From Paludibacteraceae bacterium (GTDB lineage Bacteria; Bacteroidota; Bacteroidia; Bacteroidales; Paludibacteraceae): a stretch of DNA of 64,000 nt. The DNA is taken from assembly GCA_017439235.1 (NCBI GenBank), contig JAFSJN010000016.1, positions 1 through 64,000 on the forward strand, written 5' to 3'. Below, one piece after another: positions 1 to 64,000 of this stretch. The notes beneath the pieces are model-generated. The model did not search any database and was not told where the DNA came from. It saw nothing but the letters and a program-made list of their open reading frames with translations. Made by a program: the position numbers and the translations under genes. Numbering within the stretch: the stretch's first letter is position 1; each line of letters opens with the position of its first letter.

Positions 1-133
1 CTTTGACGTTGACCGAAGGCGCCACATTGCTGGCGGTGTTCAGCATGTCATTGTTCAAAAACTCGTCGAATACGGTGGGGAACCATCCGTTTGTCGGCAG
101 CCAACTGTTTCTACGATAGATTGCAGGTTTCAT
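1..133 (-). CDS. Hsp20/alpha-crystallin family small heat shock protein (partial)
   Basis: The 44 visible codons begin MKPAIYRRNSWLPTNGWFPT and continue FDEFLNNDML...APSVNVK. This is the usual N-terminus of Bacteroidota Hsp20 proteins, which carry an arm that names the ORF as RRN-WLP, then F-FF, then 'AP-VNV' just before the alpha-crystallin domain. Members of the family are cytosolic ATP-independent holdases that bind unfolding proteins. The alpha-crystallin domain itself lies beyond the left window edge, so the call rests on the N-terminal arm alone. The ATG at 133 is preceded by a good ribosome site (GGAGGA, 8 bases upstream). A repeat-rich upstream region (170-314) may hold its control sites. 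Confidence 0.75.
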   Translation of the reverse strand, partial: MKPAIYRRNSWLPTNGWFPTVFDEFLNNDMLNTASNVAPSVNVK

Positions 134-169
134 AATTTTGTCCTCCAAATTTAGTTAAACATCGTTTAA

Positions 170-214
170 CGTAGTTTGCGTAGTTTACGTTGTTGGCGTA
201 GTATGCGTAATTGC
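170..214. repeat. 9-bp degenerate tandem array upstream of hsp20
   Basis: Five consecutive 9-base units of the form CGTAGTTTG, CGTAGTTTA, CGTTGTTGG, CGTAGTATG, CGTAATTGC. They lie 37 bases upstream of the hsp20 start codon. The function is unknown; the array could be slipped-strand repeat DNA or a spacer in the 5' region. Confidence 0.6.
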
Positions 215-242
215 GTTTTCACCCTAACAAAGGCAAATTATG

Positions 243-314
243 TGCCAACCCTAAAATCCCTGCCAATATGTCCATCTTTCGTGCCAAATTGTCCACCCTC
301 TGCCAATTTGTCCA
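243..314. promoter_or_regulatory. Phased TGCCAAnnTGTCCA motif array, possible operator
   Basis: Three copies of the 14-mer TGCCAANNTGTCCA start at 261, 282 and 301, and a partial copy (TGCCAA) starts at 243. The spacing of 18-21 bases is close to two helical turns, as expected for protein-binding sites on one DNA face. The nearest gene is hsp20 (start 133, minus strand). A binding protein is inferred only. Nothing else in 134-785 looks coding: the plus-strand reading frame at 176-418 has no family resemblance. Confidence 0.4.
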
Positions 315-527
315 TATCCCGTACACCTAACACCCTCAACTCCTATCTATCATTAAGTCTATTACGCGTGTCCCCAACGCGCATACTACCCATAAGGCAA
401 ATGATTATTAGTTGTTAAGCGGTCTACCGGCACAGCCGGTGATAGTCATTCCACGCGAATGCGTAAACACCTTATTATATATCGCGCGCGCTACGCGCAC
501 ACGTGCGAATACTTACTCTCGCGCGCC

Positions 528-568
528 CTATGGTCGCTCGAAAAATTGAGAGAGACCATAGATTTTTT
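528..568 (+). terminator. Hairpin followed by T run, orphan terminator-like
   Basis: CTATGGTC at 528-535 pairs with GACCATAG at 554-561. The stem extends by a further CTC/GAG after one mismatch, and TTTTTT follows at 563-568, the layout of an intrinsic terminator reading rightwards. There is no recognised plus-strand gene upstream; the 420-527 stretch holds another small hairpin (ACCGGC/GCCGGT) and a CGCG-rich tract. The remainder, 569-785, shows only purine-rich and CG-rich low-complexity sequence. Confidence 0.45.
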
Positions 569-785
569 ACCCACGAAACCAACCCTCTACTTCCCCTAAT
601 AGCCATCCTAATTCTCCCATATATGCCATCTCACGTCCTCCCCTGAAATCCATCCCCGATATCCTCTCGGCTACCTCATCGGTGTGGCGCGGGGCGGGCG
701 GCGGTGTGCGCCATGCGGGGTGTGGGCTGTGCGCGCCTGCGGCGCGCGGGAGAGAGAGCGGAGAGGGGCGAGGGCACAGGGCAGA

Positions 786-1559
786 TTATCTTATATTTAA
801 CGCCATCGGTAGCATGCAAAGGAAGGGAATACACCTTGCGTAGTCAATGGAGTTATAATTATCACGGAAATGCAAGTTCTCGTAGTACGATTTTTTGCGT
901 TTGAAATACAATTTCTCGGACTGGATGGCCCATGCCACATTGCCGAGTTTCTGAGCAAGGAACCATTTCTCCAATAAGCGAGAAGCACGACCATTACCAT
1001 CTGCAAACGGATGGATACTAACACAGACAAGATGAATCATGCTTGCATAATAAAAAACTTCATCGTATGACAGATCAGTTTGCACAAGCACGTCAATATC
1101 GTGCATGAGTTTATCCATTTCACTCTCCACGATATTCGGTTCTGCGCCGGTATATACTTTCACACCGCCTCCGAAAACGCCTACAGGCATGTCACGGAAA
1201 ACACGTTTATACTTGTCTGCGATACCGGAACTATTGGAAAGAATCTTATGCGCTTCGAGAAACGAGGCTGTGTTGATCGTATTCTTTGCGGCAAACTCGT
1301 AAGCCGCAATCATATCATCGATTTCTTGCACGTCGCGGCTGATGATTTTGGCTTCTTTGAGCTTCATGTAATCGTCTTCGGTCATCGAAGAGCCCTCAAT
1401 AAGGCTGGAGTTACAGGACGAACTCAACAAGTAGAACTTGAAGTCCTGGGGCGTGAGCGGTTGGGAAGCAAGTCTTTTGACGCGCTTCACAATAGTAATC
1501 GGCTGCTGCGCTTGGTAGTCAGCAAAAAACTCATTGTGTATAACCTGTAAGGACTCCAT
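786..1559 (-). CDS. Fic family protein AMP-transferase
   Basis: A 257-residue Fic-domain protein. Fic enzymes transfer AMP (or another nucleotide part) to hydroxyl groups of target proteins. The complete active-site motif HPFADGNGR begins at residue 183, with the catalytic His first. An SSLIEG sequence near residue 50 matches the inhibitory (S/T)xxxE(G/N) helix placed N-terminal to the Fic core (class II), so the enzyme should be self-restrained. The frame stays open upstream to 1640, but I take ATG 1559 because a promoter -7 element (1587-1595) lies within that upstream stretch. No antitoxin-like partner gene is adjacent. The target is unknown. Confidence 0.88.
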   Translation of the reverse strand: MESLQVIHNEFFADYQAQQPITIVKRVKRLASQPLTPQDFKFYLLSSSCNSSLIEGSSMTEDDYMKLKEAKIISRDVQEIDDMIAAYEFAAKNTINTASFLEAHKILSNSSGIADKYKRVFRDMPVGVFGGGVKVYTGAEPNIVESEMDKLMHDIDVLVQTDLSYDEVFYYASMIHLVCVSIHPFADGNGRASRLLEKWFLAQKLGNVAWAIQSEKLYFKRKKSYYENLHFRDNYNSIDYARCIPFLCMLPMALNIR

Positions 1560-1586
1560 TTCCGTTTGTCTTTGCAACTTTCGGCT

Positions 1587-1619
1587 GCGAAGGTACACAA
1601 AAAAAATGATATATGCAAG
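1587..1619 (-). promoter_or_regulatory. Bacteroidota-type promoter for fic gene
   Basis: On the minus strand TTG (1617-1619) is followed after about 20 bases by TACCTTCGC (1587-1595), one base from the TAnnTTTGC consensus. The predicted start of transcription lies about 25 bases before ATG 1559, which supports that start codon. Confidence 0.6.
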
Positions 1620-1633
1620 AAAAATGGGAAAAA

Positions 1634-1666
1634 TTTGCATATATCAAAAGTTTTTACTATCTTTGC
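1634..1666 (+). promoter_or_regulatory. Strong promoter with no gene downstream
   Basis: TTTGC at 1634-1638 and TATCTTTGC at 1658-1666 are separated by 20 bases, a near-perfect housekeeping sigma promoter. It diverges from the fic promoter. The sequence downstream (1667-1897) has no convincing reading frame. Confidence 0.65.
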
Positions 1667-1835
1667 AGTCGATTTCTAAAAGGCGTATTGAGGACGCCAA
1701 ATCTTAAGAGAATCTTGTGATTAGATGGTAATAGTGTTGGGTGGAGGATCCATTCAGCACCCATTGAGCACCCATTGAGCATCCATTCAGCATCCATTGG
1801 AACAAGGTGGAAAGCAGGTGGAAGGGAGGAAGGAA
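1667..1835 (+). other. Possible untranslated transcript from orphan promoter
   Basis: Transcription from the promoter ending at 1666 would give RNA starting with a small hairpin (GGCGT 1682-1686, ACGCC 1694-1698) and then running through an 11-bp repeat array and a 9-bp repeat array, towards the 3' end of the convergent four-helix gene. No open frame with a family resemblance is present. It could be a small RNA or an antisense RNA to the four-helix gene. No terminator was found, so the 3' end is unknown. Confidence 0.3.
1750..1800. repeat. 11-bp tandem array (YCCATTSAGCA)
   Basis: About 4.6 copies of an 11-base unit, alternating CCCATTGAGCA and TCCATTCAGCA. There are no spacers, so it is not a CRISPR. 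It lies between the orphan promoter and the four-helix gene. Confidence 0.8.
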
Positions 1836-1903
1836 TAAGGTCAGTAAGGACTATAAGGACGGTAAGGTCTGTAAGGTCTTTAAGGGCAATAAGGTCCTTA
1901 GGG
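1836..1903. repeat. 9-bp tandem array (TAAGGNCNN), downstream flank
   Basis: Seven and a half consecutive 9-base units of the form TAAGGTCAG, TAAGGACTA, TAAGGACGG, TAAGGTCTG, TAAGGTCTT, TAAGGGCAA, TAAGGTCCT. The last units run into the stop codon of the four-helix gene at 1898. The same unit, in the same orientation, recurs on the other side of that gene at 2464-2517. Confidence 0.85.
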
Positions 1904-2449
1904 ATTATTTCTATTCTGTGAGCGCAAGCGATACATGCGTTCGGAGAAGCCGCCCTCTTTCATGAAATCATTGCCTAAACGTTGTAGTTGTTTGAAGAGC
2001 AAGTAGTCTGCTTGCTTGATGAGCACAATACACATGTTGGCAATCGTCTCCGGCGGACGAGTCTCTGCCAGTGCCATGAAGAACTCCGCGTCATTGTGCT
2101 TTTTGCCTAAATCGCGCATGGCTTTCAGTTCTTCGGAATCTTCTTCCCATTGCCGGAAACCACGCGTCTTGAGGTAGTCTTCATAGTCCTCCAACAACTC
2201 CTGCAAACTGGCTTTCGCCACATTGATCAGTTTGATCTCCGTTTTAGCAGAAGTGCTGCTTGCCGCACTACCTTCGATAATATTTTGTTTGCCCGAACGA
2301 GCAGCTTGTAACATCTGGTCGTACGTGCGGTCGCCCTTCTGGAGGTAGTGCTCCACGAAATAGTACGTCAGACAGAAGATGACGTTCGTCTTCTGGTAAC
2401 TGAGCAACTGCTTGTAATTGCCGCGATGGGGAATGAGTTGTTCGGGCAT
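1898..2449 (-). CDS. Four-helix-bundle suffix domain protein
   Basis: A 183-residue protein matching the Bacteroidota 'four helix bundle suffix domain' family. It carries the hallmark stretch LIPHRGNYKQLLSYQK, then GDRTYDQMLQAARSGKQNI, EGSAAS, and ASLQELLEDYEDYL. The core resembles the S23/Avd-type four-helix bundle proteins, basic oligomeric nucleic-acid-binding proteins known from 23S rRNA intervening sequences and from diversity-generating retroelements. Molecular function in this family is not established. There is no reverse transcriptase nearby. The ATG at 2449 is followed directly by the conserved N-terminus. The gene is bracketed by arrays of the same 9-bp repeat, which is the main clue to its role. 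Confidence 0.85.
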   Translation of the reverse strand: MPEQLIPHRGNYKQLLSYQKTNVIFCLTYYFVEHYLQKGDRTYDQMLQAARSGKQNIIEGSAASSTSAKTEIKLINVAKASLQELLEDYEDYLKTRGFRQWEEDSEELKAMRDLGKKHNDAEFFMALAETRPPETIANMCIVLIKQADYLLFKQLQRLGNDFMKEGGFSERMYRLRSQNRNNP

Positions 2450-2463
2450 GGTGGTGAAAATTA

Positions 2464-2517
2464 TAGGGTCTTTAAGGTCTTTAAGGTCCTTAGGGTCGTT
2501 AAGGACTTTAAAGATGT
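2464..2517. repeat. 9-bp tandem array (TAAGGTCNT), upstream flank
   Basis: Six 9-base units (TAGGGTCTT, TAAGGTCTT, TAAGGTCCT, TAGGGTCGT, TAAGGACTT, TAAAGATGT) end 14 bases before the start of the four-helix gene. Unit, length and orientation match the array at 1836-1903. Confidence 0.85.
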
Positions 2518-2530
2518 TAGTGAAAAAGAA

Positions 2531-2572
2531 TAATATAAGGTACGCACGTATACGCGTGCGTACCTTATATTA
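2531..2572. terminator. Perfect 18-bp palindrome, probable bidirectional terminator
   Basis: Arms 2531-2548 and 2555-2572 pair without mismatch around the 6-base loop TATACG. An A-rich stretch precedes it, so a transcript leaving to the left would carry U residues after the hairpin. It separates the four-helix gene from the nqr region. Confidence 0.6.
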
Positions 2573-2574
2573 GA

Positions 2575-2685
2575 TTAACCTCCGAAGTTCGGACGCCGCC
2601 TTACGGAGGCAATTCTCCATAGCATAGCTATGTCGATTAGACCTCCGCAATTCCCCCGAAGTTCGATCCGCTCACTTTTGCGCAT
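2575..2685 (-). CDS. 36-codon microORF-like repeat ending in NFGG
   Basis: An open frame starts ATG at 2685 with MRKSERIELRGNCGG and ends RRRPNFGG-stop at 2575. The final codons (AAC TTC GGA GG-, then stop) repeat the last codons of nqrF (DNFGG-stop at 2833). There is no ribosome site upstream. The DNA folds on itself: TTGCGGAGG pairs with CCTCCGTAA, with a CATAGC/GCTATG hairpin between. A dispersed structured repeat is at least as likely as a translated peptide. Reported because the frame, fold and NFGG end coincide. Confidence 0.25.
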   Translation of the reverse strand: MRKSERIELRGNCGGLIDIAMLWRIASVRRRPNFGG

Positions 2686-2829
2686 GAGGCGATTGTGGCA
2701 TAACACAAACACCATGCGGTGTCTATACAACAAACACTCGGTCTATCCATGTGCAAGCACCTGATAAACCGAGCGTTGTCATATAAGGGCTTAAGCCCCG
2801 TTTGTGTAATGTCACATGAGCCTCATGCG
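2681..2829 (-). ncRNA. Cloverleaf-like structured element after nqrF
   Basis: The outer arms 2681-2710 and 2800-2829 are inverted copies with about 25 of 30 bases pairing. Inside are three hairpins: ACACC/GGTGT (2709-2722), a long stem ACAAC/GTTGT plus CTCGGT/ACCGAG (2727-2779), and GGGC/GCCC (2787-2798). The result is a closed multibranch shape of about 150 bases starting 4 bases after the nqrF stop codon. It may be a structured 3' RNA of the nqr transcript, a processing site, or a small non-autonomous mobile repeat. The strand given is that of nqr transcription; the fold works on either strand. Confidence 0.45.
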
Positions 2830-2832
2830 TCC

Positions 2833-4116
2833 TTATCCTCCGAAGTTATCGAAGCGGATGTCTGCGTCGTCTACGCCAAGCGAGTGGAGTAGGTCGAGGA
2901 CGGTTTTGGCCATCATAGGAGGACCGCAGAGGTAGTACTCGACATCCTCGGGAGCGTCATGCTGCTTGAGGTAGGTGTCGCCCATGACAGGAGCGATGAA
3001 GCCCGCGGTGTACTTGATACCCAGTTGGTCTGCCTTCGGGTCCGGACGATCCAGCGCGAGGTGGAAATGGAAGTTCGGGAACTCCTTCTCCAATGCGAGG
3101 AAATCGTCGAGGAAGAAGACTTCGTCGATAGCACGTGCGCCGTAGAAATAGTGCATCTGACGGTCGCGGCACTGGCGGGTCTTGAGCATGTGCATGATCT
3201 GTGCACGGAGCGGTGCCATACCGGCTCCACCACCGACCCAAATCATCTCCTTCTTACTGTCATAGACAGGACGGAACTCACCGTAAGGACCGCTCATGCG
3301 TACCTTATCGCCCGGTTTGAGCGAGAAGATATAGGTAGAAGCGATACCGCAGGGCACATCCATGAACTCAGGACCATTCGGGCACTGCTCTTTAGGTTTG
3401 AACGGCGGGGTCGCGATACGCACGGTAAGGGTGATGATATCGCCCTCGTCGGGGTAGTTAGCCATGGAATAAGCACGAACGGTAGCCTGGGTGTTCTTCT
3501 GTTTGAGTTTGAACAGGCCGAACTTCTGCCAAGCCGGCAGATAGAGGTCACCGATGAGGGACTTATCCATGTCGCGGTCGTAGTCGATATCGTACTCAGG
3601 GATGATGATCTGTGCGTACGAACCCGGCTCGAAGTTCATGTGCTCGCCCGAAGGCAGCTGCACCTTGAACTCCTTGATAAAGGTAGCGACGTTCTTATTG
3701 GAGATGACTTCGCACTCCCATTCCTTAACGCCGAGTACCGACTCATCAATCTTAAGCTCGAGGTCGTTCTTCACTTTCACTTGGCATCCCAGGCGCCAGT
3801 GGTCTTTCTGTTGCTTACGGCTGAAATGCACGGTCTCGGTAGGCAGGATCTCTCCGCCGCCTTCGAGCACTTGGCACTTACATTGTCCGCAACTACCCTT
3901 ACCTCCACAAGCAGAGGGCAGGTGAACGCCGGCTTCGCCGAGAGTGGCAAGCAATGTACCACCCGCAGGAACGGAATAATCTTTATCCCCATTGATTGTT
4001 ACTTTTACATTACCTGAAGCTACGAGATAGCGTTTGGCTATCAGCAGAATAATCACCAAGAGCAGGATGACAGCCAAAAAGACTCCAACTGCAATCAAAA
4101 TAGCATTAAAATCCAT
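2833..4116 (-). CDS. nqrF: Na+-translocating NADH:quinone reductase subunit F
   Basis: The electron entry subunit of Na+-NQR, 427 residues. It oxidises NADH through FAD and passes electrons to a [2Fe-2S] centre. One N-terminal membrane helix (about 5-27) is followed by a ferredoxin domain with ligands C70, C76, C79 and C111, an FAD-binding RAYSMANYP motif, the NADH-site motif GGGAGMAPLR, and the C-terminal FDNFGG. I choose ATG 4116 because AGGAGG lies 9 bases upstream; a frame extension to 4152 would overlap nqrE. It is the last gene of nqrABCDEF. Confidence 0.96.
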   Translation of the reverse strand: MDFNAILIAVGVFLAVILLLVIILLIAKRYLVASGNVKVTINGDKDYSVPAGGTLLATLGEAGVHLPSACGGKGSCGQCKCQVLEGGGEILPTETVHFSRKQQKDHWRLGCQVKVKNDLELKIDESVLGVKEWECEVISNKNVATFIKEFKVQLPSGEHMNFEPGSYAQIIIPEYDIDYDRDMDKSLIGDLYLPAWQKFGLFKLKQKNTQATVRAYSMANYPDEGDIITLTVRIATPPFKPKEQCPNGPEFMDVPCGIASTYIFSLKPGDKVRMSGPYGEFRPVYDSKKEMIWVGGGAGMAPLRAQIMHMLKTRQCRDRQMHYFYGARAIDEVFFLDDFLALEKEFPNFHFHLALDRPDPKADQLGIKYTAGFIAPVMGDTYLKQHDAPEDVEYYLCGPPMMAKTVLDLLHSLGVDDADIRFDNFGG

Positions 4117-4135
4117 AATTGTTATCCTCCTTATC

Positions 4136-4744
4136 TTATATATTAAGTCCACTGAAACACATGAATGCCATCGCCATCAAGCCTACGGTAATAAAGGTAA
4201 TTCCGATTCCTTGAAGAGGTTTGGGAACATCGTTATATTCCATTTTCTCACGAATTCCGGCGAGACATACGATAGCGATGAACCAACCCAGACCGGAGCC
4301 GATAGCGTAAGCAAAGGCATCACCGATATTGGCTATTGCTTTGACATTCTCGGGGTCGAGTTGTACGCGTTGCTGCATAAAGAGGGAAGCACCCATAATA
4401 GCGCAGTTAACGGCAATTAAGGGCAAGAAGATACCCAAACTGCTATAGAGCGCAGGGCTGAACTTCTCCACTACCATCTCCACTACTTGCACGATAGCTG
4501 CGATAACGGCGATGAAGAGGATAAAACTCAGATAACCGAGATTAAGAGGCTCGAGAACATAGACTTGTAGCAGGTAGTTGATGGGCAGCGTGATTGTCTC
4601 CACAAAGAGAACAGCCAACCCCAAACCGGCAGACGTCTTCACATCCTTAGATACGGCCAAGAATGAGCACATACCCAGGAAGAACGCAAAAATCATATTG
4701 TCCGCAAAAATTGAGCGAACAAATAAACTAAGAGCATGTTCCAT
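4136..4744 (-). CDS. nqrE: Na+-NQR subunit E
   Basis: A 202-residue integral membrane subunit with six predicted helices. It starts [19 protein letters not shown] and carries the conserved [12 protein letters not shown] segment, the region that in the family helps hold the intramembrane iron centre with NqrD. NqrD and NqrE are related, inverted-topology partners. Its start overlaps the nqrD stop (TAATG), indicating coupled translation. Confidence 0.95.
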
Positions 4745-5379
4745 TACTTATTCTCCTTTCCGTCAGTAATAGCGCGGTGCGCCCAAATGATACATCCTAC
4801 TAAAATTAGCGCCATGGCGGGCATGAGCATCATACCGCAGTTCTCATAGAAACCACCGTTGGCAACATACCAACTATCGGGGATAATTTGATAACCAAGC
4901 AGTTTGCCGCTACCGAATAACTCGCGCACAAAAGCTACTACTACCAATATCCAAGCATAGCCAAACCCATTGCCCAGACCATCCAGCAGTGAATCAAACG
5001 CATTGTTAGTCATTGCAAAGGCCTCTAAACGCCCCATCAAGATACAGTTTGTAATGATAAGGCCCAAGTAAACACTCAGTTGCATTGCTACGTCATAGGC
5101 AAAGGCTTTCAGCACTTCACTGACGATAGTCACTAAAGCGGCTACTACAACCAGTTGAACAATAATACGGATACGCATCGGAATGGTGTTTCGCATCAGT
5201 GAAATAACCACATTGGATAGCGCTACGATAATTGTCACGGAAATACCCATCACTAATGCAGGTTTCAGTTGCACTGTCACTGCCAAGGCTGAACAGATAC
5301 CTAAAATCTGAACAAGTACGGGGTTATTCAGACTAAGAGGACCTAAAAACGCCTCTTTTGTTTTCTTAGATAGAGCCAT
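4744..5379 (-). CDS. nqrD: Na+-NQR subunit D
   Basis: A 211-residue six-helix membrane subunit. [19 protein letters not shown] near the N-terminus and [18 protein letters not shown] in the middle are family signatures, including the cysteines thought to ligate the iron centre shared with NqrE. It lies 3 bases downstream of nqrC and overlaps nqrE by one base. Confidence 0.95.
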
Positions 5380-5382
5380 TAA

Positions 5383-6003
5383 TTATTCCTCCATTAAAAA
5401 GTGTTTGTATTCATTGAGATTTGTCATCAACATATCATTGACGCCGGTTGAGGTAATGGTTGCGCCGGACCAAGCATCCACTTGTTCCTGACCTTCCTCT
5501 GCTTTATTGCCGACCTTGAGTACAGCAACCGAGCGGAGATTGCCTTCTGCGTCCTTAATATGTTTGCCAAAGAAACGAGACCGGAAGTTCTCCGTGACAA
5601 TTTCGCCACCAAGACCCGGAGTCTCGGACTCATGACCAAAGTTGATACCATAAATGGTGTTCTTGTCATCGTCTAACGCTATATAGCCCCAAATGCCGCC
5701 CCAAAGACCTTGACCTTTCAGGCGCAGAACATACTTGGTTTGACCATCAATGGTAGCCACCATGAGGGGCAGACCATCCACTTCGGTCTCTTGAATTAAG
5801 TCGTCATAGAGCGCAGCAGGATCTTGACCCTGAAAGTCCACGTTAAGCGCGGTCAGAATCTGTTTCTGCGTGTCAAGCCGGCGGTTAGCATCTTGGCGGG
5901 CCTTCAGTCCTTGACTGACTACAGCCATCAGCACACCTACGATGATAACCAAAATGACGGCATATACAATCGTATAAACGTTGCTATTTGTATTCAGTTT
6001 CAT
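5383..6003 (-). CDS. nqrC: Na+-NQR subunit C (covalent FMN)
   Basis: A 206-residue subunit with one N-terminal membrane helix (about 9-30) and a periplasmic FMN domain. The flavinylation motif SGAT occurs at residues 179-182, so T182 should carry FMN by a phosphoester bond. The family motif GHESETPGLGGEI is at about 123-135. It is shorter than the enterobacterial or Vibrio form (about 255 residues). It overlaps the end of nqrB by 4 bases (ATGA). Flavin attachment needs ApbE, which is not in this window. Confidence 0.95.
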   Translation of the reverse strand: MKLNTNSNVYTIVYAVILVIIVGVLMAVVSQGLKARQDANRRLDTQKQILTALNVDFQGQDPAALYDDLIQETEVDGLPLMVATIDGQTKYVLRLKGQGLWGGIWGYIALDDDKNTIYGINFGHESETPGLGGEIVTENFRSRFFGKHIKDAEGNLRSVAVLKVGNKAEEGQEQVDAWSGATITSTGVNDMLMTNLNEYKHFLMEE

Positions 6004-7202
6004 AATGCAGCCTCCCTTTTCATACGTTTGTTAATATTAGCACGAACAACGCACCAGTCGATAAGCGGCGCAAAGGCGTTACCGAGCAGGATGGCGAGCA
6101 TCATACCTTCGGGATAACCCGGGTTGAGGACGCGGATAACGATGACCATGAAACCAATCAACGCTCCGTAAATCCACTTACCGCACTCCGTACGAGCACT
6201 CGTCACCGGGTCGGTAGCCATAAATACGGTACCAAACAGGAAACCGCCGCTCAGCAGCTGCATATACCACGGATAGTTGGCAACAGCCGTCTCGGGACCA
6301 AAGCGATTGAACAGCACAGCCGTCACAGCCGCTGTAGCTACGATAGACAACATCGTCTTCCATGAAGCCACTCCTGTGCAAATCAACAGGCCGGCACCCA
6401 ATAGGATAGCCCATACGCAAGTCTCACCTACGCTACCGGGATATAGACCGTTCATGGCGTCCCAGAAGCCCATTGGCAGTAACGAGGCGTCAGCCGATGT
6501 AGCTAACTGCCCCAGAGGCGTTGCGCCCGAGAAGCCGTCTACTACAGCCTGACCACCGTCCCATCCCCATGTTCCGGAGGTGCGTACAAAGACGCTGTCA
6601 CCCGTCATGTGACTTGGATAGGCGAAGAACAGGAACGCACGCGTAATCAACGCTACGTTGAATACATTATAACCTGTTCCGCCGAAGACCTCTTTAGCAA
6701 AGATAACCGCAAAAGCCGTAGCCACACCGACCATCCACAACGGAGTATTGATGGGCACGATAAGCGGAATAATAAAACCGGTTACCAGGAATCCTTCTGC
6801 TACCTCTTCTTTCTTAATCTGAGCCACGACAAATTCGATACCCAGACCGACAGCATAGCTGACGATGATGAGGGGCAGCACGGCCAGCAGACCGAAGGCA
6901 AAAGCCTTCCAGAACAAGGCGCAGGTCAGACCTTCTGCCAATTGTCCCGTAGCCAACAGGTGCTGATAACCCACGTTGTACATACCGAAGAGCAAGGCCG
7001 GTACGAGCGCCATCACCACCAGAATCATCGTGCGCTTAGAGTCACTTCCATCGTGAATCTGCGCACCATAACGCTTAGCTGTGGTCGAGGGCGTGAAAAG
7101 GAACGTATCAAAGGCGTCGTAGAAACTGCTCAGCTTCTCTAACTTGCCGCCCTGTTCGAAGTTCTTACCGAACTTCTTCCATAACTGATAAAACTTTTCC
7201 AT
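6000..7202 (-). CDS. nqrB: Na+-NQR subunit B (covalent FMN, ion channel)
   Basis: A 400-residue polytopic membrane subunit, which in the family forms the main Na+ path and binds riboflavin and FMN. The covalent FMN motif SGAT is at residues 225-228 (T228). The GYNVFNVALITRAFLFFAYP segment around 178-196 is strongly conserved in the family. Start and stop overlap neighbouring nqr genes, as expected for a tightly packed operon. Confidence 0.96.
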   Translation of the reverse strand: MEKFYQLWKKFGKNFEQGGKLEKLSSFYDAFDTFLFTPSTTAKRYGAQIHDGSDSKRTMILVVMALVPALLFGMYNVGYQHLLATGQLAEGLTCALFWKAFAFGLLAVLPLIIVSYAVGLGIEFVVAQIKKEEVAEGFLVTGFIIPLIVPINTPLWMVGVATAFAVIFAKEVFGGTGYNVFNVALITRAFLFFAYPSHMTGDSVFVRTSGTWGWDGGQAVVDGFSGATPLGQLATSADASLLPMGFWDAMNGLYPGSVGETCVWAILLGAGLLICTGVASWKTMLSIVATAAVTAVLFNRFGPETAVANYPWYMQLLSGGFLFGTVFMATDPVTSARTECGKWIYGALIGFMVIVIRVLNPGYPEGMMLAILLGNAFAPLIDWCVVRANINKRMKREAAL

Positions 7203-8554
7203 TACTCGATCTCCTTTCTCATATTATCCAATGCCGCGCGCACGATAGCCTGCAACGGCATCTTCGAGGTACATACATATTCGCACAAAGCAAAGTCCTC
7301 AGGAGCCACTTCGTTGGCGCCCAATTGCTCCATCTTATCCAGATTACCGGCAATCATAGCCTTGATGAGGTACTCGGGATAGATATCCATCGGGAACACT
7401 TTGTCATACTCGTTGCTCACGATGATAGCACGGCGACCGCCTTTCAGACGGGCATCCCATTGGTATTTCTTCTTTCCGAATAACCAGCGCGTTACGCAGT
7501 TGTCCAACATCTTGGCCGGGTCGGTCTGACCGAAATGGAAAGCATCAAAGCGAGGCAACAGCCAGCCCATAAACTCATGAGCGTCAGAGCCTTCATCGAT
7601 AACCGTAAACTGGTTGTCGTAGATGCTGATCATCTCGTCCATAGCAACCTGATGACCGCTCAGTGCATTACCTGCTATATAACGGCAAGGCAACTCGCAA
7701 TGGGCATTGCTCTTCAGCACTGCACTTACAGGCATGCCGGGCAATACATTGTAGTACTGACGCCCGTAAGCCAACGGACCAGTCAACGCTACTTTCTTCT
7801 GCATGTCCACAATACCCTTAGTCAGCAGTCTGCCGATAAGCGCCATGTCCTGGATATTGATGGTCCAGATTGTCTCGCCCTTGCGCATAGGACGTAAGTT
7901 GTTGATTTGCACACCTACGTTACCGGCAGGGTGGGGACCCTTCACCTCAAACAATGTGCAGTTCTTCAGTCCGCGGAAGGCCATAGCCTTAGCACCTGCT
8001 TGAACACCTACAAACACCGGAGCCACGGCACTCAAAGCCGTTACCGCTGCCTGTACCTGCACATGCTCGTTACTCAATACCCATTCGTAATCAGGTGCCA
8101 GAGGAGCACTGTCAAACGAGGAAATAAAAATGGCTTGCGGAGTCTTGTTGGGCAACGCGATACAATCGTACGGACGCTGCTTAATCAAGCACCACAAACC
8201 CGACTGGAGCAAGAGGTCTCGAATGTCCTGCTTGACATCGAAATGCTCATACTCGATAGCGGCATCTGCCTCAATGTCTATTGACATCACCTTGCGGCGG
8301 TCACCACGGACAATCTCTTTGACCGTGCCCGATACAGGAGACGTGAATAGCATTGCTTCAAATGCCTTGTCGTGGAAGAGGGGGCTACCCGCCTTCACAC
8401 GTTCGCCGGCCTTCACCATCAACTTAGGAGTGATACCGGCGAAATGATCAGGAACGATGCGGAACACCGAAGGGCGACATACGCTACCCAACGACAGTTC
8501 AGCCTTGCCATCCATTGGCAGGTCCTGACCACGTTTCACGAGGATTTGTTGCAT
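7202..8554 (-). CDS. nqrA: Na+-NQR subunit A
   Basis: A 450-residue soluble subunit on the cytoplasmic side, the first gene of the operon. It has the NqrA pattern: an N-terminal biotinyl-lipoyl-like part with HFAGITPKLMVKAGERVKAG, the middle HPAGNVGVQINN region, and the C-terminal QLGANEVAPEDFALCEYVC segment. The family is linked to ubiquinone/menaquinone binding. The ATG is preceded by an A-rich stretch, and no clear -7 element was seen in the 43-base gap, so read-through from the upstream WG-like gene is possible. Confidence 0.95.
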   Translation of the reverse strand: MQQILVKRGQDLPMDGKAELSLGSVCRPSVFRIVPDHFAGITPKLMVKAGERVKAGSPLFHDKAFEAMLFTSPVSGTVKEIVRGDRRKVMSIDIEADAAIEYEHFDVKQDIRDLLLQSGLWCLIKQRPYDCIALPNKTPQAIFISSFDSAPLAPDYEWVLSNEHVQVQAAVTALSAVAPVFVGVQAGAKAMAFRGLKNCTLFEVKGPHPAGNVGVQINNLRPMRKGETIWTINIQDMALIGRLLTKGIVDMQKKVALTGPLAYGRQYYNVLPGMPVSAVLKSNAHCELPCRYIAGNALSGHQVAMDEMISIYDNQFTVIDEGSDAHEFMGWLLPRFDAFHFGQTDPAKMLDNCVTRWLFGKKKYQWDARLKGGRRAIIVSNEYDKVFPMDIYPEYLIKAMIAGNLDKMEQLGANEVAPEDFALCEYVCTSKMPLQAIVRAALDNMRKEIE

Positions 8555-8597
8555 AATAATCAGTTATTTATATTTTGTTTGTTTCGTTTGTGCTAAC

Positions 8598-9449
8598 TTA
8601 ACGCGTAGGAATAAGCGGGTCTACCTGAGACACTTCCTCTACGACCGGTTCTACGCGACGATAATTGGGCAGTATATCCAACGGCGCTAATTTAGTCCAC
8701 TCCCCATTCGTCTTAGCCTCTATATTGCCGTCAAAGATATTCAGGTCATCGTACGGACCTTCGGCTATTATACTGCCATCCAAAGCGTACAAGGAAGCGT
8801 ATCCCTCACGCAACGCACGCGCGTAAAAAATGTCCTCATAGCGGAATATATCCATACTCTCCCATTCATCCTCTACGCTATGCCTCCATGCTCCGCTCTC
8901 CGGATTACGCGTCACCAAGCCCCAACGCATCTTCTTACCCTTACCTTTGCCTACGGCAATAGGCGCATTGCGCGCTACACATTTCATGTCGTCGTATTTA
9001 TAGTCGACAACCACCTGATTGCGGTAATAATGTTTCTTCTCCGGATGACCCAGCATATCTACGATGCACCACTTACCTCTCAACCATCTATGAATAACGC
9101 ACGCACGCGCATCAAATAAAATGATTTGCAGGATAGTAGACGAAGACGGCTCCATGATCTGCCAACATTTAGCATTGCCGTCCCACACCGAGAAATATCC
9201 GTCTATGCCTTGCGCAACTACGTATCCGTCTGCCTCACAGCCTTCCTGACCGTACAGCAGCATGGCACTCGCATTCATCATCTGCTGACGCTGGATAGCG
9301 CCTACCAGATTACCTACACCCGCACTTACATTGTTGATGCCCGTTTGGATAGTGGCATTCTGTCCTACGGCAGGAATAACACCCGCCAACAGACCAGTCA
9401 TCAGGCCTGCAAAGATGATTAAACGATGTCGCATAGGCATAATAGTCAT
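8598..9449 (-). CDS. Exported WG-repeat-like protein of unknown role
   Basis: A 283-residue protein with a signal peptide (residues 1 to about 29, ending VGQN). Weak WG-type repeats follow, best seen as YALDGSIIAEGPYDDLNIFD then EAKTNGEWTKL near residues 225-265 and GYFSVWDGNAKCWQI earlier. WG repeats form beta-propeller-like surfaces, but their ligands are mostly unknown. I take ATG 9449 because the promoter element at 9470-9478 and the GGAG ribosome site just precede it. It lies 43 bases upstream of nqrA on the same strand and may share its transcript. Confidence 0.6.
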   Translation of the reverse strand: MTIMPMRHRLIIFAGLMTGLLAGVIPAVGQNATIQTGINNVSAGVGNLVGAIQRQQMMNASAMLLYGQEGCEADGYVVAQGIDGYFSVWDGNAKCWQIMEPSSSTILQIILFDARACVIHRWLRGKWCIVDMLGHPEKKHYYRNQVVVDYKYDDMKCVARNAPIAVGKGKGKKMRWGLVTRNPESGAWRHSVEDEWESMDIFRYEDIFYARALREGYASLYALDGSIIAEGPYDDLNIFDGNIEAKTNGEWTKLAPLDILPNYRRVEPVVEEVSQVDPLIPTR

Positions 9450-9469
9450 GATTTCTCCATAAAAAGTCT

Positions 9470-9501
9470 GCAAAGGTACGAAAAAATATTCATTCTGCAA
9501 A
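9470..9501 (-). promoter_or_regulatory. Promoter of the WG-like gene (and perhaps nqr)
   Basis: On the minus strand TTTG (9498-9501), 19 bases, then TACCTTTGC (9470-9478), an exact consensus match. The WG-like start codon is 21 bases downstream. It may also drive nqrABCDEF by read-through. Confidence 0.75.
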
Positions 9502-9549
9502 ATTATTTGCAATAATTTATGCAAAAAGAAAAAAATCGTCAACTCAGAC

Positions 9550-9581
9550 TTGCAAGTGTAGAAAAATTTTTGTACCTTTGC
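9550..9581 (+). promoter_or_regulatory. Promoter of dipeptidyl peptidase gene
   Basis: TTG (9550-9552), 20 bases, then TACCTTTGC (9573-9581). The start codon ATG 9588 is only 6 bases past the -7 element, so the mRNA must be leaderless or nearly so. Confidence 0.7.
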
Positions 9582-9587
9582 ACCCAA

Positions 9588-11687
9588 ATGAGAACTTGGA
9601 TAAGTAGTATTCTTTTGGCAGTTTGCCTCATGGGCGCGCACGCCGACGTGTTGAACGATATCGTCTTCAACCGCTATAAGGCGCGTACCCTCTCTATCAG
9701 CGAACAGGATTCGCTGCTTAATGGTTCCCCAAAAGAACCGCAGCGGTATATCCTGCAGTACCGTAATCAACACAAGATGTACCGCCATTCGTTTACCGCC
9801 GAATGGTACCTGTACGACACGAAGAAAAAGATCGAGTTAGCCCTCTCCGATACGCTGGTACGTGATGCCTGTTATTCGCCCGACGGACGCTATATCGTCT
9901 ATGGCAAAGGGCAGGACTTGTATATCTACAAGGTCGACTTCCATACCGAAGTACCTATCACTCACGATGCCGCCGACGGCTATGACGTATTCAGCGGATT
10001 GAGTGACTGGCTATATGAGGAAGAGTTCTCCCGCACACGTCTCTTTGAGTTCTCGCCCGATTCGCGCATGGTAGCCTTTGTCCGTTTGGACGAAACAGCT
10101 GTGCCCACCTATAGTTGGCAAATGTTCCTGGGCGAGCGGTATCCTACGCTCCGATCCCTGCGCTATTCTAAAGCGGGTGATGCCAATGCTAAGGCTTCGG
10201 TTTGCGTCTACGACATACGCACCAAGGCTATCCACACCATGCAGGTGCCCGAGATGGACGATTGCTATGTACCGCGTCTCACATGGCGCGAGGTGCCCGG
10301 ACAGAAACGCAAGAAAGATGAGCCGGTAGAATACGAACTGATGGTTCAAAAGATCAACCGCGACCAAACACGCATGGATATCTATGCCTGCAATCCTAAG
10401 TCGACCGTCTGCCGCCCCTTCTATAGTGAACAAAGCAACCGCTATTTTGTCGACTATGCACTCTTCGACCAGTGGCAATGGCTCACTGACGGTAGAGTAG
10501 TTGTCTTGAGCGAGAAAGACGGCTGGCGACAGGCTTTCCTCTATTCTGCGCAAGGTGCTCAGCAACAGGTGCTTACTCCTGCAGGAACAGACCTTACAGC
10601 TCTCTATGGTGTTAATGAAAAGGCTGGAATGCTCTATTGCGAAGCGGCCATTGTTCCATCTGAGCGCCAGGTATTCGCAGTTTCCATTAAGCCCAATGGT
10701 GGTAAGCCGGTTTGGTGGGCGTTGACCAGCGAGGCAGGTTGTCATAGTCTGCGTTTTTCGGCAGACATGAACCGCTGTATCGAGACCTTCCAGAGCGAGA
10801 CAATGGCCAATCGCTACACCTTATATGAGGTGCGTGGTACGCAACTGCGACTCAAAGAGGTGGTCCTCACCAATGACTCCATACAACAGGCTTGGGAAGC
10901 ACTACATATGCCTGTTAAACATTTTATGACTATCCCTACCGAACGCGGCGATTCATTGGAAGCATGGATGCTCCTGCCGCGTGACTTGGAACAGGACTTG
11001 GCGGCCGGCAAGACACCGCAACGCTATCCCGTAGTCATGTTCCAATACTCCGGCCCTTCCAGTCAACGCGTCATCAAACGTTGGCAACACCGCTTTGCCC
11101 ATTACCTGGCATCGATAGGTTACGTAGTAGTGAATGCTGACCCGCGCGGCACGGATAATAGAGGTCGCGCTTGGCGCAATGCTACATATATGGCGCTGGG
11201 CAACAAAGAAGCCGAGGACCATCAGAGTGTAGCGCGGTATATGCAATCCTTGCCGTATGTGGCTCCCGACCGCATTGCTATGATAGGCTGGAGTTACGGC
11301 GGCTATCAGACGATTCGCACCATGATGGAACCCAACTCCCTCATTCGTTGCGGCATAGCTATTGCCCCTGTCTCGGATTGGGAATTGTACGATACCGGTT
11401 ATACGGAGCGTTACATGCGCCGTCCGCAGGTCAACGATGGCGGCTATGCGGATGCCAACCTGATGAAACGGGCAGCCGACCTGCAGGGACGTTTATTGCT
11501 CATCCACGGTACGGCAGACGATAATGTCCACACGCACAATACCTTACTTCTATCTGACGCACTCGTCAAAGCCGGTAAGGACTTTGACATGCACCTGTAT
11601 GTGGACGACAACCACTCCATGCTCATCCCTGAGAATAAAATTCATTTACACAATAAGATTATTCACTTCTTAAATATTAATCTATGA
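9588..11687 (+). CDS. Dipeptidyl peptidase IV family serine protease (S9B)
   Basis: A 699-residue secreted or periplasmic exopeptidase that removes Xaa-Pro or Xaa-Ala dipeptides. A signal peptide (about 1-19, ending AHA) is followed by a beta-propeller DPPIV_N domain with the substrate-anchoring double Glu in DWLYEEEFSR. An alpha/beta-hydrolase domain has the nucleophile Ser in GWSYGGY (about 569), Asp in HGTADDNVH (about 643) and His in DDNHSM (about 676). The frame is open upstream, but ATG 9588 starts the signal peptide and sits directly after the promoter. The stop overlaps the next gene by 4 bases (ATGA). Confidence 0.93.
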   Translation: MRTWISSILLAVCLMGAHADVLNDIVFNRYKARTLSISEQDSLLNGSPKEPQRYILQYRNQHKMYRHSFTAEWYLYDTKKKIELALSDTLVRDACYSPDGRYIVYGKGQDLYIYKVDFHTEVPITHDAADGYDVFSGLSDWLYEEEFSRTRLFEFSPDSRMVAFVRLDETAVPTYSWQMFLGERYPTLRSLRYSKAGDANAKASVCVYDIRTKAIHTMQVPEMDDCYVPRLTWREVPGQKRKKDEPVEYELMVQKINRDQTRMDIYACNPKSTVCRPFYSEQSNRYFVDYALFDQWQWLTDGRVVVLSEKDGWRQAFLYSAQGAQQQVLTPAGTDLTALYGVNEKAGMLYCEAAIVPSERQVFAVSIKPNGGKPVWWALTSEAGCHSLRFSADMNRCIETFQSETMANRYTLYEVRGTQLRLKEVVLTNDSIQQAWEALHMPVKHFMTIPTERGDSLEAWMLLPRDLEQDLAAGKTPQRYPVVMFQYSGPSSQRVIKRWQHRFAHYLASIGYVVVNADPRGTDNRGRAWRNATYMALGNKEAEDHQSVARYMQSLPYVAPDRIAMIGWSYGGYQTIRTMMEPNSLIRCGIAIAPVSDWELYDTGYTERYMRRPQVNDGGYADANLMKRAADLQGRLLLIHGTADDNVHTHNTLLLSDALVKAGKDFDMHLYVDDNHSMLIPENKIHLHNKIIHFLNINL

Positions 11688-12940
11688 GTAACAAACAAAA
11701 CCTGAATGTTGCGGCCATTGTCGTAATGTTTTTATTGTTCTTTATGATTGCCTTTGTGACCAATTTTGCAGGCTCGATGGGCGTCATTGTTAAGAATCAG
11801 TTCGGTGCCTCCAATGCGATGGCACAGTTAGGTACGCTGGCTAACTTCATCGCGTACGCATGCATGGGCATTCCTGCCGGTATCATCCTCAAACGCAAGG
11901 GATATAAGTTTACCTCCCTGCTGGCTGTAACGATAGGCTTTGTGGGAGTAGGAGTACAATGGGTTAGCGGCTATGCAGAGTCGTTCGGCGTATACGTACT
12001 CGGCGCCTTTATTGCCGGCTTCTCAATGTGCCTACTGAATATCGTAGTCAATCCAATGCTTAACACCTTAGGCGGAGGCGGCAATCGCGGTAATCAGTTG
12101 ATTCAATTTGGCGGTTCGTGCAACTCCATAGGCGGCACCTTGGCTCCTATTATCTTAGGTTACCTCATTGGTGGTCAGATGGATACGGCCAGCGTGAGCG
12201 ATGCAGCACCGGCTATGATTGCCGCTATGGCTATCTTTGCCGTGGCCTTCTTAGTAGTAGCGTTCTCTAATATTCCGGAACCGCATATTGAAACTCCCGA
12301 ACAGCGTGCTGCTGCAGCGGCTAAGAAAGATGCGCATTCGCCTCTCTCGTTCCGTCACTTCGTACTTGGCGCCATTGCAATCTTCTTCTATGTTGGTGTA
12401 GAAGTGGGTGTCCCCAATACGGCTAACCTCTACATGTCCGGTCTGGAATCGGTAGGTCCTGCTGTGGCAGGCACATTAGTAGGTTTCTACTGGCTGTCGA
12501 TGATGTGTGGACGTCTGTTGGGCGGCGCTATTGGCGGTAAGGTCAGCAGCCGCGTGATGTTGGCTACCGTATCGTCGCTGGCTATCGCTATGTTGCTGTG
12601 CGTCATGTTCTTCCCCGAATCGTGGACTATCGCTTTCTCCGGTAAGGCTGTACCTATAAGCATGATACTGATGGTGCTGTGCGGACTGATGACCAGCGTG
12701 ATGTGGGGTGCAATCTTTAACCTCAGTGCCGAAGGATTGGGTAAGTATACTCCGGCTGCCAGCGGTATCTTCATGGCTCTGGTTTGTGGCGGCGGTATAT
12801 TGCCGTTCTTCCAGAACTTATTGGCCGACCACACCAACTTCCTCATCAGCTATCTAGTACCCGTTGCCGGCTTGGCATATATACTCTTTTACGCCCTCGT
12901 GGGCTCCAAGAATGTCAATAAAGACATTCCGACTGAGTAA
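11684..12940 (+). CDS. MFS sugar permease, FucP/GluP family
   Basis: A 418-residue transporter with 12 predicted helices in the inner membrane. It has FucP-family features: GIPAGIILKRKGYK after helix 2, NPMLNTLGGGGNRGNQLIQ and GSCNSIGGTLAP in the middle, and GGGILPFFQ near the end. Relatives import fucose, glucose or galactose with protons; the substrate here cannot be read from sequence. It is translationally coupled (ATGA) to the dipeptidyl peptidase gene. Confidence 0.85.
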   Translation: MSNKQNLNVAAIVVMFLLFFMIAFVTNFAGSMGVIVKNQFGASNAMAQLGTLANFIAYACMGIPAGIILKRKGYKFTSLLAVTIGFVGVGVQWVSGYAESFGVYVLGAFIAGFSMCLLNIVVNPMLNTLGGGGNRGNQLIQFGGSCNSIGGTLAPIILGYLIGGQMDTASVSDAAPAMIAAMAIFAVAFLVVAFSNIPEPHIETPEQRAAAAAKKDAHSPLSFRHFVLGAIAIFFYVGVEVGVPNTANLYMSGLESVGPAVAGTLVGFYWLSMMCGRLLGGAIGGKVSSRVMLATVSSLAIAMLLCVMFFPESWTIAFSGKAVPISMILMVLCGLMTSVMWGAIFNLSAEGLGKYTPAASGIFMALVCGGGILPFFQNLLADHTNFLISYLVPVAGLAYILFYALVGSKNVNKDIPTE

Positions 12941-12953
12941 AAATGCGCAAAAA

Positions 12954-12986
12954 TTTGCATAAGTGTAAAATATTTTGTACTTTTGC
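12954..12986 (+). promoter_or_regulatory. Promoter of the oxidoreductase/export operon
   Basis: TTTG (12954-12957), 20 bases, then TACTTTTGC (12978-12986). The start codon at 13017 is 30 bases downstream. It likely drives 13017-18369. Confidence 0.7.
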
Positions 12987-13016
12987 AAGCTTTTTAACGC
13001 GAGATAAAAAATAGAC

Positions 13017-14006
13017 ATGACTCAACCGCTTAATTTTGCGCTTATCGGGGCAGCTGGATATATCGCTCCCCGGCATCTTAAGGCTATAGCAGATACGGGC
13101 AACAATCTCATGGTTGCCTATGACCGTTTTGACTCTGTAGGACGACTGGACAGTTTCTTCCCTGAGTGCTCTTTCTTTACCGAGAATGAGCAGTTCGACC
13201 GCTTCTGCTCCAAGCAGATGCGCACCGACAATCCTCTCCATTGGATGTCCATCTGTACGCCCAATTATACGCACGATGCGTTTATTCGTTACGGACTGCG
13301 TCTGGGAACGGACGTGATTTGTGAGAAACCCTTGGTGCTCAATCCCTACAATATAGACAATCTGATTGAGATGGAGAAGGAGACAGGACACAAGGCCTAT
13401 ACGATTCTGCAACTGCGCCTGCACGAGGCTATAGCTAATCTTAAACGCAAAGTGGAACAGGGCCCGAAAGACAAGGTCTACGATGTGGAGCTAACATACA
13501 TTACCTCGCGTGGCAAATGGTACTACTCGTCCTGGAAAGGCGATATCCATAAGTCGGGTGGAGTAGCCACCAATATCGGCGTGCATTTCTACGATATGCT
13601 GCAATGGATCTTCGGTTCCGTACGGCAAAATATCGTTCATGTGATGTCTTTTGACCGCGTAGCCGGCTTCCTCGACCTCGAGCGTGCACGCGTGCGTTAT
13701 TTCCTTAGTATTAATGCAGAGTGCCTGCCGCCGAATGCTGTACAGGGTGAGAAGAAAACCTATCGTACCCTTAATATTGATGGTGAGGAATTTGAGTTCT
13801 CGCAGGGTTTTACCGAACTGCATACCGAATCCTATAAGCGCATTTTGGGCGGTCAGGGTTTCCGCATATCGGAGGCCAGACCATGTATAGAGACTGTCGC
13901 CCAGATCCGTCATGCTGTGCCAGTAGGCTTGGTGGGCGATTACCATCCTTTGGCTAAGTTGCCCTTGAGTAGACATCCCTTTGGATGGGACGAGATAAAA
14001 GTGTAG
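13017..14006 (+). CDS. Gfo/Idh/MocA oxidoreductase, WbpB/WlbA-like
   Basis: A 329-residue NAD(P)-dependent sugar oxidoreductase. The N-terminal Rossmann start reads ALIGAAGYIAPRHLKAI, followed by the family's EKPL motif (about 107), which supplies the active-site Lys. The conserved GGVATNIGVHFYDMLQWIFG segment carries the catalytic His. The best family resemblance is to UDP-N-acetyl-glucosaminuronate 3-dehydrogenases (WbpB/WlbA), which make 2,3-diamino sugars for surface polysaccharides. This fits the polysaccharide export genes that follow, but substrate assignment is inference. The next ATG is 2 bases after its stop. Confidence 0.8.
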   Translation: MTQPLNFALIGAAGYIAPRHLKAIADTGNNLMVAYDRFDSVGRLDSFFPECSFFTENEQFDRFCSKQMRTDNPLHWMSICTPNYTHDAFIRYGLRLGTDVICEKPLVLNPYNIDNLIEMEKETGHKAYTILQLRLHEAIANLKRKVEQGPKDKVYDVELTYITSRGKWYYSSWKGDIHKSGGVATNIGVHFYDMLQWIFGSVRQNIVHVMSFDRVAGFLDLERARVRYFLSINAECLPPNAVQGEKKTYRTLNIDGEEFEFSQGFTELHTESYKRILGGQGFRISEARPCIETVAQIRHAVPVGLVGDYHPLAKLPLSRHPFGWDEIKV

Positions 14007-14008
14007 CA

Positions 14009-14851
14009 ATGAGTAAGTTGAAGAACATAATTTGGGTGGCGCTGATAGGCCTGATGATGGCGTCGTGTGTGACGTCTAAGACGGTCAACCTGTTGCAAGA
14101 GCCTGATGATAAACGTATTCCGTCCTACACGGATACCTTGTCGTACGTAGATTATAAACTGCGTATCGGCGATCGTATCTTCGTATATGTCTACTCGGTA
14201 GACGAACAGGTAATGAAACTGTTCAACGCTTCCGGAATGACGGGTGGTGGAGGCCAAATGCGCCAGCAGATGAATATGGGGGCTAACGGCTACAGTGCCA
14301 ACGAGTTGTATTCGTACCTTGTATTGGAAGACGGCACCATTGATTTCCCGCTGATTGGTCATATTCAGGTGCGTGGACTCAATACGCGACAGGTCAAGCT
14401 GGCGTTGGAAAAGGAACTCTCTACCTATATCAAGTCTTATGGCGACTATAGCATGGTGAGTTGCGAAGTCAACGTTGTACAACGCTCCTATAGCGTTATC
14501 TCGGAGCGCGGAACAGGCAATTACCCCATCATGAAAGAAAAACTGACCATCTACGAGGCCTTGGCGCAAGCCGGTGATGTAGGCGATTGGTCCGACCGCT
14601 CTAAAGTGAAGATTATCCGCGAGATAGAAGGTAAGACATCTATTATCTCTTTCGATGTACGCTCTAAGGATATCATCAACTCCGAATACTATTATATTGA
14701 GCCTAACGATGTCATCTATGTGCAACAGTTGCGCGGCAAGGCCTTTGGCGTATCCAATGCGGCTACTACGGTGGCTATCGTAGCCTCGACACTCGGTTTC
14801 GGAGGTTTCCTCTACGGATTAATAGTCAGAATCGTAAATGCAACCAAATGA
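14009..14851 (+). CDS. Polysaccharide biosynthesis/export lipoprotein (Wza-like)
   Basis: A 280-residue outer-membrane export protein. The lipobox LMMASC marks the lipidated Cys at about residue 20. It contains a poly_export domain (YKLRIGDRIFVYVYSVDEQV, then EDGTIDFPLIGHIQVRGLNT) and an SLBB-like part, with a hydrophobic C-terminal helix. Such proteins assemble the outer-membrane part of exopolysaccharide or capsule exporters. ATG 14009, 2 bases after the upstream stop, is chosen over the upstream in-frame start at 13985. It overlaps the next gene by 4 bases. Confidence 0.88.
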   Translation: MSKLKNIIWVALIGLMMASCVTSKTVNLLQEPDDKRIPSYTDTLSYVDYKLRIGDRIFVYVYSVDEQVMKLFNASGMTGGGGQMRQQMNMGANGYSANELYSYLVLEDGTIDFPLIGHIQVRGLNTRQVKLALEKELSTYIKSYGDYSMVSCEVNVVQRSYSVISERGTGNYPIMKEKLTIYEALAQAGDVGDWSDRSKVKIIREIEGKTSIISFDVRSKDIINSEYYYIEPNDVIYVQQLRGKAFGVSNAATTVAIVASTLGFGGFLYGLIVRIVNATK

Positions 14852-15693
14852 AAGCAATGAACAACAATAGACCGATGATGTGGCTCGTTGCCTTTGCTTT
14901 CGGGCTGCTACTGACAGGCTGCTATCCCCATCGCGAAGTGGGACTGCTACAGGAACGCGGCAGTAAGGACATGGCGCGCCCACGTTACTATAAAACCGGC
15001 TTCATAGGTCCCCGACAGTTTAAGGACACTCTGCCGGTATACGACTCTGCCGCCTATGTGCCGTATCGACTGCAGGTCAACGACGAGATTATCTACCGCG
15101 TACTCACCATGGACGAGACGGTAGCTAAGACCCTGTTGGCCAATAATAACAATAGTTACAATACGCAGTACGCCAATTCGTATCGTATCTATTCCGATGG
15201 TACGGTGGACTTGCCCTTTATGGAGCCTATCAAATTGGAAGGACTGACCGAACTGGAGGCACAGGATACCGTGCGCAAGTATATGCGCGAACTCATTCCT
15301 GATGCGGATGTCAAACTGGCGCTGTATAATAAGCAGTTCACCATCTTAGGTGATGCCAGTTCGGGCGTGCGTTATATCTACAAAGATCGCATGACTATCT
15401 TTCAGGCTCTGGCTCTGACAGGCGACTTTATGAAATCGGCCGACAGACGCCATGTGCGAATTATCCGTCCCCATGGAAACGGTAAACCCGAAGTGCTGGA
15501 GTTTGATATTCGACCGAAGTCGATTATCGATTCCAAGTATTACTATATCTATCCCAACGACCTCATCTATGTCAGCCGTGAACCCGGTAGCTTCTTCAAA
15601 CAGGAGTCGTACGGCAGTTTCATCGCTATCATCATGAGTTCGGTCAGCTTGCTGATATCTGTATTGAATTATATACCTAATGTTGGATTCTAA
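14848..15693 (+). CDS. Second polysaccharide export lipoprotein (Wza-like)
   Basis: A 281-residue paralogue of the preceding gene, with lipobox LLTGC (Cys at about 26), the poly_export pattern YRLQVNDEIIYRVLTMDETV and SDGTVDLPFMEPIKLEGLTE, and a C-terminal hydrophobic tail. Two tandem Wza-like lipoproteins suggest either a heteromeric exporter or a recent duplication; the two have diverged well beyond near-identity. The start is coupled by ATGA overlap; an alternative ATG lies 9 bases in. Confidence 0.87.
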   Translation: MKAMNNNRPMMWLVAFAFGLLLTGCYPHREVGLLQERGSKDMARPRYYKTGFIGPRQFKDTLPVYDSAAYVPYRLQVNDEIIYRVLTMDETVAKTLLANNNNSYNTQYANSYRIYSDGTVDLPFMEPIKLEGLTELEAQDTVRKYMRELIPDADVKLALYNKQFTILGDASSGVRYIYKDRMTIFQALALTGDFMKSADRRHVRIIRPHGNGKPEVLEFDIRPKSIIDSKYYYIYPNDLIYVSREPGSFFKQESYGSFIAIIMSSVSLLISVLNYIPNVGF

Positions 15694-15705
15694 TGCCCTG
15701 TTGCT

Positions 15706-18369
15706 ATGAGTAAAGAGGAAAACAATCCGTATAACAACCCTTATAACAGTCCGTACAATTCGCCGTACGACAGCCCGTATAATACGCCCTATAATACGCC
15801 GTATAATACTCCTTATAATACCCCTTATAATACCCCTTATAACTCGCCGTACCAAAATCCTTACCAGGCGGCTCCTTATGGGCAACCGCAGCAGCAGGAT
15901 GAGGACGATATGGGCTTCAATATCAATATCATGGAGTGGTTGCTCCGTATGGTACACTATTGGTATTTGTTCCTTATCGCGGCCATTATTGCCTTCGGAT
16001 TGGCGTATTTGAAGAATAAACGCTGGATACCGCAGTATATGTCCTCGGGTACGATTATTATTAAGCAATCGTCGCCTTACGGAACGTCGTTGGGTGGAGG
16101 ACTCATGCAGGGCTTTGGTATGGATGCTGTTTATTCCAATGTCCAGAACCAAATGATTATGCTCGGTTCGTACGACCTGATGGGCCGCGTAGTGGATAGT
16201 ATTCCTTTCCTCAATGTAGAGTATTATACTCAGGGACGCTTTAAGACGCGTAACCTCTATCGTAATACGCCTATACTGATTGAATATGAGTCGCTTAGCG
16301 CTGAAGCGTATGCGCAGATGTTTAAGTGCTCATTCCAAAAAGACGGACAATTGTTGATTGAGTCCACCGATGACAGTCATCCTTTCACGGCTACGACTCA
16401 CTTTGGCGAGAAGTTGTCCACGTCCATGTTTACGCTGACTATCTGGCCTACGCAAAATATGGATATGTTGCGTTCGGGACACGTATTCTTTAAGTTCCGT
16501 TCGCGTGGCAGTTTGATAGACGAGTTCCTCAGTCATATGGCTTTGGCGTTCTTGACCGAAGGAAGTACTATTTTGCGTCTCTCGTTAACGGGTGAGACAC
16601 CTCCACGTGACTGCGAAGTAATTGATAAAGTGATGGATATCTTCTTGCTCCAAAACTTGGAACGCAAGAATCAGGTAGCTGAGAACTCCATTCGATTCAT
16701 CAACGAGCAGCTGAAAGTTCTGCAAGGCTCCTTACAGGTAAGTGAGGGCGCTATGACCGATTTCCGTCAAGAGAATAAGTTTGTTGACGTCAGTTCCTAT
16801 GCCGGAACACTTATGTCGCGCCTCTCGGACTATGATCAGGAGAAACTGACTCTCCGCCTCAAAGAGACGTATCTGGACTACCTTGAGCGCTATTTGCACG
16901 ACCAGATAGAGCAGGGTGCTATTGTCGCTCCTGCATCGTTAGGTATCTCTGAGCCTATGTTGACGCAGTTTGTGGCGCAGCTCAACGACCTGCAACTGCA
17001 ACGTTCGCAGCTCAGCCCCAAGAACGTCTATTACGCTAAGTTTACCAGCGATATAGAGCATGTCAAGGATGGCCTGCGTGAGGTTATTCGTACTATGCGT
17101 GCTTCGTTAGCTATTGAGAAACAGGACTTAACGAACCGTATGGAAGAAGTCGAACGGGATATGAAGAAGTTGCCTAAGAAGGAACTGGAGATGGTCAGCA
17201 TCGAGCGTAACTACCGTATCGACGACAACTACTACACCTTCTTCCTGCAAAAACGTGCCGAGGCCGAGATTCAGAAAGCCAGCAATACGCCGGATAATGA
17301 TATCCTGGACCGCGCACGCCAATCGATTTGTGTCAACTCTAAGGCTAAGTCAAAGACGATGAGTATGTACCTGCTCATCGGCCTGTTGATACCTATGATA
17401 TTCATTATCTTGAGTGAATTACTTAACGATAAGGTTCGTACGCCTCGTGAAGCTGCCAAACTCGGTCCCTTCCGCTTGATTGGTTCGCTCCGTCACGCTA
17501 AGAATCAGAATCCTACGCTCGTGAAAGCCTCACCGCGTTCACTCTATGCAGAGTCGATACGTTCGATGCGTACGCGTATTGAGTTTATCGTGCAGAAGAA
17601 AGAAAAGATCTCGCTTTGTATTACCTCTGCTGAGTCCGGTGACGGTAAGACCTTCCTATGCACAAACATGGCGGCCCTATTTGGAATGACCGGTAAGAAG
17701 ACTATATTAGTCGACTTGGATATCCGTAAGCCGAACATCCACGAGAAGTTGGGTCTTGAGAACGGATTGGGTATTACCAACTACCTGATTGGCGACTGCA
17801 CGCTGGACGATATCATCCTTAAGGATACGCCCTTTGACTTCGACCTTATCCGTGCCGGTACAGTTCCGCCCAACCCGGGTGAGTTGATTCACTCCGACGA
17901 ATTGGCACATCTTATTTCGTTGCTCAAGGAGCAATACGACTTTATTGTCATCGATACCTCTCCTATCGGACAGGTACCGGATGCTTATTCGCTTATTCCT
18001 CAAACGGATACCACGCTCTTTGTTATCCGCTGCCTGACTACGTCTAAGAGCCTGTGCAAGCAGACACTCGAGCAGTTGGCTATCGACCACGGAAACAAAG
18101 TCAACCTTGTGCTGTCCGACATGCCAACCGAAGGTTTCCACCATGGTTACAACTACACCTATGCCTACAACTACGGCGGCCGTTACGGTTACGGAGGCTA
18201 CGGAGGTAAGTATGGCTACGGTTATGGTTACGGCTATGGCTACGGCTACGGTTCGTCACGCCGCAAGAATAGTCTCCGCTATAAATACGGTTACTATTAT
18301 GGTAAGCTGTTCAAGAGCAGCAAAGACAACGAGCAGAAAGCAACGTATTACGTTGAGGATGACGAATAG
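15706..18369 (+). CDS. Exopolysaccharide chain-length/BY-kinase fusion with NTPY and GY repeats
   Basis: An 887-residue inner-membrane protein combining a Wzz-type polysaccharide co-polymerase with a cytoplasmic BY-kinase. Membrane helices lie near 84-101 and 550-568, enclosing a long coiled periplasmic part. The kinase has Walker A (ESGDGKTF, about 640), A' (ILVDLDIRKP) and Walker B (FIVIDTSP). The tyrosine-rich C-terminus (about 810-880) is where such kinases autophosphorylate; here it is a run of GY and GYG repeats. Before the first helix (6-53) are 12 tetrapeptides of type NTPY/NSPY, which I do not know from other members. It overlaps the convergent plug gene by 22 bases. Confidence 0.9.
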   Translation: MSKEENNPYNNPYNSPYNSPYDSPYNTPYNTPYNTPYNTPYNTPYNSPYQNPYQAAPYGQPQQQDEDDMGFNINIMEWLLRMVHYWYLFLIAAIIAFGLAYLKNKRWIPQYMSSGTIIIKQSSPYGTSLGGGLMQGFGMDAVYSNVQNQMIMLGSYDLMGRVVDSIPFLNVEYYTQGRFKTRNLYRNTPILIEYESLSAEAYAQMFKCSFQKDGQLLIESTDDSHPFTATTHFGEKLSTSMFTLTIWPTQNMDMLRSGHVFFKFRSRGSLIDEFLSHMALAFLTEGSTILRLSLTGETPPRDCEVIDKVMDIFLLQNLERKNQVAENSIRFINEQLKVLQGSLQVSEGAMTDFRQENKFVDVSSYAGTLMSRLSDYDQEKLTLRLKETYLDYLERYLHDQIEQGAIVAPASLGISEPMLTQFVAQLNDLQLQRSQLSPKNVYYAKFTSDIEHVKDGLREVIRTMRASLAIEKQDLTNRMEEVERDMKKLPKKELEMVSIERNYRIDDNYYTFFLQKRAEAEIQKASNTPDNDILDRARQSICVNSKAKSKTMSMYLLIGLLIPMIFIILSELLNDKVRTPREAAKLGPFRLIGSLRHAKNQNPTLVKASPRSLYAESIRSMRTRIEFIVQKKEKISLCITSAESGDGKTFLCTNMAALFGMTGKKTILVDLDIRKPNIHEKLGLENGLGITNYLIGDCTLDDIILKDTPFDFDLIRAGTVPPNPGELIHSDELAHLISLLKEQYDFIVIDTSPIGQVPDAYSLIPQTDTTLFVIRCLTTSKSLCKQTLEQLAIDHGNKVNLVLSDMPTEGFHHGYNYTYAYNYGGRYGYGGYGGKYGYGYGYGYGYGYGSSRRKNSLRYKYGYYYGKLFKSSKDNEQKATYYVEDDE
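15721..15864 (+). repeat. In-frame 12-bp tandem repeat coding (N)TPY
   Basis: Twelve consecutive 12-base units (consensus CCNTATAAYWCN) encode NNPY, NSPY, DSPY and five identical NTPY tetrapeptides in the N-terminus of the BY-kinase. Units of 12 bases keep frame when copies are gained or lost, so length could vary between strains without killing the gene. Confidence 0.85.
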
Positions 18370-19709
18370 GTCTGTAAGCCTACCAGCCTGTCGCCTCGTG
18401 AACCGACGGGGCGATAATAGATATAGATGGTGTACGAATTACCCGTCTGCCAATGTGACCCTTCTGTTTTCAGGAGGGTCGCATTTTGTTTACCCTTCAG
18501 CATGTACAGGTAATCGTAGCCGCCTTGCTTAATCAGGGCATTGAGATAGTAACAACGGCGCTCGTTGTCGTATAGCATTCTGTTCTCCGCCGTAAAACGA
18601 TTATAGAAGATATCGCCTAAGATATAAATCCCGCCTTCCAGCAGCGGCTCCTGCATCGGTAGGGTCCAATGCACCCACATATATTCGGCCTCGGTAGCAA
18701 CGTCGTTGAGTACGCGTTCGGCATTGACGCGGAACTGGCCGTCTTCATCAAATTCGTGCATGTAGTTGATGCCCGTTCTTCCTGCCTGATTGTTCGCGGT
18801 TCCGCGCACCTCATCCTCGGACAAAACGGCGTGATAGTCCGTATGATCGTAGACAATACGGTCGACATTATGTCCGCCGAAATAGGTGGACCAGGTATCG
18901 AAATGACGGTATTCATGACCGCCCTCAAAGACTAACTCACGACTATTGTGCCACGTCAAACGATTGCTCTCAACCATCGTTGGGCGAGGACGAAAGACTT
19001 CGTTATCTGTGCGACCGTTCTGGCGCACTACGGCAAAGAGACAATTCGCCAAGGGCTCACCGTTAGTCAAGGCGGCCTGTACGCTCATTTCCAGTTGCTG
19101 GTAACGCCCGGCAATTTCTTCTACCGTATTGGGCGTAATCGAAGCGCTCATCTGAACCAGCGGCTCCACAACGCTAAAGCAGGCCTGTGCAACAATCTCT
19201 TCACTCTTCCCGTCTTCGTAGATGAGGATGACATAGTTGCCACTACGCGTAATCTGCATGTCGGCATTAGGGAAGGTAAAACGATAGTGGGTATAAGCCT
19301 GTTGGGTATTGAGCGAATGCTCGTAATCGGTTATATCGGCGGTAGTAAATCCCTGCAGGTATTCGTAACTCTCCAGGTTGCTGAATTCATGGTCTGCATT
19401 CAGATGTCGCACGGTATAGGTATACATGTGCGCCTCGTGACTGAGTTCGTCGAAACTGATTTCCAATGTGTTATTAGGCTCTGAACCGTCAATGGTCATA
19501 TTCGTTCCTGCTACGCTCTCGCGCACAAAGTCCGTCCCCGCCAGGGTGAGGAAAGGACGCTTGAGATGCGTCTTATTCGAAGCCTCTATATCGCTCACAT
19601 AACGCACGGTAAGCGTCTTAATGTCGGTTCGCCAAATCGTCGTCTCCAAGCCTGCCTGAACGCTCATCAGACACAAGGAAACACAACAAAGGAAAAAGAT
19701 TCTCTTCAT
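18348..19709 (-). CDS. Type IX secretion plug protein (DUF5103)
   Basis: A 453-residue exported protein of the DUF5103 family, described as the plug protein of the type IX secretion translocon SprA. A signal peptide (1-19, ending VQA) is followed by the family's N-terminal pattern with SFDELSHEAHMYTYTVRHLN, then a FEGGHEYRHFDTWSTYFGG segment and a C-terminal GSHWQTGNSYTIYIYYRPVG with the typical 'R...YRPVGSRGDRLVG' end. ATG 19709 is selected because it starts the signal peptide and lies 8 bases after a promoter -7 element. It points to a T9SS in this organism. Confidence 0.85.
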   Translation of the reverse strand: MKRIFFLCCVSLCLMSVQAGLETTIWRTDIKTLTVRYVSDIEASNKTHLKRPFLTLAGTDFVRESVAGTNMTIDGSEPNNTLEISFDELSHEAHMYTYTVRHLNADHEFSNLESYEYLQGFTTADITDYEHSLNTQQAYTHYRFTFPNADMQITRSGNYVILIYEDGKSEEIVAQACFSVVEPLVQMSASITPNTVEEIAGRYQQLEMSVQAALTNGEPLANCLFAVVRQNGRTDNEVFRPRPTMVESNRLTWHNSRELVFEGGHEYRHFDTWSTYFGGHNVDRIVYDHTDYHAVLSEDEVRGTANNQAGRTGINYMHEFDEDGQFRVNAERVLNDVATEAEYMWVHWTLPMQEPLLEGGIYILGDIFYNRFTAENRMLYDNERRCYYLNALIKQGGYDYLYMLKGKQNATLLKTEGSHWQTGNSYTIYIYYRPVGSRGDRLVGLQTYSSSST

Positions 19710-19716
19710 AACGTCG

Positions 19717-19748
19717 GCAAAATTACAAAAAATATGCCAAAATACAAA
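19717..19748 (-). promoter_or_regulatory. Promoter of the plug gene
   Basis: On the minus strand TTTG (19745-19748), 19 bases, TAATTTTGC (19717-19725), 7 bases before ATG 19709. Another very short leader. Confidence 0.6.
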
Positions 19749-19753
19749 AAAAA

Positions 19754-19788
19754 TTTGCACAATTCAAAAAAAAGCAGTACCTTTGCAC
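19754..19788 (+). promoter_or_regulatory. Promoter of tRNA-Thr
   Basis: TTTGC (19754-19758) then TACCTTTGC (19778-19786). The 26 bases 19763-19788 are identical to 53547-53572 in front of tRNA-Ala. Confidence 0.8.
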
Positions 19789-19806
19789 GCCTTTTCCAAA
19801 GACACT

Positions 19807-19879
<73 letters not shown>

Positions 19880-19884
19880 CTAAG

Positions 19885-19908
19885 AGGAACTTTCGAGTTC
19901 CTTTTTTT
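19885..19908 (+). terminator. Intrinsic terminator of tRNA-Thr
   Basis: AGGAACT (19885-19891) pairs with AGTTCCT (19896-19902) around TTCG, followed by a run of seven T. It lies 6 bases after the tRNA and only 12 bases before the next gene. Confidence 0.8.
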
Positions 19909-19919
19909 GAAACCCTTAG

Positions 19920-20933
19920 GTGTTACAGATTCTGGAACATACTGCCCTTGTGCGAGCCGAGTGGGATAGACTCGTTGCGCAGAGTGAGACGGGAACGTGG
20001 TTCCAGTCGCCAGAGGCGTATGACTTCTTCGCGGCACAGCCGCACCTCTTTAAGCCTTTTGTGTGGGCTGTAGCGGATAATCAAGATTTGCTTTCCGTGT
20101 GTGTCGGGTATGTGACTCGGGAGTCTAATTCACTGAAGCAATTCTTTACCCGCAGGGCTATCATCATCGGCGGACCCGCTATAGTGCAGGATTGCACCGT
20201 TGAAGCGCTCGCCCTATTGATGCAGCACGTTAAAGAACAACTCTCCCGCGAGGCTATATATTTAGAGACGCGCAACTTCCGCGATTTCTCCCCTTGGGCT
20301 AAGGCTTTTGAACAAGCCGGATGGACCTATTGGCCGCATTATAACTTTCATATTGACTGTACGTCAAAGGACACTATCTGGGCTAACTTGAGCGAGACGC
20401 GTTGTCGTCAGATTCGCAAGGCTCTCAAGAACGGCGTGACGATAGATGCGCAGCCTACAGAGCAGGATATAATCGATTGGTATCGTATCTTACGCGAGAT
20501 ATACCGTACCCGCGTGAAGACGCCCTTGTTTCCCTTGAATTTCTTCCTCTCGTTCTATCGTCAGGGGATAGGCCGCTATCTGATCGTCAAATACGAGGGT
20601 AGGGTGATTGGCGGAATAATGTGCCCCATACAAGAGGAACAATGTATCTACGAATGGTTCGTCTGCGGGCTGGATTCGGATTATAAGGAGTGTTATCCAT
20701 CCGTGATGGCTACGTATGCGGCGATGGAGTATGGCGTAAATAACGAACTCCCGCTCTTTGATGTAATGGGAGCAGGAGTTCCGGATATTCCGTACGGAGT
20801 ACGTGATTTCAAAGCCGAATTTGGAGGCCGTTTAGTGGAGTACGGACGCTATAGGTTTATTGCTAAGCCGTCGTTGTTCCGCTTAGGCGTTTGGGTCGTG
20901 AGGATGTTAAAGGGACGTAGTCTTAATCTTTAA
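19920..20933 (+). CDS. FemAB/GNAT-like acyltransferase
   Basis: A 337-residue protein of the FemAB-like branch of the GNAT fold (aminoacyl or acyl transfer, often to peptidoglycan precursors or cell-surface molecules). Support is the two-halved layout with IYLETRNFRDFSPWAKAFE in the first half, LSETRCRQIRKALKNGV (a basic helix typical for the family), and GGIMCPI...YEWFVCGLD...YPSVMATYAAMEYG in the second half. The start is GTG at 19920, 12 bases after the tRNA terminator; no promoter is visible, so expression may rely on read-through. The true substrate is not predictable. Confidence 0.7.
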   Translation: MLQILEHTALVRAEWDRLVAQSETGTWFQSPEAYDFFAAQPHLFKPFVWAVADNQDLLSVCVGYVTRESNSLKQFFTRRAIIIGGPAIVQDCTVEALALLMQHVKEQLSREAIYLETRNFRDFSPWAKAFEQAGWTYWPHYNFHIDCTSKDTIWANLSETRCRQIRKALKNGVTIDAQPTEQDIIDWYRILREIYRTRVKTPLFPLNFFLSFYRQGIGRYLIVKYEGRVIGGIMCPIQEEQCIYEWFVCGLDSDYKECYPSVMATYAAMEYGVNNELPLFDVMGAGVPDIPYGVRDFKAEFGGRLVEYGRYRFIAKPSLFRLGVWVVRMLKGRSLNL

Positions 20934-21416
20934 CCAACAGGTATTAGCAGCTTTTAGAGCCGGTTCATAGAGTTGTGAATCGGCTTTTAGTTTGCGCGGC
21001 ATAAATTGGAATTGTGCATCCAACTGTCCCACGATAAACACCAATACCAATACGATAATGGACCATTTAAGGGTACCCAATACTGCGCCTAACAGGTGAT
21101 TCACCCAGGCTATGTGGATAGCCTTGAAGAATCGCGTCAGCCATTTACCGACCAGCGTCATCACTACGGTAATGCCCACGAAGAGCAGCACATAAGCCAC
21201 TAAGATGGCTATTCTGCGCGGCATCTCGAAATACAGGTAGTGGTCTACTTCCATCAGCCATTCGGCAAAGGCGGGACCGAACCATCTGGCGCCCCAGAAA
21301 CCGAGGATGACCGCCAAGACGGCCATCAACTCGATGACTAAGCCACGCATAATGCCGCGCACCAGACCAACCAGTAGCGGCACTAAGATAAGGATATCTA
21401 ACCAGCAGACTTGCAT
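20907..21416 (-). CDS. CvpA family membrane protein
   Basis: A 169-residue inner-membrane protein with four predicted helices. The N-terminal WLDILILVPLLVGLVRGIMRG pattern (D plus GxxRG) defines CvpA-type proteins, known from colicin V production and envelope stress in enterobacteria. Its 3' end overlaps the convergent FemAB-like gene by 27 bases. It starts 9 bases after the DUF5689 gene and probably shares its transcript. Confidence 0.85.
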   Translation of the reverse strand: MQVCWLDILILVPLLVGLVRGIMRGLVIELMAVLAVILGFWGARWFGPAFAEWLMEVDHYLYFEMPRRIAILVAYVLLFVGITVVMTLVGKWLTRFFKAIHIAWVNHLLGAVLGTLKWSIIVLVLVFIVGQLDAQFQFMPRKLKADSQLYEPALKAANTCWLKIKTTSL

Positions 21417-21425
21417 AATTTGCTA

Positions 21426-22784
21426 TTACCAACCGGCATAATATTCAATGGGTTGCCATACGGTACCGTCAGCCTTCTTCATGTCTAAGTCGCTCAGGTC
21501 GCAGATCGAGATAGCCCAGTTGGTGGCGGCAGGAGCATAGCCGGCGTTATCCATATAGTAACTCAATATACCCGTTACGCTTCCGCTGTATTCAGGACAG
21601 TGAAGAATACCCACTTTGTCCGACCAAGCCGAACCGTCGTATACATAGCCTGTTTTTCCTTCTTCGTCGATGAGGAATACATCGTCCATTGTCCAACCTT
21701 CCTCCACTTTGGCGGAGTCCATGCGAATGTAATAGGTCTTATTGGCTACGGTAGCAGACAAATAGTAACCTTCTGCAGGTACATCCGTTTGCACGGAGTC
21801 GAAAGGATAAACGGTGTGGAAGTAGGGACTCTCGGCACCGGGCAGATAGAAGTGAGCCTGCTTGGCATATTCGGACATCGAGACGCAGAGATACTTGCCG
21901 TTATTGTCCTCTACCAGACGCGATTGCGGATAGCCCACATTACCCGTTGTCGGCGCAAAGACGTTACATTCTTTGTCGGTCGTCGGGTTGCCGAAGGTGC
22001 AGTTCATAGGCGTCTTGTTAGACGAGAGACATTGTCCTGTATAGTGCACGTTCTCGATGCGTACTAACTTACCGTCTTCCCAGCGAGCCGGTTCTACAGC
22101 GTAGGAGGCCGTAATCTCAGCAATCGTCTTGGTGTCGTAATGCAGTTTGGATACATCGGGCTTGCCAATCAAATAGGTAGCAGCCTTGAAGCGGGCAAAG
22201 GGTATACGACCGGGAGCCCAACCAATCTTCTCGCGGAAGCGGTCGGCATAGACGTTATTATTGTACGAGGGGACGCACAACTGTACCTGATTGGCATAGC
22301 GACCGATAGCAAAGCCGTTGCAGCGAATCAATATCTCCTGACCGCGTTGATACAGACCGGATATCGAACCGGCATCTACGCTCAATCTGAGAGCTTGTTG
22401 CTCGCCGTTAACGATCTGCTGGATAACCAAAGCCTTGTAGAAGTTGCCTCCCCAATCGTCGGTGGTCACACGTCCGCGAATATAGATACCCGGGCCGTCG
22501 GGACGGATAGTATCTATCGAGAAGAGGTATATACCGGGATTCTTGGAGTTGTCGTTCGAACGCGTACGGTACAAGGCCGTATCGGACAAGTAGTTACCTT
22601 CTTCGCTCATAAACTCACGAACAAAGTCGTCTAAGGTGTACAATTGACCATCGGCGATAATGTCTTGTATCTGTTCCTCGTTGTAGATAAGCGATTCTTC
22701 CGAAGGAGCATTCGGCTTGCAAGCCGTAAATACTGCGGCCGTGAGGGCCAAAAGCATAACTGAAATAGTGCTGTATGTTTTCAT
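21426..22784 (-). CDS. DUF5689 lipoprotein, TonB receptor partner
   Basis: A 452-residue lipoprotein (lipobox VFTAC, Cys 22). It has a DUF5689 domain: YTLDDFVREF, then GIYIRGRVTTDDWGGNFYKA and GQEILIRCNGFAIGRY, an OB-like exported domain. The C-terminal half is a further beta-rich domain. These proteins are regularly encoded next to a carboxypeptidase-regulatory-type TonB receptor, as here (17 bases downstream of it), and are assumed to be its surface partner. The ligand is unknown. Confidence 0.8.
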   Translation of the reverse strand: MKTYSTISVMLLALTAAVFTACKPNAPSEESLIYNEEQIQDIIADGQLYTLDDFVREFMSEEGNYLSDTALYRTRSNDNSKNPGIYLFSIDTIRPDGPGIYIRGRVTTDDWGGNFYKALVIQQIVNGEQQALRLSVDAGSISGLYQRGQEILIRCNGFAIGRYANQVQLCVPSYNNNVYADRFREKIGWAPGRIPFARFKAATYLIGKPDVSKLHYDTKTIAEITASYAVEPARWEDGKLVRIENVHYTGQCLSSNKTPMNCTFGNPTTDKECNVFAPTTGNVGYPQSRLVEDNNGKYLCVSMSEYAKQAHFYLPGAESPYFHTVYPFDSVQTDVPAEGYYLSATVANKTYYIRMDSAKVEEGWTMDDVFLIDEEGKTGYVYDGSAWSDKVGILHCPEYSGSVTGILSYYMDNAGYAPAATNWAISICDLSDLDMKKADGTVWQPIEYYAGW

Positions 22785-22801
22785 AATCTTGTCCTCCGTA
22801 A

Positions 22802-25800
22802 TTAGAATTTATAGGTAACTGTGAGGTAGAAATTGGTTCCCCAAGCGTAGTAATACTTCGACGGGAATTTCCAAATATTGGACGTAATCGTCGAGTTCTC
22901 GCCCTTGGTCTCACCTTGACGAATGCTGCGAGGCAGACGAGCCTGTTGATAACCGCCGGTCTTGAACTTCACGTTGTTGGTCAGGTTGGTGATGCTCAGG
23001 TTGATAGAGAGCGATTGACGATTCTTCAGGTAAATAAGTTTACCTACGCTGACATCCAACATAAAGCGATTCCACGGGTTCTTGTCTACCAACGACTCCT
23101 GTGCTGTCATGTATTTATACGGCTCCTGCAACTGCGGCGTACCGTATTTGTCGAGTACGGGAGTGCCGTCGGCATTCAGTTCCAGAGCGTTGATATACTC
23201 GTCGTGGTTGGTGTAAATCTTGGTGTAGGTACCATTGACCGTTGTGCCGTCGGTACGTTTGTCATAGAACAGACCTCTCAGGCGACGTGCAGGAGCGATA
23301 TTCATGTAATTCCAGTCGTAATAGCTGAGGGTAATGTCGGCAAACCACATCTTGGGGTGGAAGAACGACAGCTTCAAGCTGGCCGACAGTTGCGGACCGT
23401 TACCTACGCGCAGACCGTTAATCAGGATGGAGTCGCGTAACTCGTAGCAGGGTGTCTGATTACCTTGATCGTCAATATTGTTATCCAGGGCCATACCATT
23501 CTCAGCCGAGAAGATACTGAACGCGTTGGAGGTGTAGCGATAGTCGCCTATAGAGGTCGCACCCGTCAGGGTGAAATACATACCCATCGGAACGGATACG
23601 GCAGCCTCTAAGCCGCAGTGGCGGCGGTTGAGGTTGGTAATAGCCTGATTGACAAATGTACGAGCCTCGTCATCGTAGTAACCGTTCAGCTGTGTGCCGT
23701 TCCAGAACTGCGTGAAGAAAGCCGTTACACGACCGCGCAGGAACGGGTAGTTGAATTCGTAACTCAGGTCACCACCGGCAATCTTCTCAGAGGCACCAAA
23801 GTAATCTTTGATGTTCTTAGCGTGGTCGTGGGTGTAGATATTCTCTACTACGCGGTCGTGGATACGCGGCGAGATATATGCGTCGCGGGCCAACGGTGCC
23901 TGCGTCATAGCGATAGCGTTGAACTTAATGTGGTTACGACCGTTAATCTTATAGGTCAGACCCATCTTGAAGCCCGGGTCTACGAAATCGTGGTTGTAAC
24001 CCTTCATCGGCGTCATCTTTCCGTAGCTGGTCGTCATAGTCGAAGCCGAGGGACCTAAGTACAGGTTTGCTTGATCCGGGTTAATATTGGTAGCCAAATA
24101 GAGGGCACGTCCGTTCAGCATATTCGTTGTACGCTGCATATTGGAGTAGGTAACCGCCAAAGCATAGTACAAGTCCACGTCCTGCCACGTCCATTCGTTT
24201 TGGAACCAGGCTTTGACATTCGACATACTGATGCGGTAGTCGTAACCGAATTTATCGCCTTTCTTGACGGCTTTGGGATTGCCGAAGTGCTCACTCCAAT
24301 ATTCTATGTCGTTTTGCTTAACGTACTCTATGTCGGTCTGTGTCAGACCCACATTGGCAGCTAACTCACGTATGTCGCGTTCTGCAAAGGGGTCTACGTC
24401 GAGCCATTGTTTACCGCCGAGCATATCATCAACGGTTTTGTAGTGGATACCAAACGATTGCTTAACCTCGATGCCGACCGTCATCTTCAGGTTCTTGAAC
24501 TTGGTGTTCTGGTAGTTAGCCGATGCCATCACTTCAGCTATGTCGTTGTGACGACGCTCAATCATATAACGTGCCGAACCGTCCGGATTGGTGATGTTAT
24601 TGGCATAGTTGGCGGCGTAGAGGGCGTCCCAGTCTATCTGGGTGGTCTTGTCGTCGCGCGAGGTCCACAGGTCCGTCAGACGTTTGTACGAGTCGTAGTC
24701 GATGGAGTGACCTATCTCGTTGCCGTTATAGTATTGGTGATAAGCCAATAAACCGTCTTTGTCAGTCTCACCCATGGGATTGCCATTGACATCGCTGATG
24801 ATGTAGGTGCCGCGAGGCGTCAACTGACCGTCAATAAGGAACGAGGGCAGGTTACGATAGTAATCCGGACGCGGGTCAGGAGCGTTGGCAAAGGTGATAG
24901 CCGAATTGGAATAGAACGAGTAGTGCGCTCCTATGGCCGCATGGAACTTATTGTGCTCGTTAATCTTGAAGTCGTAACCTACGATAAGGGTCGGGTCGAA
25001 CGATTCTACTATACGCGAGTTGCGCATCTTACCGTCCTGCCAGCCCCAATAGGGGTTATAGTTGTTGTAGCCCCAGGTGTTGCAGTTGTATTGGTTGGTC
25101 AGGTCGTATACTTCTTGGGTAACGGCAGCATTCTGACCGCGACGTGTAGGAGCACCAAAGGTGATGATACTCAGGCGGTGACGGTCGCCCCACTTCTTCT
25201 CGGCGGAGAAGAAATAGCCCAACGAATAGTAGTCGATACCTTCGCCGATCTCGCCTTTCTTATTCGTATAGGGCGAGAAGCGGAAGGCTAACTGTCCCAT
25301 GAACGACCAACCGGACTTCAGCGGTCCCGACGAGTAACTCACACGTACGGCGGCTTTGTAGTTACGATTGGTACCTGCGGCAGATACTTTCCATCCCTGA
25401 GCATACTTCGAGGCTGTCATCATGTAATTAGTGGTCTTGCCCAGTCCGCCGAACGAGAAACTGTTGGCCTCGATAGGGTCGACGGTCTCCTTGTAACGTG
25501 AGGCGTCGTTCAAGCCACCCATGGCGGAGAAGTTAAACTGACCGCGCTCGGATGAGTTAAAGGGCAGACCCTCAATATAATAGGTCTCGTAGGTTTGTGC
25601 ATAGCCACGCTGACGATAGCGGGCTGTAGACCACGACCATGAGCTCAGCGAGTTGAAGACATCCTGGTCGGAACTGGCGGCAGAGGCTTGGTCTTGTGTA
25701 CGACCTTCATCATCGCTCAGGTCCTGGTCAGCCAGGTTAAGCAGTACCTCGTCTTTTACTTCGCGAGCCAAATCCGGTTGCAGGGATAAGGACGCCAGTT

Positions 25801-26074
25801 CGGTGGCCTTGTCTGCTTCCAGTTGTACCAACTCGATACCGGCGTTATAGCCGTCGGCTTCGATGATAACTTCCTCCTCACCTGCTTCGAGATAGCGTAG
25901 CACGAACTCACCGTTCTGGTTCGTCGTGGTGGTGATGTTCTGGTTAGCCAGAGTGATGGTTGCTCCTGCGATGGCTTGACCGGTAGTCTCGTCTACCAAT
26001 CGGCCCTTGAGGGTCGTCTCTGCACTAAGCGAGAGAGTCATCAGAGCCAGGAGTAAGGTAAGTGTTTTTCGCAT
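22802..26074 (-). CDS. TonB-dependent receptor with carboxypeptidase-regulatory domain
   Basis: A 1090-residue outer-membrane transporter. After a signal peptide (1-17), residues 20-100 form a carboxypeptidase-like regulatory domain (TLKGRLVDETTGQAIAGATI). A plug region with an acidic and Gln-rich linker follows, then the long beta barrel, ending in an aromatic residue (TVTYKF). The length suits the CarboxypepD_reg class rather than siderophore receptors. With the DUF5689 lipoprotein it forms a likely uptake or surface-binding pair; it is not a SusC/SusD pair because no SusD follows. Confidence 0.88.
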   Translation of the reverse strand: MRKTLTLLLALMTLSLSAETTLKGRLVDETTGQAIAGATITLANQNITTTTNQNGEFVLRYLEAGEEEVIIEADGYNAGIELVQLEADKATELASLSLQPDLAREVKDEVLLNLADQDLSDDEGRTQDQASAASSDQDVFNSLSSWSWSTARYRQRGYAQTYETYYIEGLPFNSSERGQFNFSAMGGLNDASRYKETVDPIEANSFSFGGLGKTTNYMMTASKYAQGWKVSAAGTNRNYKAAVRVSYSSGPLKSGWSFMGQLAFRFSPYTNKKGEIGEGIDYYSLGYFFSAEKKWGDRHRLSIITFGAPTRRGQNAAVTQEVYDLTNQYNCNTWGYNNYNPYWGWQDGKMRNSRIVESFDPTLIVGYDFKINEHNKFHAAIGAHYSFYSNSAITFANAPDPRPDYYRNLPSFLIDGQLTPRGTYIISDVNGNPMGETDKDGLLAYHQYYNGNEIGHSIDYDSYKRLTDLWTSRDDKTTQIDWDALYAANYANNITNPDGSARYMIERRHNDIAEVMASANYQNTKFKNLKMTVGIEVKQSFGIHYKTVDDMLGGKQWLDVDPFAERDIRELAANVGLTQTDIEYVKQNDIEYWSEHFGNPKAVKKGDKFGYDYRISMSNVKAWFQNEWTWQDVDLYYALAVTYSNMQRTTNMLNGRALYLATNINPDQANLYLGPSASTMTTSYGKMTPMKGYNHDFVDPGFKMGLTYKINGRNHIKFNAIAMTQAPLARDAYISPRIHDRVVENIYTHDHAKNIKDYFGASEKIAGGDLSYEFNYPFLRGRVTAFFTQFWNGTQLNGYYDDEARTFVNQAITNLNRRHCGLEAAVSVPMGMYFTLTGATSIGDYRYTSNAFSIFSAENGMALDNNIDDQGNQTPCYELRDSILINGLRVGNGPQLSASLKLSFFHPKMWFADITLSYYDWNYMNIAPARRLRGLFYDKRTDGTTVNGTYTKIYTNHDEYINALELNADGTPVLDKYGTPQLQEPYKYMTAQESLVDKNPWNRFMLDVSVGKLIYLKNRQSLSINLSITNLTNNVKFKTGGYQQARLPRSIRQGETKGENSTITSNIWKFPSKYYYAWGTNFYLTVTYKF

Positions 26075-26107
26075 AAATAGTATGTTTTATGAAGTTTTTG
26101 CGTGGGT

Positions 26108-27505
26108 TTAGAACTCGGCCGTCTTGGGCGTGCGGGGGAAGGGAATCACGTCGCGGATATTCTGCATTCCCGTAACGAAGAGCATCAGTCGCTCAAATCC
26201 CAATCCGAAGCCTGCGTGAGGAGCCGAACCGAAGCGGCGGGTATCCAGATACCACCACATATCCTTCATCGGGATGTGACGGTGTGCTATCTCGTCGTTC
26301 AGTTTATTCAGACTCTCTTCGCGGACGCTACCGCCGATTATCTCGCCTATCTGCGGGAAGAGGACATCGGTACCTTGTACGGTCTTGCCGTCCTCGTTAA
26401 TCTTCATGTAGAAGGCTTTGATATCTTTCGGGTAGTCTGTCATGATAACCGGTTTCTTGAAGTGCTCTTCTACCAGGAAGCGCTCGTGTTCCGAACTCAG
26501 GTCATCGCCCCAGCTGCAGGGGAACTCAAACTTCTTGCCGTTCTTGATAGCTTCCTGCAGTATCTCGATACCTTCGGTATAGGGTAGGCGTACGAACTCG
26601 GTGTCTACAACGGATTTCAGACGCTCTATCAAGCCTTTGTCTACAAACTGGTTGAGGAACTCCAGGTCGTCCATGCAGTTATCCAGAGCCCAGCGGACGC
26701 AGAACTTGATGAAGTCTTCTTCCAGGTCCATCAACTCGTCTTTTTGGATAAAAGCTATCTCGGGCTCTATCATCCAGAACTCGGCTAAGTGGCGCGGCGT
26801 ATTGCTGTTCTCGGCGCGGAAAGTAGGACCAAAGGTGTATATCTTACCTAAGGCCATTGCGCCCAACTCGCCCTCCAACTGTCCGCTGACGGTCAGGGCG
26901 GTCTGTTTACCGAAGAAATCGTCCGAATAGTCTATTTGTCCGTCCTCGGTCTTCTTGAGGTTGTAGAGGTTTTTAGTCGTTACCTGGAACATTTGGCCGG
27001 CTCCTTCGCAGTCCGAAGCCGTGATGAGCGGCGTATGGAAGTAGAAATAGCCGTGCTGATGGAAATAGGTGTGGATGGCCATAGCCATGTTGTGACGGAT
27101 ACGGAAGACCGCTCCAAAGGTATTAGTACGCGGACGCAGGTGAGCTATCGTGCGCAGATATTCCATCGACAAGCCTTTCTTCTGCAGCGGATACTGCTCG
27201 GGATCGGCGGTGCCGTACACTTCCAATTCGGTCAGCTGTATCTCTACGGCCTGTCCTGCACCCTGCGAGGGCACTAATATACCGGTAGCGGAGATACACG
27301 AGCCAGTGGTCACGGGCTTGAGGGTCTCCTCCGGGAACTTAGCTAAGTCCACTACTATCTGGATATTCTTAATTGTCGAACCGTCGTTGAGGGCGATAAA
27401 GTTGATTTGTTTGTTGCCTCTGCGCGAACGCACCCATCCGCGCACGTTAATCGGTTCGTTAAATGCTGTGCTCTTGAGAGCATCTATGATTACTGTTCGT
27501 TGCAT
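26108..27505 (-). CDS. asnS: Asparagine-tRNA ligase
   Basis: A 465-residue class II aminoacyl-tRNA synthetase. The N-terminal OB domain ([22 protein letters not shown]) binds the tRNA anticodon. Motif 2 is visible at [21 protein letters not shown] and motif 3 at [12 protein letters not shown] near the end. [18 protein letters not shown] and the Asn-specific spacing separate it from AspS and LysS. Length is normal. It lies between dnaB and the TonB receptor gene on the same strand. Confidence 0.96.
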
Positions 27506-27526
27506 ATAATGTGTTAGTCTATTCTC

Positions 27527-29068
27527 TTAAAAAGGCGGATTGAACGAGTCTATCTGTGCTCCGTCGGGGTTATCGTTGGCGGGACCTGCGGCTCCCATCT
27601 TCGAGCGTATAGTTACCTCGCCGGCTTCCGGCAGAGGCGTGTTGTCATACTCGGTGGGGTCAAATTGCTCGTTCTCGTTTTGGAACTTAGCGAACTGCTT
27701 ACGGAAGCGGAGCCATATACTATCGGTGGCACCGTTACGATGCTTAGCTACGATGATCTGTCCTAATCCGCGCAGGTCCTTACCTGTCTTCTCGTCGCTA
27801 TAGAGGTGGTAATACTCGGGACGGTGGATAAAGCAAACCATGTCTGCATCCTGTTCTATGGCTCCCGACTCACGCAGGTCGCTCAGCTGGGGTGTCTTAC
27901 CTTCTATACCTGTACGGGCCTCAACGCCGCGGTTCAGCTGCGACAGGGCGATGATGGGTATATCCAATTCTTTGGCGAGGGCTTTGAGGTTACGCGAGAT
28001 AATACTTACCTCTTGTTCACGCGAACCGAAGTTCATGCCCTGCGCGTTCATCAGTTGCAGATAGTCGATGATGATGAGTTCTACATGATGCTCTCTAACC
28101 AGTTTGCGAGCCTTGCTGCGCAACTCAAAGACGGATAGGGCAGGGGTGTCATCTACATATACGGGAGCGCCTTTCAGGTCGTTAATCTTGGCCTCTATAC
28201 GCTGCCATTCTTGCTGCGACATCTTACCGTTCTTAATCTTATCGCCTTCTATCTCGCAAACGTTCATAATCAGACGGTTCACCAACTGTACATTCGACAT
28301 CTCCAAGGAGAACATTGCTACGGGGCGGCGGAAGTTAACGGCTATATTCTTAGCCATGGACAGTACGAAAGCTGTCTTACCCATTGCTGGACGGGCGGCT
28401 ATGATGATTAGGTCGGACTTCTGCCACCCGGAGGTTATCTTATCCAAATCGGTAAAGCCGCTGGGGATACCGGATATACTGCCTTCGTTCTTGGAGGCCT
28501 TGCGCATACGCTCGAAGGCTTCGGTGATGACCGGGTCTATCTGGGTGACGTCACGTTTCTGGTTGCGTTGGCTGATGGCGAATATGTCGGCCTCGGCTTT
28601 TTGCATCAGGTCGTCTACGTCCTGTGTCTCATCGTATCCTAACTCCTCTATCTCTGAGGCCATGTGGATGAGGTCGCGGGCGGTAGCTTTCTGTGCAATG
28701 ATTTGTGCATGGTAATGCAGGTGAGCAGCAGAAGCCACACGGCGTGTCAGTTCGCTCAGGTAGAGTACGCCTCCGGCCTGCTCCAAGGTACCTTGTTGTT
28801 TCAACTTCTCCGCTACCGACAGTACGTCTATCGGTTCCTCTTTGGCGGCGAGGGCATAGATAGCCTCGAAGATGCACCTGTTCTGGTCCTTATAGAAGGA
28901 GTCGGGGCGCAGCAGGTCGGCTACGGAGGCAAAGGCGTCTTTCTCTATCATCAGGGCGCCCAATACCGATTCTTCCAATTCGACGGCCTGCGGAGGCAGT
29001 TTGCCCATGTCGTTAGGTCCCACTTTTGGGATAGCGGTAGGTTTCTTATTTGTTCTTGTATTCGCCAT
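27527..29068 (-). CDS. dnaB: Replicative DNA helicase
   Basis: A 513-residue hexameric replication fork helicase. The N-terminal DnaB domain (LPPQAVELEESVLGALMI) is followed by the RecA-like core with Walker A in ARPAMGKTAF, Walker B in LIIIDYLQLM, and the motif ALSQLNRGVEAR. No intein is present. I choose ATG 29068, which gives the normal N-terminus; it overlaps the end of meaB by 23 bases. Confidence 0.96.
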   Translation of the reverse strand: MANTRTNKKPTAIPKVGPNDMGKLPPQAVELEESVLGALMIEKDAFASVADLLRPDSFYKDQNRCIFEAIYALAAKEEPIDVLSVAEKLKQQGTLEQAGGVLYLSELTRRVASAAHLHYHAQIIAQKATARDLIHMASEIEELGYDETQDVDDLMQKAEADIFAISQRNQKRDVTQIDPVITEAFERMRKASKNEGSISGIPSGFTDLDKITSGWQKSDLIIIAARPAMGKTAFVLSMAKNIAVNFRRPVAMFSLEMSNVQLVNRLIMNVCEIEGDKIKNGKMSQQEWQRIEAKINDLKGAPVYVDDTPALSVFELRSKARKLVREHHVELIIIDYLQLMNAQGMNFGSREQEVSIISRNLKALAKELDIPIIALSQLNRGVEARTGIEGKTPQLSDLRESGAIEQDADMVCFIHRPEYYHLYSDEKTGKDLRGLGQIIVAKHRNGATDSIWLRFRKQFAKFQNENEQFDPTEYDNTPLPEAGEVTIRSKMGAAGPANDNPDGAQIDSFNPPF

Positions 29069-30143
29069 ACTGTTTGAGTAGTTGGTTGGCAGCAATAAAG
29101 CTGGACACTTCGTTGTTGAGTACACGTTGTTCGGCGCGTTCGATGAGGGGCTCCATGTCTGGATTTTGGTAGAAGCCGTTGAGTAGGTGGGCATTGATGG
29201 TCTCGTACATCCAGTACTTAGCCTGTTCGGTACGGTGTGCCTCAAAATACCCGTTCGCGCGCGTATACCTTATATATTCCTCTATCATGCGCCATACATC
29301 CTGTATGCCGGTCTTCTCGGTTGACGAGCAGGTCTCGGCATAGGGTTTCCATCCGGATTGGGTAGGCGGGAAGAGGGCAAGGGCGTTCTTAAAGCTCACG
29401 CGGGCGGCTTGAGCACGTTCTATGTTGTTGCCGTCGCATTTATTGATAGCTATACCGTCCGCCATCTCCATGATGCCTCGTTTGATACCTTGCAACTCGT
29501 CGCCGGTGCCTGTTACCTGCAGCAGCAGGAAGAAGTCGACCATCGAGTGGGCGGCGGTCTCGGATTGTCCTACGCCTACCGTCTCCACCAGTATAGTATC
29601 GAATCCTGCGGCCTCGCACAGCACTATCGTCTCGCGTGTCTTACGGGCGACGCCGCCTAACGAACCGGCTGACGGGCTGGGGCGGATAAACGCGTTGGCC
29701 TGTGTACTCAGGTCGTTCATGCGGGTCTTGTCGCCCAATATAGAGCCTTTGCTGCGTTCGCTGGAGGGGTCGATAGCCAGTACCGCCAAGTGCTTGCCTT
29801 CCTGACAAAGATGGGTGCCTAATGCCTCAATAAAGGTGGACTTACCTGCACCCGGCACGCCGGTTATTCCTACACGAATGGACTTGCCTGCGTACGGTAA
29901 GCACTGTTCGATGACTTTTTGCGCCACAATCTGGTCAGCAGGCAGACTCGACTCCACTAAGGTGACAGCCTGGCTGAGCAGCGTGATATCGCCGCGCAGT
30001 ATACCCTCCACGTACTCTTCGGCCGTGCGTACTTGTTTGCGCCGGCGGAAGGTAGCATAGGGGTTGACTTGCGGCAGGTTGGCTACGCCTTCGTTGACCG
30101 TCAAGCCTTTGTATTCCTCACTATTTTCCGGATGGTCAATCAT
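29046..30143 (-). CDS. meaB: Methylmalonyl-CoA mutase chaperone GTPase
   Basis: A 365-residue G3E-family GTPase (MeaB/ArgK) that protects and reloads adenosylcobalamin-dependent methylmalonyl-CoA mutase. P-loop GVPGAGKSTF, the signature AIDPSSERSKGSILGDKTRM, switch region ETVGVGQSE, and base-recognition NKCDG are all present. The start is ATG 30143, overlapping the upstream stop as TAATG; an earlier ATG exists at 30158. The mutase itself is not in the window. It implies a B12-dependent succinate-propionate route. Confidence 0.93.
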   Translation of the reverse strand: MIDHPENSEEYKGLTVNEGVANLPQVNPYATFRRRKQVRTAEEYVEGILRGDITLLSQAVTLVESSLPADQIVAQKVIEQCLPYAGKSIRVGITGVPGAGKSTFIEALGTHLCQEGKHLAVLAIDPSSERSKGSILGDKTRMNDLSTQANAFIRPSPSAGSLGGVARKTRETIVLCEAAGFDTILVETVGVGQSETAAHSMVDFFLLLQVTGTGDELQGIKRGIMEMADGIAINKCDGNNIERAQAARVSFKNALALFPPTQSGWKPYAETCSSTEKTGIQDVWRMIEEYIRYTRANGYFEAHRTEQAKYWMYETINAHLLNGFYQNPDMEPLIERAEQRVLNNEVSSFIAANQLLKQYGEYKNK

Positions 30144-31204
30144 TATTGGATGGTCCAATGTATGTTGATGGTGCGGATAGGATTCTTCGGGTCGTTGGTG
30201 ATGATGGTTATCTGACGCTCGTAGTCACCGGGCTCCAGACCTTGGGTCATCACTTCAAACTTAATATCTTTCTTGCCGGCTTTGATAGGCGCTTTTACGG
30301 CTTGGAAGCGTATATTGTCGGCATCGATGATGCGGCGGATAGCCAGGGGTGTCGAACCGGCGTTGACGATACGCAGGGCGGCTTTGGCTTTCTTGCCGTG
30401 AGCCAGTATACCCATTTGCATCTCGGTTTCTATCTCGGCGATAGGAGCCTGCAAGAGTTGGTCTTCGGTGAGTTTACTGAAGTCCTCGCGTACGTCAGCC
30501 GTTACGTTGATGGCGTAGGCGGGATCGGCCTTGCCGTTGACGCGCAGCAGGACAGTCTGCTGTACGGGGCCGTACATGGGGCAGGCGTTAGCATCGAATT
30601 GCACCATCAGCTGACCCGACTTACCGGGCTCGATGGGGTTGAGGGTTGCCTGAGCGTAAGCGTAGGCGGCATCCTGTGTCTCTACAGTTACGTTCTCCTT
30701 AGTCTGGTTGGCGTACTCGATGAATTTCTGTGCTGTCTCGCCTTTGTTGACGGTACCGAAGGCTATCTTGTCGGCCTTCAGACTCAGTTCGCCGAAGGTG
30801 ACGGCATAGCGGTTGACGGGTTGTGCCGAACGGGGAATAACCTCACCCTTGATGAAGATACGCATCGTCTGTTCGGTAGCGTTAGAGGTGACGGTAATCG
30901 TCTTCTGGAACTTACCGGGACGACCGTTGGGGTTATAGGTCACGGTTATCTCGCCTGTCTGTCCGGGTTCGATAGGGTTGTGGGGCCATTTGGGAGTAGT
31001 GCATCCGCAACTGGCGCGCACGTTGGACAGTACTAATGGCGACATACCTTGATTGGTAAAGGTAAAGACGGTAGTTACGCGACCGTCGGCTTCGTTAATC
31101 TTACCGAAGTCATGGGTGGTCTTGTCAAAAGTGATGACCGGGTCTTGGGCTAACATCGCTACTGCTACAGTAGCTAAAGCCATTAAGGATAACAATTTTT
31201 TCAT
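30143..31204 (-). CDS. DUF1573 exported protein
   Basis: A 353-residue exported protein with signal peptide (1-19, ending MLAQ) and three immunoglobulin-like segments. The first is a clear DUF1573 domain: ITFDKTTHDFGKINEADG, then VSASCGCTT-type 'RASCGCTTPKWP' and GEITVTYNPNGRPGKFQKT. DUF1573 domains are common in Bacteroidota envelopes with no fixed function. It is coupled to meaB by TAATG, which may be only packing. Confidence 0.85.
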   Translation of the reverse strand: MKKLLSLMALATVAVAMLAQDPVITFDKTTHDFGKINEADGRVTTVFTFTNQGMSPLVLSNVRASCGCTTPKWPHNPIEPGQTGEITVTYNPNGRPGKFQKTITVTSNATEQTMRIFIKGEVIPRSAQPVNRYAVTFGELSLKADKIAFGTVNKGETAQKFIEYANQTKENVTVETQDAAYAYAQATLNPIEPGKSGQLMVQFDANACPMYGPVQQTVLLRVNGKADPAYAINVTADVREDFSKLTEDQLLQAPIAEIETEMQMGILAHGKKAKAALRIVNAGSTPLAIRRIIDADNIRFQAVKAPIKAGKKDIKFEVMTQGLEPGDYERQITIITNDPKNPIRTINIHWTIQ

Positions 31205-31216
31205 TGTTCTGTATGT

Positions 31217-32971
31217 TTATTTAGTTATTCGTTCAACAGTATTGATGGATGGTATCTCTTCCAGGGCGTTGCACAGGTGCTCTATGGTCATTCGGTCATA
31301 GAACCATATCTCTAATTGGCATTCTATATGTCCGTCTGTATTGGTGATGTGCAGGTCGCGTATGTTGAGGTGCATGGTCTCGGATACGGCGGTCAGGATG
31401 TCTACCAATAATCCGAAGCGGTCGTCGGCCGTCAGGGCAATGGTAGCCGTGAAGGGTTGTATGGGTTGCGTCTCCTCTATTGCTCCGCGTCGGTTGCAGA
31501 AACGTTTGATAGCCTGCTGCGCTTTGGCGGTCACCACCATGTTGAGCCATTCGGGCTTGGGTGATTCGCTTTGCGAGGTGAGTATCTCTATCTGGTCGCC
31601 GCTATGGATGAGGTAACTGGCGGGTTTGACTTCGTGGTTGACCTTAGCGCCAATACAATGGTCTCCTACCTCGGTATGCACCATATATGCGAAGTCGAGT
31701 ACGGACGACTGTTGCGGCAGCACTTTTATCTCGCCGTTGGGGGTAAAGGCATATACCTCGTGGCTGAAGAGGTTGCGGCGGAAGGTGTCTAAGAAGGCCA
31801 TAGCGTCCGTGTCGGGATGCTCCAATACGTCTCGTAGTCCCTGTAACCATTTATCCAACTCGGTGCTCTCCTGTGCGCCGGTCTTGTATTTCCAATGGGC
31901 GGCAAGTCCGTGTTCGGCTATCTCGTGCATGCGGTCGGTACGTATCTGCACCTCTACCCATTGTCCGTCATTGCTCATCACCGTTACGTGGAGCGCCTCG
32001 TATCCGTTGGCTTTAGGCGTCGATATCCAGTCGCGTATGCGTTCGGGATGGGGAGGATATATCTCCGTGATGGCGGCATAGAGTATCCAGCACTGGTCTT
32101 TCTCCGACATAGCCTCGTTGGGCGTGAAGACGATACGCACGGCCATGAGGTCGTATACGTTCTCAAAGGGCACGCCTTTGGTCTGCATCTTCTTGTATAT
32201 CGAGTATACCGATTTCAGGCGCGCCGACAGCGTGTAGTGATAGCTCAGACTCTCCAATTTGAAGCGTATAGGCTCCATGAATATCTCTAAGTTAGCCATC
32301 TTAGCCAACTTGATAGAGTCTAACTTATCGGATATCTCTTTATATTCTTTGGGATTGGTATAGCGGAAACTCAGGTTCTCCAGTTCGCTCTTGATGGGGA
32401 AGAATCCCAGACGGTGGGCGAGGGGAGCGTATATGTATTGCGTCTCTTCGGCTATCTTTTTCTGCTTCTCGGGCGCTTGTGCGTCTAAGGTGCGCATGTT
32501 GTGCAGTCGGTCGGCTAATTTGATGAGCACCACGCGTATGTCGTCGGACATGGTGAGCAGCAGTTTGCGGAAGTTCTCGGCCTGCTGACTGGCTTTATCG
32601 GCAAATATGCCGCCGCTTATCTTGGTCAGTCCTTCTACTATGCTGGCAATCTTTTCGCCGAACCGGTATCGGATATCTTCTACCGTATAGTCGGTATCCT
32701 CGACTACGTCGTGCAACAGCGCGGCACATATACTGGTGCTGCCCAGTCCTATCTCGCTCACTACTATCTTAGCTACGCTGAGGGGATGCATGATATAGGG
32801 TTCTCCGCTCAGTCGTCTCACGCCGTAGTGTGCCTGGTTAGCGAAGGTGTATGCACGCTGGATGATCTCCACTTTTTGCCGGTGTGGAGTATGCGCATAC
32901 GCGTCTAACAGGTCATCAAAAGCTGCTTGGATCTGCTGTTTCTCTTGCTCTGTGAATTCACTCGATTTCAT
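31217..32971 (-). CDS. RelA/SpoT-type (p)ppGpp hydrolase/synthetase lacking zinc-finger region
   Basis: 584 residues against about 735 for a usual long RSH enzyme. The HD hydrolase domain is intact (H62, HD at 87-88, ED at 91-92). The synthetase domain is intact by motif (SARLKSVYSIYKKM, YDLMAVRIVF, NGYEALHVTV, VEVQIRT, AAHWKYK), and TGS follows (VYAFTPNGEIKVL). The chain then goes from QAIKRFCNRRGAIEE straight to an ACT domain (ALTADDRFGLLVDIL, 510-584). The alpha-helical and zinc-finger (ZFD) domains that contact the ribosome are missing. The start could be ATG 32974 or 32971. A second, complementary RSH gene lies at 38933. Confidence 0.9.
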   Translation of the reverse strand: MKSSEFTEQEKQQIQAAFDDLLDAYAHTPHRQKVEIIQRAYTFANQAHYGVRRLSGEPYIMHPLSVAKIVVSEIGLGSTSICAALLHDVVEDTDYTVEDIRYRFGEKIASIVEGLTKISGGIFADKASQQAENFRKLLLTMSDDIRVVLIKLADRLHNMRTLDAQAPEKQKKIAEETQYIYAPLAHRLGFFPIKSELENLSFRYTNPKEYKEISDKLDSIKLAKMANLEIFMEPIRFKLESLSYHYTLSARLKSVYSIYKKMQTKGVPFENVYDLMAVRIVFTPNEAMSEKDQCWILYAAITEIYPPHPERIRDWISTPKANGYEALHVTVMSNDGQWVEVQIRTDRMHEIAEHGLAAHWKYKTGAQESTELDKWLQGLRDVLEHPDTDAMAFLDTFRRNLFSHEVYAFTPNGEIKVLPQQSSVLDFAYMVHTEVGDHCIGAKVNHEVKPASYLIHSGDQIEILTSQSESPKPEWLNMVVTAKAQQAIKRFCNRRGAIEETQPIQPFTATIALTADDRFGLLVDILTAVSETMHLNIRDLHITNTDGHIECQLEIWFYDRMTIEHLCNALEEIPSINTVERITK

Positions 32972-32990
32972 CATTCTGCACAACAATCGT

Positions 32991-33022
32991 GCAAAATTAC
33001 AAAATTTTTTGCATATGTCAAA
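32991..33022 (-). promoter_or_regulatory. Promoter of first RSH gene, overlapping divergent promoter
   Basis: On the minus strand TTTG (33019-33022), 19 bases, TAATTTTGC (32991-32999). It shares 33008-33022 with the plus-strand promoter of the porin-like gene, so the two probably exclude each other. Confidence 0.65.
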
Positions 33023-33039
33023 ATAAAAATGTACTTTTG
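33008..33039 (+). promoter_or_regulatory. Promoter of porin-like gene
   Basis: TTTG (33008-33011), 20 bases, TACTTTTG (33032-33039). The leader to ATG 33069 is about 25 bases and T-rich. Confidence 0.65.
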
Positions 33040-33068
33040 TCTCCGATTTTGTAAGATTTTAATTTTTT

Positions 33069-34502
33069 ATGCGCAGAATAACTTTCTCTCTCTTGGTTCT
33101 TTGCACCTTGCTCCTGGCTCCCTTATCGGCTCAGGAGGTAGCTAAGGATGTTAAGAAAGCCGCCGTTAAGAGTCACCTCAAGCAGCATTTCAAACCCTAT
33201 GGGTTTATTCGCAACTATTTTGCCTACGACTCGCGTGAGTCGATGTCGGGTACGGGTGACCTGTACTATTTCCAACCTTATGATGTCAACTATAACGTCA
33301 CGCCGGAAGAGGCAGCGGCTACGGGTGTCAAGCGTGAGGACTTGAATGCTGTTTCGTCGTTCCGTTTCCTGTCTATCACTACGCGTCTGGGTTTGGATAT
33401 CGTGGGCTATAAATGGCGCAATACCGAGTTTGGCGCAAAGGTCGAAGTCGACTTCTATGCCGCCCTGACGGGTACGGTCCATAAGGCCAATGGTGCGGCG
33501 CTGTTGCGTCTGCGTCAGGCGTACCTCACGCTGGCGTGGGACAGTCTGCGTATGAATGATAAGGACTATGCTCGTGTGGACCTGTTGTTAGGTCAGGCGT
33601 GGCATCCTATGGCGGCGGATCTGAGTGACGTCATCGCCCTTAACTCGGGTGCTCCCTTCGGTCCTTTCAGCCGTACGCCTATGGTTAAGATGGACGCTCG
33701 TCTGGGTAAGTATGTCACCCTTACGGGTGCAGCTTTGTGGCAGATGCAGTATATGTCGCTCGGTCCTAAGGGCAGTTCGGCGGAGTATATAGCTTATTCT
33801 AAGACGCCGGAAGCTTATCTGGGACTCAGTATCCACGATCGCGGTTTCCTCATGCGTGTCGGAGCCGATGTGCTCAGTATTTGTCCGCGTGTGACGGGTG
33901 CGGCATTAGACTCGGTGCTGCAGCCTATCATGGGTACCGACGGCGCGGTGCAGGTGACCGTCTCCGACCGTATCACTACCGTCACGCCTTTCCTGTATGT
34001 GCAGTATAAACACGGCGATTTCTCTATTAAGGCTAAGACCGTCCTGGCCGAGGCGGGTGAGCACCTGAATATGAACGGCGGTTACGGCGTCAGTAAGATT
34101 AAGCCCGGCGGCTCGTATGAGTATACGCCTACGCGCACTTCGAGTACGTGGGTTAGTCTTGTCTATGGGGGCAGGGTAGGTCAGCAGGAGGATAAGCATC
34201 CCCAGATGCTACAAGGTATCCTCTTTGGAGGATATATCCGCAATTTCGGAACTACTCACTCGCTTGTCAGTGCCGACCTCTTTTACTATCCGCGCGTAAC
34301 TAATCTCAACCGTATGTGGCGTCTGACGCCGACTTTGCTGTATACGGTAGGTCGTTTCCAACTGGGTCTCGAGTACGAGATAACCTCTGCGCAGTATGGC
34401 GATGCCGCTTTAGGTCTCAACCTCTCCAACGGCCTTGCCGACCGCGGCCTCCACTGGGTCACCAACCACCGTCTGCAACTGATGACGAAGTTTAACTTCT
34501 GA
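33069..34502 (+). CDS. Porin-like outer-membrane beta-barrel protein
   Basis: A 477-residue protein with signal peptide (1-21, ending LSAQ), alternating polar and aromatic beta strands throughout, and a terminal Phe (LQLMTKFNF), the usual outer-membrane insertion signal. It starts with a short Lys-rich helix (about 22-42), then YGFIRNYFAYDSRE. The layout is like DcaP-type trimeric porins with an N-terminal coil, but I do not recognise the family firmly. It is transcribed alone, divergent from the first RSH gene. Confidence 0.65.
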   Translation: MRRITFSLLVLCTLLLAPLSAQEVAKDVKKAAVKSHLKQHFKPYGFIRNYFAYDSRESMSGTGDLYYFQPYDVNYNVTPEEAAATGVKREDLNAVSSFRFLSITTRLGLDIVGYKWRNTEFGAKVEVDFYAALTGTVHKANGAALLRLRQAYLTLAWDSLRMNDKDYARVDLLLGQAWHPMAADLSDVIALNSGAPFGPFSRTPMVKMDARLGKYVTLTGAALWQMQYMSLGPKGSSAEYIAYSKTPEAYLGLSIHDRGFLMRVGADVLSICPRVTGAALDSVLQPIMGTDGAVQVTVSDRITTVTPFLYVQYKHGDFSIKAKTVLAEAGEHLNMNGGYGVSKIKPGGSYEYTPTRTSSTWVSLVYGGRVGQQEDKHPQMLQGILFGGYIRNFGTTHSLVSADLFYYPRVTNLNRMWRLTPTLLYTVGRFQLGLEYEITSAQYGDAALGLNLSNGLADRGLHWVTNHRLQLMTKFNF

Positions 34503-34518
34503 TAGATTTAGGTGTGCG

Positions 34519-34908
34519 TTATTTTTTCGTGAGAATAATCGTCTGCGGGCTACCGTAGAGCGTTATTTGTACAGTCATGGTTTTGGTCCTCAGATCGTAG
34601 GTGCCGGAAATGGTGTCGCCGACTTTCACCTGTCCATCGGCATCACCGGTAACGTTGATAACGGTTACGAAGAAGTTAGGTTTGCTTTCCTTATATGCAC
34701 CGCGAATAGTGCCGACAGCATAGCCGGACATCGTTATGTAGCACTCCTCATCTACGAAAGATGCTTCTATGTCCGTCAGTTCGATGGTTCCTGCCCACTT
34801 AGTGCCATCCAGGTCACTACTCTTGGCAGTTGAGTCGTTTTTCTCACAACCGGTAAAAGTCAATCCTAATAGGCAAAAGAATGCCATAATGAGATGTTTT
34901 GTGCTCAT
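34519..34908 (-). CDS. Small lipoprotein of unknown function
   Basis: 129 residues with lipobox FTGC (Cys 21), a short polar linker, and one small beta-sheet domain (GTKWAGTIELTDI, GYAVGTIRGAYKE, GDTISGTYDLRTKTMTVQI). The pattern resembles lipocalin-like META/DUF lipoproteins of Bacteroidota, but I cannot name a family. A -7 element (TACCTTTGC, 34948-34956 on the minus strand) lies 40 bases before the ATG. Confidence 0.7.
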   Translation of the reverse strand: MSTKHLIMAFFCLLGLTFTGCEKNDSTAKSSDLDGTKWAGTIELTDIEASFVDEECYITMSGYAVGTIRGAYKESKPNFFVTVINVTGDADGQVKVGDTISGTYDLRTKTMTVQITLYGSPQTIILTKK

Positions 34909-34961
34909 AATCGTTGATTTTTAAATATGGAACAATGTTTTCACGCTGCAAAGGTACAACT

Positions 34962-35603
34962 TTATGCCGCTCTGGCGCGGAAAGAGGTGTAAGGAGTAAG
35001 GATGGGGCGCAATCCCAAGCAGGATGAGTTGAGCGGTTGGAAGGTTTGAACAAGACCGCTATGCCGACTGAAGACAGACGGCTGTGAGGACAGAAGACGG
35101 ATAGTAGCAGAAGTAAGTTCAATAGAGGTTTCTGCATTTTTAGCCGCCTCGCGAAGGGATTGATAGATAGCGTTATATACGAAGGTGTAGAAGTGGGGAT
35201 AGAACTTCTTTTCAGGGTCTGGATGATAGTATTGCGAGAGGAAGCGCACGCGCCAAGGGAGAGCACGAACGGGATCGTGTTCGAGATCATGCGCCTGACG
35301 GCGTGCTTTGGCTTGGAGGGCACGATTGTCAAGACAGCCTTGAGACCACTGTCTTGGCTTATTCAAAACGTATAGGACATGCAGTCCCGGGTGACGACGC
35401 GAGGGTCGAAGGATGATGTTTTTATTGAAATGATCGGCCTCTCGAAGCAGGTTTACGGCACCACGAAATGTTTTGATAGCATCGGTGAGTTGGAAGTACA
35501 TCGCTCCAGAGGATTTGGAGCCCGGAGAGGTGCCTATATGAACGATGGAGCCGATGGTAGCCCTCACGCGCTTAGAAATTTGTGTTTTTAGATGTTTTCC
35601 CAT
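34962..35603 (-). CDS. Basic hypothetical protein
   Basis: 213 residues, strongly basic in the first 150 (KHLKTQISKRVRATIGSI, RPSRRHPGLHVLYVLNKPRQ, ALQAKARRQAHDLEHDPVRA) and then FYPHFYTFVYNAIYQSLREAA. The last 40 residues are low in charge and look like unselected tail. I do not recognise it. The charge would suit a nucleic-acid-binding protein; that is only inference. A canonical promoter sits 138 bases upstream, leaving a long, partly self-complementary leader (35604-35740). Confidence 0.5.
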   Translation of the reverse strand: MGKHLKTQISKRVRATIGSIVHIGTSPGSKSSGAMYFQLTDAIKTFRGAVNLLREADHFNKNIILRPSRRHPGLHVLYVLNKPRQWSQGCLDNRALQAKARRQAHDLEHDPVRALPWRVRFLSQYYHPDPEKKFYPHFYTFVYNAIYQSLREAAKNAETSIELTSATIRLLSSQPSVFSRHSGLVQTFQPLNSSCLGLRPILTPYTSFRARAA

Positions 35604-35740
35604 ATTTTTAGTTAAAGTTTAAGTTGTTGATAGTTTGAGGTTTATAGGTTACAATTTTGTTAAAAGTCTAGGATTCGCGGGACCAGGTCCGCTTCCGGGG
35701 TTGGAAATGGGCAGGAAGGGTCTCCTTCACGAATCCGAGT
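35604..35740 (-). other. Long structured leader before basic protein gene
   Basis: The 137-base leader, read on the minus strand, begins with GGATTCG and about 50 bases later has CGAATCC, which can close a stem. Inside it GGACC and GGTCC form a second short hairpin. The rest to the ATG is A-rich with no structure. It could host translational control. No known riboswitch consensus was recognised. Confidence 0.3.
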
Positions 35741-35773
35741 GCAAAGGTATAAAAAATAATTGACATATGCAAA
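35741..35773 (-). promoter_or_regulatory. Promoter of basic protein gene
   Basis: On the minus strand TTTG (35770-35773), 20 bases, TACCTTTGC (35741-35749), an exact -7 consensus. Confidence 0.7.
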
Positions 35774-35859
35774 TTTTCGGGGAACAAAAATTCATCAGAA
35801 ATGTGAGAAAATGAGTGTTTTGCGTGCGTAAGTGATTGATATGAACAAGAAGTATGAAA

Positions 35860-35915
35860 GATGAAAAAAGTATGCAAAAAAGTAAAAAGATGAAAAAAGT
35901 ATGCAAAAAAGTAAG
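35860..35915. repeat. 29-bp tandem duplication upstream of rSAM operon
   Basis: The block GATGAAAAAAGTATGCAAAA at 35860 recurs at 35889, period 29. It lies immediately before the promoter at 35921. Reading frames crossing it (Lys-rich on one strand, Phe-rich on the other) are artefacts of the composition. Confidence 0.75.
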
Positions 35916-35920
35916 AAAAA

Positions 35921-35953
35921 TTTGCAGATGTGGAAAAAAAGTTGTACATTTGC
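35921..35953 (+). promoter_or_regulatory. Promoter of rSAM/lipoprotein operon
   Basis: TTTGC (35921-35925), then TACATTTGC (35945-35953) after 20 bases from TTTG. The leader to ATG 35998 is about 40 bases. Confidence 0.7.
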
Positions 35954-35997
35954 AGCGGAAATCCTCACAAATAGATAACGAAACAACTTGTACCGCT

Positions 35998-36441
35998 ATG
36001 AAAAAAGTTCTACTTACTCGTATCAATGCCATTATAGCCTTTCTGCTGACGGTTTTAGGATTTGGCAGTTGTAACCGCAATGAACCTGCTGAACCACGGG
36101 TAGCATACGGAGTTCCGTACGCAACATTCGAAGCCGCCGGTAAAATTACCAACGAGCAGGCGCAACCCGTAGAGAATATCAACGTACGTGTAATGTACCC
36201 ATGGAATCATTGGTCTTTTCTGGAGCAATATACTGACGCTGAGGGGGAATATCTTGTTTCTACAGACGCTTATAAAATCTCCGATTCGGTTGACATTGTC
36301 GTCACGGACACGGCAGGTATCTACCAAGGCGATTCGGTACGCGTCAAGGTCGAATATGACCGTTCCGGCGTAGAAATAGAGGACTATTGGAATGAAGGGA
36401 AAGGCCTTGTCTACCACGATTTCCAATTGAAGAAAAAATGA
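35998..36441 (+). CDS. Radical SAM-associated putative lipoprotein
   Basis: A 147-residue lipoprotein with lipobox GFGSC (Cys 25). The sequence YGVPYATFEAAGKITNE after the linker is the hallmark of the lipoprotein member of the 'rSAM/lipoprotein system' families; it starts a carboxypeptidase-regulatory-like beta domain ending in YHDFQLKKK. The radical SAM gene follows with ATGA overlap. The assumption for this family is that the rSAM enzyme modifies the lipoprotein; this is not proven. ATG 35998 is chosen because it starts the signal peptide just after the promoter. Confidence 0.82.
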   Translation: MKKVLLTRINAIIAFLLTVLGFGSCNRNEPAEPRVAYGVPYATFEAAGKITNEQAQPVENINVRVMYPWNHWSFLEQYTDAEGEYLVSTDAYKISDSVDIVVTDTAGIYQGDSVRVKVEYDRSGVEIEDYWNEGKGLVYHDFQLKKK

Positions 36442-37508
36442 ATTTCCGCCGTAAATTAGCTCTGTGGTTGGAGAAACTACGACGGAACAACCTAAAACAA
36501 CTTCACCCACTTCGTCAGCTCTTTTGGGAATCGACGCTTCGTTGTAACGTCCATTGTCTACATTGTGGTAGCGACTGCATAGCATCCACAGAGACACCGG
36601 ATATGCCGGCAATGGATTTTCTGCACGTTATTGATACAGAGATTACCCCGCATGTCGATCCGCACAAAGTGATGGTCATCATTTCCGGCGGTGAGCCTCT
36701 AATGCGCAAAGACTTGACAGATGTCGGTCGTGCATTGATGCAACGTGGTTATCCATGGGGTATGGTGACGAATGGTCTGGCACTAACGGAGAAGAAATTC
36801 TTCGAACTCAGGCAAGCAGGGTTACGTTCTCTTACTATCTCTTGTGACGGCTTGGAAGAAGACCATAATTGGCTTCGCCAGCATCCTTTAGCATTCGAAA
36901 GTGCCACACGTACCATTCGACTCTGTGTTGCCGAAAAAGGTCTCGTATGGGATGTCGTCACCTGCGTCAACCAACGCACGATTAATCATCTGCCCGCTAT
37001 CCGTGATATGCTTTGGTCTCTCGGCGTTTGTGACTGGCGCGTGTTTAGCATCGACCCTATGGGACGCGCTGCTGAGAATCCAGAACTTATCCTTAGCGAC
37101 GACCAGTTCCGTTATCTGATGGACTTCATTGTCGCGGAACGTGAAGCCGGGCGTCAGGTATCCTACTCATGCGAAGGCTATTTGGGAGAATATGAAGGCC
37201 GTGTGCGTGACCATCTTTACCATTGTGCAGCGGGTATTTCTATTGCTTCCGTTCTTATCGATGGTTCTATCTCCGCTTGTACCTCTATTCGCGGCAAGTA
37301 CTATCAGGGAAATATATATCGCAACTCGTTCTGGGATATTTGGGAACATGGTTTCAAACCTTATCGCGACCGCACCTGGATGCGCCAACTTGAGCCTTGC
37401 AAGAACTGCAAAGTCTTCTCTTTCTGCGAAGGGAACGGCATGCATCTTCGCCGCGAAGATGGCTCGCTGATGCTCTGTCATTTGCATCGTTTAACACCGC
37501 ATTCGTAG
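36438..37508 (+). CDS. Radical SAM/SPASM-like enzyme of rSAM/lipoprotein system
   Basis: A 356-residue enzyme. The [4Fe-4S] ligands C36, C40, C43 (CNVHCLHC) and SAM-binding ISGGEPLMRKD define the radical SAM core. The C-terminal part has Cys residues in a SPASM-like order (HCAAG, then DGSISACTSIRGKYYQGNIY, then CKNCKVFSFCEGN and a final Cys near 350), suited to auxiliary iron-sulphur clusters. Such enzymes modify peptides or proteins. The coupled upstream lipoprotein is the natural candidate substrate. No transporter or protease of a RiPP pathway is nearby. Confidence 0.88.
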   Translation: MNFRRKLALWLEKLRRNNLKQLHPLRQLFWESTLRCNVHCLHCGSDCIASTETPDMPAMDFLHVIDTEITPHVDPHKVMVIISGGEPLMRKDLTDVGRALMQRGYPWGMVTNGLALTEKKFFELRQAGLRSLTISCDGLEEDHNWLRQHPLAFESATRTIRLCVAEKGLVWDVVTCVNQRTINHLPAIRDMLWSLGVCDWRVFSIDPMGRAAENPELILSDDQFRYLMDFIVAEREAGRQVSYSCEGYLGEYEGRVRDHLYHCAAGISIASVLIDGSISACTSIRGKYYQGNIYRNSFWDIWEHGFKPYRDRTWMRQLEPCKNCKVFSFCEGNGMHLRREDGSLMLCHLHRLTPHS

Positions 37509-37566
37509 GGCAAAGAAAGAAGCATCGTAAAATTAGTCCTATTGTATTTTTGTACGATGAGATTAG

Positions 37567-38091
37567 TTACTGAAAGAAACTGAAATGGACGCTGCCGTAG
37601 GTGCGTGTCTCGACATGGCGGGGATGGTCCGTGAAGTCGTTATCCTTACCATGCTCGAGGATAAACCAGCCCTCGTCCTTGAGGTGGGGTAGTACGAGGT
37701 CGGGCAACTCAGCCAGACGCTCCAAGGCGTAGGGAGGATCGGCATAGATAACATCATAGCGCACGCGGTCGGCACTAAGGAAACGGAAGACATCACCGCG
37801 CACGAGGTTGAGGTTGCGGATGCCCAGCTGCTTGCAGGTAGAGATAATGAAGTTCTGCTGCACATGCGCCATCTCCACAGCCGTCACACTACGTGCACCC
37901 CGCGACACAAACTCCAGTCCTATACCTCCCGTGCCGGCAAACAGGTCCAGCATGTCGATGCCCTCGAAGTCCAGACGATTGGTCAAGAGGTTAAACAGCG
38001 ACTCCTTAGCAAAGTCCGTCGTGGGCCTGGCTGTTATATTTTTAGGGGGCGACAAGCGCCGCCCCCTATATGTGCCGGAGATAATCCTCAT
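37567..38091 (-). CDS. rsmD: 16S rRNA (guanine966-N2)-methyltransferase
   Basis: 174 residues. The N-terminus RIISGTYRGRRL and the region TTDFAKESLFNLL are RsmD signatures. The SAM site is DLFAGTGGIGLEF, and the catalytic motif is DPPY in VIYADPPYAL. It methylates G966 of 16S rRNA during small-subunit assembly. Its start overlaps the upstream stop as TAATG. Confidence 0.94.
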   Translation of the reverse strand: MRIISGTYRGRRLSPPKNITARPTTDFAKESLFNLLTNRLDFEGIDMLDLFAGTGGIGLEFVSRGARSVTAVEMAHVQQNFIISTCKQLGIRNLNLVRGDVFRFLSADRVRYDVIYADPPYALERLAELPDLVLPHLKDEGWFILEHGKDNDFTDHPRHVETRTYGSVHFSFFQ

Positions 38092-38846
38092 TACTCCCAG
38101 TTACCTGCGTTATTATTAGGCGCGATAATGTCGCCCACCTTAAGTCCGGGATAGTGGTCGAGTTTGGTCTCGCGGTCGATGAGGTTGACACGCTCCTGGT
38201 TATCGAGGTCGTGCAGATAGGTGTCATAGTGAGCACGCATCTCCATCAAGGGCACGCGGATACCCTGAGAGGTAGTATAGGTATTGTTCACCTCTACTTC
38301 GTAGCGCAGATTGTCGGTATAGGGGATATAGACGATATCACCGATATTGTCGGCATCGTATTCGCCCTTATAGAGAACGGCAATCATATTCTCATAGATA
38401 GTATCACGACGGAAACCTTGCAGGCCGTTGTTCTTAATCTCACGGTCGTTAGCCCAGATATACTCGTAGAGAGCATCCTTATCGGCATCCTTCATCTTAG
38501 CTTTCGCCTTAGCCAAGGCGCGCTCCAGCATCTTAGTAGCCTTATACTCGGTCAGACCGGCTTCCAACTGCTTATCGGAGAGGCTTCCTTCCTTCATCAC
38601 CTCTTTCTTAGGCGTAGTCTTGAGGAAGAGGATAAGCGAATCCAGGTCGGCCGTATAGTGCCCCTTAATCAGTTTATACTCAGCTTGAGCCGTACGCAAC
38701 GCTACCAGGTTCTTAATAACCGCTGCCTCGCGCTCCATGCGCTTCTCTTCAAATTTGATAGGGGTAACGACACTGTCTATGCATACATAAGCCAAAAACA
38801 ATGCTGCTATACCCAAAAGGATACGATAGATGATTTTTGCTTTCAT
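38091..38846 (-). CDS. Single-pass membrane protein of unknown function
   Basis: 251 residues: an N-terminal membrane helix (about 5-25), then a helical segment AAVIKNLVALRTAQAEYKL that superficially resembles the stalk of type IV pilin-like proteins, a Lys/Ala-rich coiled section (105-130) and a beta-rich C-terminus with YIPYTDNLRYEVEVN. No prepilin cleavage site is seen. It is coupled to rsmD. ATG 38846 is chosen because the sequence upstream contains the promoter. Confidence 0.65.
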   Translation of the reverse strand: MKAKIIYRILLGIAALFLAYVCIDSVVTPIKFEEKRMEREAAVIKNLVALRTAQAEYKLIKGHYTADLDSLILFLKTTPKKEVMKEGSLSDKQLEAGLTEYKATKMLERALAKAKAKMKDADKDALYEYIWANDREIKNNGLQGFRRDTIYENMIAVLYKGEYDADNIGDIVYIPYTDNLRYEVEVNNTYTTSQGIRVPLMEMRAHYDTYLHDLDNQERVNLIDRETKLDHYPGLKVGDIIAPNNNAGNWE

Positions 38847-38871
38847 TTTGGTATAATTTTTGTATTTGACT

Positions 38872-38904
38872 GCAAAAGTACAATTTTTTTTTTGTATGTG
38901 CAAA
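38872..38904 (-). promoter_or_regulatory. Promoter of membrane protein/rsmD operon
   Basis: On the minus strand TTTG (38901-38904), 20 bases, TACTTTTGC (38872-38880). It overlaps the divergent promoter of the second RSH gene across 38891-38904. Confidence 0.65.
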
Positions 38905-38921
38905 TTTTTTTGTACTTTTGC
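38891..38921 (+). promoter_or_regulatory. Promoter of second RSH gene
   Basis: TTTG (38891-38894), 18 bases, TACTTTTGC (38913-38921). ATG 38933 is 11 bases on, so the leader is at most a few bases. Confidence 0.65.
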
Positions 38922-38932
38922 ATCGATTTTAT

Positions 38933-40249
38933 ATGGAAGATAGCAACAAAGTATTATTTGACATCCTAAATGAGCGCCTCGAACTGATGCGTCGTCTGGA
39001 TAAAGAAGGGGACAGCACCTACCGTCGTCATGTAGCTCGTGAGACATCCGAACTGCATGCCCAGTTGGCGCACCGTCTAGGTCTGTACCAGATAAAAACG
39101 GAGATGGAAGATCTCGCCCTTAAGTTCACCGATTACGACACCTTTAAGTATATCGCGCGTGCGCTGAATGCCAAGAAGTCGGAACGCGATGCGTATATAG
39201 AGCGTTTTATAGCCCCGATAGCCCAAAAACTGACCGAGGCAGGCTTCGTCTTTACTATCAAAGGTCGTCCCAAATCCATCCACTCCATCTACCATAAGAT
39301 GCAGATGCAGCATTGCGATGTGGATAAGATATACGACCTGTTTGCCATACGTATCATCCTGGACTCGCCGCCCGAGCGCGAGAAGAGAGACTGCTGGCAG
39401 GTCTACTCGCTCATCACCGACGTCTTCCAACCCAATCCCAAACGCTTGCGCGACTGGCTGAGCGTGCCTAAGGAGAACGGCTACGAGAGCCTGCACACGA
39501 CCGTCTTGGGTCCCGACGACCGATGGGTAGAGGTGCAGATACGTTCCCGCCGTATGGACGAGGTTGCCGAGCAGGGCGTAGCCGCACACTGGGCATACAA
39601 AGGCGTCAAAGGCAATATAATGCATACAGACAAACAGTATGTATACGTCTTCACGCCGCAGGGTGACCTGAGACGTCTGCCCGCCGGAGCTACCATACTC
39701 GACTTCGCCTATTCGATACACACCGAGATGGCCGGCCATTGCGTGGGCGGTAAGATATTGGGTAAGTTAGTCCCCATCCGTCATGAGGTGCAGAACGGCG
39801 ACCAGATAGAGATACTCACCTCGGCTCAGCAGCACCCCAACAGAGACTGGTTGAGTTTTGTCGTCTCCCACCGTGCCCGCAATAAGATAAAGCAGGCAAT
39901 CGCCCGTATGGAGGCCGAGAACGGGCCGGAGGTATACGAGTCGGTACACAACCAACGCGAGAACCAGGAGGCACAGAACACTCCCGCTCCCGCCGCTACA
40001 GTACATAAGAACGGAACACAACTGACACCCAATACGCCTATGTCGTTAGAGGTCACCAACCTCAGCGGCGTCGACTTCCACCCCGCCAGTTGCTGTAACC
40101 CGCAACCCGGTGACCCCATCTTCGGCTTTATCAGCGTCACCAAAGGTATACGTATCCACCGCCAGGACTGCCCCAATGCGTCCTATATGCGTGAACGATT
40201 CGGATACCGCGTCATCCCTGCCCATTGGAAGGAGAAAAAAGAAGAATGA
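38933..40249 (+). CDS. (p)ppGpp synthetase lacking HD and ACT domains
   Basis: 438 residues: synthetase domain (HRLGLYQIKTEMEDLALKF; GRPKSIHSIYHKM; YDLFAIRIIL; NGYESLHTTV; VEVQIRS; AAHWAYK, about 45-235), TGS domain (VYVFTPQGDLRRLPAGATI, about 245-310), a short Pro/Asn-rich linker, and a zinc-finger-type RSH domain (HPASCCNPQPGD...IRIHRQDCPN; C387, C388, H409, C413). It begins where a full RSH would leave the HD domain and stops before an ACT domain. It should make but not degrade (p)ppGpp, and retains the ribosome-contacting part missing from the enzyme at 31217. Confidence 0.88.
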   Translation: MEDSNKVLFDILNERLELMRRLDKEGDSTYRRHVARETSELHAQLAHRLGLYQIKTEMEDLALKFTDYDTFKYIARALNAKKSERDAYIERFIAPIAQKLTEAGFVFTIKGRPKSIHSIYHKMQMQHCDVDKIYDLFAIRIILDSPPEREKRDCWQVYSLITDVFQPNPKRLRDWLSVPKENGYESLHTTVLGPDDRWVEVQIRSRRMDEVAEQGVAAHWAYKGVKGNIMHTDKQYVYVFTPQGDLRRLPAGATILDFAYSIHTEMAGHCVGGKILGKLVPIRHEVQNGDQIEILTSAQQHPNRDWLSFVVSHRARNKIKQAIARMEAENGPEVYESVHNQRENQEAQNTPAPAATVHKNGTQLTPNTPMSLEVTNLSGVDFHPASCCNPQPGDPIFGFISVTKGIRIHRQDCPNASYMRERFGYRVIPAHWKEKKEE

Positions 40250-41469
40250 GACAGGTAGCATTACTATGGCTCGTGCTGTTGTTCGGCAGCCTGCAAGCTG
40301 CTGAATGGCAGGGTAGGGTGTGCGATGAGAACGGACAACCGATACTCTATGCTACCGTCTATCTGCAGTCGAATCCCCTCGTGGGCACCGCCACCAATAA
40401 AGACGGCTTCTTTACCCTTACGCCCGACACGACCGATCCGGCGCCCGTACTCCTTATCTCGTGCATAGGCTACGAGAAACAGACCCTCGTGCCCACTACC
40501 GACACGATGCTTATCACCCTGCGCGAACAGCCTATCGCCCTGGAGCAGACCGTTGTGCAGACTAAACGACCGCGACTGAGTAAACGTAAGCTATTAGCGC
40601 GTATCCTCCACGATACGTACCTGAAGATGGAGCAGGACCTGCCGCAACAGCCTATACGCTACCACGTAGTGAGTGACGTACGTATGGATGCCCAGTCGGC
40701 TCCCTGGGGCATGGAGGAGATGTTGGCCGACGTAACCGAGTTGCCCTCGACAGACATCACCAAAGACGACTCGGTGCAGTTTGTGGGTACCTATTGCCGC
40801 CGCTACTGCGACCCGGACGTGCGTCGCAAACTCGACACGATGTACACCCACGAGAAGGATGCCAAACGCCGCAGGATGGCACAAGCCCTCGACTCCGGTT
40901 CGTTGGCCCATAGAGCCTTGTGGAAGATGCGGCTCAGAAAAGCCCACTTCCTGGACACCAGTGACGAGTTGCGACGCTGGCGACTGAGCACGGAGAACGA
41001 CTCGGTAGCCGTACTGACCTACACACGCAAACATAATATGTTTGGTATCGTCCGCGCCACGATAACCGAGAACCACCTGATAGACAGTTACGACTTCACC
41101 CTGCGCGGCTATACGATGGACATGCAGGTCAAGCTGTTCCTGCCCTTCAGTATACGCCTCAAAGGAGCCGAATTAGACTGGCTGAACCTCCTCAACATGG
41201 GCAATAAGACGATAGAACGCTTCCGCCTCAAACGCGGCAACCTGCACGTGCGGGTGTCGGTTCTCTATGCCTTCCGCGAGGGCGTATTGGTGCCGGTAGA
41301 GAAAAACCTGCAGGCCTCCGGCGTACTCGAAGACCGCAAACATAACCAACTGCCTTGCGCCCTGCGCGCCACGCAACAGGTGACGAGTGTGCAGACAGAA
41401 GGCGTAGAAGCGGTGCGTAACTACCGTAAAAATCGACTCGTACCACGAATTTTGGTGCCAATCTATTAA
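40246..41469 (+). CDS. Exported carboxypeptidase-regulatory-like domain protein
   Basis: 407 residues with signal peptide (1-18, ending LQAAEW). Residues 20-100 are a carboxypeptidase D regulatory-like domain (GRVCDENGQPILYATVYL, GTATNKDGFFTL, LLISCIGYEKQTL). After LEQTVVQTKRP comes an unassigned Arg/Lys-rich region, with beta-rich periodicity towards the end. Similar proteins without the barrel are common in Bacteroidota envelopes. Its ATG overlaps the upstream synthetase stop (ATGA), so the two are co-translated; whether they are functionally linked is unknown. Confidence 0.75.
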   Translation: MRQVALLWLVLLFGSLQAAEWQGRVCDENGQPILYATVYLQSNPLVGTATNKDGFFTLTPDTTDPAPVLLISCIGYEKQTLVPTTDTMLITLREQPIALEQTVVQTKRPRLSKRKLLARILHDTYLKMEQDLPQQPIRYHVVSDVRMDAQSAPWGMEEMLADVTELPSTDITKDDSVQFVGTYCRRYCDPDVRRKLDTMYTHEKDAKRRRMAQALDSGSLAHRALWKMRLRKAHFLDTSDELRRWRLSTENDSVAVLTYTRKHNMFGIVRATITENHLIDSYDFTLRGYTMDMQVKLFLPFSIRLKGAELDWLNLLNMGNKTIERFRLKRGNLHVRVSVLYAFREGVLVPVEKNLQASGVLEDRKHNQLPCALRATQQVTSVQTEGVEAVRNYRKNRLVPRILVPIY

Positions 41470-41473
41470 AATA

Positions 41474-41506
41474 TTTGCGTATGTGCAATTTTTGTTGTAC
41501 CTTTGC
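41474..41506 (+). promoter_or_regulatory. Promoter of recR operon
   Basis: TTTG (41474-41477), 20 bases, TACCTTTGC (41498-41506). The recR start codon follows 7 bases later. Confidence 0.75.
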
Positions 41507-41513
41507 ACGCTGA

Positions 41514-42164
41514 ATGGGAAATGACCAGTTAGTAAATAGTGCGTTGTTGTCGGATGCGGTCAGTCAGTTTGCCTCGTTGCCGGGGCTGGGTCGCAAGACA
41601 GCCTTGCGTCACGTGCTTAGTCTGCTCCGTCGCTCCGATGCCGAAGTGGAGGCCTTTGCCAATACGCTGACGCGACTCAAACATGAGGTGCACTATTGCC
41701 GCGTATGCCATAATATATCGGATGCCGAAGTGTGCCCTATATGCCTCTCGCACCACCGCGACCACCATACAGTATGCGTGGTGGAGAATATACGCGATGT
41801 GATGGCTATCGAGAGTACGGGACAGTATAACGGCGTGTACCACGTATTGGGCGGCATTATATCGCCTATGGACGGCATAGGACCGCGCGACATAGAGATA
41901 GACTCGCTCATCGCCCGTATCGAGCCCGAACAGATAAAAGAGGTCATCCTGGCTCTGCCCACGACGATGGAAGGTGATACGACGAACTTCTATATTTATA
42001 GAAGGATACAGAGTACGGACCGCTTTGCCGACAGCATACAGACGGGTGCTCTGCGCGTATCGCAGATTGCACGAGGTATAGCAGTAGGCAACGAACTGGA
42101 ATATACCGACGAGATAACCCTCGGACGGTCCATAGTGAACCGTGTAGAATATAAACAAGCATAA
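41514..42164 (+). CDS. recR: Recombination protein RecR
   Basis: 216 residues. A helix-hairpin-helix ([16 protein letters not shown]) is followed by a C4 zinc finger ([16 protein letters not shown]) and a Toprim domain ([15 protein letters not shown], then [15 protein letters not shown]). RecR loads with RecO or RecF at gapped DNA to help RecA displace SSB. The N-terminal extension is about 10 residues longer than common; the alternative start at the second Met (codon 4, no; next ATG inside) is not better placed. The first gene of a run reaching to rnhB. Confidence 0.94.
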
Positions 42165-42165
42165 G

Positions 42166-42621
42166 ATGGAAAAGAATATCCTGCGCCGCTTGAACGGCTG
42201 TTATTACGGAGTCATGGTGTCCGCTATCGTCATAGCGACAGCCTGCTACTTCGCTATTACCAAAGAATGGATCAGTCTTGTCTCGCCGATGGGTGAGGTC
42301 GGCAAGGGTTTGCAATACGCCGCTTACCTGATGACCATCGGATTGATACCGCTGGCCTTATGGTGGCATAAGAAAAACTGCAAGACCCTCTCCACGATAG
42401 AGAATCAGGAGCAGCAGGGAGCAGCCTATGAGGCTTCGGCACGTTGGCGTATCGTACTCATTGGCCTGGCGCTGAATATGGACGTATTGGTCTATTACCT
42501 GTTAGGCGCTTATCAACCAGTCTTGTGGGCTGCCGGCATAGCCGCCATAGGACTGATATTCACCAAGCCGACAGAAAGCAAGATGTACCACGAACTCCAT
42601 CCTACGGAGGAAAACTATTGA
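42166..42621 (+). CDS. Small integral membrane protein
   Basis: 151 residues with four predicted membrane helices (about 14-30, 45-66, 93-110, 116-134). It has HKKNCK after helix 2 and an acidic, Glu-rich end (HELHPTEENY). The start codon lies 1 base after the recR stop. No family recognised; its place behind recR is all that can be said. Confidence 0.7.
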   Translation: MEKNILRRLNGCYYGVMVSAIVIATACYFAITKEWISLVSPMGEVGKGLQYAAYLMTIGLIPLALWWHKKNCKTLSTIENQEQQGAAYEASARWRIVLIGLALNMDVLVYYLLGAYQPVLWAAGIAAIGLIFTKPTESKMYHELHPTEENY

Positions 42622-42625
42622 TTGT

Positions 42626-43048
42626 ATGACTATAGCAGTAGATTTTGACGGCACTATCGTCACCCACGCTTATCCGGCTATCGGCAAGCCTATCCCCTTT
42701 GCCATCGACACGCTCAAACGCCTGGCGCAAGAGGGACATCAGTTGATTCTATGGTCGGTGCGCGAAGGCCAACTGCTGCAGGACGCTATCGACTACTGCA
42801 AGGAGCGCGGTTTGGAGTTTTATGCCGCCAATACCAATTTCCCCGGTGAGGAGGGCATACACGACGGTTTGACGGCCAGGAAGTTGACTGCCGACCTGTT
42901 TATCGATGACCGTAATTTAGGCGGCATACCCGATTGGGGCGTTATTTATCAAATGGTTCGTTCCGGCCGTTGCTATACGCCTCCCGTGGACCTGATACCG
43001 CAGGAGATACCCGTTAAACGCTCGTGGTGGCAGAAGATATTCAGTTGA
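42626..43048 (+). CDS. Small HAD-like hydrolase
   Basis: 140 residues. The HAD nucleophile motif DFDGTI (D7, D9) is at the N-terminus, followed by LILWSVREGQLLQDAIDYC (motif II, S/T-containing) and DLFIDDRNLGG (motif III/IV). It is a minimal cap-less phosphatase like the BT0820-type proteins of Bacteroides. Substrate unknown. It starts 4 bases after the membrane protein and overlaps the next gene (TGATG). Confidence 0.82.
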   Translation: MTIAVDFDGTIVTHAYPAIGKPIPFAIDTLKRLAQEGHQLILWSVREGQLLQDAIDYCKERGLEFYAANTNFPGEEGIHDGLTARKLTADLFIDDRNLGGIPDWGVIYQMVRSGRCYTPPVDLIPQEIPVKRSWWQKIFS

Positions 43049-43557
43049 TGGCAGAGGGATTAAGACATAGTAAGCTTATCCTGCGTAAGTTGGAGCCGAG
43101 TGACTTGCCTTACCTCTACCAATGGGAGAACGACGCGGCAGCGTGGTCCGACGGAGCGACGCACAACCCTCTCTCGCAGCAGGACTTGCGCGACTATATA
43201 GCCTCTACTACCGGCGACATCTACCGCGACGGGCAGTTGCGATTGATAGCCCAAGATGAGGAGCTGACGATAGGCTGTGCCGACCTCTTCGACCTGGACC
43301 CGCGTAACCGTAAAGCTGCTATAGGGTTATATGTGGCTCCCGAATACCGCGGGCAAGGGTATAGCGAAGATATCATGCAGCTATTGGAGGAGTATGCTTT
43401 TACGCACCTGAACCTACGACTGCTATATGCTATCATCCGTACAGACAACGCGCCTTGTACGGCACTATATGAAAAATGCGCGTACGTCCCCTCGTCGCCC
43501 TTACGTAACTGGACACTCGAGGCAGACGCTATACTTTGGCAGAAAACAAAACAATAA
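43048..43557 (+). CDS. GNAT family N-acetyltransferase
   Basis: 169 residues. The RimJ/RimL-like pattern LILRKLEPSDLPYLYQWEND begins the fold; the acetyl-CoA site is seen at GLYVAPEYRGQGYSEDIMQL and the family's ALYEKCAYV near the end. It may modify an amino sugar, an antibiotic or a protein N-terminus. ATG 43048 overlaps the HAD stop. Confidence 0.85.
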   Translation: MAEGLRHSKLILRKLEPSDLPYLYQWENDAAAWSDGATHNPLSQQDLRDYIASTTGDIYRDGQLRLIAQDEELTIGCADLFDLDPRNRKAAIGLYVAPEYRGQGYSEDIMQLLEEYAFTHLNLRLLYAIIRTDNAPCTALYEKCAYVPSSPLRNWTLEADAILWQKTKQ

Positions 43558-43562
43558 GGTTA

Positions 43563-43582
43563 TCAGGCATTTGTGGGCCTGA
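43563..43582 (+). other. Short hairpin in thrS leader
   Basis: TCAGGC (43563-43568) pairs with GCCTGA (43577-43582) between the GNAT stop and thrS. It might weakly terminate or protect the message. No T-box features, which would be unusual for this phylum. Confidence 0.25.
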
Positions 43583-43611
43583 AGACCGTAAACATTTGTA
43601 CGTTTATATAT

Positions 43612-45555
<1,944 letters not shown>

Positions 45556-45558
45556 AGG

Positions 45559-46185
45559 ATGCTCAAGCCTTATTGCATACCAGGTGTAATAGAGGCCGGT
45601 TGTGACGAAGCAGGCCGCGGACCACTCGCAGGGAGTGTGTTCGCGGCTGCCGTCATCCTTGATCCCAAGCATTTGGACGAGCCCGAATGGCAGATACTCA
45701 ACGACTCGAAACAGCTGACCGAGGCGCAGCGTAACCTGCTGCGGCCATTTATCGAGCAGCACGCTATGTCATGGGCGGTAGCTGAAGTGACGGCACAGGA
45801 GATAGACCGCATCAATATCCTTAACGCCAGCCTGTTATGCATGCATAGAGCCTTGGCGCAATTGGACCCGCAACCGCAACACATAGTAGTAGACGGCAAC
45901 CGATGGAAACCCTATATGCCGGCTGACCTGCCATTAGAGATACCTGCGCGTACTGTGGTGCATGGAGATGCTACTTATCTGTCTATTGCTGCCGCCTCCG
46001 TATTGGCTAAGACCTGGCGCGACGAATATATGCTCCGCCTGCATGAACAATATCCACAATACGGCTGGGATGCCAACAAAGGCTACCCCACAGCCGCCCA
46101 TTATGCCGCCATACAGCAGTACGGACCGACACCCTATCATCGCCTCACTTTTAATCTCAAATACGAGGCAGAAGCGAAAAAATAA
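45559..46185 (+). CDS. rnhB: Ribonuclease HII
   Basis: 208 residues. The active-site start AGCDEAGRGPLAGSV gives the Asp-Glu pair (D16, E17); a third carboxylate lies in VVDGNRW and a fourth in the AAASVLAKTWRDEYM helix. It cuts RNA in RNA-DNA hybrids and single ribonucleotides in DNA. It starts 3 bases after thrS. Confidence 0.95.
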   Translation: MLKPYCIPGVIEAGCDEAGRGPLAGSVFAAAVILDPKHLDEPEWQILNDSKQLTEAQRNLLRPFIEQHAMSWAVAEVTAQEIDRINILNASLLCMHRALAQLDPQPQHIVVDGNRWKPYMPADLPLEIPARTVVHGDATYLSIAAASVLAKTWRDEYMLRLHEQYPQYGWDANKGYPTAAHYAAIQQYGPTPYHRLTFNLKYEAEAKK

Positions 46186-46213
46186 AGTCTTTCGCTAAAA
46201 AATCCGATTTATA

Positions 46214-46264
46214 TTTGCATATATGCAAAAAGTTTTGTACCTTTGCACGTTAATTTGTGCAAAG
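46214..46264 (+). promoter_or_regulatory. V-ATPase operon promoter with two palindromes
   Basis: TTTG (46214-46217), 20 bases, TACCTTTGC (46238-46246). The -33 element is the left half of the perfect palindrome TTTGCATATATGCAAA (46214-46229). The -7 element runs into CTTTGCAC (46241-46248), mirrored as GTGCAAAG (46257-46264) after 8 bases. Both promoter boxes thus lie in dyad-symmetric DNA, the layout of repressor sites. Confidence 0.65.
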
Positions 46265-46305
46265 AGCACACACTATATCTCACGCAAGAATAAAATTTCG
46301 AATAT

Positions 46306-46890
46306 ATGAAACTGGAAGAACTGACCAACAAAATCTACGCAGAAGGCGTAGAGAAAGGAAATGCCGAGGCTCGCGACATCGTAGCTAAGGCGGAAGAGAA
46401 AGCTAAAGCCATTATCGCTAAGGCTGAACAAGAGGCTGCCGCTATCGTGGAGAAAGCAAACAAGAAAGCCGAAGAGACGGACGCTCACACCCGTAGCGAG
46501 TTGCGTATGTATGCCGAGCAGAGCGTGAATGCCCTGAAGACCGAAGTGGCTAACCTGCTCACCGGTGCTATTACCGAGGCCAACGTAAAAGCAGCTGCCG
46601 TAGATGCTAAGTTTATGCAAGGCATCATCACCAAGATGGCTGAGGCTATGGCTAAGGAAGGTAAAGTCGAGATTGAAGCTAAGGATGCCGAGGCGCTCAA
46701 AAAATACTTTGCCGCTAACGCCAAAGGCCTGCTCGACAAGGGCGTGACCATTAACGAGGTCAAAGGTCTGAAGACCGATTTCCAAATCAAACCCGAGAAG
46801 GGTGGGTATAAACTGGCTTTCGGCGAACGTGAGTTTGTAGCTTACTTCCAAGAGTTCCTACGTCCTCAACTTGTAGAACTGCTGTTCTAA
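46306..46890 (+). CDS. atpE: V-type ATP synthase subunit E
   Basis: 194 residues. A long N-terminal helix rich in Ala, Lys and Glu (ARDIVAKAEEKAKAIIAKA, about 15-60) forms the peripheral stalk; the C-terminal globular part includes the Tyr/Phe-rich end. Subunit E connects the catalytic head to the membrane part in the complex. First gene of the V-ATPase operon. Confidence 0.85.
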   Translation: MKLEELTNKIYAEGVEKGNAEARDIVAKAEEKAKAIIAKAEQEAAAIVEKANKKAEETDAHTRSELRMYAEQSVNALKTEVANLLTGAITEANVKAAAVDAKFMQGIITKMAEAMAKEGKVEIEAKDAEALKKYFAANAKGLLDKGVTINEVKGLKTDFQIKPEKGGYKLAFGEREFVAYFQEFLRPQLVELLF

Positions 46891-46891
46891 T

Positions 46892-47419
46892 ATGACCTAC
46901 GAATGTTTATTGGCAGGGCTGCCTGAGTTACAATCGGGTGAGAAGGCTCCTATGACGATGGAGGCGTTAGAGGCCTTATTGGCAGAGACGCTGACGGAGG
47001 CGGATACGAAACAGTTGCGCCTCCTGCAGCTCCGTGCTACTAAGGGCGCCTGTGCTTTCGTGCGCGACTGGGTGGCGTTCAATACCGACCTCAATAATGT
47101 GCTCACGGCTGAAGTGTGCCGCAAGCACGGCTTGGACCCGCATAAGTTTACCATCGGGGAGATGCCCGACGATGTGGAGCCGGAAGTGAAAGAGTTGTCT
47201 ACGATAGCCGACCTCTACGAGCGTGAACGCAAGCAGGACGCTATCCGCTTTGCCTGGCTCGAGGAACGTACACGCGGTATATATTTCAGTTTGGAGAACA
47301 TCCTGGCCTATTACCTGCAGTTGCAGATGCTCTGCCGCTGGGATGCACTCAACGTGGAAACAGGCGAGACCGTCTTCCGCGAGTTGGTTGCCGACTTTAA
47401 GAAAGGCATCACTCTGTAA
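46892..47419 (+). CDS. DUF2764 protein of V-ATPase operon
   Basis: 175 residues, largely helical (TMEALEALLAETLTEADTKQ; IADLYERERKQDAIRFAWLEE; ENILAYYLQLQMLCRWD). The DUF2764 family is found in bacterial V-ATPase operons of Bacteroidota and spirochaetes at the place taken by subunit C elsewhere. It likely fills the role of the central-stalk socket (subunit C/d) that joins the K ring to the rotor; this is inference from gene position. It begins 1 base after atpE. Confidence 0.8.
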   Translation: MTYECLLAGLPELQSGEKAPMTMEALEALLAETLTEADTKQLRLLQLRATKGACAFVRDWVAFNTDLNNVLTAEVCRKHGLDPHKFTIGEMPDDVEPEVKELSTIADLYERERKQDAIRFAWLEERTRGIYFSLENILAYYLQLQMLCRWDALNVETGETVFRELVADFKKGITL

Positions 47420-47444
47420 TATCGATAATAAATAGTACAAAAAT

Positions 47445-49205
47445 ATGACACAAGGAAAAGTAAAGGGTATCATCTCGAACCTGGTTACCGTTCAGGTAGA
47501 TGGGCCCGTAGCACAAAATGAGATTGCCTACATCACGGTGGGAGGCAAGACCCGACTGATGGCCGAGGTAATCAAAGTGACCGGCGAGAATGTCTACGTC
47601 CAGGTCTTTGAATCGACCCGCGGACTCAAAGTCGGCGATACAGTAGAGTTTACCGGCCATATGCTGGAGGTGACGTTAGGTCCCGGTCTGCTCAGTCGTA
47701 ACTACGACGGTTTGCAGAACGACCTGGATAAACTGACCGGTGTATTCCTCAAACGTGGTGAGTACAACTTCCCGCTCGACAAAGAGAAACTGTGGAAGTT
47801 TGAACCGATAGCCAAAGTGGGCGACAAAGTAGAAGCCGCCGCTTGGCTGGGTGAGGTAGATGAGAACCATCAACCGCATAAGATTATGGTGCCCTTTGTA
47901 TTTGAAGGCACCTATACCGTTAAATCTATCGTTAAGGCCGGCGAGTACCGCGTTGAGGACCAGATAGCCGTGCTGACCGATGCAGAAGGTAACGACCATG
48001 TAGTGACGATGGTGCAGAAATGGCCTGTTAAGAAAGCCATCCTGGCCTATAAGTCCAAACCGCGCCCGTTCAAATTGCTGGAGACGGGTGTGCGTACCAT
48101 AGATACCGCTAATCCTATCTGCGAAGGCGGTACCGGCTTTATCCCCGGTCCTTTCGGAACAGGTAAGACCGTGCTCCAACATGCTATCTCCAAGCAGGCT
48201 GAAGCCGATATCGTGATTATCGCCGCCTGCGGTGAACGTGCCAACGAGGTAGTAGAGACCTTTACCGAGTTCCCGGAATTGGAAGACCCCCATACAGGAC
48301 GCAAACTGATGGAGCGTACGATCATTATCGCCAATACGTCGAATATGCCTGTTGCCTCTCGTGAGGCTTCGGTATATACGTCGATGACGATAGCTGAATA
48401 TTATCGTTCGATGGGTCTGCGTGTATTGCTGATGGCCGACTCGACCTCTCGTTGGGCACAAGCTTTGCGTGAGATGTCCAACCGTATGGAGGAGTTGCCC
48501 GGTCAGGACGCCTTCCCGATGGACCTGAGTGCTATCATCGGCGCCTTCTACGCACGCGCCGGCTACGTATACCTCAATAACGGTGCAACAGGTTCGGTAA
48601 CCTTCTTGGGTACTGTATCGCCTGCCGGCGGTAACCTGAAAGAGCCTGTTACCGAAGGTACGAAGAAAGTGGCCCGCTGCTTCTACGCATTGGAGCAGGC
48701 GCGTGCCGACCGCAAGCGTTACCCGGCAGTTAATCCTATTGACTCGTATAGTAAATATATCGAATATCCTGAGTTTGAGGAATATATCTCCAAACTGATT
48801 GACGACCAATGGTTGGGTAAGGTTAACGACATGAAGACCTATCTGCAACGCGGTAAGGATATCCAGGAACAAATCAATATCTTAGGTGACGACGGTGTAC
48901 CTGTTGATTACCACGAGGAGTTCTGGAAAGCCGAGGTCATCGACTTCGTCATCCTGCAGCAAGATGCCTTCGATAAGATAGATGCTGTCTGCCCGCTGGA
49001 GCGTCAACGTTATATGTTGGATATCGTTATGGATATCTGCCGTCACGATTACGACTTCGATGTGTTTACCGAGGTGAGCGAGTATTTCAAACGCGTCATC
49101 AACCTGTGTAAGCAGATGAACTACTCTGAGTTCCATAGCAAGGAGTTCGAGGATTACAAGGTTAAGTTGGATGAGTTACTGGCAGAGAAGCAGATCGCTG
49201 CTTAA
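47445..49205 (+). CDS. atpA: V-type ATP synthase subunit A (catalytic)
   Basis: 586 residues. Walker A GPFGTGKTV (about 235-243) and the catalytic Glu region in CGERANEVVE are intact. The long insertion typical for V/A-type A subunits precedes the P-loop (WKFEPIAKVGDKVEAAAWLG). The SMTIAEYYRSMGLRVLLMADSTSRW stretch is diagnostic (16-residue pieces of it are near invariant). It hydrolyses or makes ATP in the A3B3 head. Confidence 0.97.
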   Translation: MTQGKVKGIISNLVTVQVDGPVAQNEIAYITVGGKTRLMAEVIKVTGENVYVQVFESTRGLKVGDTVEFTGHMLEVTLGPGLLSRNYDGLQNDLDKLTGVFLKRGEYNFPLDKEKLWKFEPIAKVGDKVEAAAWLGEVDENHQPHKIMVPFVFEGTYTVKSIVKAGEYRVEDQIAVLTDAEGNDHVVTMVQKWPVKKAILAYKSKPRPFKLLETGVRTIDTANPICEGGTGFIPGPFGTGKTVLQHAISKQAEADIVIIAACGERANEVVETFTEFPELEDPHTGRKLMERTIIIANTSNMPVASREASVYTSMTIAEYYRSMGLRVLLMADSTSRWAQALREMSNRMEELPGQDAFPMDLSAIIGAFYARAGYVYLNNGATGSVTFLGTVSPAGGNLKEPVTEGTKKVARCFYALEQARADRKRYPAVNPIDSYSKYIEYPEFEEYISKLIDDQWLGKVNDMKTYLQRGKDIQEQINILGDDGVPVDYHEEFWKAEVIDFVILQQDAFDKIDAVCPLERQRYMLDIVMDICRHDYDFDVFTEVSEYFKRVINLCKQMNYSEFHSKEFEDYKVKLDELLAEKQIAA

Positions 49206-49265
49206 TTTAGGATTTCTTTTCATTGCGGAACGTTTATTTCAAATTTAAAATTTAAATTTTGAATT

Positions 49266-50594
49266 ATGGCTAAAGCATTTCAAAAGATATACACACAAAT
49301 TACCGCCATCACTAAAGCGACTTGCTCGCTGCGTGCAGAAGGCGTAGGTAACGATGAGTTGGCCACTGTCAACGGTAAACTGGCTCAGGTAGTAAAAATC
49401 ATGGGCGACGAGATAACCCTGCAGGTGTTCCAAGGTACGGAAGGTATTCCGACTAACGCCGAGGTGGTGTTCTTGGGTAAGGCTCCTTCGCTTAAGGTGA
49501 GCGACCAACTGGCCGGACGTTTCTTTAACGCTTACGGCGATCCTATCGATGGCGGACCGGCTATCGAAGGTAAGGAGATTGAGATTGGCGGTCCATCCGT
49601 GAATCCTGTTCGTCGTAAACAGCCGTCGGAACTGATTGCTACCGGTATCGCCGGTATCGACCTGAATAATACGTTGGTATCCGGTCAGAAAATTCCTTTC
49701 TTTGCCGATCCCGACCAGCCCTATAACCAAGTGATGGCTAATGTGGCCCTGCGTGCCCAGGTAGATAAGATTATCCTCGGCGGCATGGGACTGACCAACG
49801 ATGACTATCTGTACTTCAAGAACGTCTTTGCTAACGCCGGCGTGCTTGATCGTATTGTGTCGTTCGTTAATACCACGGAGAACCCGGCTGTAGAACGTCT
49901 GTTGATTCCTGATATGGCTTTGGCTGCGGCTGAGTATTTCGCCGTAGAGAAGCATCAGAAAGTATTGGTTCTGCTTACCGATATGACTCTCTATGCTGAC
50001 GCATTGGCTATCGTAAGTAACCGTATGGACCAGATTCCGTCTAAGGACTCGATGCCCGGTTCGCTCTATTCCGATTTGGCTAAGATTTACGAGAAAGCCG
50101 TTCAGTTCCCCGAGGAAGCCGGTGGCGGTTCGATTACCATTATTGCCGTAACGACTTTGTCGGGTGGCGATATCACACACGCTATCCCCGATAATACCGG
50201 TTATATTACCGAAGGTCAGCTTTATCTGCGTCGTGACTCCGATATCGGTAAAGTCATTGTTGACCCGTTCCGTTCGCTCTCGCGTCTGAAACAGTTAGTA
50301 GCCGGTAAGAAGACCCGCGAAGATCATCCGCAAGTGATGAACGCCGCCGTACGTCTGTATGCCGATGCCGCTAATGCCAAGACCAAACAGGAGAACGGTT
50401 TCGACCTGACCGACTACGATGAGCGCTGCCTGAAGTTCGCTAAGGAGTATTCTAACTCTATCTTGGCTATTGACGTGAATATCAATACCGTAGAGATGCT
50501 GGATATCACTTGGGGACTGTTTGCTAAGTATTTCAAACCGGAAGAGGTTAACATCAAACAAGCCCTTATTGACAAATATTGGCCTAAGGCTTAA
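49266..50594 (+). CDS. atpB: V-type ATP synthase subunit B
   Basis: 442 residues, the non-catalytic nucleotide subunit of the A3B3 head. It shows the B-type fold without a canonical Walker A at the P-loop position (FADPDQPYNQVMANV), then LLTDMTLYADAL and GGSITIIAVTTLSGGDITHA. The 60-base gap after atpA is AT-rich (a repeated TTTAAATTT stretch) and lacks a -7 consensus. Confidence 0.96.
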   Translation: MAKAFQKIYTQITAITKATCSLRAEGVGNDELATVNGKLAQVVKIMGDEITLQVFQGTEGIPTNAEVVFLGKAPSLKVSDQLAGRFFNAYGDPIDGGPAIEGKEIEIGGPSVNPVRRKQPSELIATGIAGIDLNNTLVSGQKIPFFADPDQPYNQVMANVALRAQVDKIILGGMGLTNDDYLYFKNVFANAGVLDRIVSFVNTTENPAVERLLIPDMALAAAEYFAVEKHQKVLVLLTDMTLYADALAIVSNRMDQIPSKDSMPGSLYSDLAKIYEKAVQFPEEAGGGSITIIAVTTLSGGDITHAIPDNTGYITEGQLYLRRDSDIGKVIVDPFRSLSRLKQLVAGKKTREDHPQVMNAAVRLYADAANAKTKQENGFDLTDYDERCLKFAKEYSNSILAIDVNINTVEMLDITWGLFAKYFKPEEVNIKQALIDKYWPKA

Positions 50595-50602
50595 GTAATT
50601 AT

Positions 50603-51226
50603 ATGGCTATAACGTATCAATTCAATAAAACCTCTCTGCAAGGCCTTGAGAAGAACCTCAAGATGCGGCAACGCACTCTGCCTACGCTTCAGAGCAAAGA
50701 ATCGGCTCTCCGCCTGGAAGTTAAACGGGCGAAGGATGAGATAAAAGCTCTGGACGAGGAAGTGAATCGCCGTATCAGGGACTACGACAGGATGATGGCA
50801 TTATGGGGTGAGTTTGATACTACACTTATCCACGTAGACGATGTGCGTATGAGCATCAAAAAGATTGCCGGCGTACGCGTTCCCGTATTGGATGAGGTGG
50901 TTTATTCGACACGCCCGTTCAATATCTTCTCCTCGCCCAAGTGGTTCTATGACGGCTTCGAACAACTCAAGGCTATAGCAGAAGTAGGTATTCGTCAGGA
51001 GTTCGTCCGCCGCAAAGTAGACCTGCTGGAGTATGCCCGCAAAAAGACCACCCAGAAGGTGAATTTGTTTGAGAAGGTGCAGATACCGGGCTATCAGGAT
51101 GCTATTCGCAAAATCAAACGTTTCATGGAGGACGAAGAGAACCTGAATAAATCGAGTCAGAAAATCGTCAAGAGCAAGCGTGAGGCGGAAGCTCGTATGG
51201 CAGAAGAAAGGAGGGTACAAGCATGA
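50603..51226 (+). CDS. atpD: V-type ATP synthase subunit D
   Basis: 207 residues, the central rotor shaft. Two long antiparallel helices at the ends (LQSKESALRLEVKRAKDEI near the start and KIKRFMEDEENLNKSSQKIV near the end) and a short middle domain fit the family. Stop and next start overlap (ATGA). Confidence 0.93.
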   Translation: MAITYQFNKTSLQGLEKNLKMRQRTLPTLQSKESALRLEVKRAKDEIKALDEEVNRRIRDYDRMMALWGEFDTTLIHVDDVRMSIKKIAGVRVPVLDEVVYSTRPFNIFSSPKWFYDGFEQLKAIAEVGIRQEFVRRKVDLLEYARKKTTQKVNLFEKVQIPGYQDAIRKIKRFMEDEENLNKSSQKIVKSKREAEARMAEERRVQA

Positions 51227-52980
51227 TTACGCAAATGAAGAAATACACCTTCCTGGTATTAGCTTCGGCCTATGATCGTTTCTTGGAGCAATTGCGTGAG
51301 GCCGGCGTGGTACACGTGACTCTGCGTGCCGAAGGTGTTGCTGAGAACGAAGAACTGCAGACCGCTTTGGCGCGTGCTGACGAATTGCAGCACATCCTTC
51401 ATCAGGGTGCACCCGACCAACTGCTCAAGGAAGTAGCAGATGTCGAACAACGTATCGCTGCTACCAAGCGTGAACTCGAACGTATGCGCGTGTGGGGCAA
51501 TTTCTCGCACGATAAGTTGGAGGCCTTACGGGCTGCCGGATATACGCTGCGTTACTATATCTGTCCTAAATCGCGCTTCGCGGACGAGTGGGGTATTCTT
51601 ATCTTCGAGGATAAGTCCACCGCCTACTTTGTGACAGTCAATAATCCTCTCCCCGAAGAGACCGGCGCTATCGAACAGCAGCTCAATACCCATTGTGCTA
51701 CTGAATTGGAGAAAGATATCGAGGCCCTCAACGGCTTATTGGTAGCCGCTAAGGCACGTATCGAAGCTTGGCAGTTGGCCAATACGGAGAAACTAAAAGC
51801 CGAATTGATTGAAGTTAAGCAACAGATTGATTGGCAGCGTGTTTCGCTATCTTCGGATACCGAAGCTGAAGGTTCACTCAAACTCTTGGAGGGCTTCTGC
51901 CCCTTAGACCAATGTGCCGACCTCGAGGCTATGCTTGCCGGTCAGGACTGTTACTACGAGGCCGAAGATCCGCAGCCCGAAGATGCCACGCCAATTAAGT
52001 TGCGCAACAACTGGTTCACGCGTCTGTTCGAATGCCTGACCGGAATGTACGGCTGGCCTAACTACGGCGAGTTTGACCCGACACCTATCCTCGGTCCGTT
52101 CTTCCTGCTCTTCTTCGCCTTGTGTATCGGCGATGCAGGTTACGGATTATTGCTCATCCTCATCGGAGCACTTATCTACAAAGGTAAACTCAAAATCGAC
52201 ATGTTTGACGGCCTGGGAGGCATTATTATGGCCTTAGGTGTCGGTTCGGCTGTCGTGGGTTACCTGATGGGAGGCTTCTTCGGCATTAATCTCTATACGG
52301 CAGAGTGGTTCCCCGAGTCGGCTAAGTGCGTGATGTTCAACAACCTGGGTGTCAACGGCAAGATAGGCGAATACGACGTGATGATGGTCTTGGCCCTCGT
52401 CATTGGTGTATTCCATATATGCTTGGCTATGACTATTAAAGCTATTAGCTATACCCTTCGTTTTGGCTTCAAAGAGACCCTGTCTGTATGGGGCTGGCTG
52501 CTGCTTATCGTTGGTAGTTTGATTACGATCATCCTGACGATGACGACGCTTATCTCTATAGATGCTGCCAAAATAGCGCTGATAGTTATCGCAGCCATCT
52601 CGGCTATAGGTATCTTCCTGCTCAATAAGTTCGGACGCAATCCGCTTATCAATATCGGGTCCGGATTATGGGATACTTATCAGATGGCCACAGGCCTCTT
52701 GGGCGATGTGCTCTCCTATATCCGTCTCTATGCCCTCGGCTTAGCGGGCGGAATGTTGGGCGCAGCCTTCAACCAACTCGGTACGCAGGTGTTGGGTGAG
52801 AATCCCAATATAGGAACGTGGATAGGCTTTATCCTCATCGTCACCTTTGGTCACGTCCTCAACTTGCTAATGGCTTGTCTGGGCGCATTCGTCCACCCCT
52901 TGCGTCTCTCGTTCGTCGAGTACTTCAAGAACGCAGGATACGAAGGCACAGGTAAACTGTATACACCTTTTAAAAAATAA
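51223..52980 (+). CDS. V-type ATP synthase subunit I
   Basis: 585 residues, the stator subunit beside the K ring. The N-terminal cytosolic half (about 1-265) holds coiled coils (QRIAATKRELERMRVWGNFS); the C-terminal half has 7-8 membrane helices with FFALCIGDAGYGLLL and the conserved DVLSYIRLYALGLAGG containing the Arg that faces the ring carboxylate. It is shorter than eukaryotic subunit a, as usual in bacteria. Confidence 0.95.
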   Translation: MITQMKKYTFLVLASAYDRFLEQLREAGVVHVTLRAEGVAENEELQTALARADELQHILHQGAPDQLLKEVADVEQRIAATKRELERMRVWGNFSHDKLEALRAAGYTLRYYICPKSRFADEWGILIFEDKSTAYFVTVNNPLPEETGAIEQQLNTHCATELEKDIEALNGLLVAAKARIEAWQLANTEKLKAELIEVKQQIDWQRVSLSSDTEAEGSLKLLEGFCPLDQCADLEAMLAGQDCYYEAEDPQPEDATPIKLRNNWFTRLFECLTGMYGWPNYGEFDPTPILGPFFLLFFALCIGDAGYGLLLILIGALIYKGKLKIDMFDGLGGIIMALGVGSAVVGYLMGGFFGINLYTAEWFPESAKCVMFNNLGVNGKIGEYDVMMVLALVIGVFHICLAMTIKAISYTLRFGFKETLSVWGWLLLIVGSLITIILTMTTLISIDAAKIALIVIAAISAIGIFLLNKFGRNPLINIGSGLWDTYQMATGLLGDVLSYIRLYALGLAGGMLGAAFNQLGTQVLGENPNIGTWIGFILIVTFGHVLNLLMACLGAFVHPLRLSFVEYFKNAGYEGTGKLYTPFKK

Positions 52981-53001
52981 ATTATACACTTGAAATTATA
53001 A

Positions 53002-53445
<444 letters not shown>

Positions 53446-53537
53446 GATAGACGAGCGTTACAGGCTTAACGAAAGCCGGTGAAGAGGGTAGATTTGCTGA
53501 TTTTTTGAACAAAAGTAACAAAAAGTTACCGAAATAT

Positions 53538-53572
53538 TTGGTAGTTTCAAAAAAAAGCAGTACCTTTGCACC
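53538..53572 (+). promoter_or_regulatory. Promoter of tRNA-Ala
   Basis: TTTG (53538-53541), 20 bases, TACCTTTGC (53562-53570). Bases 53547-53572 are the same 26-mer found before tRNA-Thr. The preceding 53446-53537 holds only a small GTAAC/GTTAC hairpin. Confidence 0.8.
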
Positions 53573-53587
53573 CGCTTTCGAGCCAAT

Positions 53588-53660
53588 GGGGTACTAGCTC
53601 ATCTGGTAGAGCGCAACAATGGCATTGTTGAGGTGAGGAGTTCGAGTCTCCTGTGCTCCA
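53588..53660 (+). tRNA. tRNA-Ala (anticodon GGC)
   Basis: A 73-base cloverleaf: acceptor GGGGTAC/GTGCTCC contains the G3-U70 wobble pair that marks alanine tRNAs; D arm GCTC/GAGC; anticodon stem CAACA/TGTTG with loop ATGGCAT giving GGC; T arm AGGAG/CTCCT. CCA is not encoded. A prophage integrase follows 120 bases later, so its 3' part is the likely attachment site. Confidence 0.95.
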
Positions 53661-53743
53661 CTTTCCCCGTCAATAAAGGGCTCCGCCGAAATCGTGAAAA
53701 AAAATCGGCACGAAATCGGCACAAAAAATTAGTGGTAATATAA

Positions 53744-53777
53744 TTTTCTTACTCTGCCAGATGGTGGGGTAAGAAAA
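53744..53777 (+). promoter_or_regulatory. Inverted repeat over integrase translation start
   Basis: TTTTCTTAC (53744-53752) pairs with GTAAGAAAA (53769-53777) across 16 bases. The right arm ends 3 bases before the integrase ATG. The repeat could bind a repressor or excisionase, or hide the ribosome site in the RNA. Two direct copies of ATCGGCAC just before it (53704 and 53715) may be arm-type sites. Confidence 0.4.
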
Positions 53778-53780
53778 AAA

Positions 53781-54974
53781 ATGTCCATACTTAACACACA
53801 CGAGTTCACCCCTTATGTACCCGCAGTTTTGCGGAAAAATTCTCATGGGTATGTAATTGAATACTACTTTTACAATCATCTTTCTGGTGAGCAGGAGCGT
53901 CGTACAATTAAACTTAATCGTATTCGTGCTCGCTATGCAAGTATGCGTGATTTCAAAGAGTATGTTAATATTGTAATCTGCAAATTGAATCTTAAATTAG
54001 CTGGTGGCTGGTCGCCCATTGGCTCTACGAATACACGTGAATTTGTGCCGATGACACAAATCTTAGAACAATACATAAAAGAGAAACAATCTGAATTAGC
54101 AAAAAATACGATGTTCGCTTATCGCAGTTTTTGTGACCGTCTAAGCGCATGGATAGATGAAAAATACCCTATGTGTAATTGCTCTTTGTTTACAAAGGTT
54201 CTTGCTATCAACTTCATGGAACATATTTGGAGTGGTGAGAGCGCTGTAAAAAACAAAACAAAGAAATGTACGCAAAAGGTAGAGCATGTTAGCGAACGGA
54301 CATATAATAATAATCTAAAACTCGGGCGTGCATTCTTTGCTTGGTGTATTGAGAAATGTTATGCCAAAGAAAATCCCTTTGATAGCATTAAGCCGAAACG
54401 TGAACGCAAGAAAATGCGTACCATCATTCCGAAAGATATTCGTCAAAAAATTGATGCTTACTTTGCGAGTAAGAATCCTGGGATGCGTATCGTATGCAGA
54501 CTTGTATATACATCATTATTACGTCCGGTGGAGGTAACTCGAGTGCAAGTCAAACAGATATTGTATGATCGAAGTTGTATATTTATGACACCTGACAAGA
54601 CAAAGAATGGAAATCAGCGTGTTGGACGTATGGATGAAGAATTGTCACAACTATTGCATGAGCATCTTGTTGGGGCTCAATCTACTGATTATATAGTTAG
54701 TAATAATTCCTGGACCTATGGTCGTTCCCCTAAAAACTCTCATGCATTTAGTATTGAATGGGATAAGATGCGAGGAGAACTTGGGTTGCCGCGAGAATAC
54801 CAATTGTATTCATTGCGAGATTCTGGTATTCATGATTTGTTACTAGAGGGCGTGGTGGATTTGGATGTTATGCATGCTGCTGGTCATAGTGATTTAAGTA
54901 TGACTACACGGTATGCTGATCATTTGGATGACGAACTCATAGCCCGAATAAATTCAAAAGCTGCGACATTTTAG
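53781..54974 (+). CDS. Phage tyrosine recombinase/integrase
   Basis: 397 residues. The N-terminal SAM-like DNA-binding part includes LEQYIKEKQSELAKNTMFAY; the catalytic part has box I Arg in SLLRPVEVTRV, the box II segment YSLRDSGIHDL (Arg present; the usual preceding His is Tyr), HAAGHSDLSMTTRY with the His and nucleophile Tyr. Phage integrase SAM-like and catalytic domains are in normal order and length. It should join phage and tRNA-Ala att sites. Confidence 0.9.
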   Translation: MSILNTHEFTPYVPAVLRKNSHGYVIEYYFYNHLSGEQERRTIKLNRIRARYASMRDFKEYVNIVICKLNLKLAGGWSPIGSTNTREFVPMTQILEQYIKEKQSELAKNTMFAYRSFCDRLSAWIDEKYPMCNCSLFTKVLAINFMEHIWSGESAVKNKTKKCTQKVEHVSERTYNNNLKLGRAFFAWCIEKCYAKENPFDSIKPKRERKKMRTIIPKDIRQKIDAYFASKNPGMRIVCRLVYTSLLRPVEVTRVQVKQILYDRSCIFMTPDKTKNGNQRVGRMDEELSQLLHEHLVGAQSTDYIVSNNSWTYGRSPKNSHAFSIEWDKMRGELGLPREYQLYSLRDSGIHDLLLEGVVDLDVMHAAGHSDLSMTTRYADHLDDELIARINSKAATF

Positions 54975-55000
54975 ATGATTGTGTCATATACTCGATAGAA

Positions 55001-55615
55001 TTACATGGTGAAGTAATATACGGTTCCTGCCAGGTGTGCGCGTGCGATCGCGTCGATACCCATATACGAAAGCATGTATCTGCAGTCTTCTATATTATTA
55101 AAAAAGAAGTTTTCGGTAAGGACCGCAGGGCATGCTGCCTTTTTTAATACCGTGAAATCTTTTTCCTTATCCTGATCTCCTTCGCTCTTATCCGTGCGGA
55201 ACTTCGTATCTGAAGGGAAAAACTTGCGTGCAGCGTTGTATAGGCACTCAGCCAGCTTGTCGCTGTTGGTTTTGCCCACGGTGGTCCATGCCTCCCATCC
55301 TCGAGCATTCATCCATACCTCACTATCCTTTCCAAATGCATTTCCATGGATGGATATCAGCACACATTTCTCACCCGGATTGCTCCTTATATAACTATTC
55401 GCGCGCGTTGCGCGTGTGCTAAGTGAGATATCTTCATCCTCCGGGACCAGGATCACCGGCTTGATATCATACTGCGGTGCCAGTTCTACGATACGCTGCG
55501 CCACTCTACGCGTAAATTTCCACTCAAAAAGTCTTGATCGGCCATCCTCTAATAATGGCGATCGTTTGCCCGGAGTATCGCTTCCGTGGCCATTGTCGAT
55601 AAGCAATGTGTACAT
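55001..55615 (-). CDS. N-acetylmuramoyl-L-alanine amidase (phage lysin)
   Basis: 204 residues of the Amidase_3 zinc fold. DNGHGSDTPGK carries the first zinc His, WKFTRRVAQRI the Glu, LISIHGNAFGK the second His, and LTENFFFNN the catalytic Glu. It cuts the amide between MurNAc and the stem peptide during lysis. The frame extends to ATG 55687, overlapping the upstream stop, but the added codons lie in a perfect hairpin (55648-55673), so I start at 55615. No signal peptide is seen. Confidence 0.85.
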   Translation of the reverse strand: MYTLLIDNGHGSDTPGKRSPLLEDGRSRLFEWKFTRRVAQRIVELAPQYDIKPVILVPEDEDISLSTRATRANSYIRSNPGEKCVLISIHGNAFGKDSEVWMNARGWEAWTTVGKTNSDKLAECLYNAARKFFPSDTKFRTDKSEGDQDKEKDFTVLKKAACPAVLTENFFFNNIEDCRYMLSYMGIDAIARAHLAGTVYYFTM

Positions 55616-55647
55616 CTTTGTTGTTGTATGGTTAGTAATTGTAGTAA

Positions 55648-55673
55648 GTATGCGCGTAATCAGACGCGCATAC
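55648..55673. terminator. Perfect 10-bp hairpin before lysin gene
   Basis: GTATGCGCGT (55648-55657) and ACGCGCATAC (55664-55673) form a stem around AATCAG. No T run follows on either strand, so it may be an RNA processing or stability signal rather than a terminator. Confidence 0.35.
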
Positions 55674-55683
55674 CTGGATTGAA

Positions 55684-56049
55684 TCATACCTTGTTGTACC
55701 TATTGGGCGGTAAATTAGGCTGTCCGCTCCATCCGGTACTCAGATTGGATATGATTCGTTGCGACCGGGTACATAATCGGAATACAGGCATCTCGATCTT
55801 GTACACTTGCTCCTGGATCTCCATCGGCATAGCCTGATAGAAGTAATCGGAGCTGATAACTGGAGCGGCCGTCTCGATAACGTCTGCAGACACTACGTAA
55901 ACGAAATCCACTACCACCGGTTGTACCTCTGTCTGCACATACTGCACACTCGAGATACTTTGCTGTGCGGCTCCTACGTCGTACGCTGGAGCTGCATCCA
56001 TAGCGGCGAACATAAGGAGTCCGATCGCTAAGAAAAGAAATCGCTTCAT
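55684..56049 (-). CDS. Small exported prophage protein
   Basis: 121 residues with a signal peptide (MKRFLFLAIGLLMFAAMDAA). The rest is short, Gln/Val-rich, then Arg/Asn-rich at the end. It lies between lysin and the next membrane-anchored protein, a common place for lysis accessory proteins. No family recognised. Confidence 0.6.
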   Translation of the reverse strand: MKRFLFLAIGLLMFAAMDAAPAYDVGAAQQSISSVQYVQTEVQPVVVDFVYVVSADVIETAAPVISSDYFYQAMPMEIQEQVYKIEMPVFRLCTRSQRIISNLSTGWSGQPNLPPNRYNKV

Positions 56050-56107
56050 CTTACCAATGATTTGAATGATAACTATTGCTACAACTTAAGCCATGTAGCT
56101 ATTGGCT

Positions 56108-56692
56108 TTACCAATGATATCCCCATCCATAAACGATATGTACGCCTATCTCCGGAGCTGCATTAACAACTGTACCGGAACCATACGGATTGCCTACGAA
56201 TGATACTCCATAGCCAGCGCCGAGTCCAATTCCAAAGAACTGCCCCCATCCCTTTTTCTTCACGATCGTCCGAGGCTGTATATTGAATTGGTACTGCAGA
56301 TCCACGCTGTCTATCTTGGCATCGTATCCGGAGAACTGCACACCCAGTTCGATCCGGCTGCTATCCGTCTGGAAGGTGTCCCGGTACTCATAGCACATAA
56401 TCGGTATCTCTACCGGAATGCTGTCAGTCACTCTGCCGTCACATACGGAATCTGTGCTATCGCAAGGCGCTTCCGGCTTTGGAAACCATAACGTATCATG
56501 CTTGATCATATACTTAGGCTTGGTGTGATCTGCGATATTTGCAGGATCGTTCGCCTTGATAGTATCGCGTATGATAATCGGATCCGGAGCTTCCGGTGTT
56601 TTGATTGTGCAACTCCGGAGGCCGGCGCCGATGAGAGCACCTGCTATGAAGCTGGCTGATAATATTACAATATGTTCTTTTCCTAACTTCAT
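56108..56692 (-). CDS. Membrane-anchored prophage protein, DUF6808-like
   Basis: 194 residues. One N-terminal helix (about 8-24) is followed by a Pro/Asp-rich linker with repeated 'DTI/DTLW' strands and a glycine-rich C-terminus (FFGIGLGAGYGVSFVGNPYG). The overall shape matches DUF6808-type proteins of Bacteroides phages placed beside the lysin, for which a spanin-like or holin-associated role is plausible but unproven. Confidence 0.55.
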   Translation of the reverse strand: MKLGKEHIVILSASFIAGALIGAGLRSCTIKTPEAPDPIIIRDTIKANDPANIADHTKPKYMIKHDTLWFPKPEAPCDSTDSVCDGRVTDSIPVEIPIMCYEYRDTFQTDSSRIELGVQFSGYDAKIDSVDLQYQFNIQPRTIVKKKGWGQFFGIGLGAGYGVSFVGNPYGSGTVVNAAPEIGVHIVYGWGYHW

Positions 56693-56764
56693 AAATATAT
56701 ACTATCTGCGCAACCAATCTGGGCCGCTATGACTTGCGGTTGTTCTATAGTTTCAATACGGTGT

Positions 56765-56884
56765 TTAATAATTCGTTGATTCTTGTTGGCTTAACTCGAC
56801 TCCAGACTGTGCTGTGACATATTCCTCGTGAAACTGACGAAGATTGTCGATAGTCTTTAGGTTATGATATAGTTTAAGTGCCAT
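56765..56884 (-). CDS. 39-codon prophage microORF
   Basis: ATG 56884 lies 2 bases after the stop of the glycosyltransferase gene. The frame reads MALKLYHNLKTIDNLRQFHE and ends ESTNY. The tight spacing and mixed composition favour a real gene. No family recognised. The 72 bases between it and the next gene hold nothing clear. Confidence 0.4.
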   Translation of the reverse strand: MALKLYHNLKTIDNLRQFHEEYVTAQSGVELSQQESTNY

Positions 56885-56886
56885 AG

Positions 56887-57774
56887 CTATTTAGAATAAT
56901 ACTGTTTAAGGTCTGCGTTGCGTTGAATTATCTCAGCAAATGTACGTTTAGGAACATGATACTTGTGCATCATCTGTGCGATGATAGCATTCTTTTCATG
57001 CTCTTTGTAGTCAGTCCATGCAAACCACTCATGCAACTTACGATGTCCATAAGTCATATCGCCACGGATGATAATCTTTTTGAACCATGACTCAAAGGAG
57101 CGCATATAGAAGTGCTTGATGTGAGGTATTGTGTACAATTTATCGTACGGCACAAACTGCTCAATGCGTTGATACTTTTTTATCTCTTCAAGAGTGTGGC
57201 CGAATATGTCTACTCCATTCTTATCCGCGAAGTGTACATTTATAATGTTCTTGCAGATATGGGTGTTGACAATAGACTTCAACTTCCATGTAATTTCTAC
57301 GTTGTACTCAAACTTCAAATAGTGGTGATAGTTCTTCTGTTCCAGATAATTTTCACAGGAATCATAGATGTCTTCCGTACGCAAAATATCCCAATATAGA
57401 TATATAGCAGAATCGTGGCAAAATTTAGCCAGAAAAGTGTGCAATGTTGTGTGGGCCGGTAGCACCATATACTCGTCATCGTCAAAAAACGCAATCCAGT
57501 CATAGTCTTTGCGATGCTGCTCCAAGAACCAAGTATACAATTTATTCTGCCGCACACATGTGTCAGTTTTTCCATCGTAGTACCTATCTGGAAGTATTGG
57601 CAACGGTGCAAGTTCCACTCTCTTTCCAAACTGCTCCACGAATGGTAGATGAGAATACGAACCCTTGTCCTCAAAGAGATATACCTTATCGAACCCTATC
57701 GTGTCAAGATAGTGTCGGCAATAGGAGTCAATACACTCCGCATTCTTTACCGCTAAACAAACTGCAGTCTTCAT
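56887..57774 (-). CDS. Prophage-borne glycosyltransferase (GT2/GT92-like)
   Basis: 295 residues. It starts MKTAVCLAVKNAECIDSYC, then has VYLFEDKGSYSHLPF and the nucleotide-sugar/metal motif DWIAFFDDDEYMVLP (DxD type). The C-terminal part with HIKHFYMRSFESWFKK is usual for GT92/Glyco_tranf_2_4 proteins. It overlaps the gene before it (ATGA), inside the tail gene run, so it is expressed with structural genes. It may decorate the tail fibre or alter the host surface. ATG 57774 is preferred to 57804 because of the overlap. Confidence 0.75.
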   Translation of the reverse strand: MKTAVCLAVKNAECIDSYCRHYLDTIGFDKVYLFEDKGSYSHLPFVEQFGKRVELAPLPILPDRYYDGKTDTCVRQNKLYTWFLEQHRKDYDWIAFFDDDEYMVLPAHTTLHTFLAKFCHDSAIYLYWDILRTEDIYDSCENYLEQKNYHHYLKFEYNVEITWKLKSIVNTHICKNIINVHFADKNGVDIFGHTLEEIKKYQRIEQFVPYDKLYTIPHIKHFYMRSFESWFKKIIIRGDMTYGHRKLHEWFAWTDYKEHEKNAIIAQMMHKYHVPKRTFAEIIQRNADLKQYYSK

Positions 57775-58202
57775 GAGGCAAGGCTTTGTGATGTCGCTAT
57801 CCAACTATTAGAACCTGCACTCTTTGTCGCAATACCTATCGTGTATCCCTCGATATTGAATTGACACGTAAAGGTTGTAGAACCATTTGTCACACTCTTG
57901 CAAATCATATACGATGCCGTAGGAACGCCTGCGATGATAAGTGTTACAAACGCTGGAGCAGCGTTGGGCATTTCTGCATAGTATTTATCTGCGGGGATGT
58001 AAATCTCATCACCCTCGTAGGTGGTTATTTGCTGCAGTTCATTGGATGCCTCCGATATGTTTGCAGCGCTGATAACCTCTAACTCAACGGGATAATTTAG
58101 AAAGCTTTCATGACGCTCTATTCTTTCTAATCTCGGACAAAAAAAGTCCCTAATAGCAGCTAACACGGCCGCAAAACCAGTTGGTTGTGATTTTTTACTC
58201 AT
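57771..58202 (-). CDS. Prophage protein of unknown function, tail-associated
   Basis: 143 residues. The N-terminal helix FAAVLAAIRDFFCPRLERIERHE is followed by a beta-rich domain rich in Ser, Thr and Ala (YEGDEIYIPADKYYAE; ATKSAGSNSWIATSQ). It sits between the fibre and the glycosyltransferase, which makes it a candidate fibre tip or fibre accessory. No family recognised. Confidence 0.5.
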   Translation of the reverse strand: MSKKSQPTGFAAVLAAIRDFFCPRLERIERHESFLNYPVELEVISAANISEASNELQQITTYEGDEIYIPADKYYAEMPNAAPAFVTLIIAGVPTASYMICKSVTNGSTTFTCQFNIEGYTIGIATKSAGSNSWIATSQSLAS

Positions 58203-58203
58203 A

Positions 58204-59256
58204 TTATTCGTTATTTAAAATTGCTAATGCTTCTGCATATGTTATATCACCTGCCATTGCTGATTCTATATCAGAAATGCGAGATGCCAAATTTCCCAAA
58301 ACGGTTTGTAAGGATTCTGACGTCGAAATATTAAGACTAGATCCGACATAACCTCCAATGCCATCTAAATACACTTGAGTGAAATGACCGGATTGATCGC
58401 TATCGATATAGATTGCCTGGTTTAATTCAATCTCCGACCCGTTTATTACAACGTTATCACCAATGGACACTTGACCTCCATCATCGCTTTGTAATACTAC
58501 ATCTCCTCCATGGGCCTTAAGAAATACATGGCCATCTGTGGTTACGACAATAGCATCTGCACGATTATTTGTCGAAGAGCCCATTCCAACTTGAAAGATG
58601 ACCTTGCCGGTATGGTCTATAGTGGCATTTTTGCCGCAAACATGATGTGCTGTGTTGGGCGCGACATTGTTCAATCCCTCGGCATGGCTATAGTTCCCGC
58701 TTGCGGTGGTACTTTCACCTTCAGAATGGCTATATCGTCCACTGGCGGTTGTCTCGTCCCCTTCTGCATGCGCTCCATTATTAGTTGCGCTTGTTCCCCA
58801 ACCCTCTGCATGAGCTTGAGCCGCAGTTGCAGAGGTCTGGTTCCCCTCTGCATGAGATTGGTTCCCGGATGCAGTTGAGGCATATCCTTCCGCATGTGCA
58901 TTTGCGCCAGATGACACAGTACCATTGTTTTCCGCGTGCGAAGCATAGCCTGTTGCACTAGCCAATTCGCCTTCGGAGAAACTTTTTTTCTCTTCATCGT
59001 ACGTGAAGCCCGTTATCAAGTGTGTAAGATCAGTAGTTATTCTTTGAAGCGCCGAATAAATTGTCTTGTTCTGAACAGGATGAATGGAGGATTCAGATAA
59101 TTCGTTATCGACAATATCTAAATCGTGTTGTATTTGACTTAATAAGGTGCTATATCGTAACGACATGATATTGCCGTCTTGTCCAGAAGCGATGAGCAAC
59201 TTATCATTCTTCTCAGGAGCAATTTGTTCGGGATATTGTGAATCGAATTTTGCCAT
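58204..59256 (-). CDS. Tail fibre with YadA-head-like repeats
   Basis: 350 residues. After an N-terminal part with SSIHPVQNKTIYSALQRI (a phage fibre attachment motif), residues about 95-215 are repeats of the form SHAEGxxTxASGxx, the left-handed roll seen in YadA-type adhesin heads, usually trimeric. A beta segment follows, and a C-terminal coiled helix. Such a protein is the likely host-recognition fibre of the phage. Confidence 0.78.
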   Translation of the reverse strand: MAKFDSQYPEQIAPEKNDKLLIASGQDGNIMSLRYSTLLSQIQHDLDIVDNELSESSIHPVQNKTIYSALQRITTDLTHLITGFTYDEEKKSFSEGELASATGYASHAENNGTVSSGANAHAEGYASTASGNQSHAEGNQTSATAAQAHAEGWGTSATNNGAHAEGDETTASGRYSHSEGESTTASGNYSHAEGLNNVAPNTAHHVCGKNATIDHTGKVIFQVGMGSSTNNRADAIVVTTDGHVFLKAHGGDVVLQSDDGGQVSIGDNVVINGSEIELNQAIYIDSDQSGHFTQVYLDGIGGYVGSSLNISTSESLQTVLGNLASRISDIESAMAGDITYAEALAILNNE

Positions 59257-59257
59257 A

Positions 59258-60478
59258 TTAATATATAGTATCTGAATTATTATCTACAATTACATTGCCT
59301 CTATTATCTTGCAGTAGTTGTGAACTGTTTTCCTGTATGGGGATAATTTCACGGTTAGGCTTAAAATATTTAGTTTGTTCAAGAACCTCTATTGTTAATT
59401 CGAAAGACTTTGGCTCACGCTGATGAACGGCTCTCTTCATATCTGCGGTTACATTTACGGGAATCCATTCTCCGTTGTTTAGCATCTCTACTTCATCGCT
59501 GATTATCATGTCCAATAATGCTAATGTTCTTGCCGGAGTCAGATAGCCAGTGTGCAGCATATATTTGGACGTTATCATGCCACGCATTTTCTTTCGTGAT
59601 ACGCTTTTGAGATTAGATTCGGTGATATATAGTTCCGAAGTATCTATTTCTGATATATCTTGCAATTCACCTGTGAATAATAACGCATCAGGTGCACCCA
59701 TACTATTCGTCCACCTTAGGATATGTAATTCATCCGTATCCGGATCATTTTGAACCGCGATGGCATACATACGTGATTCGGGCTTAGGATTAGCCTCGTC
59801 TCCCGGAGTTAAATGTATATAGATAGAATTAGCAGTCGTTATATCATAGGGATGAGTAGCGTCCCCCTCATAATAATGAATGGCAAGTAAATGTTCAAAA
59901 CTATTTCCGGAATAGATTAAACCGGCATAATCATGATTGGTTGCATTTCCATTATCTGTAGTAATGGCCATGCTATCGTATACGAACGGATATAGAACGT
60001 ATATGTATTCCATGGCTAAAAGCTCAGAGCGGTAGAAATGTAGTGCACCATTGTCATTGCCTCGAGCTGTTAAGAAAGGATGATGCGTAGCAGGTAACTC
60101 AGCTGCCATATTCAATCCGCCTGCAGTTCCAAAGAAGCATATGTGGGCGAGGTCACTTACTTCTACACCATCTATTTCAGTTAATTGGATAGTTGCATGA
60201 CCATATATTGCTTCATCAACCCATAACCGCTTCGTAAATGTTGCAACAATATCGGCCACATCTACTTCTGCTGTATCACCTTCAGACGTCCGTATCGGAC
60301 ATACTGCAATTGTGATACTTTGATGCGCCTGCTCGGAATCTTCGGTTGTGTAACCAATACTAAAAGAGAGTATCATTGACGAAACAGACTCTTCTGGAGA
60401 CGATTCGATGATTCCATAGCGTACGCCATCGGTAATGAAGCAATAACTATTCGGTCTTATGTAGATACTTTTACTCAT
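59258..60478 (-). CDS. Prophage baseplate/tail protein, unrecognised
   Basis: 406 residues, mainly beta structure, with a polar, Asn-rich C-terminus (DNRGNVIVDNNSDTIY). It lies between the fibre gene and a larger tail protein and is of the size of a distal tail or fibre-connector protein. Its ATG is 18 bases after a promoter -7 element (60496-60504), so it begins a separate transcript. The name is by position only. Confidence 0.5.
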   Translation of the reverse strand: MSKSIYIRPNSYCFITDGVRYGIIESSPEESVSSMILSFSIGYTTEDSEQAHQSITIAVCPIRTSEGDTAEVDVADIVATFTKRLWVDEAIYGHATIQLTEIDGVEVSDLAHICFFGTAGGLNMAAELPATHHPFLTARGNDNGALHFYRSELLAMEYIYVLYPFVYDSMAITTDNGNATNHDYAGLIYSGNSFEHLLAIHYYEGDATHPYDITTANSIYIHLTPGDEANPKPESRMYAIAVQNDPDTDELHILRWTNSMGAPDALLFTGELQDISEIDTSELYITESNLKSVSRKKMRGMITSKYMLHTGYLTPARTLALLDMIISDEVEMLNNGEWIPVNVTADMKRAVHQREPKSFELTIEVLEQTKYFKPNREIIPIQENSSQLLQDNRGNVIVDNNSDTIY

Positions 60479-60495
60479 GCGTTCCTAATTTCGCT

Positions 60496-60527
60496 GCAAA
60501 GGTACTGCTAATTTTTGATATACCAAA
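60496..60527 (-). promoter_or_regulatory. Internal promoter in prophage tail genes
   Basis: On the minus strand TTTG (60524-60527), 19 bases, TACCTTTGC (60496-60504), an exact host-type promoter. It would drive the fibre, glycosyltransferase and lysin genes. Confidence 0.7.
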
Positions 60528-60539
60528 AGACACACTTTT

Positions 60540-62336
60540 TTAGGTTAATCTAGGGGCTATCATTTCCATTGTGACATGTACAGAAGTATTATGTTGTAAC
60601 TCATAGCGCAGTTTGCATGGCCAGCAGAGACGTCCTCTAATAACAATGGGTCTTATCCAGTCAAAATTACTTAGTTCTGCAAGGGGCATTGTTTGGGTGA
60701 TAGTGATTTTATCTGATTGTTTGGCGATGGCACAATATCCCCTAGTTAGTAATTCATGTAATCCTCTTTCTGTGTTTAACTTCATGTCATCGACATCAGT
60801 ATCGTAATCATCCGGATTGGGTTCTATTGTATACATGTTAAAATGGGATGATATAATTGGGGTGAAAACTTTTGCAGTAAACCCGGTTGATGGGTTTGTA
60901 TAGTGACCGGTTGTAAAGAAACGACTCTCTTCATAGATGGCAAAAGCAAGAGGGCATTTTTTGTTATCTTTCTTATTCTCGTCTAGGGATGGGTTGGAGG
61001 ATGTGCGTCGACAAGTTCCATCTAAAATTATTGCTTCTATGCCGGAGGAACCTGGCATATTATGTTCTACTTGATAGCCGTCTTTAACGGAATCCATATC
61101 TGTCCAATCTTCTTCCACCTTATCAAGATCGCTTATGTTATCAGCTGGATTATATTCTGGTTCACTATTAAATGATATTTGCGTATTTCTAAATGATTTG
61201 TATTGGTCAGTTGTGTATCTGTAAAGTTCCTTTTCTAAGAAGTGCATCTTAACGGTTCTATGATCCGGTTGTATGGAAAAAAAAACGCCAAATTGTGCCA
61301 TCACTGCTGTAATGAACTCTTTACACGAGCACTCAGGAACGATGGAACTATAAAATATCGCTCCTGGATAAATTGCATCCATAGTATTGTTTAATAGCAG
61401 CATTTTATGCCACATCTTTTCCATATAATGAGGTCCGTTGAGCCTATCATAGATACCGATATTATTAAAATCGTACTCAACAGATAAACCAACATATTCA
61501 AAAATGCTTTTGATTACTACATCTAATCGCAAGAAGGCTGTTATGTACAGATATTGATTGTTATTACGATAGCCGACAACGTTTCCGACAATGGATATTG
61601 AGCTGTCGGATGTATCATCTACAATTGGAACTCGTTTACCAAATAGCTCTGATGATGTATACCAATCTTGTTCGTTTCGTAAGCGAAACACTCCTGGTGT
61701 ATCCCTAAGCATACCATAAGGGAAAGCGACGTTTAATTGTTCATGGAGAATATCATTTGTACCAATATATCTGCGCACACAAGCTAATTCATTTAACCAA
61801 CCATCTTCAGTATATACGGGAGCAACTATGAAGTCATGCGTTTTAAGCCAATCTAACAGGTCATTCGATGTGTTGGGAATCATGTATTGATAGAGGCTGT
61901 TGACAACTTGTGATCTATACGTATTAACATTGGCACCAACAGGAGGAATCTCGCCAAAGTGCTTGCCGGCCATCGCTTGTGGTAGAGTTATTCCATCCAG
62001 TCTGGACCATATGTCGGATTCCATAAAATACATGGTCACTTCGGCCGATAGTTCCGAACAGCTGGAAATACTTATGATGGCGGTTTGTTGCCAACTACCA
62101 TGAGTGACAATAACAGGAATATCCGGGAAGGCACGAATTGATTCTTCTCCGCTGTCGTAGAAATCAATTCTATCTGGAAAATTAAGAGCACGTCGATTAT
62201 GGGCCGTTAGAGGCAAACTAAGTGGCAGCGAGGATGAATCCCCAATAGAGAATATTGGGCTGCTCATTTCGATACTTAATTTGGTGTCAATAGGCAAATC
62301 TAAATGTATACCCGAAGATTGGATTGTAATAGTCAT
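60540..62336 (-). CDS. Large prophage tail protein, unrecognised
   Basis: 598 residues. It begins MTITIQSSGIHLDLPID and then SIGDSSSLPLSLPLTAHNRR, a start seen in distal tail/hub proteins that wrap the tail end. Mixed alpha/beta, no membrane helix. Position after the tape measure (with ATGA overlap) is that of a distal tail or baseplate hub protein. The product name is inferred from order. Confidence 0.55.
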   Translation of the reverse strand: MTITIQSSGIHLDLPIDTKLSIEMSSPIFSIGDSSSLPLSLPLTAHNRRALNFPDRIDFYDSGEESIRAFPDIPVIVTHGSWQQTAIISISSCSELSAEVTMYFMESDIWSRLDGITLPQAMAGKHFGEIPPVGANVNTYRSQVVNSLYQYMIPNTSNDLLDWLKTHDFIVAPVYTEDGWLNELACVRRYIGTNDILHEQLNVAFPYGMLRDTPGVFRLRNEQDWYTSSELFGKRVPIVDDTSDSSISIVGNVVGYRNNNQYLYITAFLRLDVVIKSIFEYVGLSVEYDFNNIGIYDRLNGPHYMEKMWHKMLLLNNTMDAIYPGAIFYSSIVPECSCKEFITAVMAQFGVFFSIQPDHRTVKMHFLEKELYRYTTDQYKSFRNTQISFNSEPEYNPADNISDLDKVEEDWTDMDSVKDGYQVEHNMPGSSGIEAIILDGTCRRTSSNPSLDENKKDNKKCPLAFAIYEESRFFTTGHYTNPSTGFTAKVFTPIISSHFNMYTIEPNPDDYDTDVDDMKLNTERGLHELLTRGYCAIAKQSDKITITQTMPLAELSNFDWIRPIVIRGRLCWPCKLRYELQHNTSVHVTMEMIAPRLT

Positions 62337-64000
62337 CGTCTTCCTTTTTTTTGAATGTTGTCCATTAGCTTTTCAACTTCTTTAAATTCATGATAGTTCA
62401 CGTCAGCATGGAGCGTCTGACTTTTCATTTCTTGCACCTGATCTGCTAACTCTTGGACTATCGCAAAGAACTCAGTGGAGTAGGTGGGGGAACCATCTGT
62501 ATATCCTCCATCAGCGAATCCGTGTACGCCTGTGCGGCCATGTTTGCGACTCTGACGTACGCCTTCGATAGAGCGTACCATGGAGACTACAGACGGGTTC
62601 TTCAGTTCCGCTTGGCTTACAACATATTCGCCTTTGTGTACGACACCGGCCGGTTCGTGTACTCCTCCATCTCCAGTGTAGCCACCATCGCTGTACCCCC
62701 GGCCTCCTGCCTGATATTCGGGACGTATGGTTAATGTTGATGCAGATGCAGTACTATCATTAATCCCTGCAGTCGACCCTCCTGAAGACTCGAGTGTCTG
62801 ATTCTTGATTGCGTCGCGCTGTGCGATGATGTTTGCCTGTTGGATTCCGGCGGTGGCTAATAAGGCGGCTGTCAGTATCGCCGCCATGATCGGACCGGCG
62901 ATAGGTCCTAACTGCATGGATGTAGCCCAGGCGGTTGCTATACCCATAGCGGTGTTTACCCATAATGACGCTGATTGAATTGCTGCATCGGCATCGGCTT
63001 GTTTCTTTTTCAGATCCAACTCTTTCTGCGCGTACTCCTTTTCAATACGCTCTTTCTCTTCAGCATTGTCGCCTACGGCAGCTAACTCTTTCTGCTTGGC
63101 GGCCTCGAGTTGGTTGGCTTCCATTTCGAAGATCTGCGATGTTAGTTGTGATGCTACCTGAAGGGCTTGAGATGCTACCTGTCCGACCATCTGTACACCG
63201 GCGGCTATTTTTTGCCCCATGTCCATGGAACTGGTAGCGAGATTTTCCTGGAACTGTCTAATTGCATCCATCGCATTCGCCATGTTCTCCATGAGTTGAC
63301 CGCCTAACGTATCGCCACATGCAGCGGCTGTCTCTGCAAAGATATCGCGTAACTCGCTGGTGTACTCTCGTGCTTTTGCGAGCCGGTCTTGTAATGTCTC
63401 ATCGAGCGCAGCGGTGGCATCGGCTACAGCCTGTTGTGCAGCGGCAACCGTCTGCGCGTCCAAGTTCTTGACAGCTTCGTAGTAGATTTTCTCTATACCT
63501 AAGCGCTCTTTGGCATAAACATCGGTGATCTGCCGGCGCTGCATCTCGTATTGGGTCTCGGTCACTAAGCCAAGGCGGCGCTTTTCCTCCAGCAACGCCA
63601 ACTCATTCTGCTCGTTCTGCTTATTGAGTTTCAGCGCCTCCATGCGGGCACGCTTGGCGGCTTCAAGGATCTCCTTATCGGCTTCCTTCCGGTTCTTGAT
63701 CTCGTTTTCGGCTATCTTCCTCTCCAGGTCGGAGGTGTCCATACCATACTGCTCCATGAGCTCTTTAAGGTAAGCAAAGTGCTGCGTTCGGAGGTCGCGC
63801 ACATTCTGGTTGTACATATCCTGCGAGATCTCGCCTTTCTCATATGCTTCCTGCTCATCGCGCAAGCTGTCTGCCAACCATTTTTGCAGATCCTTCTCCA
63901 TCCGGGAATAGTTGTCCCTGTTGAGTGCCATCGTGGCATTGGCCGCTTTCACTTGCAGATCACCGGTCTCTTTCCCGTGCTTGCGGGCAAATGCCAGTTC
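62333..64000 (-). CDS. Tail tape measure protein (5' end outside window)
   Basis: The frame is open to the right edge; 555 codons are visible. Long helices (ARMEALKLNKQNEQNELALL; EEKERIEKEYAQKELDLKKK) are followed by a hydrophobic segment (about 340-380 of the visible part) and the C-terminal signature SDGGYTGDGG-HEPAGVVHKGEYVV, which I know from tape measure proteins. It sets tail length and is expelled into the cell on infection. An internal ATG near 63931 is not the true start. Confidence 0.82.
   Translation of the reverse strand, partial: ELAFARKHGKETGDLQVKAANATMALNRDNYSRMEKDLQKWLADSLRDEQEAYEKGEISQDMYNQNVRDLRTQHFAYLKELMEQYGMDTSDLERKIAENEIKNRKEADKEILEAAKRARMEALKLNKQNEQNELALLEEKRRLGLVTETQYEMQRRQITDVYAKERLGIEKIYYEAVKNLDAQTVAAAQQAVADATAALDETLQDRLAKAREYTSELRDIFAETAAACGDTLGGQLMENMANAMDAIRQFQENLATSSMDMGQKIAAGVQMVGQVASQALQVASQLTSQIFEMEANQLEAAKQKELAAVGDNAEEKERIEKEYAQKELDLKKKQADADAAIQSASLWVNTAMGIATAWATSMQLGPIAGPIMAAILTAALLATAGIQQANIIAQRDAIKNQTLESSGGSTAGINDSTASASTLTIRPEYQAGGRGYSDGGYTGDGGVHEPAGVVHKGEYVVSQAELKNPSVVSMVRSIEGVRQSRKHGRTGVHGFADGGYTDGSPTYSTEFFAIVQELADQVQEMKSQTLHADVNYHEFKEVEKLMDNIQKKGRR

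Follow-up and report, generated by a model that had tools for sequence, protein, structure and literature searches.

The window analysed here, a 64,000-nucleotide stretch of contig JAFSJN010000016.1 from a Paludibacteraceae bacterium, carries two genes for RSH enzymes, the family that makes and breaks the starvation signal (p)ppGpp. Their parts and neighbours are as follows.

30143..31204, reverse strand: DUF1573 gene, directly downstream of A
31217..32971, reverse strand: gene A, HD-synthetase-TGS-ACT RSH of 584 aa, SpoT-like with bifunctional motifs
31229..31456, reverse strand: ACT domain of A (Pfam)
31457..31576, reverse strand: TGS-to-ACT junction of A, 40 residues, where the helical and zinc-finger domains are absent
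31577..31756, reverse strand: TGS domain of A, conserved His retained (Pfam and alignment)
31877..32221, reverse strand: RelA_SpoT synthetase domain of A, checked catalytic residues intact (Pfam and alignment)
32402..32854, reverse strand: HD hydrolase domain of A, checked residues HHDEDDN intact (Pfam and alignment)
32992..32999, reverse strand: TAATTTTG, resembling a -7 box, immediately upstream of A (read from the sequence)
38091..38846, reverse strand: orf38, conserved divergent neighbour of B
38913..38920, forward strand: TACTTTTG, -7-box-like motif beginning 20 bp upstream of the B ATG
38933..40249, forward strand: gene B, synthetase-TGS-zinc-finger RSH of 438 aa, RelA-like, without HD or ACT
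38966..39085, forward strand: HD-region remnant of B (HD_4 positions 117-155), helices running into the synthetase (Pfam and model)
39263..39604, forward strand: RelA_SpoT synthetase domain of B, checked catalytic residues intact (Pfam and alignment)
39641..39820, forward strand: TGS domain of B, conserved His retained (Pfam and alignment)
39923..40036, forward strand: low-confidence stretch of B replacing most of the helical domain (alignment and model)
40052..40234, forward strand: zinc-finger (CC/RIS) domain of B, Cys-Cys-His-Cys intact (alignment and 5iqr)
41514..42164, forward strand: recR, downstream of B in many relatives

Gene A starts at an ATG at 32974 or 32971, and TAATTTTG resembles the -7 box of Bacteroidota promoters. 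Pfam matched HD_4 (residues 40-190, 6.4e-50), RelA_SpoT (251-365), TGS (406-465) and ACT_4 (506-581) in the deduced protein; RelA_AH_RIS, the model covering the helical and zinc-finger domains, was not matched in this search, and is present in the full-length A of a relative (L061). The stretch between TGS and ACT measures 62-69 residues in all 27 truncated A sequences, versus 224-234 in five full-length ones. The HHDEDDN set (seven HD residues, presumably metal-binding and catalytic) is intact in the window A and in every A sequence of its genus, the synthetase columns R, K, S, D, Y, H, E, Q and R are intact in A, and all 27 truncated forms keep an intact synthetase. A thus has the intact HD, intact synthetase, TGS and ACT of a bifunctional Rel/SpoT-type enzyme, without its helical and zinc-finger domains; its TIGR00691 score lies above the cut-off, and that of B below.

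Gene B starts at an ATG at 38933 (B queries started at the second codon, 38936). Its Pfam matches are RelA_SpoT (110-223) and TGS (236-295), together with a sub-cut-off match to only the final 39 positions of the HD_4 profile (residues 11-50); ACT was not matched in the Pfam search of the protein. The zinc finger aligns to ribosome-bound E. coli RelA (5iqr) over residues 599-659, retaining the adjacent Cys pair, the His and the final Cys, and the protein ends four residues beyond it. B therefore shares the synthetase active-site residues, TGS and Cys-Cys-His-Cys finger of a RelA-type, synthesis-only RSH and lacks its C-terminal ACT/RRM, and of an HD or pseudo-HD just the last profile positions are left. 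Classification of B as a small alarmone synthetase was rejected, the TGS and zinc finger being present. The structure model of B (pLDDT 73.8, pTM 0.49) is good locally and poor globally and was used for domain presence only; ranked by E-value, 5iqr is its top PDB match (TM 0.39 on the query). In the helical region it contains one helix (312-328) followed by a low-confidence stretch (330-367).

These searches bear out the domain order that the first-pass annotation had given for A, the helical and zinc-finger losses included, as well as the sharing of synthetase and TGS by both proteins and the intactness of their catalytic motifs, as far as residues were checked. Its description of B as synthetase-TGS-zinc finger agrees with Pfam and the 5iqr alignment except that an HD tail, leading into the synthetase, is retained. 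The statement that A and B together hold every domain of one long RSH does not stand, as the helical domain is in neither window protein. Most of that domain is retained in 37 of the 39 truncated B sequences; the window B and that of G046 are shrunk further, the helical stretch being short also in the B of G046/UBA1714, and a UBA3810 match has the same length as the window B.

Relatives, largely draft metagenome assemblies of 1.5-2.9 Mb, were searched for both genes, and orthology was assigned by score and gene order. DUF1573, beyond which lie meaB-like and then dnaB-like genes, adjoins A at 65 of 66 A loci of the genus, the remaining locus being cut off by the end of its contig. One or more of rsmD, orf38, recR and orf40 adjoin B at 17/18 full-length and 34/38 truncated B loci; orf38, which has no Pfam match at E 0.01, and recR served as flank markers to locate the site in genomes without B. 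Among the 38 sampled genomes with sequenced A and truncated B, conserved linkage of the two genes was not found: they share a contig in four, at 6 kb in the window, ~13 kb in G054, ~24 kb in G077 and ~115 kb in G002.

By sequence, A and B represent both long RSH paralogues of Bacteroidales, respectively a bifunctional enzyme and a synthetase with an HD that was inactive even before truncation: the catalytic HHDEDDN set is absent from every B sequence of the genus, full-length B included. Splitting of one ancestral gene was rejected as the origin of the pair, each paralogue occurring at full length in some members of the genus and in outgroup genomes. The inactive HD and the ACT of B were lost a single time, in the common ancestor of one clade within the window's genus: the 39 truncated sequences form one side of a branch with support 100 in the B tree, and truncation requires one change on both the A tree and the rpoB tree (rpoB clade support 99; a search of the window's assembly yielded no rpoB). 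Within this clade A in turn lost its helical domain and zinc finger. The 27 truncated A sequences group together on the A tree with support 95 (six outgroup rows omitted, namely four degenerate-HD rows scoring nearer A and both G027 copies). By the rpoB tree, truncation of A took three changes, with a single clade not rejected (p-AU 0.062), and by the B tree, which is poorly resolved, four. Truncated A occurs with truncated B (17 genomes) or with no B (10), and 0 of 18 full-length B accompany a truncated A, an association behind which lie very few independent events.

The same truncations thus recur across the 27 A and 39 B sequences that the proposed survey of related Bacteroidales returned, and they are under selection. 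Among pairs more than 80% identical with dS below 1.5, which are not independent of one another, dN/dS was 0.016-0.074 for seven truncated A pairs and 0.024-0.100 for eleven truncated B pairs, and both sets of orthologues are under strong purifying selection. These data bear on the suspicion that frameshifts, assembly errors or pseudogenes produced the short forms. The draft nature of most relatives lends it some substance, yet domain boundaries are identical in separate assemblies, the neighbouring genes are directly adjacent, and no HD piece was found near the window B besides the in-frame tail; an artefact is barely credible, and the frameshift that had been named as a trivial explanation is rejected on common boundaries, selection and gene order.

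Neutral loss without any reciprocal specialisation is a more serious alternative, though still an unlikely one. Here the ribosome-coupled stringent response of these gut lineages would simply be in the course of being dismantled, with truncated B on the wane, and such a course would suit the small drafts, the further shrinkage of the window and G046 B, and a series that ends with B absent. Against it stand the checked synthetase residues and the Cys-Cys-His-Cys set of the finger, intact in 39/39 truncated B (one checked Gly is altered in two), the dN/dS of at most 0.10 in eleven pairs, and a promoter-like box at the new start of B, TAnnTTTG lying no more than 60 bp from the ATG in 32 of the 39 genes.

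Conservation differs among the domains. Full-length A is least conserved in its helical domain and zinc finger, and full-length B in its HD. The ACT lost from B was not its weakest part, with identity 0.66 in full-length B versus 0.61-0.62 for the zinc finger and helical domain. In truncated A the ACT is the least conserved domain (mean identity 0.39), which lends little support to a tight sensing role for it. At the site matching E. coli RelA R629, 37/39 truncated B carry Lys and 34/34 full-length A carry Gly, Asn or Thr, and a basic residue is present in just 6/18 full-length B and 1/10 outgroup rows outside the A tree; some A rows show Lys or Arg one column earlier because the alignment is gapped there. 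R629E and its B. subtilis equivalent are described as weakening ribosome-linked activity (PMC7058999).

B is absent from 10 of the 27 sampled genomes with truncated A, and in five (G051, G056, G061, G103 and G122) its neighbours adjoin each other. In G088 (98% complete) and G061 (85% complete) truncated A is the sole match to either RSH catalytic domain. Gene absence from these drafts can be an assembly gap: G095, where the flanks of B were likewise not found, was so treated, though kept as one row in the trees and the association count. A full-length-A genome, G005 (84% complete), has no B and both B flanks on different contigs; five of 50 B-bearing genomes lack A (G047 95%, G094 90%, G003 75%, G015 78% and G018 54% complete); and G058 (86% complete) was excluded, no long RSH having been found in it.

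The genomes without B bear on the proposal that A and B are complementary halves of a mixed complex, joined through synthetase and TGS, in which B would give the zinc finger and A the HD and ACT. The nearly complementary domain sets suggest such a complex, as does the restriction of truncated A to genomes with truncated B or none. In B-less genomes, however, A is still under purifying selection (dN/dS 0.046-0.074, three pairs among G012, G016, G086 and G113), truncated B stands beside full-length A in 21 genomes, and the two genes are not reliably linked. We consider a mixed complex improbable, and the pairing suggested by the first-pass annotation is unlikely as a requirement, since so many truncated-A genomes have no B, five with its neighbours adjoining.

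It is less probable still that A and B are secondary and that a small synthetase and a small hydrolase carry the response. Contig C1 of the window genome does encode two such small enzymes ~2 kb apart, a synthetase of 345 aa and an HD hydrolase of 196 aa, and in 16 of 19 relatives matching both kinds the two lie within ~3 kb, but G088 and G061 have neither. A search of the window's assembly, which is 76.9% complete, turned up no third full-length RSH that could do the work, the other caveat raised at the outset.

We therefore favour, as the probable course of events on present comparative data, stepwise in-place domain loss in two long RSH paralogues, followed by specialisation into a synthesis-only B and a balancing A. 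After the duplication, each copy would have shed the domains needed for its partner's task; A could then suffice by itself and B become dispensable. B would be a RelA-like enzyme reporting stalled ribosomes through TGS and zinc finger, with no ACT brake; A would be a SpoT-like balancing hydrolase with a synthetase, acting off the ribosome and tuned through TGS and ACT. Of the division of labour first suggested, what holds is that reciprocal, selected losses not due to frameshift leave one enzyme that has the hydrolase and ACT alongside a synthetase that has the zinc finger. The truncations did not themselves partition hydrolysis, since the B-type HD of the genus is without the catalytic set even at full length; A also keeps its synthetase. 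The loss of ACT from B would call for some compensation, because laboratory RelA without RRM/ACT is toxic (PMC7058999). More tentatively, in a lineage of gut Bacteroidales where B has been reduced and then lost and an A without finger or helical domain is the sole long RSH, the stringent response may be naturally uncoupled from the ribosome. Metabolic signals acting through TGS and ACT, and not stalled ribosomes, would then govern (p)ppGpp, and for at least one near-complete genome A would be the sole RSH of whatever type.

The arrangement resembles Rel and RshB of Bacteroidia, a paralogous pair of long RSH enzymes of which one is bifunctional and the other synthesis-only with an HD missing key residues (PGN_0465/PGN_1757 of P. 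gingivalis and BT0700/BT3998 of B. thetaiotaomicron; sections of PMC6994654 and PMC3153485). By motifs A and B fit this split; the divergent HD is given to differently named copies in the two sources. Rel and RshB are described there as multi-domain, with no such truncation, whereas in the present pair HD and ACT are missing from B, and the helical domain and zinc finger from A. The architecture of A and an ACT-less RelA are already published. Haemophilus ducreyi and Actinobacillus pleuropneumoniae SpoT have the helical and CC domains deleted and ACT kept, but are given as rare exceptions (PMC3153485, in extract) and belong to an unrelated lineage, while the A form occurs in 27 sampled genomes with its partner truncated or missing. 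Francisella and Methylotenera RelA are, like B, synthesis-only long RSH without ACT; the same extract reports ACT alone as missing, and B additionally lacks HD. In Moraxellaceae SpoT (A. baumannii) a duplicated RelA/SpoT pair has likewise been further subfunctionalised, there with a pseudo-synthetase domain left in place, as far as the excerpt goes (PMC9974481), here with whole domains gone and the A synthetase intact. The P. multocida pair has all four C-terminal domains, according to the excerpted account (PMC9045168). No account of an ordered reciprocal loss in an A/B pair was found in the open-licence papers searched.

The domains of long RSH enzymes are usually studied through laboratory truncation, and the present series, from a full pair to B without HD and ACT, then A without helical domain and zinc finger, then no B, offers natural counterparts of such cuts nested across related species of uncultured gut Bacteroidales. 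It makes testable which domains serve ribosome sensing, restraint and hydrolase control once the jobs are separated, and points to bacteria that may do without a ribosome-coupled stringent response. B, a natural RelA that does without ACT, stands in contrast to laboratory RelA, in which such cuts are toxic. Finally, the PADLOC model PDC-S33 matches the synthetase region of all three synthetases of the window genome (E 2e-14 to 6e-9) and so singles out neither A nor B as part of a defence system.

Two genes of the RSH (RelA/SpoT) family on contig C10 of the Paludibacteraceae draft genome (1.49 Mb, 23 contigs, 76.9% complete) were followed across the genus; G and L numbers denote sampled genomes and fetched loci, respectively.

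31217-32971, minus strand: gene A, SpoT-like, 584 residues, with HD_4, RelA_SpoT, TGS and ACT_4 matches
38933-40249, plus strand: gene B, RelA-like, 438 residues, with RelA_SpoT and TGS matches, a zinc finger, and just the tail of the HD region

Domain matches bore out the composition proposed in the first-pass annotation, with two corrections: the HD domain is gone from B as described, but the tail of its region persists, and the pair together holds each RSH domain apart from the helical one, which is in neither window protein. A match to RelA_AH_RIS, the model that covers both helical domain and zinc finger, lies between TGS and ACT in L061, a full-length relative of A, and is missing from window A. 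Residues 373-433 of the B query align with residues 599-659 of E. coli RelA in its ribosome-bound form. A 477-residue frame adjoining gene A (33069-34502) gave no Pfam match at E 0.01. The records of the best 80 relatives of B bear the titles Bacteroidales bacterium, Paludibacteraceae bacterium or Bacteroidia bacterium, and their sample names point in many cases to ruminants and in some to horse or pig.

In an alignment of 143 proteins (from 120 + 20 fetched loci, plus the window), all seven HD residues checked are present in every genus A, and the full set is found in no genus B, full-length B included, single HD positions in B agreeing by chance. Both types retain the checked synthetase residues throughout the genus rows, except for an Asp to Asn change in the A of G044 (L100). 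Two papers describe the same split into HD-intact and HD-defective proteins for the Rel and RshB enzymes found in Porphyromonas and Bacteroides (PMC6994654, PMC3153485); A and B are two known paralogues rather than halves of a single enzyme. Because full-length genus B also lacks the seven-residue set, the HD domain was most likely dead before B lost it. In 16 genomes from other families of the order, each with between one and three synthetase matches, the open frames run to 717-827 residues, the single shorter frame (636 residues in G035, match at contig base 416) being likely cut by the contig edge. In G027, also from another family, one copy of the pair at L161 and L160 has intact HD residues but its synthetase is wrecked, and in the other the HD is degenerate and ACT is absent; judged by their motifs, they are possibly a fully divided hydrolase/synthetase pair.

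Six combinations were distinguished among genus genomes with a sequenced A, truncated A lacking the helical domain and zinc finger, and truncated B lacking HD and ACT.

Table. Architecture classes in 67 genus genomes with sequenced A
Full A and full B: 12 genomes
A without helical domain, zinc finger kept, and full B: 6 genomes
Full A and truncated B: 21 genomes
A without both domains and truncated B: 17 genomes
A without both domains, B not found: 10 genomes
Full A, B not found: 1 genome (G095, where the B flanks are missing as well)

The genus B rows comprise 39 truncated and 18 full proteins, and no case of truncated A together with full B occurred among the sampled genomes. Open-frame lengths and match ranges in 63 surveyed genomes, partly overlapping the sample, agree with these classes; the only two full-type B in this survey, those of G066 and G114 (the latter in a frame that begins at a contig edge yet extends well beyond the zinc finger), accompany an A with a zinc-finger match. 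G075 was left unclassed, its A frame being likely cut by a contig edge. The helix-less A proteins with zinc finger and ACT (L067, L072, L100, L128, L143 and L150) form a separate six-genome clade, with full-length B in 6/6. Nothing in the data supports a required A-B complex, which would go beyond the earlier suggestion that the two may pair: 21 genomes have full A alongside truncated B, and in 10 truncated A occurs without B.

In the A tree, built from the HD-synthetase-TGS columns of 76 rows, truncated A forms one clade (support 95) nested in a larger group whose B is truncated or absent (support 93); A proteins that lack just the helical domain make up a separate clade (support 98). Truncated B falls on one side of a branch with support 100 in the B tree. 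The rpoB tree comprised 56 rows, rpoB not being found in 12 of 69 genomes, including the window's, and one fragment being left out; on it, truncated B (clade support 99) and the helical loss each require one change, truncated A three (a single clade, p-AU 0.062, is not rejected) and B loss two (single clade, p-AU 0.035). The ten B-less rows are compatible with one group in the A tree, and the poorly resolved B tree gives four changes for truncated A. By these trees, the reduction of B came first and was followed by the truncation of A, on one or a few occasions; the loss of B came last and, if the rpoB tree is correct, happened two or more times. The rpoB match of G024 (C86:3322-7113) has one in-frame TAG, possibly an assembly error.

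The ten B-less genomes with truncated A are 78-98% complete, and all retain orf38 and recR, usual neighbours of B; as a yardstick for gaps, A was missing in 5 of 50 surveyed genomes with B. In G051, G056, G061 and G103, orf38 and recR adjoin, with 154-215 bp between matched parts and no B, and in G122 orf38 adjoins orf40. The site is rearranged in the other five, and so does not itself show a B deletion: orf38 stands next to a putative glyA gene in G012, G016, G086 and G113, and next to another frame in G088. In G088 (98% complete) and G061 (85%), the synthetase family and the HD family each have a single match, truncated A; the remaining eight carry a further, weaker synthetase match, in frames that span 235-378 residues and, apart from the shortest, are as long as small synthetases.

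Gene order is informative inside the genus only, as none of the same A- and B-side neighbours was found at outgroup loci. Of the 66 genus A loci fetched, 65 have DUF1573 beside A and 63 have meaB there; at least one of rsmD, orf38, recR and orf40 adjoins B in 17/18 full and 34/38 truncated fetched B loci (exceptions among the latter: G017, G041, G043 and G083). In G066, orf38 lies beside A at the start of L274, and the B locus (L273) is without the usual B neighbours. From the TGS end into ACT there are 62-69 residues in 27/27 truncated A, 146-152 in 6/6 helix-less A and 224-234 in the five full A examined; truncated B ends shortly past the zinc finger. With starts set at the ATG nearest the window's in the alignment, 32/39 truncated B genes have a TAnnTTTG box, which resembles a promoter consensus, in the 60 bp preceding the start, where letter shuffles give an expectation of 2.8; the HD that B lacks is therefore not concealed further upstream. 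In 20 of these 32 the box begins 29-35 bp upstream of the ATG; in the window (38913-38933) a promoter-like box stops 12 bp short of the ATG of B, which would make for a very short leader. In pairs >80% identical with dS <1.5, which are not independent, dN/dS was 0.016-0.074 for truncated A (7 pairs) and 0.024-0.100 for truncated B (11 pairs), with a median of 0.094 for full A (32 pairs).

Domain content, motif state, gene order and order of loss are shown by the sequences; as to function, B would be a synthesis-only enzyme reporting on ribosomes, and A would then act as a ribosome-free balancing enzyme. B keeps the TGS His and the zinc-finger Cys/His. One study reports that R629E counters the toxicity of E. 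coli RelA without RRM, and that the equivalent B. subtilis protein shows poor recruitment to ribosomes (PMC7058999). The R629 position is Lys in 37/39 truncated B and Gly, Asn or Thr in 34/34 full A; since the A alignment is gapped there and the position is basic in just 6/18 full B and 1/10 outgroup rows outside the A tree, the comparison is only a hint of a ribosome role for B. Mean pairwise identities agree in part with such a division: 0.43 (helical), 0.49 (zinc finger), 0.51 (ACT) and 0.80 (synthetase) in full A; 0.52 (HD), 0.66 (ACT, not the weakest) and 0.88 (synthetase) in full B; and lowest for ACT (0.39) in truncated A. As RelA and Rel with RRM/ACT deleted are reported to overproduce (p)ppGpp ribosome-dependently (PMC7058999), B may by analogy be easily triggered, or restrained in another way.

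Two Pasteurellaceae are already known to have a SpoT with the architecture of A, and RelA of Francisella and Methylotenera is, like B, without ACT (PMC3153485). In the literature searched, no RSH was found that combines synthetase, TGS and zinc finger yet lacks both HD and ACT, nor was any account of this order of domain losses; what makes the case notable is this natural loss series and its B-less end point.

On contig C1 of the window's genome, a small alarmone synthetase of 345 aa is followed by an APH-like phosphotransferase and then by a small HD hydrolase of 196 aa (L003, 1366-2403 and 2400-3245; L356, 1462-2052), the series lying behind a SpoIIE-phosphatase/HATPase gene. Small synthetase and hydrolase lie at most about 3 kb apart in 16/19 relatives with both matches, and G015 has two small-synthetase-type matches (C3:13231 and C4:9674).
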